In this document: one piece after another, positions 1 to 20,510 of the stretch
How positions within the stretch are numbered: position 1 is the first letter of the stretch
Layout: every line of letters begins with the position of its first letter
Virus record (IMG/VR): IMGVR_UViG_3300032304_000199
Location: 1-20,510 of that record
Length of the DNA: 20,510 nucleotides
Strand: one strand, 5' to 3'
Source of the DNA: a virus
Made by a program: the position numbers and the translations under genes
The notes under the pieces: model-generated
Database searches by the model: none
What the model saw: only the letters and a program-made list of their open reading frames with translations
What the model was told of the DNA's origin: nothing

Positions 1-525
1 AAGACGGTTTTCAAACCGAGCATCATGATTGCCAAGTGTCCACACTAGGTTTACATTGTGTCTGGCTTTCTTGGCAGTTTCCTCAATCTCACCCATTGCA
101 ATCTCACAGGCTTTGAGTTCTTGTATTACGCTAGGGGTTGTATCCCACCCAATTCGGGGGTATCTACTGATGGAAGCGCCATCAAATATATCGCCATTGG
201 CAATGACAGCCTTTGGCTGAAACTCTTTGATGGCCCAAAGTAATCCTTTGAATGCGGTGGTGTGTATGCTGGGCCAGAAGTGCGCGTCACTGAAAACGAT
301 CACCGTGCCATCCAAGATGCCAAGTTCTTTTCGGGCTGGATTAGGTTTCTTTGAAACATTGAGAAGTGGCTTTTTCGCCTCTAGCGATTGACCATACTTA
401 ATCTCCATGTTTCTACGCCTGCGGCTCATATTCCTTGAGGACATACCGGTGGCTTTAGCTATTGCTTCAACAGACTGATGAGTCTTCCAAAGCTCGAGAA
501 AATCTGCATCCGAAATTTTCGTCAT
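1..525 (-). CDS. HTH-metallophosphoesterase fusion, C-terminus off the left edge
   Basis: Open frame from the ATG at 525 to the window edge, giving 175 residues with no stop. Residues about 5-40 look like a helix-turn-helix (acidic start, A-I-A-K-A-T-G-M-S, then a run of Arg), a layout I recall from many phage phosphoesterases. The calcineurin-like metallophosphoesterase core follows: motif I D80-x-H82 (in VIVFSDAHFWP), motif II G111-D112-x-x-D115 (in ANGDIFDG) and motif III G165-N166-H167-D168 (in TLGNHDARFE). These residues bind the two metal ions; the remaining C-terminal histidine motifs lie outside the window. The enzyme should cleave phosphodiesters or phosphomonoesters, but the substrate cannot be told. 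AAAGG lies about six bases before the ATG. The gene diverges from the small plus-strand genes. Family call is firm, biological role unknown. Confidence 0.9.
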   Translation of the reverse strand, partial: MTKISDADFLELWKTHQSVEAIAKATGMSSRNMSRRRRNMEIKYGQSLEAKKPLLNVSKKPNPARKELGILDGTVIVFSDAHFWPSIHTTAFKGLLWAIKEFQPKAVIANGDIFDGASISRYPRIGWDTTPSVIQELKACEIAMGEIEETAKKARHNVNLVWTLGNHDARFENRL

Positions 526-561
526 AGAAACCTTTGCAGTTGTTTGCGAATTGATCCGATG

Positions 562-617
562 GATTAAATTATTGTTTTAATTAACTGATGATTAACGCAT
601 ATTTTTATGACGATTAA
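562..617 (+). repeat. Three GATTAA direct repeats, possible operator
   Basis: GATTAA occurs at 562-567, 590-595 and 612-617, so the start-to-start spacings are 28 and 22 bases. The left context is similar in each (GATG, GAT, GAC). A TTAATTAA palindrome sits at 577-584. Repeats in a divergent control region can be operator sites, but short A/T-rich words also recur by chance. Confidence 0.3.
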
Positions 618-627
618 ATATGAATAC

Positions 628-674
628 TTGACTAAGTTGTATGGTATTTGATAGACTTGCAAATAGTGTATGAT
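628..674 (+). promoter_or_regulatory. Candidate sigma70-type promoter(s) for the small-gene cluster
   Basis: Two candidates overlap. One has TTGACT (628-633), an 18-base spacer and TAGACT (652-657). The other has TTGATA (648-653), a 15-base spacer and TATGAT (669-674), which would start transcription near 681, just before the AAGGAG at 690-695. Both deviate from consensus in the -10 box or in spacing. The position before the first plus-strand gene supports a promoter here; which pair is used is undecided. Confidence 0.4.
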
Positions 675-700
675 TTATTCGTCAACAACAAAGGAGTCCC

Positions 701-841
701 ATGAACCACACACAACACGCATTCACAACAGAGGCACACCGCAAGCTGTCCAAACGCGCAGAGGCTGCGCTGGACTATCTGCTGTGCCTTGTCATTGGCG
801 TAGGCTTGGCCGCACTGCTCGTAGCATGGTGGTCATCATGA
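701..841 (+). CDS. 46-aa single-span membrane micro-protein
   Basis: A small gene with a good ribosome site (AAGGAG at 690-695, five bases before the ATG). The N-terminal 26 residues are polar and basic (MNHTQHAFTTEAHRKLSKR...). Residues about 26-44 form one hydrophobic span (LLCLVIGVGLAALLVAWW), ending WWSS. I do not recognise the family. It is the first gene of the plus-strand cluster, and its TGA overlaps the ATG of the next gene (ATGA), indicating translational coupling. A small membrane protein expressed early in infection is the natural reading, but no function can be assigned. Confidence 0.7.
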   Translation: MNHTQHAFTTEAHRKLSKRAEAALDYLLCLVIGVGLAALLVAWWSS

Positions 842-1077
842 ATAACCCACCAGCATTTCCATCGGGATATTACGCACCCGAAAACCAAGGCATGACCTTG
901 CGTGACTACTTTGCGGCAAAAGCTATGCAAGGATATGTCTCAGCAAGGGGATGGCATCCTGACTTCACCTACCCAGCCGATTTCAATTTTGATGCTGGAA
1001 AGCGTGCCGCAGATGCAGTAGCTGTTGCGTCTTACCAGTATGCAGACGCAATGCTGAAAGCGAGAGAGCAAGAATGA
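838..1077 (+). CDS. 79-aa conserved phage protein with MTLRDYFA motif
   Basis: The ATG at 838 overlaps the previous stop (ATGA), which fixes the start; the frame is open further upstream but that part lies in the preceding gene and leader. The segment MTLRDYFAAKAMQG (about residues 19-32) is a motif I recall from many short phage proteins of unknown function. The remainder is aromatic and Ala-rich, with a predicted helix at the C-terminus (AADAVAVASYQYADAMLKAREQE region). Soluble, no membrane span. Its last four bases (ATGA) could start the next frame at 1074. Function unknown. Confidence 0.8.
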   Translation: MNNPPAFPSGYYAPENQGMTLRDYFAAKAMQGYVSARGWHPDFTYPADFNFDAGKRAADAVAVASYQYADAMLKAREQE

Positions 1078-1097
1078 ATAACCCACAGGAGAAAACA

Positions 1098-1367
1098 ATG
1101 TCACAGACCATGCAAATTGAGATTGACCGCGCAGTAAACCGATTCACGCCACCCATGGAAGTGGGCGGTGGATTCCTCTCACGCGATGACTTTGCCACGC
1201 TTGCACGCAAGGCCGTGACCGAGGGCACGCTGATCGGCTGGGCGCACGCGGAGAACATGACCAGAGAGCGTATGCAACGCAAGATCAGCGAGCTTGAGCA
1301 TGAAGTCACCATACTGCGTGACCGCGTGAAAGATGTCGAGATGGAGTTGCTGGCGGTAGGCAAGTGA
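1098..1367 (+). CDS. 89-aa coiled-coil protein
   Basis: I chose the ATG at 1098 because CAGGAG stands about seven bases before it. An in-frame ATG at 1074 overlaps the previous stop and would add eight residues, but it has a weaker ribosome site. Residues 1-55 are mixed (MSQTMQIEIDRAVNRFTPP...). From about residue 55 to the end there is a strongly charged heptad-like helix (MTRERMQRKISELEHEVTIL and onward), typical of a dimeric coiled coil. No enzymatic motif. The stop overlaps a GTG (1364) in another frame. An unrecognised phage protein of the small-gene cluster. Confidence 0.75.
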   Translation: MSQTMQIEIDRAVNRFTPPMEVGGGFLSRDDFATLARKAVTEGTLIGWAHAENMTRERMQRKISELEHEVTILRDRVKDVEMELLAVGK

Positions 1368-1546
1368 AGATCATCATCGTAGTGCTGGCGGTGCTGGCAC
1401 TCTTTTATTTTGACTCGGAGGGATTTCATGGAGACAGTAATCACATTCGTGCTTGGCGGTTTGATCGGCATTGTCATCACGCTGATAGTGCTTTTTTGCA
1501 TCGTCAATTTTTTACTAGACAAGACAGAGGACAAGTAAATGCCTAG
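1364..1546 (+). CDS. Possible 60-aa ORF with N-terminal membrane span (GTG start)
   Basis: The GTG at 1364 overlaps the preceding TGA (GTGA). The first 16 residues (MKIIIVVLAVLALFYF) look like a genuine membrane anchor or signal segment. After about residue 20 the sequence turns into a His/Arg-rich stretch read out of frame across the better supported 1428-1538 gene, and it looks like shadow sequence. Either this is a real gene nested with its neighbour, or only the first segment was once coding. Weak ribosome site. Low confidence. Confidence 0.3.
   Translation: MKIIIVVLAVLALFYFDSEGFHGDSNHIRAWRFDRHCHHADSAFLHRQFFTRQDRGQVNA
1428..1538 (+). CDS. 36-aa single-span membrane micro-protein
   Basis: A very short gene with a strong ribosome site (GGAGGG at 1417-1422, five bases before the ATG). 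It reads METVITFVLGG, then a hydrophobic stretch to about residue 28 (the IGIVITLIVLFCIVNFLL region), and ends with the charged tail DKTEDK. One membrane helix with an acidic/basic C-terminal tail. The stop TAA adjoins the next ATG (TAAATG). The family is not recognised; a small membrane modulator is plausible. It overlaps the larger GTG-initiated frame 1364-1546, and the ribosome site favours this one. Confidence 0.6.
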   Translation: METVITFVLGGLIGIVITLIVLFCIVNFLLDKTEDK

Positions 1547-1691
1547 ACCTAAGAGTGAATTGACCACCTCACAAAAGCGCATTGGCGCGGTGGTGACAAA
1601 GTGGCAGCATGAGGAGTGGAAGAGACTCGGCGCTTCCAAATGGCTCAAGCAATTGCTGACAGAGAGCTATAAGAAGAGGGTGCAAGAATGA
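1539..1691 (+). CDS. 50-aa small DNA-binding-like protein (MPRPKSEL family)
   Basis: AGAGGA lies about eight bases before the ATG, which directly follows the previous stop. The protein is basic and begins MPRPKSELTTSQ; it ends with an amphipathic helix containing GASKWLKQLLTE. I recall phage proteins with the same MPRPKSEL start and a G-(A/G)-S/A-K-W-L core that resemble ribbon-helix-helix regulators, so a small DNA-binding protein is a reasonable inference, not a demonstrated one. Its end (ATGA) overlaps the next start. Confidence 0.7.
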   Translation: MPRPKSELTTSQKRIGAVVTKWQHEEWKRLGASKWLKQLLTESYKKRVQE

Positions 1692-1855
1692 CATCAGCAT
1701 GGGACTACAAAGGCCCATCGATCTGGACACGCGATGAGAAACTTAAACGCTTTAAGCAGGGCGAGGAATATGCCAAGCGCAAGCAGGACAAGGGTGACAT
1801 CAACGACAAGAATCAGGTCTTCATCTACTCCAAGGCCATGAGCACAAAGAAATGA
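1688..1855 (+). CDS. 55-aa basic hypothetical protein
   Basis: The ATG overlaps the preceding TGA, with AGAGGG about eight bases upstream. The product is soluble and rich in Lys, Asp and aromatic residues (MTSAWDYKGPSIWTRDEKL...FIYSKAMSTKK). No membrane span, cysteine pair or known motif. It ends in an ATGA overlap with the winged-helix-like gene, so the two are probably translated together. Family not recognised. Confidence 0.65.
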   Translation: MTSAWDYKGPSIWTRDEKLKRFKQGEEYAKRKQDKGDINDKNQVFIYSKAMSTKK

Positions 1856-2220
1856 AATCGGCAAGACTACCGCGAGTAATTGACCTGCTTCAGCGCACCG
1901 GCTGCACAGCGCCAGAGCTTGCGGCCAAGGTGTACTGCACCGAGAGGTCAGCGCAGCAAATGATCAACCGTCTGCGGCTTGCTGGCACGGTCCACATTCA
2001 GGAGTGGCGCAGATCAGGCAATGTGCTGGTGGCGGTGTACAGGTATGGAATTGGCACTGATGCCGTCAAGCCGCCACCGCTGACACCTGTGGAGAGACTG
2101 CGCCGATTCAGAGCGCGTGAGTCATTGGACGATAAGGCTTTCCGCTTGGCAAGGGAAAGAGGTAAGAGACTAAAGCCGAGGCGCGATCCGCTGGTGGCTG
2201 CACTGTTTGGGGATAAGTGA
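1852..2220 (+). CDS. 122-aa winged-helix-like DNA-binding protein
   Basis: Start fixed by the ATGA overlap with the previous gene. Residues about 5-62 resemble a winged helix: helix 1 (PRVIDLLQRT), a turn (GCTAPELAAKV), a recognition helix (TERSAQQMINRLRLAG) and a short beta wing (TVHIQEWRR...VLVAVYRYG). The C-terminal half is strongly basic and Pro-rich (KPPPLTPVERLRRFRARE, then KRLKPRRDP), suited to nucleic-acid contact. It may regulate the divergent control region or serve phage replication; neither can be decided. The TGA overlaps the next ATG by one base (TGATG). Confidence 0.75.
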   Translation: MKSARLPRVIDLLQRTGCTAPELAAKVYCTERSAQQMINRLRLAGTVHIQEWRRSGNVLVAVYRYGIGTDAVKPPPLTPVERLRRFRARESLDDKAFRLARERGKRLKPRRDPLVAALFGDK

Positions 2221-2396
2221 TGAAGATAACTTTAGATGTTCAACTGATACCTGACTACGGTATCAATATTGATGTGCAGCCAGATGACGGCATCCTCAAA
2301 TTATCTGCGCCAGAACAAGAGGCAATTGTCAATGAAGCAATCCGCGCTCTTGAGCACTACATAATTATGATCACTGATCCCCAAGAAGACGCTTGA
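2220..2396 (+). CDS. 58-aa acidic hypothetical protein, convergent overlap
   Basis: Starts within the previous stop (TGATG), with GGGGAT a few bases upstream. An acidic small protein: MKITLDVQLIPDYGINIDVQ, then PDDGILKL, then a helix ending EHYIIMITDPQEDA. The pattern of two beta strands and one helix suggests a compact fold. No motif recognised. Its last 26 bases overlap the 3' end of the minus-strand gene ending at 2371, so the two operons run into each other with no non-coding gap. Confidence 0.65.
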   Translation: MKITLDVQLIPDYGINIDVQPDDGILKLSAPEQEAIVNEAIRALEHYIIMITDPQEDA

Positions 2397-3918
2397 GTCT
2401 TGCTATCTCTTTGTCATCCATGAACATGGAGATACCTTTGCCGGCAGTGGACAGCACACCGCGAGTTAATTGGTTTGGGTCTGCATATGTTCTACCAGCG
2501 GGGATGTCGCCAGGGAATTGATAATTGACAAACAAATCTTCTAGACTTGCTCTTTTTATATCTGAGCCAGGCTTGTTCATTTGCGTTGGCAAAATTTGGT
2601 TGTACAAGGGTTGCATAAATTCGCTGATTGGTGCGCCCCTAGTGTTTCCTAAGAACACGCCAGGAATGTCATATCCATATGCGCCATGAGTACCGCGTGA
2701 AATTCCCAATTTTGGTAATGCCTCAAAGATTGAGTCACCCATCAAAAATGGTTGTTTGTACATTACATTTGGATCAAGCATTGCGTTTTGCAGATCGGGA
2801 TAGTTAAATCCAAGACCTTGCTCTGCGCCAACATTACTCATCTTCTCCACAAATACTTTACGCAAATCTCCTGCGCTACCGACAGGCAAACCTTCTCCAG
2901 TCAGTAATTGCAAACGCGATGCTGGATCATTCAATCCGACAAAGTCTTTGTATTTACCAGGCTTACCTTTAATAGTCTTTGCCCTCATCTGATCTGATAT
3001 TTGATTCAATAATTTGGGACTTGGGTTTGTTGCATCAATCAATGATAAAAGCCCAAGCGTTGGACCAGTTGAGAAGTTCTCGCCACCTGGCGGCATTGTG
3101 TGTGGGGCCATAAACACGCGCCCAGTACCGCCCATCTTTAGGTTTTCTTCTATGGCCTGCAAAGCTCGATTATTTTGCGACATAGCCTGTGCTTGACCGG
3201 AGGCATATCCAATATTGCGTCTAATATTGTTTTCATCCATCATGTACATCAACCCGCCTGGCGTGACAAACGAATTGTTTCCAAGTGGTATGTCGCTGAC
3301 ATTGGTGACTTCCACATTGCGACTTAATTGATCAGTTGGGTATGTGAAAATGCTGCCGCCACGCATTTGTTCGTAATCAACTTTTCTTCTCGGAACAATG
3401 CCAGGCAATTGCCGAGTCTCATATCGAGTACCAACTATCGGATTTGGCTTTGTTTTCGTGACAGGTATATACACATTGCTCTGCGTACCCTGCGCCAAAT
3501 CACTCAGCAACCCAGCACCAACGCCACCCTTAGCCATCGTGCGCTCAACCATTGGCGCAACTTTGCGTTCAGCGGCCATGCCAGTTCGTTCAGCTTGCGC
3601 GGCCAAAGCCTGACGCGGTATTGATGCCAGCATCGCAGCCTCTGGAATTACTGGTGGCAGCTTGCTTGCCTCAAGCAGACCGCCAAGGCTTTGCAGCATC
3701 TGTGGCGCAACCTGACCGCGAGGCTGATAGGTGTACTGTTGCATGACACGCTTCGCCTCTTCCTCGGCAATACGGTTAGCCTCTCGCGTACCCAGCTTGC
3801 CGCTGGTCGCGCCCTTGTAAACGCCATAGGGCATACCAAGCAAACCGGCCAGCGCACCGCTGCCAAGGGTTGCAGCAGTCTCTCCAGCGCCTGTCAGATA
3901 GTCGAGGTAGGTTGCCAT
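2371..3918 (-). CDS. 515-aa internal/ejection-type virion protein (inferred)
   Basis: Last gene of the late operon. ATG at 3918 directly follows the TAA of the 699-aa gene. Residues 1-40 are small-residue-rich and hydrophobic (TAATLGSGALAGLLGMPYGVYKG), as in phage ejection proteins that touch membranes. The middle is Ala/Glu/Arg-rich and helical. The second half is a mixed Gly/Pro-rich globular region with no catalytic motif I can name, and the C-terminus is a basic helix (MDDKEIARLKRLLGDQ). Position after three other helical virion-type proteins and the tail module supports an internal/ejection protein, like the last proteins of podovirus structural operons. An enzymatic cargo domain in residues 150-430 is possible but unproven. 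Confidence 0.65.
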   Translation of the reverse strand: MATYLDYLTGAGETAATLGSGALAGLLGMPYGVYKGATSGKLGTREANRIAEEEAKRVMQQYTYQPRGQVAPQMLQSLGGLLEASKLPPVIPEAAMLASIPRQALAAQAERTGMAAERKVAPMVERTMAKGGVGAGLLSDLAQGTQSNVYIPVTKTKPNPIVGTRYETRQLPGIVPRRKVDYEQMRGGSIFTYPTDQLSRNVEVTNVSDIPLGNNSFVTPGGLMYMMDENNIRRNIGYASGQAQAMSQNNRALQAIEENLKMGGTGRVFMAPHTMPPGGENFSTGPTLGLLSLIDATNPSPKLLNQISDQMRAKTIKGKPGKYKDFVGLNDPASRLQLLTGEGLPVGSAGDLRKVFVEKMSNVGAEQGLGFNYPDLQNAMLDPNVMYKQPFLMGDSIFEALPKLGISRGTHGAYGYDIPGVFLGNTRGAPISEFMQPLYNQILPTQMNKPGSDIKRASLEDLFVNYQFPGDIPAGRTYADPNQLTRGVLSTAGKGISMFMDDKEIARLKRLLGDQ

Positions 3919-6018
3919 TTATTGTCCTGCGAGATTTGATCCAATGATTGAGCCGCCAGTTTGAGCGCCAATGTAGCCACCAGTGCCAGCAGCGCGAGCG
4001 CGTGCTTCATTCATCTTGCGAATGGATTCTGACAGATCAAGCAGTTTTTGCTGTTCGCGTGACAACAAGATGCGTCCCATCTGATTACGCACAGCCTCTG
4101 GTGTCTGTACGCGGCCAAGCAAACCCTGTGCTGATGACACCATGCCAGGCACATTGCCGGTGGCAACAGCCTGACCAGCCTGCATCACTGGTGCGACATC
4201 AAGATCGGCCATGCCAGCGGCACGCGCTGCTGTTTGCGATCCACGGCCAGCAGACTCCAAGCCTTTGAGTCGAGCCTCTTTAGCCACTGCTGATGCAAAC
4301 TCACGGTAATCGTTACCGAATACAGCCTTGAGTCTTTCTTGCGTTGCTGGCTCTTTCCACATCTTGAGCAATGATGTCTGTCCAGCCTCTGTGCCTGTCT
4401 TTTGGCGCAAAGCCTGCAAAGCACCAATGCGAAATGCGTCCATCTCTGATTGGCTCAAGCCACGCAATTCCTGTTTAAAGTTGATGATGTCACCTGTCAT
4501 TGCCTTGCGGCCAAGTTCAGCGGCATCCATCATCTGAGATGGTCCAGCCCATTTCTCCATTGCTTGAGCATAAGCAGATTTGCCGCCAATCTTTGGCGAT
4601 CTATCGCTCAACGCTTTGATTAACTCTTGTCTGACATCATCGTAAGCATTGGCCTGCTGACTGCTGCCAGATCGTTTCAGACTCTGTGCAGAATCATAAA
4701 GTGATTGCTTCAGCGTATCCAATACATTCATCGGCACTGGCTGACCAGTTTGCAACTTTGACAAATCAATTGTCTGACCAGTTTTTGTGCGGTACAACAA
4801 TTCAGCAGCACCCTGCAAATTCTCTGAACGCTTGAGCAATTTCATCAATTGATCATCAACTCTCACCACAGCTTGATCAATGGCGTTGTAAAACGGTCTG
4901 GATTCAATGCGGCGCAATTCGCTGAAGTTGTCAATGCTTTGCTGAAATTGTGATCCAGCAGTGCCTAGAGCCTCGTCAGCGGCAGAAACAAGTCGGCCAG
5001 CGCGTCCAGCTTGACGCTCTCTGATGGCACGCTCTAAGGCTTGTTTTGTCTCGCCTGGCAGCGTTGCAATGGTATCCAACAACTGACGCATATTTGCGCC
5101 ACCAACATCAGCAATGCGTGCCTCTGTACCGAGTTTGCCCATTCGAGCTTGCGACATAGTTAATGCGCTTGCCAATAGATCGGGTGGTGTGTCGCGCAGC
5201 AAAGCCTCGGCAACCTTTTGCTGTGCATAGGTTTCAGCCCTTGCTGGTGAAACTCTGGCGGCAATCTGACGGCCACCAGCGCCAAGCACTGCCATTGCAG
5301 GTTGAGTGGTTGGTCCAAGTACACCACTGATGGCGGCACTCTTTGCAACATCAGATGCAATATCTGAAACTGTTTCTCCTTCAGACGCGCCAAGTCCATA
5401 CAAGCCGCCATAACCTAAACCACTTGCACCAGCCTGCGCCATACGCTGACCCATACCCATGACTTGGCCTTGTGCAGGTGGTTGCGTCAGGTACTGCATC
5501 GCCTTTGACAGCATTGGAGATACAGCCTCAATCGCAGGTTTTGCTGCTGTTGACACGGCTTGCGTGACGCGAGATGGCGCACTGACCATCATCGTTGGCA
5601 ATGATGCCGCTGCTTGTAACCCAATTGAACGAAATGGATTTGCCTTGCTGTAAGACTCAGCAGCACCACGAATCAAATCGCGTTGCTCTTGATAGGCTTG
5701 CGTCAGTGGCTTGCCTTCTGTGACGGCCTTAATTGGTGCAGCAACAGCGCCAGCAATCTCATCATAAAAGCCCATTGTCGGGCCTTGCATTGCTGACAAG
5801 AATCCTTTTTCTAATTCTGATTTCTTTGCGCCAGCCTCGTAAGCCGCAGATTTGCGCTCAGAGAGAAACTTCAGCACCTCGCTTGGCGTGTAGTTGTTTT
5901 CAACAGCCATTTGAATATTTGGCGCAACATCAGGCATCTGAGACAGATATTGCATGATCTCGTCATCTTTGTAGCCCTCTTTGCGAGCCGCATCAATTTG
6001 CTGTTTTATACCGTCCAT
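3919..6018 (-). CDS. 699-aa internal/ejection-type virion protein
   Basis: The largest protein here. The N-terminus carries two copies of a short helical motif: ARKEGYKDDEIMQYL (residues about 11-25) and AVENNYTPSEVLKFL (about 38-52). I recall this GY-x-D-x-E-I pattern from large phage virion proteins. It is followed by Ala/Gly/Ser-rich segments with weak membrane character (about 70-250). From about residue 255 to the end there is a long Gln/Ala/Arg-rich helical region (SELRRIESRPFYNAID, then LKQSLYDSAQSLKRSG). No transglycosylase motif is visible. Position and composition fit an internal core protein that is ejected with DNA; the exact role is inferred. The Gly-rich C-terminus (GGYIGAQTGGSIIGSNLAGQ) ends just before the next ATG. 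Confidence 0.7.
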   Translation of the reverse strand: MDGIKQQIDAARKEGYKDDEIMQYLSQMPDVAPNIQMAVENNYTPSEVLKFLSERKSAAYEAGAKKSELEKGFLSAMQGPTMGFYDEIAGAVAAPIKAVTEGKPLTQAYQEQRDLIRGAAESYSKANPFRSIGLQAAASLPTMMVSAPSRVTQAVSTAAKPAIEAVSPMLSKAMQYLTQPPAQGQVMGMGQRMAQAGASGLGYGGLYGLGASEGETVSDIASDVAKSAAISGVLGPTTQPAMAVLGAGGRQIAARVSPARAETYAQQKVAEALLRDTPPDLLASALTMSQARMGKLGTEARIADVGGANMRQLLDTIATLPGETKQALERAIRERQAGRAGRLVSAADEALGTAGSQFQQSIDNFSELRRIESRPFYNAIDQAVVRVDDQLMKLLKRSENLQGAAELLYRTKTGQTIDLSKLQTGQPVPMNVLDTLKQSLYDSAQSLKRSGSSQQANAYDDVRQELIKALSDRSPKIGGKSAYAQAMEKWAGPSQMMDAAELGRKAMTGDIINFKQELRGLSQSEMDAFRIGALQALRQKTGTEAGQTSLLKMWKEPATQERLKAVFGNDYREFASAVAKEARLKGLESAGRGSQTAARAAGMADLDVAPVMQAGQAVATGNVPGMVSSAQGLLGRVQTPEAVRNQMGRILLSREQQKLLDLSESIRKMNEARARAAGTGGYIGAQTGGSIIGSNLAGQ

Positions 6019-6027
6019 GATTGCGCC

Positions 6028-7515
6028 TTATCTATTAAAGATGTCTGACAATGGTTTACGCTGTTGAGCACCAGCAGGAGGTTTCCTCACAATTGATGGC
6101 AAGGTGGCTGGCGCACCCAAAGCAGTGTCAAGATTCTTGAATCCATATGCACCACCAAAACCCTTGTATTCATCACGCTTTTGGTTATAAGCCTGACCAG
6201 CAGCCGCATAAAGCTCTGCCGACAATTGCTTAAAGTCATCGCGTTGTGTAGGTGTCAGTTTTTGTCCAGATGCCCACAGACTGAAATAATTTTGCAGTCG
6301 ATCTAATCTTCCAGATGCCTGCATAGCGATGGCAAGTTCAGTTTCGCGCACGACAGAGCCAGGATCGAGCAACTTCATCACCTTGGTTGCGCCAGCCACA
6401 TCACCAATTGGCGTGTTTTGGTCAAGTGCTGTAATTACCTGACCGTATGCGGCCTTCATGTCGTTGAAGTCTTTGTAGATAGGCTCTGATTTGAAATCTT
6501 TGCCCAAGTCTCTTTCATTTTTAAAGCCTCTTTCACCGGCAGTGAAGTCAGGCACATTGACAACATTCTTTGGCGCAATCTGCTGACGGTACTGACCAAC
6601 ATCAGTAATTCCAGCTTGGCCTGTACCCTTCAATGATCTGCCTTGAATGTATTCAACAGCGCGAAGATCAGGTGACTGTGGCTCATAAGGCATTGCACCT
6701 GAAACAACTCTAGGCTCACCCTTTTTGTTGTATTGAACCATTTGAATTTGGCCGTTAACTACTTGAGGTTGTGGCGCACCAAACTCTTCAGCACCCAAGT
6801 CAGCAGGCGCAATGGATGCTGGAATCGGACCTTGCTTTGTCATGTAGTAGTAATTGCCATCAGCACCTTTGAATGCTTGGCCGGTGATCTCTGGTGGCTG
6901 AGACAGCTTTAAGAGTTCTGCTCTGCCCTCTTTGGGAGTCATGCGTGCCAATATGCTTCTTTGCATTGGATTTAACGCAGGCATACCGCCAGTTGTTGCA
7001 GTGCCGGCTGGCATAGGCATACCAATCATTGCAGCGCGTTGCGGTGTCGGACCGGCTTGTCCACCGCCAACAGACAATGCTTGCTCTGGTGTCATTGGCG
7101 CACCAGCCGTTGGCATTTGAGCAAACATATTTGAATATGCTTCCTGATCAGCCACCTGACGCTTGTACTCATCCAACTTCTGCTTGGTCATCAACTGCTC
7201 GATAGCATTCTTTTGTGCGCCTTGATAGCCAGCAGTGCCAGCCTCATACGCGCTGCCAAGTGCTTCGCCAAGCCCAATAGGTCTTGTGGTGTAGCCACTG
7301 TTCTTCAGCAGCGACATGGCGGCACTCATCAATGCCTGAGACTGCATCTGCTTTTGCTGATCTCTGCTTAGATACTCGTTCAAGCCTGAGTCACCGCCAG
7401 CAAACAGCAAACCTAGGTTTGATGCAAATGATGATGGACCTACATTGGCCGCCGGTGTCGGCAGTCTTGTTTTGAAATACTCAGGTATCTGCTCGTCAAT
7501 TCCATAATCTGCCAT
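6028..7515 (-). CDS. 495-aa virion-associated/ejection-type protein
   Basis: ATG at 7515 preceded by GAGGTGA. The first 130 residues are helical and Gln/Ala-rich, residues 130-200 are Met/Pro/Gly-rich and flexible, residues about 205-270 are beta-rich with a small repeated look (GADGNYYYMTKQGP). A conserved-looking C-terminal helical domain lies at about 340-460 and contains GDVAGATKVMKLLDPGSVVR, a later LDRLQNYF and LTPTQRDDFKQL. I recall this last domain from several large phage structural proteins of unknown role. No catalytic motif. It lies between two other internal-protein-like genes, so a virion or ejection component is the best inference. Confidence 0.65.
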   Translation of the reverse strand: MADYGIDEQIPEYFKTRLPTPAANVGPSSFASNLGLLFAGGDSGLNEYLSRDQQKQMQSQALMSAAMSLLKNSGYTTRPIGLGEALGSAYEAGTAGYQGAQKNAIEQLMTKQKLDEYKRQVADQEAYSNMFAQMPTAGAPMTPEQALSVGGGQAGPTPQRAAMIGMPMPAGTATTGGMPALNPMQRSILARMTPKEGRAELLKLSQPPEITGQAFKGADGNYYYMTKQGPIPASIAPADLGAEEFGAPQPQVVNGQIQMVQYNKKGEPRVVSGAMPYEPQSPDLRAVEYIQGRSLKGTGQAGITDVGQYRQQIAPKNVVNVPDFTAGERGFKNERDLGKDFKSEPIYKDFNDMKAAYGQVITALDQNTPIGDVAGATKVMKLLDPGSVVRETELAIAMQASGRLDRLQNYFSLWASGQKLTPTQRDDFKQLSAELYAAAGQAYNQKRDEYKGFGGAYGFKNLDTALGAPATLPSIVRKPPAGAQQRKPLSDIFNR

Positions 7516-7523
7516 TTTTCACC

Positions 7524-7913
7524 TCATCCAAGTAAGCCGCCACTGCGTACACCGTACATCTTCATTAAGTCTTCATAGCTTTGATTGCTGCCCATTGGCA
7601 ATTGCGGCATTTGCATTTGCGGCACTGGCGCTGGTTGCTGTTCTGGCTGACCGCCCATGCCGCCAAACCCTTTGAGCAATCCAAGTGCAGTTTGCATATT
7701 CATGCCGCCAGTAGGCATCTGACCAAACGATGATGGTGGTTTAAGTCCAGTTCCCATGTCTGTTGGGAAAGGAGTTGATGGCATCGTCATTCCAAGATTC
7801 ATGCTTGGCTGATTACTAGACATCATTTGAGGATTGAACCCCTCATCAATCATTGGCCTACGCAAACCGCCTGCGGCATTGCCACCGCCAAAATAATTTG
7901 TTAAGTAGTTCAT
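7524..7913 (-). CDS. 129-aa Gly/Met/Pro-rich virion-type protein
   Basis: I take the ATG at 7913, which overlaps the stop of the preceding gene (ATGA). A frame open further upstream would add 13 residues lying inside that gene. The protein is low-complexity: MNYLTNYFGGGNAAGG, then repeated Met/Pro/Gln stretches (PVPQMQMPQLPMG), ending with YEDLMKMYGVRSGGLLG. No fold or enzyme motif can be named. Similar flexible Met/Pro-rich proteins lie among internal virion genes of podoviruses. The composition matches the middle of the downstream 495-aa protein, so they may share a role. Confidence 0.65.
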   Translation of the reverse strand: MNYLTNYFGGGNAAGGLRRPMIDEGFNPQMMSSNQPSMNLGMTMPSTPFPTDMGTGLKPPSSFGQMPTGGMNMQTALGLLKGFGGMGGQPEQQPAPVPQMQMPQLPMGSNQSYEDLMKMYGVRSGGLLG

Positions 7914-8662
7914 CCCAATGCTCCCAACAATCCACCAGCCGCCGCACCCCATGGGCCAAACTGTGCGCCAGCCGCAGCACCGCCAAGAATTCCAGCCGCA
8001 ACATTTCTGCTAGTCGGCTGAGATGTCATGCCAGTTGTTGTGCCGCCAAGATTGGCAGGCTGTGCGCCCAATGCAGATTGCTGAATAGCCAAACGCTGCA
8101 ATGGCGCATTACGCTCTGCATCAAGTTGCATCTGTGCAAACTGCTGTCTGGTTAATCCAAGATTCATGGCGTTTTGATAGCCCTGCATATTCATTTGGCG
8201 TGCTGCCGCTGCCAACTGTGCGGCTTGGCCGTAACCAGCAGACCGTAAACCAGATGCTGTGCGTGATGCTTCGCGCAAGGCAGCTTCATTGGTCAATGCT
8301 GACTGCACACCAGCGCGTGAGCCACCAAATGCTTTGGCGGCAGTAGCTTGCTGTGCATCCCGCAAAGCCGCCATCTGTCTGGACTGCTCAATGTCTTGCA
8401 AAGATTGCTGAACAACTTGCTCTTCATATGGATTTTGAAACGCAGCAATATCCGCAGCGCCAAAGGGAGTCATGCTGGTGTTGTACAAAGCCGCTTCACC
8501 AGCCTCATAGCGAGGATCAAAGCCAGCAAATTGCTGAACACCAAGACCGCCAGCCGTAGAACGCGCTAAATCCAAGTTTGACAAATAAGCCGCACGCGCT
8601 GCCGGATCAATACTTGTCGTTTGATTTTGCGTTGTTGTTTGTGGTTTTCCACCCTTAGACAT
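7910..8662 (-). CDS. 250-aa helical internal virion-type protein
   Basis: ATG at 8662, with GAGGTGA about four bases upstream. After a Thr/Gln-rich tail (KPQTTTQNQTTSID) come long Ala/Gln helices (SLQDIEQSRQMAALRDAQQA, then AAARQMNMQGYQNAMNLG) without a membrane span until the end. Residues about 220-250 are Gly/Ala-rich and hydrophobic (AAGILGGAAAGAQFGPWGAA), a weak membrane-inserting segment. The start MSKGG and the tail of Gly/Ala repeats are familiar from podovirus internal proteins. It sits directly after the GNAT-like gene and begins the four-gene internal-protein block. Ejection or core protein by inference. Confidence 0.7.
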   Translation of the reverse strand: MSKGGKPQTTTQNQTTSIDPAARAAYLSNLDLARSTAGGLGVQQFAGFDPRYEAGEAALYNTSMTPFGAADIAAFQNPYEEQVVQQSLQDIEQSRQMAALRDAQQATAAKAFGGSRAGVQSALTNEAALREASRTASGLRSAGYGQAAQLAAAARQMNMQGYQNAMNLGLTRQQFAQMQLDAERNAPLQRLAIQQSALGAQPANLGGTTTGMTSQPTSRNVAAGILGGAAAGAQFGPWGAAAGGLLGALG

Positions 8663-8670
8663 AAGTCACC

Positions 8671-9039
8671 TCACAAGTCTTTACACATTACGAACCACTT
8701 TGGCTCGTATCCCCTGTCTCTTAAAAATGATCTCTCCCAACCTTTACGGCCAGCGAGAGACACTCGGCTGCAACCTTCACTCTTCCCCCACGATTCGATG
8801 ATAGGTTGCATCAATCGGAGTTCATCTAGGTCGCCGCCAGCAAGGAAGAAGTGCAAATCCTTTAACTGCGGGTAGACAATGATCTCTGTCACTATTACTG
8901 AGTCAAGACCTGGCCAAAGCTGAAAATGACCCTGCCTGATGCCTTCAGCAATATCTTCAACTGCGTGACTGCCTCCAGAGTATTCTAAGGCTGCGGCCAC
9001 ATGATGGCGCAGTCTCTCAAACTCTTCCTCGTCAATCAA
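8671..9039 (-). CDS. 122-aa GNAT-like acetyltransferase-fold protein
   Basis: Starts with TTG at 9039 (MIDEEEFERLR), overlapping the TGA of the preceding gene as TTGA; the first in-frame alternative is a GTG 13 codons later. The second half reads like the acetyl-CoA-binding part of a GCN5-related fold: IIVYPQLKDLHFFLAGGD (strands), an alpha helix ELRLMQPIIESWGKSEGC, then RVSLAGRKGWERSFLRDRGY and a final strand. Small phage proteins of this kind with a GR-x-GW-x-R motif recur in structural operons. The usual R/Q-x-x-G-x-G/A loop is not obvious, so catalysis is uncertain. It may have a structural or modifying role at the virion. Confidence 0.7.
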   Translation of the reverse strand: MIDEEEFERLRHHVAAALEYSGGSHAVEDIAEGIRQGHFQLWPGLDSVIVTEIIVYPQLKDLHFFLAGGDLDELRLMQPIIESWGKSEGCSRVSLAGRKGWERSFLRDRGYEPKWFVMCKDL

Positions 9040-10520
9040 CGCTTACCTGATGCCACAGCATCAATTCTGGTCACGCCAACACGCCAATCATCCAATACCG
9101 CGCCTGTGTAGCGAATCTTGACCTGACGGCCAGAGAAACGCACATCTGTTGGCTGTGACGCTGAATATGGGCCGTGTGTAGTCTCGGTCATCGTTGGATA
9201 GTCGCGGGTTTTGAATGAAACGACAACCTCGCCAAGCGTTTGCTCGTCCGGTATCACTTTAAGCACAGACATGGTGTTGTCGCCATTGCCAAGTTCATAA
9301 GGACCAGACTCAGCAAAAACAGAGCCTGAGTCATAGGCATAGCCAACCTCATGCTCGTAGATGTAGCCGTCAGTAGACACCATCAATGGATTCTTGAACA
9401 CGCCTTTATCAGTTCCTGCTGTACGCGCCAATAATCCTATATTCCAGTGCTGCTCTCGATAATTGAAAACCACATAACTGTCAATCTCGTTGCTAGAGCT
9501 TGATGGGTAGAACCACCAGACCTCTCCATACTTGGAGTTGTGTACAGCGTAAATCTTTGATGCTTGGTTGTAGTTGATGTTCGTGAACACATAATCGGAC
9601 ACATCGCAAGGCACTGGCTTGACATATCCATCAAATAACCAAAATCCTGATTGACTCATCCACATGGCGGCAGAGTCGATGGCAGCCACAGACTGCGCTG
9701 AAATCACACCACAGCCTGAACCGGCACGCTCAAACGAATAAACAAAGGGTAGGCCGACATAAGTCGCGGTGTGAACATCGACATCAGTAAACAGCAGATT
9801 GATGCCCCTGACGCGCTTTCCGCACTTCAGTGAGCCGCTAGTGCTTAACTCAAAGTCACCGGCCTGATTGTTGGCTGCTGCGGTCCAGACAGTGTTGTTC
9901 TCTTGGTCTGACCATTTCACCAGACGCGGATTAAGGGACGCACCCAAAGCAAATAGGAATCGCTCAGCAGTAGACAGCAAGGCAGCGCAATTTACTGGCG
10001 CGTTGGTGATGACAGCCGCCAGCGTTGGCGTTGTGAATCCCAACTGCCACTCGTAGAGCTTGCCGTCATAGTTTGAGCAGCCTACTAAATATTCACCCCA
10101 TGTGTCCAGACTCCAAGTAGTTGCTGGCGAAAGTGAGTCAGACGCTGGACGCTGAATACCATATGCAAATGTTCCATAGGTGTTATAGCCATAACCAGTG
10201 ATATTGCTTGAATCAGCAATGCCAGCCGAGAATCCAGATGGCGTGATCTCTTTTAAAACAAAAGTCGATCCATTCATTGCATACAGCTTTGAGTTTGTGC
10301 CAAAAGCAGCCCAAGCAGTTCCAGTATTGTCTCGCCATGACAATAGGCCACGGCATGATCCACTCATCTGAGTCGCTGTTTTCTTACGCCAGCCACCAAT
10401 CGGTCTGAGCGTATTCTCAAACCATCGGACAAGGTTTGCGTCATACCAGCGTCCGGCAGACTGATACTCAGTGCCGTTGCGATATACGCCTGGTGGGATT
10501 TTGATAGGAATGAATGCCAT
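9036..10520 (-). CDS. 494-aa tail propeller/nozzle-type protein
   Basis: ATG at 10520. The N-terminus has PPGVYRNGTEYQSAGRWYDA followed by NLVRW and RPIGGWRKK, a signature I recall from podovirus tail proteins. The rest is rich in Trp, Tyr, Gly, Ser and Thr in short beta strands with repeated units (NSKLYAMNGSTF, DGKLYEWQLG, SGFWLFDGYVKP, DGYIYEHEVG), as expected for a beta-propeller. The C-terminal region (VRFSGRQVKIRYTG) is a beta sandwich-like strand set. T7 gp12 and similar tail-nozzle proteins are propellers, so a role at the tail tip or tube is a reasoned inference. Its stop overlaps the GNAT-like TTG start. Confidence 0.75.
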   Translation of the reverse strand: MAFIPIKIPPGVYRNGTEYQSAGRWYDANLVRWFENTLRPIGGWRKKTATQMSGSCRGLLSWRDNTGTAWAAFGTNSKLYAMNGSTFVLKEITPSGFSAGIADSSNITGYGYNTYGTFAYGIQRPASDSLSPATTWSLDTWGEYLVGCSNYDGKLYEWQLGFTTPTLAAVITNAPVNCAALLSTAERFLFALGASLNPRLVKWSDQENNTVWTAAANNQAGDFELSTSGSLKCGKRVRGINLLFTDVDVHTATYVGLPFVYSFERAGSGCGVISAQSVAAIDSAAMWMSQSGFWLFDGYVKPVPCDVSDYVFTNINYNQASKIYAVHNSKYGEVWWFYPSSSSNEIDSYVVFNYREQHWNIGLLARTAGTDKGVFKNPLMVSTDGYIYEHEVGYAYDSGSVFAESGPYELGNGDNTMSVLKVIPDEQTLGEVVVSFKTRDYPTMTETTHGPYSASQPTDVRFSGRQVKIRYTGAVLDDWRVGVTRIDAVASGKR

Positions 10521-10527
10521 AGCTGAA

Positions 10528-11193
10528 TTATGCTGTTTCTACCGACAGATTGGACACGAATGACAAGGTGGCAATGACTGATGGCACTGCCGGTCTGGTG
10601 GGTGTGCTGCTGGCTGCGTAGTGTTCAATCTTCACACCAACATCTAATGTACGCCACATGATCTCTACATAGTCATTGGCCGCCAAACTGACAAAGAAGT
10701 TTAATGCAGCAATGGTGTGGAATGGGTCGCCAGCACCTTTCCTTGGCGCAAAGCCAAATCTGCTGTTTGACTTGTCAATGTTTGTGCCGTTCTTGCGAAA
10801 CCACACATCCACATCCTGAGATGCGTTGGTGGTATTCGTAAACTGAATACTGAATTGCAAGTTGTAGATTCCAGCCTGCGCCACATTCAGCCTTGACGAA
10901 TTCGATAAGGTAACGCCATTGCTGAAGTCGGTGGTGTCAAATGTGATGGCATACGCCGTTGTCGTATTGGCCGCCACTTGATCTGTGCCATCTTGAAACG
11001 CGCCATAGGGACTGTTGATCCACTTGCCACCACGCCTGCCGAACAACGCTGAGAACAGTGCTGTGAGCTTGGAGAAGTAGACATTCAGGCCGCCAAAGGA
11101 TTGCGTAAAGAAACCCTGATCGTAGGCAGCAACAGCCGTACCAAGGTTTGGTGGCGTTGGTGGTGTTATCTGCTGATCAAGGTTTAGTGCCAT
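10528..11193 (-). CDS. 221-aa virion protein with C1q/TNF-like jelly-roll domain
   Basis: ATG at 11193. The N-terminal part (AYDQGFFTQSFGGLNVYFSK, residues about 24-43) looks like a virion-attachment segment. From residue about 80 it reads as a C1q/TNF-like jelly roll: SRLNVAQAGIYNLQFSIQF, VDVWFRKNGTNIDKSNSRF, VSLAANDYVEIMWRTLD, with the terminal strand IATLSFVSNLS. Such domains form trimers and often bind carbohydrates or proteins. It lies between the lysis cassette and the tail propeller gene, so a surface decoration or fibre role is inferred. The 16779-17324 product carries a second, diverged domain of this type. Confidence 0.65.
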   Translation of the reverse strand: MALNLDQQITPPTPPNLGTAVAAYDQGFFTQSFGGLNVYFSKLTALFSALFGRRGGKWINSPYGAFQDGTDQVAANTTTAYAITFDTTDFSNGVTLSNSSRLNVAQAGIYNLQFSIQFTNTTNASQDVDVWFRKNGTNIDKSNSRFGFAPRKGAGDPFHTIAALNFFVSLAANDYVEIMWRTLDVGVKIEHYAASSTPTRPAVPSVIATLSFVSNLSVETA

Positions 11194-11196
11194 GGT

Positions 11197-11661
11197 TTAT
11201 GCCACCAGACCGTTCAAGTAGGTAGTCTTACCGGCCACCTTGGTGGCGGTCAACTCTTGTTTCTTCAGGTTGTTCGGGTCATAGCTGACATGAACCCATC
11301 CGCTGTCGGGGATTCCGGAAGTGTAAAACTCCAGAATCAATTGCGTGTACTCAAGGTTGTCCATGATCCACTGTGCGAGGTCAGCGTTGGCAACGCCAGG
11401 TATCTCAATGTCTGCCGCCATGCCCTTGCAATGGTCCGAGGTCTTAGAGCCGCCAACCGCCGCATTTGACTCTGGTGAACGGTAAGCAGAGTTCACCTTC
11501 ACGCCCTTGCCGTAATGATCACGCACCGGCTGCAACACCTTCTCGCACAGCAGACGCAGATTCTCGGTGGCCTCATCATTTGGCGTATTGTCGATGTCCA
11601 AGCGTATAGCAGTCTCAGACTTGGTTAGTTCATTCAAGGTGAAGTTCTTGGATAAATTCAT
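11197..11661 (-). CDS. M15-family endopeptidase (endolysin)
   Basis: The ATG at 11661 overlaps the TGA of Rz. At 154 residues it is a bare catalytic domain of the M15 (VanY/M15_3-like) zinc peptidase type. The zinc motif S75-x-H77-x-x-G80-x-A82-x-D84 is complete (SDHCKGMAADIE), the third ligand is H124 (GWVHVSYD), and E111 (LILEFY) is a candidate catalytic base. R61 in NSAYRSPESN matches the conserved substrate-binding arginine. It cleaves peptide bonds in peptidoglycan stem peptides. No signal or SAR sequence is visible, so release to the periplasm would depend on a holin. Placement directly after Rz/Rz1 and the membrane genes makes it the lysis enzyme. Confidence 0.92.
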   Translation of the reverse strand: MNLSKNFTLNELTKSETAIRLDIDNTPNDEATENLRLLCEKVLQPVRDHYGKGVKVNSAYRSPESNAAVGGSKTSDHCKGMAADIEIPGVANADLAQWIMDNLEYTQLILEFYTSGIPDSGWVHVSYDPNNLKKQELTATKVAGKTTYLNGLVA

Positions 11662-12137
11662 TTCATGTTCCTCAAGGTTTCGTAGGTTTCGATGCAGGCG
11701 TTGAGCTTTCTGATGGCGGCATCTCCATCGGCTGCGATCTGGAGAAGATCGGCAGCGACATCAACCGATCCACTAGATTCGGCTCTTGCTTCTCCGCTGT
11801 CACTTCCGCTGGCAGTGGTGGAGGTTTCGGACATTGGAACGGTGCAGTTGGGCGCTTTGGTAGGAAGCCGCAGCTTGAGAGCACCAGAGTTGAGATCAGC
11901 ACGCAACTGATTTTCTTTAGCCTTTGCAACATTGTTCGCCTTTCGTAATGTTTCACCATAAGTCTGCGCCACCTTTGCCATTGTCTGCTCAGTCTCACGC
12001 GCCTTGGCGTTTAACTCGGCAATCTCAACTTGCTGACGCTGAGACTCATCATTCTCGCCCTTGTAGTATCCACTGCCAAAGGCTGACAGCATCGCCAAGA
12101 CAAAGCCGAGGATCACCCAAGGGTTGAAAATAGTCAT
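11658..12137 (-). CDS. Rz: Rz-like inner-membrane spanin
   Basis: The ATG at 12137 overlaps the previous TGA. At 159 residues it has a lone N-terminal membrane anchor (residues about 6-24, WVILGFVLAMLSAFGSGYY). A charged coiled coil follows (QQVEIAELNAKARETEQTMA, about 35-85), with a Ser/Gly linker (TTASGSDSGEARAESSGS). The C-terminal helix AADLLQIAADGDAAIRKLNA resembles the end of lambda Rz-family proteins. An Rz1-like lipoprotein frame lies entirely inside this gene. Together they should span the periplasm and fuse the inner and outer membranes at the last lysis step. Confidence 0.85.
   Translation of the reverse strand: MTIFNPWVILGFVLAMLSAFGSGYYKGENDESQRQQVEIAELNAKARETEQTMAKVAQTYGETLRKANNVAKAKENQLRADLNSGALKLRLPTKAPNCTVPMSETSTTASGSDSGEARAESSGSVDVAADLLQIAADGDAAIRKLNACIETYETLRNMK
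11672..11932 (-). CDS. Rz1: Rz1-like outer-membrane spanin lipoprotein, embedded in Rz
   Basis: A frame of 86 residues contained in the +1 frame of Rz, as in lambda. The ATG at 11932 has AAAGGCG about five bases upstream; the frame is open further upstream but only this ATG puts the signal first. Signal peptide: basic start MLQRLKK, hydrophobic core CVLISTLVLS, lipobox L18-S19-S20-C21. The mature protein is proline-rich (PKPPPLPAE, MPPSESSTPASKP), the hallmark of Rz1. C21 should be lipidated and anchored in the outer membrane, where the protein binds the Rz C-terminus. Firm assignment. Confidence 0.9.
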   Translation of the reverse strand: MLQRLKKISCVLISTLVLSSCGFLPKRPTAPFQCPKPPPLPAEVTAEKQEPNLVDRLMSLPIFSRSQPMEMPPSESSTPASKPTKP

Positions 12138-12463
12138 GACTCAGCTTTGCCCCTGACATACGCTTGTGCCGCCATAAAAGCCACCACAATCGTACCCATG
12201 GCGGCGCAGTAGGTGGTTGCCAGACCGTTCAATGCGCTGACCTTTTCCAGAGTCACAAACTCGGAGGCCATGAAAGCAATGATGAAAGGAGGAGCCGCCA
12301 AAGCAGCCCACGCCATGATGCGTTGCTGATCGGCCATCTTGTCCATGTTTTCGATGGTGATCATGCGCTCTGATCGGGACAATTCAGCGTCAGTAACAAC
12401 ACCGTCACCGTCTGTATCGAATTGGTTGTATGTTGAATTCTTTTCAAGTTGCTTAGTCATCAT
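12134..12463 (-). CDS. EF-hand plus two-span membrane protein, holin candidate
   Basis: I choose the ATG at 12463 (AAGGA about five bases before; a second ATG follows at 12460). The frame upstream begins at a TTG inside the previous gene. Residues 16-27 form a full canonical calcium loop, D-T-D-G-D-G-V-V-T-D-A-E, with D at 1, 3, 5, G at 6 and E at 12. Two hydrophobic spans follow at about 49-70 and 79-103, joined by a short acidic loop, then the tail RGKAES. Two spans and 109 residues between other membrane genes and Rz/endolysin fit a holin. A calcium-dependent function is suggested only by the loop. The stop overlaps Rz. Confidence 0.75.
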   Translation of the reverse strand: MMTKQLEKNSTYNQFDTDGDGVVTDAELSRSERMITIENMDKMADQQRIMAWAALAAPPFIIAFMASEFVTLEKVSALNGLATTYCAAMGTIVVAFMAAQAYVRGKAES

Positions 12464-12746
12464 TCTTTCCTTTTCTTTGTTGCTGCTCAATCTCGCGTCT
12501 TAACTTTTCCACTTTTTCAATCTGTGCATTGGCCTCATTCTTCGTTTCCAGCACATCCAAATACAGTATGCCCATCAAAGGCAACAGTAGTGCAATCAGT
12601 ACGCAAGCAGCGATCCATCCGATCATCTCTTCCCCCAATGACTTACGAACCACAGCCACAGCCACAGGTACAGGAGGAATATAGAAGTCGCTACCACTGC
12701 CGCGAGCTTTGCTTGTAGGTTTCTTTCCTCTTCCTTGTGTTGCCAT
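12453..12746 (-). CDS. 97-aa membrane protein overlapping the upstream gene
   Basis: The ATG at 12746 lies inside the 3' end of the preceding gene (124-base overlap in another frame), with AGAGG about eight bases before it. Basic N-terminus (MATQGRGKKPTSKARG), a Pro/Val segment (YIPPVPVAVAVV), one hydrophobic span (about 42-63, IGWIAACVLIALLLPLMGIL) and a charged coiled-coil C-terminus (NAQIEKVEKLRREIEQQQ). The order resembles an anchored spanin-like or lysis-control protein but no family is certain. It sits in the lysis cassette between a C-terminally anchored protein and the EF-hand protein. Its TAA overlaps the next start region. Confidence 0.7.
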   Translation of the reverse strand: MATQGRGKKPTSKARGSGSDFYIPPVPVAVAVVRKSLGEEMIGWIAACVLIALLLPLMGILYLDVLETKNEANAQIEKVEKLRREIEQQQRKGKNDD

Positions 12747-13321
12747 GCTACTTGCCTCTTCTTCGCCTCCTCCTTGAGTCTAGCTTTTTCCTGTTCCTCT
12801 GATATGACTTCGCGCATCTTGAAGACCTCGGAGTACAGTGCGCCCATCTCTGGCGGTGACTGATACACCATAGTCTCTCGGATTGTCACAACCAGCCTGT
12901 CCATCTCTTGCTGCGCCATTACGCGCTTAAGGGCTGACTCCATCAGGTTTTGATCAGGGTCATAGACAGTTTGGCTTTTCTCTTCTTCCTCCCTGATGTG
13001 CGCGGCCAGTTGTTCTTGTAACTTAAAAAACTCGGTCAGGTTTCTGACAATATCAATCTTGACCTGTGTCTCGTCAACCGCGACATAGGCTTGCCTCTTT
13101 TTTGCCAGAGGCTTTGCTTTGGTGGCTGGCTTTGGTTTTGCGCCAAAGAACGAAAGCAACTGATTCCAAAAGCCGTGAACCTCTTTGCCAATGGCGATGA
13201 CTTCATCAGCCGTGTTCTTGATCTCAACAAAGGATTCTTTGGCCTGCTTGTACAGCTCGCATCCGGCTTGGATGTTTTTGACCAATCCAGCCGCAAGTAG
13301 ACAGATGCTGATCGGATCAAT
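12623..13321 (-). CDS. 232-aa protein with C-terminal membrane anchor; likely ATT start
   Basis: The frame opens after a stop at 13331 and has no ATG or GTG in its first part. From ATT at 13321 it reads MDPISICLLAAGLVKNIQAG if ATT initiates; I recall similar MDPIS starts in related phage proteins. This start is one base after the upstream TGA, as expected in this tightly packed operon. The conservative alternative is TTG at 13285 (220 aa), which lacks a good ribosome site. Middle: Pro/Lys linker (KPKPATKAKPLAKK) and long charged helices. A single hydrophobic anchor lies at about 207-229 (ATSIFLLYLWLWLWFVSHW). Function unknown; position and topology suggest a lysis-region membrane protein. Confidence 0.65.
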   Translation of the reverse strand: MDPISICLLAAGLVKNIQAGCELYKQAKESFVEIKNTADEVIAIGKEVHGFWNQLLSFFGAKPKPATKAKPLAKKRQAYVAVDETQVKIDIVRNLTEFFKLQEQLAAHIREEEEKSQTVYDPDQNLMESALKRVMAQQEMDRLVVTIRETMVYQSPPEMGALYSEVFKMREVISEEQEKARLKEEAKKRQVAWQHKEEERNLQAKLAAVVATSIFLLYLWLWLWFVSHWGKR

Positions 13322-13322
13322 T

Positions 13323-13517
13323 TCACCCGCCCATCAATTTGTTGACCATCGTGCCAACAAAGCCTGGGCCGAGCAACACCGCACCAATCACAATGTAGAG
13401 CAGATACTCAATGCGAGTCATGCGCTTGTCGCCTTCGACAAATGCCTTCTCTATCGCGGCATATCTCTCAGCACAAACGGCTTCATGCACAGCAAATTCC
13501 TTTTCTACTTCGTTCAT
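13323..13517 (-). CDS. 64-aa XhlA-like coiled-coil/membrane protein
   Basis: The ATG at 13517 overlaps the collar-protein stop (ATGA); a longer in-frame reading begins with TTG inside that gene. Residues 1-37 form a charged helix ([20 protein letters not shown] and on to KRMTRIEY), residues about 38-58 one hydrophobic span ([20 protein letters not shown]), and the tail is NKLMGG. Short coiled coil followed by a C-terminal span is the layout of XhlA-like holin/haemolysin partners, common near phage lysis genes. It opens the membrane/lysis block after the fibre genes. Family inferred from topology only. Confidence 0.65.
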
Positions 13518-14116
13518 ACTGTGCGCTTCCAAATGGCCACGGTAATGTATGGCTGATAGTTGGCGTTTGTGCCACTTGAACCAGCACTAGCAATACTAAT
13601 TCCAGTGGTAACAGTAGCTGCTGTTACTGTTCCACCTAAAGTAACAACTCCATTTGGACCAGCCTGACAGCCGCCTGTACTATTAAATGTATTAACAGTA
13701 TGGCTGTGACCAGGGTCTGTCAAAGTGTGCGTGTGGCTGACAACAATTGCATCTGCACTGCCACCAGTTTCCTCCAGTGCGTCAAATAGAGCGTTGCTTG
13801 CGTTATAGCCAACAGGTACGCGCCCCGCACCAAATGCAGTCCATGTACCAAAGCCAAGCAGTGTGGCTGGATTTGTGGTCACAGATGAGTTGTAATATAA
13901 AGAGCCAACTGGATATAGCAACTTGCCAACCTCAATTGCAAGATTTGCCATTGTGCCTACGCCTGTACCGCCTTTGGATACCTTCAGATATGCACCGGTA
14001 TCAAACAACGCATCAATGGTGTCCATGTCGTTATTGATCTTGGTCCCCCAAGTATCAGCAGATGCTCCTACCTCTGGCTTAACAAGCCCAAGGTTTGTCG
14101 TTGTGGTATCAGCCAT
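13514..14116 (-). CDS. 200-aa tail collar/fibre protein
   Basis: ATG at 14116 with GAGGTGA upstream. The N-terminus ([20 protein letters not shown], then [19 protein letters not shown]) is a common fibre-base segment. The centre [20 protein letters not shown], then [18 protein letters not shown], is typical of phage tail-collar domains. The C-terminal part has H-x-H clusters ([18 protein letters not shown]), which in related short-tail-fibre tips coordinate metal ions, and ends [13 protein letters not shown] as many collar proteins do. It is probably a trimeric, metal-stabilised tip or collar part of the tail-fibre set. Stop overlaps the XhlA-like gene. Confidence 0.85.
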
Positions 14117-14124
14117 GTATCACC

Positions 14125-14655
14125 TCAATGTAAAGTTTGCGTCCAAGTTTCAGTAGTGTCAGACACTGCAGTCCAAATCTCTGATGTGTCATTTTGAGCA
14201 GTCCAATTCTCATTGGTGTCTGCAACCTGAGTCCATGTTTCCGCAGTGTCATCCTGACTTGTCCAGACCTCTGCAACATCAGGCTCATTATTCCATTTAA
14301 ATATGGCATTTGCGAACAGTTCGGAATTCGCAGTTATCGTGAAAGATGTGATGCCATAGCGCACGGCATTGGCGGTTAATGCTGAAACGCCATTGATGAT
14401 TGACGCTGCGTAATATATTCTGTTGGCACTGGCACTGATGGCAGAAACAGCATTGATCTGAGCAGCGCCAAAGGCATATCTCACGCCGCTGGCAGATACC
14501 GTACTCACCCCAACAATAGTGGCCCCACCAAATGCGTATCTGATGGCATAACAAGATGCCGCGCTGGTGGATGCAATGGTGGCTGCACCGTCATATACAA
14601 CACCTCCAGACAAGCTGGATATAGGCGCTGCTGAGAATGCTGAAAAGCCAAACAC
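14125..14655 (-). CDS. 176-aa dual tandem-repeat virion-type protein
   Basis: GTG start at 14655, with AAGGA about six bases upstream; reads MFGFSAFSAAPISSL, an N-terminus I recall from phage virion proteins. Residues 24-124 contain five diverged ~20-residue units (such as ATIVGVSTVSASGVRYAFGA and AQINAVSAISASANRIYYAA) likely to form a repetitive beta structure. Residues 131-176 contain 10-residue units starting with WT (WTSQDDTAET, WTQVADTNEN, WTAQNDTSEI, WTAVSDTTET). No enzyme motif. It lies between the S74 fibre and the collar gene, so a fibre or adhesion accessory is likely; the exact role is unknown. Confidence 0.75.
   Translation of the reverse strand: MFGFSAFSAAPISSLSGGVVYDGAATIASTSAASCYAIRYAFGGATIVGVSTVSASGVRYAFGAAQINAVSAISASANRIYYAASIINGVSALTANAVRYGITSFTITANSELFANAIFKWNNEPDVAEVWTSQDDTAETWTQVADTNENWTAQNDTSEIWTAVSDTTETWTQTLH
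14128..14265 (-). repeat. Tandem 30-base coding repeats (WT decapeptides)
   Basis: Four full 10-residue units and one partial encode WT-x-x-x-D-T/x-x-E-x. The second and fourth positions alternate between a Q-containing and a V-containing type (SQDD, QVAD, AQND, AVSD), hinting at a 20-residue super-repeat. Encoded at the C-terminal end of the 176-aa protein. Confidence 0.65.
14284..14586 (-). repeat. Five coding repeats of about 20 residues
   Basis: Inside the 176-aa protein (residues 24-124). Five tandem units of 20-21 residues with the loose pattern hydrophobic-I-x-x-V-S-x-x-S/T-A-x-x-x-R/I-Y/F-(A/G). Copies 1-4 are clear and copy 5 is diverged. Divergence at the base level implies an old duplication. 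Confidence 0.6.
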
Positions 14656-14658
14656 TGT

Positions 14659-15342
14659 TTATCCTTGAGAATTGGTTTCTAGTGCTGTGATTCGTGCTGT
14701 CAGGTCTGTGATGAGGGCTTGCTGTTCTTGGATGGCGGCAGTCAATGTGGCAACCAAGAATGATGTGTCAATGCCTTGGTACTTGGGATTACCGTCAGCA
14801 TCCACTGCATCTTTTTCGCCAGTGACGCATCCCTCAACCACTTCTTGCAACTCATGTGCAATAAAACCCTGACCATCTGAGCCGTCCACTTTCCATTTGT
14901 AAGTGCAAGGCTTCAATGCAGTGATCTTTGCCAGTGCGCCCGTCATTGGAATAATGTCTTCTTTCAGGCGGTAGTCGGAAGATGTGTTGTAAGCGGTTGA
15001 AGAGCCGCTTATTGATATGTTCCCAACTACTCCATTTGGGTTTCTAAAATAAGCCGCTTCTGTATTTGATGTGGTTGTTGCATTAAGAACTAATGCTGTG
15101 CTTGCTCCGGCTGTGCAATCAATTTGTACTTTCCAATTTGAATTTAATGCGGATGTTCTATTTATAAGCAAATTACCAGAGCTATCAAACCTTGCAACCT
15201 CCGCACCGCCTTCAGCAAAAGCAATGGTGTCAGCGGCAGGGAAGAAGATACCTGTGTTTGCATCTGTTCCCCTGATAGCAGGGGTTGCGGCAGAACCGTC
15301 AACATCGGAGAGTCCATTAGTTCCTGAAAGGATTAAAGTCAT
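14659..15342 (-). CDS. Tail fibre with C-terminal S74 auto-cleaving chaperone
   Basis: I use the ATG at 15342, which overlaps the previous stop (ATGA); the frame is open upstream but inside the small gene. 227 residues. The N-terminus MTLILSGTNGLSD resembles the neighbouring fibre start. A fibre-type repeat region follows (NTGIFFPAADTIAFAEGG, then FDSSGNLLIN). From residue 121 comes the intramolecular chaperone: S122-D123-Y124-R125-L126-K127 contains the Ser/Lys pair five residues apart used for self-cleavage in peptidase S74. It continues with GFIAHELQEVV and a terminal coiled coil (QEQQALITDLTARITALE). The chaperone trimerises the fibre and then detaches by cleavage. Strong assignment. Confidence 0.88.
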   Translation of the reverse strand: MTLILSGTNGLSDVDGSAATPAIRGTDANTGIFFPAADTIAFAEGGAEVARFDSSGNLLINRTSALNSNWKVQIDCTAGASTALVLNATTTSNTEAAYFRNPNGVVGNISISGSSTAYNTSSDYRLKEDIIPMTGALAKITALKPCTYKWKVDGSDGQGFIAHELQEVVEGCVTGEKDAVDADGNPKYQGIDTSFLVATLTAAIQEQQALITDLTARITALETNSQG

Positions 15343-15509
15343 TGTTGTTCCTCTGCTGGCAATGGTGTATTGCCCTCTGCAAGCCACTTTGCCACATCAG
15401 GGTCTGATAAAAGAACAGTGGAATAAGAACTATCATTGTTGGTTTTTGTAATTCCAACTTGCACTCCGCTATTGTCTTTGTAATATTTCCAACCAGTGAA
15501 ATCAATCAT
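15339..15509 (-). CDS. 56-aa tail-fibre chaperone-like mini-protein
   Basis: A short gene between two fibre genes, overlapping both (ATGA at each end). It reads MIDFTGWKYYKDNSGVQVGI, then VLLSDPDVAKWLAEGNTPLP and ends EEQQ. The acidic-to-Pro-rich end with W and P-x-x-E-E-Q is shared in form with the 52-aa protein from 16621. Such tiny proteins beside fibre genes resemble fibre assembly chaperones, which I infer from layout. Its last codons carry GAGGAACAA, which can act as the ribosome site of the next fibre gene. Confidence 0.7.
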   Translation of the reverse strand: MIDFTGWKYYKDNSGVQVGITKTNNDSSYSTVLLSDPDVAKWLAEGNTPLPAEEQQ

Positions 15510-16624
15510 AGTTCTGCTCCAGTAAAATAAAGATAACCAGCACTATTAGTTATTCCAAGTGTGTAGTTTCTATTAGTAGTTCCGCCCGAAGCAACATTAG
15601 CATCAAACAAACATCCAGTAATTCCACCAACAGCTAAACCCATTGCGCTTGATACTGTGTTTGTTCCAGCACTATCAAAACAAGTGAAATGAGCCGCAGA
15701 TGAAATTGTTGCGCCTGTAACAGTTGTTCTTGTTGGAACTGGAAAAACAATCATTCCTCTACCAGTAGTTGTGCTATTAAATTGCAGTTGTGACGGTAGC
15801 ATGGTATTGCTTGTGTCGTACCTAAATGCTGGCAGATACCTCTGACATAAAGCCAACTCAGTCCCATAAGGTCTGTAATCAAAGCTCGTTGCTGTTGAGC
15901 CTTTTTCTAGCTGTACGCCTGTGATGTAGAAAGTTGCGCCATTTGTGCCAAGAACACTAGTTGAACCTGTTGCTCCATAAACAAACGAAACTGTTGCCCA
16001 TGCGTTAGCAGTACCAAGCCGTGTTGCACCACTTCCTAAATTAAACATTACACCAATACCGCCACTATTTGTAGCAAGCCATGTTCCGCTTGTATCGCCA
16101 ACAATAGTTATTGATTTCTGTTCCCATGTATTTGCAGAAGATATAGTGTATGTATATGGGTATGCTCTATTTTGACTATAGTTAGTCAGTACACCAGAAA
16201 ATGTACCAGTTAAAGAACTTCTTACCCAAAAAGACAAAGTTACTGTTGATGCGTCAGCCGCACCAAATCCTAAATCAGCAGAATTAAAACCTTCAATCCA
16301 TTGTCTTAAGAAATACGAATCTCCTGTTGCGGGGGTATTTGCACCAAGAGATGTAACCCCTAAATAATTTGTAAATCCTGATGGAGGTGTAACTGAACCA
16401 GCATTTTGTTGAGCAGAAAATTTACCTGATGCTTCTCCGTATGCTTCCCATCTATCAAGCGTGTATTGAGAGCCAGCGGCATTAGATGAAAGTGCCGCAC
16501 CAGCCCTTCTTTGGTCAATCACCATTGCACCATTGATGAGCCTATTCTTAAAGCCCATTGATGACGCAGAATTAAACTGCCCATCAAGGGTGATTCCATT
16601 TGTTCCTGATATGGCTATGGTCAT
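15506..16624 (-). CDS. 372-aa tail fibre/receptor-binding protein
   Basis: The ATG at 16624 overlaps the preceding stop (ATGA), with GAGGA about nine bases upstream. The N-terminus MTIAISGTNGITLDGQ resembles the S74 fibre start. Next comes FKNRLINGAMVIDQRRAG and YTLDRWEAYGEA, a signature I recall from phage fibres with a beta-jelly-roll receptor-binding body. The rest is Ser/Thr/Gly-rich beta sequence (ITGVQLEKGSTATSFDYRPY is the motif before the distal domain ELALCQRYLPAFRY). The distal ~100 residues are probably the tip that touches the host surface. Role inferred from family pattern and position. Confidence 0.8.
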   Translation of the reverse strand: MTIAISGTNGITLDGQFNSASSMGFKNRLINGAMVIDQRRAGAALSSNAAGSQYTLDRWEAYGEASGKFSAQQNAGSVTPPSGFTNYLGVTSLGANTPATGDSYFLRQWIEGFNSADLGFGAADASTVTLSFWVRSSLTGTFSGVLTNYSQNRAYPYTYTISSANTWEQKSITIVGDTSGTWLATNSGGIGVMFNLGSGATRLGTANAWATVSFVYGATGSTSVLGTNGATFYITGVQLEKGSTATSFDYRPYGTELALCQRYLPAFRYDTSNTMLPSQLQFNSTTTGRGMIVFPVPTRTTVTGATISSAAHFTCFDSAGTNTVSSAMGLAVGGITGCLFDANVASGGTTNRNYTLGITNSAGYLYFTGAEL

Positions 16625-16779
16625 GCTAATTGTTCCTCAGTAGGGCGAGGCAGTGTTGGGTGTTCCCACTTGGCTATGTAATCGCCTTTTCCGTCAGAGT
16701 CGTTTTGAAGAACAATTAAACTTACAAAATCTTGATCTGTAAGTTCTGGGTATAGAGTTTTAATTTTGTTGTAAAGCAT
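16621..16779 (-). CDS. 52-aa XkdW-like tail-fibre chaperone mini-protein
   Basis: The ATG at 16779 shares a base with the TAA of the previous gene (TAATG); a longer frame from 16812 lies inside it. Reads MLYNKIKTLYPELTDQDFV, then VLQNDSDGKGDYIAKWEHPT and ends EEQLA. The Y-P-x-L-T/D start, the I-x-x-W middle and the P-T-x-E-x-L end match the general shape of small tail-assembly proteins of the XkdW type. It stands immediately before the receptor-binding gene, overlapping it by ATGA. Assignment is by pattern memory, not alignment. Confidence 0.7.
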   Translation of the reverse strand: MLYNKIKTLYPELTDQDFVSLIVLQNDSDGKGDYIAKWEHPTLPRPTEEQLA

Positions 16780-17324
16780 TACGCTAACCTCACTAAGAAA
16801 CCTTGAAACCAAGTCACATTACTTCCAGCGTTAAAGGTTTGTCCAGAAGCCGCATTTATGTAGCAATAAAATTCAAGATAGTCTGTCGTTCCATTCATGC
16901 TAATTAGTGATGAAACAACTCGGTTATCAAATGAAGCAGGGCTTGTTGCCACATTTAATTCAGCAACATTGCCTCCGTTTTTGTAAATTGCCCAAACATA
17001 AGTTGAGGGGGCTGTACCTGAAATTCTAGAAGCGGCTTGTATTTGATAATAGCCAGCAACATTAGGAGTGAAACGATAAGTTGATGTGTCAAAACAAGAT
17101 GCTGTGTCAAATAACTCGGTATTTATTTGCACCTTTGTGTATGTTGCATTCGATGGTGTTTGGTTTGACCCCAAATAAGCACTGAACGCAGGAATATTTC
17201 CAGACACCATCACAGTACCAGTTGCCGCTGGCAAAGTCAGCGTGAAATTGCTGTTTGTATTAGGTGCGGCAATGGTCAGCGTACCAGTACCGCTTGGATT
17301 ACCTGAAATTGCTACTAGAGACAT
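16779..17324 (-). CDS. 181-aa fibre protein with C1q-like trimeric domain
   Basis: ATG at 17324 with AAAGGAAAG upstream. The N-terminus (MSLVAISGNPSGTGTLTIAA, then TNSNFTLTLPAATGTVM) is a short fibre-shaft pattern frequent in phage. Residues about 60-181 look like a C1q-like jelly roll: NTELFDTASCFDTSTYRFTP, NVAGYYQIQAASRISG, VWAIYKNGGNVAELN, DYLEFYCYINAASGQTFNAG, and the closing strand TWFQGFLVRLA. It probably forms a trimeric tip. Followed by the 52-aa chaperone-like protein through a TAATG overlap. A second such domain is present in the 10528-11193 product. Confidence 0.75.
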   Translation of the reverse strand: MSLVAISGNPSGTGTLTIAAPNTNSNFTLTLPAATGTVMVSGNIPAFSAYLGSNQTPSNATYTKVQINTELFDTASCFDTSTYRFTPNVAGYYQIQAASRISGTAPSTYVWAIYKNGGNVAELNVATSPASFDNRVVSSLISMNGTTDYLEFYCYINAASGQTFNAGSNVTWFQGFLVRLA

Positions 17325-17333
17325 TTCTTTCCT

Positions 17334-17792
17334 TTAAATCACAGTCCACACAGAACCAGTTGGAACGGTTACCGTAATACCTGAAGCAACGGATACTGGT
17401 CCTGCGCTCATAGCGTTTTTGCCTGTGTTAATGGTTGAACTGACATTGATTTCAATATCGTTCTCGGTGTAACCCTCTCCACCAACCACAGACCGGCCTG
17501 CGGGGTAAGTGACAAACACTTCTTTTGTACCCGCAGAGAAATTAACAGCAGAGCCAGAATTGCTTGATGCCAGTATGGCTGTCCTGGCCAGCGTTGTGCC
17601 TGACAATGTGTAAGTACCGATACCAACTTCCCACTCAGAACCGCCTTGCAAGGCGATTGCGTAATAGGTTGTATTGCCGTCACCAATAGATGAAAACGAT
17701 TGAAAACCAGTAGATGCACCCGCTAAGGTGAATGTACCTGTACCTGTTGTTGTGGAGGTTTCTTTGACCCTATCTTTAAGCACCAAGGCCAT
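17334..17792 (-). CDS. 152-aa small virion/tail protein
   Basis: ATG at 17792, with AAAGG about eight bases upstream. Reads VKETSTTTGTGTFTLAGAST, GDGNTTYYAIALQGGSEWEV, GIGTYTLSGTTLARTAILAS, VTYPAGRSVV, all beta-strand and Gly/Thr-rich. I recall this exact arrangement as a widespread phage structural protein without an assigned biochemical function. It precedes the fibre block and follows another small virion-type protein, so a tail or fibre-attachment role is likely. No catalytic residues. The role is inferred from context. Confidence 0.7.
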   Translation of the reverse strand: MALVLKDRVKETSTTTGTGTFTLAGASTGFQSFSSIGDGNTTYYAIALQGGSEWEVGIGTYTLSGTTLARTAILASSNSGSAVNFSAGTKEVFVTYPAGRSVVGGEGYTENDIEINVSSTINTGKNAMSAGPVSVASGITVTVPTGSVWTVI

Positions 17793-17802
17793 AATAAAAC
17801 CT

Positions 17803-18201
17803 TTAAGTCAATGTGATATCTAAATCACCGGCAGGGATACGCAAGATGTCGCCATCGTTGATGGTCCGGCTGGTGGTCAATGCAGCCCATCCAAGCATTG
17901 TTCCTGATGTGATGGCCGTCAGAATGGCAATGTGTGTGATCGTTCCCCAATTGCCGCCAGAGGCCGGCGCAAACTCAATGGCCGCGTCATTGGTGCAGTT
18001 TGTTGGTGAAGTACCAGAGACAGACAGCGTGCCTGTAACCACACGCGCATAGCCGTTGCCGGTAACCTCAGTGCCACCACCAGCGTCAGATGGCGCAGAA
18101 GTGAACAATCCAATATACCAAGCTGTTGGGCGCGTTACAGAATTGGCAGTGAATAAATAATTCAGCACCAAATTTTCTGTGTAGTCGGTAAATGATGACA
18201 T
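17803..18201 (-). CDS. 132-aa small virion/tail protein
   Basis: ATG at 18201, AAGGGAAAGAG just before it. Sequence features: NLVLNYLFTANSVTRP, AWYIGLFTSAPSDAGGGTEV, GNGYARVV, GNWGTITHIAILTAITSGT and GDILRIPAGDLDITL at the end. This is a small beta-rich protein family I recall from many phages directly after adaptor genes, sometimes labelled tail or virion structural protein. It likely assembles on the tail or neck. No enzyme motif, no membrane span. Stop lies 10 bases before the next ATG. Confidence 0.7.
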   Translation of the reverse strand: MSSFTDYTENLVLNYLFTANSVTRPTAWYIGLFTSAPSDAGGGTEVTGNGYARVVTGTLSVSGTSPTNCTNDAAIEFAPASGGNWGTITHIAILTAITSGTMLGWAALTTSRTINDGDILRIPAGDLDITLT

Positions 18202-18210
18202 CTCTTTCCC

Positions 18211-18834
18211 TTATCCAAAAGATTTAGCACGCGACAGCAAAACACCGCCAGAAGTCGAGCCACGATCATCGGCAATCTGCAATTGCTCAAGCCCAACCTG
18301 ATACAAGCTGGACCACACTTGGATTCTCGCATCGTCTTGTAGGTAAGGCGCAGCCTGCAACAATGCACCATACAAATACACATCAGGCGCTTGAGTCAGC
18401 AGCCAGTTGGTGGCAACAGTCGATGACAACTTTGTCAACTTGGCGTAGTAGACCAACTCTGCTGTATATGAACCGTCAGGTATAGGCAGCACCCTGATCT
18501 GTCCTCCGACAATGGTGAAGTACAAGGGCTTGCCAGATGACAGGTAGGTTGTATTAGATAAAGAATCCAATGAATCTATTGTCTCAAACTGCAATGATGT
18601 CACTGGATTTGTGTTGAGTTTCAGCGACTTGGTTTCCAAAAAGTCGCCAGGCACAGCCCCATACTCAGTATCAATGGTCGCAGTGGCTCGCACAATCATC
18701 TGCCGTGTGCGGAGTTGGCGCTCAATCTGTGACTCAGCAAGACTGATGAAGTCAGGAATAACTGAAGTCAGATCAGACCGATTAAGCCAATCGGCCAGCG
18801 ATGTCTTCAATTCTGTGTAGGTGGTCAATGCCAT
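18211..18834 (-). CDS. 207-aa head-tail adaptor (SU10/T7-type)
   Basis: The ATG at 18834 shares a base with the previous stop (TAATG). The N-terminus YTELKTSLADWLNRSDLTSV, then IPDFISLAESQIERQLRTR, is the typical helical start of podovirus adaptor proteins (T7 gp11 and SU10-like). The middle strand section (GAVPGDFLETKSLKLN, SGKPLYFTIVGGQIRVLPIP, YTAELVYYAKLTKL) and the final helices (YLYGALLQAAPYLQDD) complete the family pattern. It should ring the portal and join the head to the tail. Strong assignment. Confidence 0.85.
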   Translation of the reverse strand: MALTTYTELKTSLADWLNRSDLTSVIPDFISLAESQIERQLRTRQMIVRATATIDTEYGAVPGDFLETKSLKLNTNPVTSLQFETIDSLDSLSNTTYLSSGKPLYFTIVGGQIRVLPIPDGSYTAELVYYAKLTKLSSTVATNWLLTQAPDVYLYGALLQAAPYLQDDARIQVWSSLYQVGLEQLQIADDRGSTSGGVLLSRAKSFG

Positions 18835-19487
18835 TAAACAGCCTCTTTTTCTTGGACTTCACGCATCACCCAAGTGTGGTCATGCTTAAACTCAAACATT
18901 CCAATGTGACCAATCTCTTTGCTCACATCGTGATCAATCCATATCTTAAAGCCTGCCTCTCTAGCTTTCTTACAAAAGAAAACATCCTCGCCAATGTAGC
19001 CACGCTTGTCATGCCGCCATGGAGTCTCAAACCAAGGCTCTGACAACGCCGCAAAGACATTGGCCTTGATCAACATCACGCCCATGCCAACTGAGCCAAC
19101 TTCTTGCAGTCCAGTTGATTCGGGCATCGTATATACCAACTCACGCTCGCCATTCTCTTTATAAAGCTGTGCGGTCGGTCCTGTTGGCATACGCCTGCGA
19201 GCGCAGTTGGTTGCCACAATGTCCAAGTCATGTTGCAGCAAACGCTCAATCATGTCCTGTGGAAACCGCATATCTGAATCAATAAAGAGTACATGGGTAC
19301 ATTTTTCACGCATCGCGTCTAGGCACAATTCAGCTCGCTGATTGGCGATAAGCGTCCCCTGTGATATTTTCAAGCTGATGGCATCATTGGTGTTCAATGT
19401 GTGATTAGCCACCATGTTGACAAGATCATAGGTAAACATGGTGTGAACCATGTCACGCGCTGGTGTGCATACTGCGATGTATTTCAT
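18834..19487 (-). CDS. GT-A glycosyltransferase in the head module
   Basis: The ATG at 19487 overlaps the previous stop (ATGA). 217 residues, full GT-A domain. Near the start ISQGTLIANQRAELCLDAM precedes the metal-binding D70-S71-D72 in VLFIDSDMRFP. Later GYIGEDVFFCKKAREAGF carries the acidic GED motif, followed by KIWIDHDVSKEIGHIG (late His-rich motif). It probably transfers a sugar from a nucleotide donor to phage proteins, DNA or a host surface molecule; the acceptor cannot be read from sequence. An embedded enzyme among capsid and adaptor genes is notable. Confidence 0.85.
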   Translation of the reverse strand: MKYIAVCTPARDMVHTMFTYDLVNMVANHTLNTNDAISLKISQGTLIANQRAELCLDAMREKCTHVLFIDSDMRFPQDMIERLLQHDLDIVATNCARRRMPTGPTAQLYKENGERELVYTMPESTGLQEVGSVGMGVMLIKANVFAALSEPWFETPWRHDKRGYIGEDVFFCKKAREAGFKIWIDHDVSKEIGHIGMFEFKHDHTWVMREVQEKEAV

Positions 19488-19798
19488 ACTTGTCCTGGTC
19501 GTACACGAAAAAATCTGTTCTCTGGATCATTAAGCCAACGCTTCATATATTCCTGATCATCCAGCTTGCCCTCTGCTCTCAACTGAGCATATATCGACAT
19601 AGGAATGCTTGCAACGCGGTGAAACTCACCTTTCCAGTTAGCACGCTCATCAACCATATTGAATTCTTGTTTGTTCTCTTCAATGATGGCCGTTACATCC
19701 TGCTGCGTCTGAATCGTTGCCTCATCAGTCTCATCGTTGTAGTGCCAGTAGCGTGTGATTCCCTGATCTTTGTCTTCGCTGAATATTCTTTTTTCCAT
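19484..19798 (-). CDS. 104-aa conserved head-region protein
   Basis: ATG at 19798. It follows the capsid gene after a strong hairpin and has no free ribosome site directly before it: AGGAG sits 19 bases upstream in the hairpin. Reads RYWHYNDETDEATIQTQQDV, then IEENKQEFN, HRVASIPMSIYAQLRAEG and NDPENRFFRVRPGQV at the end. I recall this family from capsid-adjacent positions of related podoviruses, with no known function; a minor head or assembly protein is plausible. The ATGA overlap couples it to the glycosyltransferase. Confidence 0.75.
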   Translation of the reverse strand: MEKRIFSEDKDQGITRYWHYNDETDEATIQTQQDVTAIIEENKQEFNMVDERANWKGEFHRVASIPMSIYAQLRAEGKLDDQEYMKRWLNDPENRFFRVRPGQV

Positions 19799-19804
19799 GT
19801 AAAT

Positions 19805-19828
19805 AAGGGGAGGATTTCTCCTCCCCTT
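19805..19828 (-). terminator. Hairpin after the capsid gene (terminator/attenuator)
   Basis: A perfect 10-bp stem, AAGGGGAGGA pairing with TCCTCCCCTT, with a GAAA tetraloop as read on the minus strand, followed by ATTT. It begins 16 bases after the capsid stop and ends six bases before the next ATG. The short U-rich tail on the minus strand suggests partial termination, which would keep capsid transcripts abundant. On the plus strand the stem runs into TTTTT, so it could also stop antisense transcripts. Confidence 0.8.
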
Positions 19829-19843
19829 TTTCCTCTCAGTTGA

Positions 19844-20510
19844 TTAAGAAGTTACCAAGTCTGCTGCCAGACCATGTGCGTTTTCTGCCAACACTTTGTG
19901 GCCGTATTCAATCAAAAGCATACGCTTCTCGGCATCACCGGTCTTCGCCAACTCGACTTGTTGGTAAGGACGCAGGACAACCACTTTTGCGTACTCAGGA
20001 TCAAGTACCCATGCATCACGCTCGCGTTGAAAGCGGTTGGGAATTACAGAAACTTGGCCGAAATCGCTGACATAGATGTCGGCTGCACCAATGATGGTTG
20101 CAGGACGGTCACCGCCATTGATGTTGTAGCGAGCTGATGCGATGCCAGAGAAACCTGACACGCGCTGCTTGTTGACTGGACCAACCATCAAAATCTTAGG
20201 TGTGCCGCCTTGTGTCCATACTTTCTGAATCACATTCTTAAGAATGGTTTCAGTGAAAGTACGCACAGTGCCGTCAGTGCGAGCGGAGTTTGGCAAAGTG
20301 GTGTAGCTAGGATTCACGCCGTTGGTGGTGTCATAGTCCACATTGGTTTTGATGAAAGCCTGCAAAGAAGCAGTCACGCGAGCTGTAGTGGTGTTACCAG
20401 CAACAGCAATGCCGCCATTCAACATCACAAACTCTTGGTCGCGCTTCAATTCAGAACCGCGCTTGGCGATCTGATAAGCCAACTCAGAACGGCGGCCTGC
20501 TTTGTTGACA
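19844..20510 (-). CDS. Major capsid protein, SU10-like, N-terminus off the right edge
   Basis: The open frame reaches the edge, 221 residues visible. An apparent TTG start at 20482 is not the real start: the frame continues upstream as VNKAGRRSELAYQIAKRGSE, then LKRDQEF, the central helix signature of SU10-type (DUF5309) capsid proteins. Further features: LKNVIQKVWTQGGTPKILMV, then ATIIGAADIYVSDFGQVSVI, RFQRERDAWVLDPEY, KRMLLIEYGHKVLAENA. This is the HK97-fold shell protein of the head. The TAA is followed at once by the terminator hairpin. Confidence 0.92.
   Translation of the reverse strand, partial: VNKAGRRSELAYQIAKRGSELKRDQEFVMLNGGIAVAGNTTTARVTASLQAFIKTNVDYDTTNGVNPSYTTLPNSARTDGTVRTFTETILKNVIQKVWTQGGTPKILMVGPVNKQRVSGFSGIASARYNINGGDRPATIIGAADIYVSDFGQVSVIPNRFQRERDAWVLDPEYAKVVVLRPYQQVELAKTGDAEKRMLLIEYGHKVLAENAHGLAADLVTS

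Follow-up and report, generated by a model that had tools for sequence, protein, structure and literature searches.

Whether the small membrane protein whose gene directly precedes those for a spanin and an endolysin at this locus takes part in host lysis, and whether a calcium-binding loop near its N-terminus could help to time it, is the question considered here. The DNA analysed, called the window throughout, is a virus record of 20,510 bases, in which the gene for this protein (the EF-loop gene) and those for the spanins and the endolysin are read from the minus strand. SU10-like capsid and adaptor genes are also present (Pfam, PHROGs). A sequence-only reading had located the protein at 12134-12463, and these coordinates are right for a gene on the minus strand.

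Organization of the lysis cassette

Two adjacent ATG codons, at 12463 and 12460, open the EF-loop frame. ATG 12460 appears the likelier start, because its spacing from an AGGA motif and the N-termini of related proteins fit better. In the 5' to 3' direction of the minus strand, the genes of the cassette encode, in turn, a protein of about 64 residues, a 220-aa protein, a 97-aa protein, the EF-loop protein, an Rz spanin, inside whose gene lies an Rz1-like frame, and an M15 endolysin (Table 1). The spanin and endolysin genes expected directly after the EF-loop gene were thus found there. The Rz1-like frame lies wholly inside Rz in a lambda-like arrangement, and similar nested, proline-rich frames with a lipobox occur in 28 of the 43 distinct relatives with enough sequence.

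Table 1. Features of the cassette, with window positions and the evidence for each.
Feature	Positions	Strand	Evidence or remark
EF-loop two-span membrane protein, candidate holin or holin partner	12134..12460	-	108 aa from ATG 12460; 109 aa from ATG 12463
12-residue calcium loop DTDGDGVVTDAE	12383..12418	-	PS00018 match; ligand positions invariant in 279/279; profile matches to EF-hand structures
Charged helix between loop and span 1	12323..12382	-	Within long helix 24-64 of AlphaFold2 model (108-aa numbering)
Membrane span 1 of EF-loop protein	12263..12322	-	Hydropathy; starts near the near-invariant Q..M.W.A motif (conservation)
Membrane span 2 of EF-loop protein, then basic C-terminal tail	12167..12226	-	Hydropathy; charge pattern
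Rz-type inner-membrane spanin	11658..12137	-	Pfam Phage_lysis, E 4e-6; PHROG Rz-like spanin, E 2e-16
Rz1-like outer-membrane lipoprotein ORF nested in Rz	11672..11932	-	Lipobox LSSC; proline-rich
M15 peptidase endolysin	11197..11661	-	Pfam Peptidase_M15_3, E 6e-20; PHROG endolysin, E 2e-44
97-aa one-span protein, function not assigned	12453..12746	-	Conserved in 35/38 distinct window-lineage cassettes
220-aa protein with C-terminal span	12623..13285	-	Relatives also precede EF-loop gene in DC31 and many CRP-9-type loci
~64-aa one-span protein, XhlA-like layout, rival holin candidate	13323..13517	-	Span 37-61 of frame read

Span prediction finds three membrane proteins in the cassette besides the EF-loop protein. 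The 97-aa gene and the 3' end of the 220-aa gene share 124 bases (12623-12746, minus strand), which are read in different frames, and both genes recur across the window lineage. The counterpart of the 220-aa protein in Limnohabitans phage DC31 matches phrog_32327 (E 1e-10). A direct family match was sought for the ~64-aa protein and none was found; its DC31 counterpart gives a weak match to a PHROG hemolysin family (E 0.003).

Span prediction found neither a signal peptide nor a SAR span in the window endolysin. According to the lambda paradigm, an endolysin without an export signal needs a large-hole holin, and such a holin is therefore expected in this cassette. The EF-loop protein, with 108 residues and two spans, has the dimensions of a holin (holins are small and have one to four spans). 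No known holin family scored above the cut-off for it in Pfam, PHROGs or NCBIfam, and two of its relatives reach Phage_holin_3_6 at E 0.02-0.05.

The calcium loop and its conservation

Numbered from ATG 12463, the loop reads D16 T D18 G D20 G V V T D A E27. It is the sole match to PROSITE PS00018 among the 116 ORFs of 50 aa or more in the six frames of the window, the expectation from shuffling being 0.01 per window, and P = 2e-4 given the composition of the protein itself. Searches with the single sequence gave EF-hand_5 at E 0.0015, under the Pfam gathering score, and an EF-hand match at only E 0.002 among PDB sequences (phmmer). The family profile retrieves EF-hand structures from the PDB sequences, calmodulin included, at E ~5e-9 to 1e-7, a statistically significant similarity in which all rows shown are EF-hand proteins; an earlier family alignment had given such matches at E 3e-8. 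Chance origin of the motif is rejected by the shuffling statistics and this profile match. The EF-loop pattern (D at position 1, D, N or S at positions 3 and 5, then G at 6, a hydrophobic residue at 8 and E or D at 12) is present throughout, and the complete 12-residue calcium loop from D16 to E27 that had been proposed stands as described.

Free variation of the loop residues among relatives would have spoken against the proposal, and the ligand positions proved invariant. All 279 distinct complete sequences have D at position 1, G at 6 and E at 12, together with D or N at 3 and at 5 and I, L or V at 8; positions 2, 7, 10 and 11 vary. The pattern is likewise kept in 50/50 sequences below 80% identity, and identity between the lineages is about 22-40%. 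Five sequences appeared to lack the loop, and all of them are truncated by the ends of their contigs.

The queries of four scans lacked the loop, and a further search used patterns from the membrane region only. The idea that the loop is seen merely through loop-based queries is rejected, since the membrane-region searches return loop-bearing proteins only; this outcome refers to the best 80 hits per scan, and rare distant loop-less relatives could escape. Some members, as a comparison of L328 and L332 with others shows, have an insertion of ~7 residues in the helix between the loop and span 1 (e.g., RLQDMKSDMENEDKK), as if helical register were kept.

Structure, topology and calcium binding

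By hydropathy, the two spans lie at about residues 48-67 and 80-99. They had been thought to follow the loop immediately; about 20 residues of charged helix intervene. Two AlphaFold2 models (mean pLDDT 69 and 72) place a short entering helix at residues 10-13 or 10-14, then the loop, together with the small pair of strands that EF hands usually have. A single long helix (24 to 64-68) takes in span 1, and another helix occupies 71-107. In these models, which are of moderate confidence, the loop would cap a continuous helix running into the membrane. When the first model (pLDDT 69) was compared with PDB folds, no match was significant, and the comparison was uninformative.

Fourteen residues precede the loop in the window type, as against ~3-6 in the CRP-9, CRP-345 and CRP-810 types, in which the loop begins at about residue 4-7. 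The full helix-loop-helix is thus not found across the family, the entering helix being short in the models and absent in three lineages. Of the canonical EF hand that had been claimed, the loop is borne out and the complete hand is not, only the exiting helix being general; the motif is better called an EF loop, or half EF hand, because the CRP-9, CRP-345 and CRP-810 types have no entering helix. The protein shares all canonical ligand positions with calmodulin-type EF hands (profile E ~5e-9) and differs from them in having a single loop joined to a span, an entering helix that is short or absent, and no second EF hand in the chain.

The lineages tabulated have a basic C-terminal tail and an acidic loop between the spans, and this charge pattern suggests an N-in/C-in orientation with both ends cytoplasmic. 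From its sequence, the loop is strongly predicted to bind calcium. It might nevertheless bind none in life, or hold only a static structural ion, for example when facing the periplasm, so that calcium would have no regulatory part. Single EF loops are often weak binders, the topology is predicted from charge only, and some of the loops have N at ligand positions 3 and 5. N at these positions is normal in calcium loops, and ligand conservation without exception across ~22-40% identity fits retained metal binding, so that a non-regulatory loop is rated unlikely.

Distribution of the family

Searches of viral contigs returned 356, 231 and 345 relatives for three lineages, and at least 595 and at least 592 for two more. 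Among cultured phages, the gene is carried by Limnohabitans phage DC31, Roseobacter phages CRP-1, CRP-9, CRP-207, CRP-345 and CRP-810, Pelagibacter phage HTVC008M and the Melnitz methylophages; with the family profile, seven cultured genomes each show a single copy (E 3e-29 to 7e-50). In the phage records examined, its product is labelled a hypothetical protein. The CRP-9 member matches phrog_27150 (E 5e-11) and the window protein matches it weakly; this PHROG has no assigned function and differs from the EF-loop members by ~55 extra N-terminal profile positions. In the open-access literature, to which the search extended, neither an EF-hand or calcium-binding holin nor a description of the family was found, and the family appears to be uncharacterised so far. 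The taxonomy line of the DC31 record (PQ492658.1) reads Pakpunavirus, a genus of Pseudomonas myoviruses, and this label is possibly an error.

In the genome collection there were eight matches; each lies on a MAG or binned contig (9-87 kb) and has the loop (8/8). The contigs (L325-L332) sit in MAGs labelled Maricaulis, Euryarchaeota, Muricauda, Rickettsiales and others, and are probably phage contigs binned into those genomes. Capture of a bacterial gene by phages is not supported, these eight being the only matches in that collection, and the family accordingly appears to be phage-specific.

Gene neighbourhoods and the identity of the holin

The EF-loop gene recurs beside lysis genes in four lineages. 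In the window lineage, a spanin or endolysin gene is nearby in 38/38 distinct loci with enough sequence, and DC31 has the same gene order as the window. The CRP-9/CRP-1 lineage has such genes nearby in 37 of 40 loci; CRP-9 and CRP-1 themselves possess a bare cassette, in which the EF-loop gene is accompanied only by those for an M15 endolysin and a u-spanin-like lipoprotein. CRP-345 has the EF-loop gene, a spanin2-type protein and an M15 endolysin, and by the references used 23 of the 41 loci of its lineage have a spanin or endolysin nearby. In six other loci of this lineage that were inspected, a membrane protein adjoins the EF-loop gene (the two tested match phrog_2524), and in several of them a lysozyme-type endolysin then follows (the one tested matches phrog_181). 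In CRP-810, the EF-loop gene is followed by a GTA_holin_3TM protein and a GH108 endolysin. The endolysins beside the gene are therefore of four kinds (M15_3, M15_4, GH108 and phrog_181). Because the gene recurs with all of these, and because of the size and spans of its product, a role in lysis is the best reading of the sequence data.

Which protein makes the hole is a separate matter. The EF-loop protein could be a regulator or antiholin that restrains or triggers another holin by calcium, the partner being the GTA_holin_3TM protein (PF11351), the phrog_2524 protein, the XhlA-like protein or the 97-aa protein. A separate holin-like gene lies directly downstream in CRP-810 and in several CRP-345-type loci, and the window cassette has its three further membrane proteins. 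GTA_holin_3TM occurs in the same cassettes as a gene of its own, and the EF-loop protein does not match its model. In the bare cassettes of CRP-9 and CRP-1 such a partner is harder to find: in CRP-1, no annotated protein other than the EF-loop protein is predicted to have two spans, and the candidate there would be gp58, a 153-aa protein with a C-terminal span encoded two genes upstream. We consider a purely regulatory role unlikely, though of some weight. Some freshwater relatives (L108, L101) have an 82-aa two-span protein (MKMDQTLRGKLTYKV...) encoded directly downstream of the EF-loop gene, a further holin candidate.

Other loci lie away from lysis genes. In the T4-like HTVC008M and Melnitz, the EF-loop gene stands between baseplate-hub assembly and putative tape measure genes, directly before the latter; in CRP-207-type relatives, none of the adjoining genes is recognised as an endolysin or spanin, and some of their contigs also place it before a tape measure gene. 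In CRP-207, the product of gp73 (L157:3292-3873) is annotated as a putative lysozyme; domain searches found no lysozyme domain, and the protein reads as an N-terminal hydrophobic stretch followed by a coiled coil, like an inner-membrane spanin. The shared tape-measure order would suit an inner-membrane protein of the virion or of the infection stage, such as a calcium-stabilised tape measure partner in DNA entry, for which the lysis neighbourhood would be secondary. Three lineages with no tape measure gene nearby keep the EF-loop gene beside endolysin and spanin genes, and holin genes of T4-like phages need not adjoin the endolysin gene, as is established for t and e of T4. A function in DNA entry is thus rated improbable.

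As for the holin-like protein of the sequence-only reading, the neighbourhoods of four lineages sustain a lysis role, while the other membrane genes and the tape-measure loci make it no more than a candidate for the holin itself. Against that identity are the separate holin gene of CRP-810, the T4-like loci beside the tape measure, and the CRP-207 type with no lysis neighbours. The EF-loop protein is likely the hole-former in the bare CRP-9 and CRP-1 cassettes, and a candidate where a second holin-like gene follows. Overall, there is about an even chance that it is a lysis-cassette membrane protein of tailed phages, with two spans, both ends cytoplasmic and a genuine Ca2+-binding EF loop, acting as the holin or as a co-acting half of a holin pair, in which calcium bound by the loop feeds back on opening.

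Comparison with known systems

Class II holins such as phage 21 S have two spans and an N-in/C-in topology. The EF-loop protein is also small, with two spans and a basic C-terminal tail, and is encoded before endolysin and spanin; it differs in its long N-terminal helix with a calcium loop, and no sequence similarity was found. We know of no described holin with a calcium loop. Calcium has a precedent in lysis in the phage T5 endolysin EndoT5, which is calcium-activated through a regulatory calcium loop (PMC10487532). The EF-loop protein, with its predicted calcium loop and probable lysis role, resembles it to that extent; EndoT5 differs in being a soluble peptidase and not a membrane protein, and no kinship between the two loops is known. 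For Melnitz, no holin was named and a curli pore protein was proposed as a pinholin (PMC9004378). Its EF-loop protein, Melnitz_108, is an alternative holin candidate for this and similar T4-like phages.

A possible calcium step in lysis

Computation shows a loop conserved without exception, two membrane spans and, in four of the lineages, a place among lysis genes. A steep calcium gradient exists across bacterial inner membranes, free calcium being sub-micromolar in the cytoplasm and millimolar outside. The invariant loop, its predicted cytoplasmic location and this gradient together suggest that calcium may help to control when or how infected bacteria burst. The EF-loop protein would collect in the inner membrane with its loop empty, because free cytoplasmic calcium is so low. 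The first leak would admit millimolar calcium from outside, which the loop would bind; the calcium-bound loop would then order the helices, and neighbouring subunits would lock together. Opening would thereby become all-or-none, the signal-less endolysin would be released and the spanins would act. While holin activity, topology and calcium binding are also inferred, the feedback step is the most speculative part of this scheme.

It may be asked whether the scheme applies more widely, that is, whether holins of widespread freshwater and marine phages are calcium-gated, with a cytoplasmic EF loop that senses the first leak and makes lysis abrupt, and whether this protein also serves as holin in T4-like pelagiphages and methylophages; this combined proposal is doubtful at present.

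Judged from the contigs searched, the EF-loop gene is common in aquatic phages and usually stands first, before the lysis genes. To our knowledge, described holins are timed by their own concentration, by antiholins and by membrane energy. If the EF-loop protein does act as a holin or as the partner of one, its invariant calcium loop would represent a new control of lysis, in phages of very abundant aquatic bacteria.
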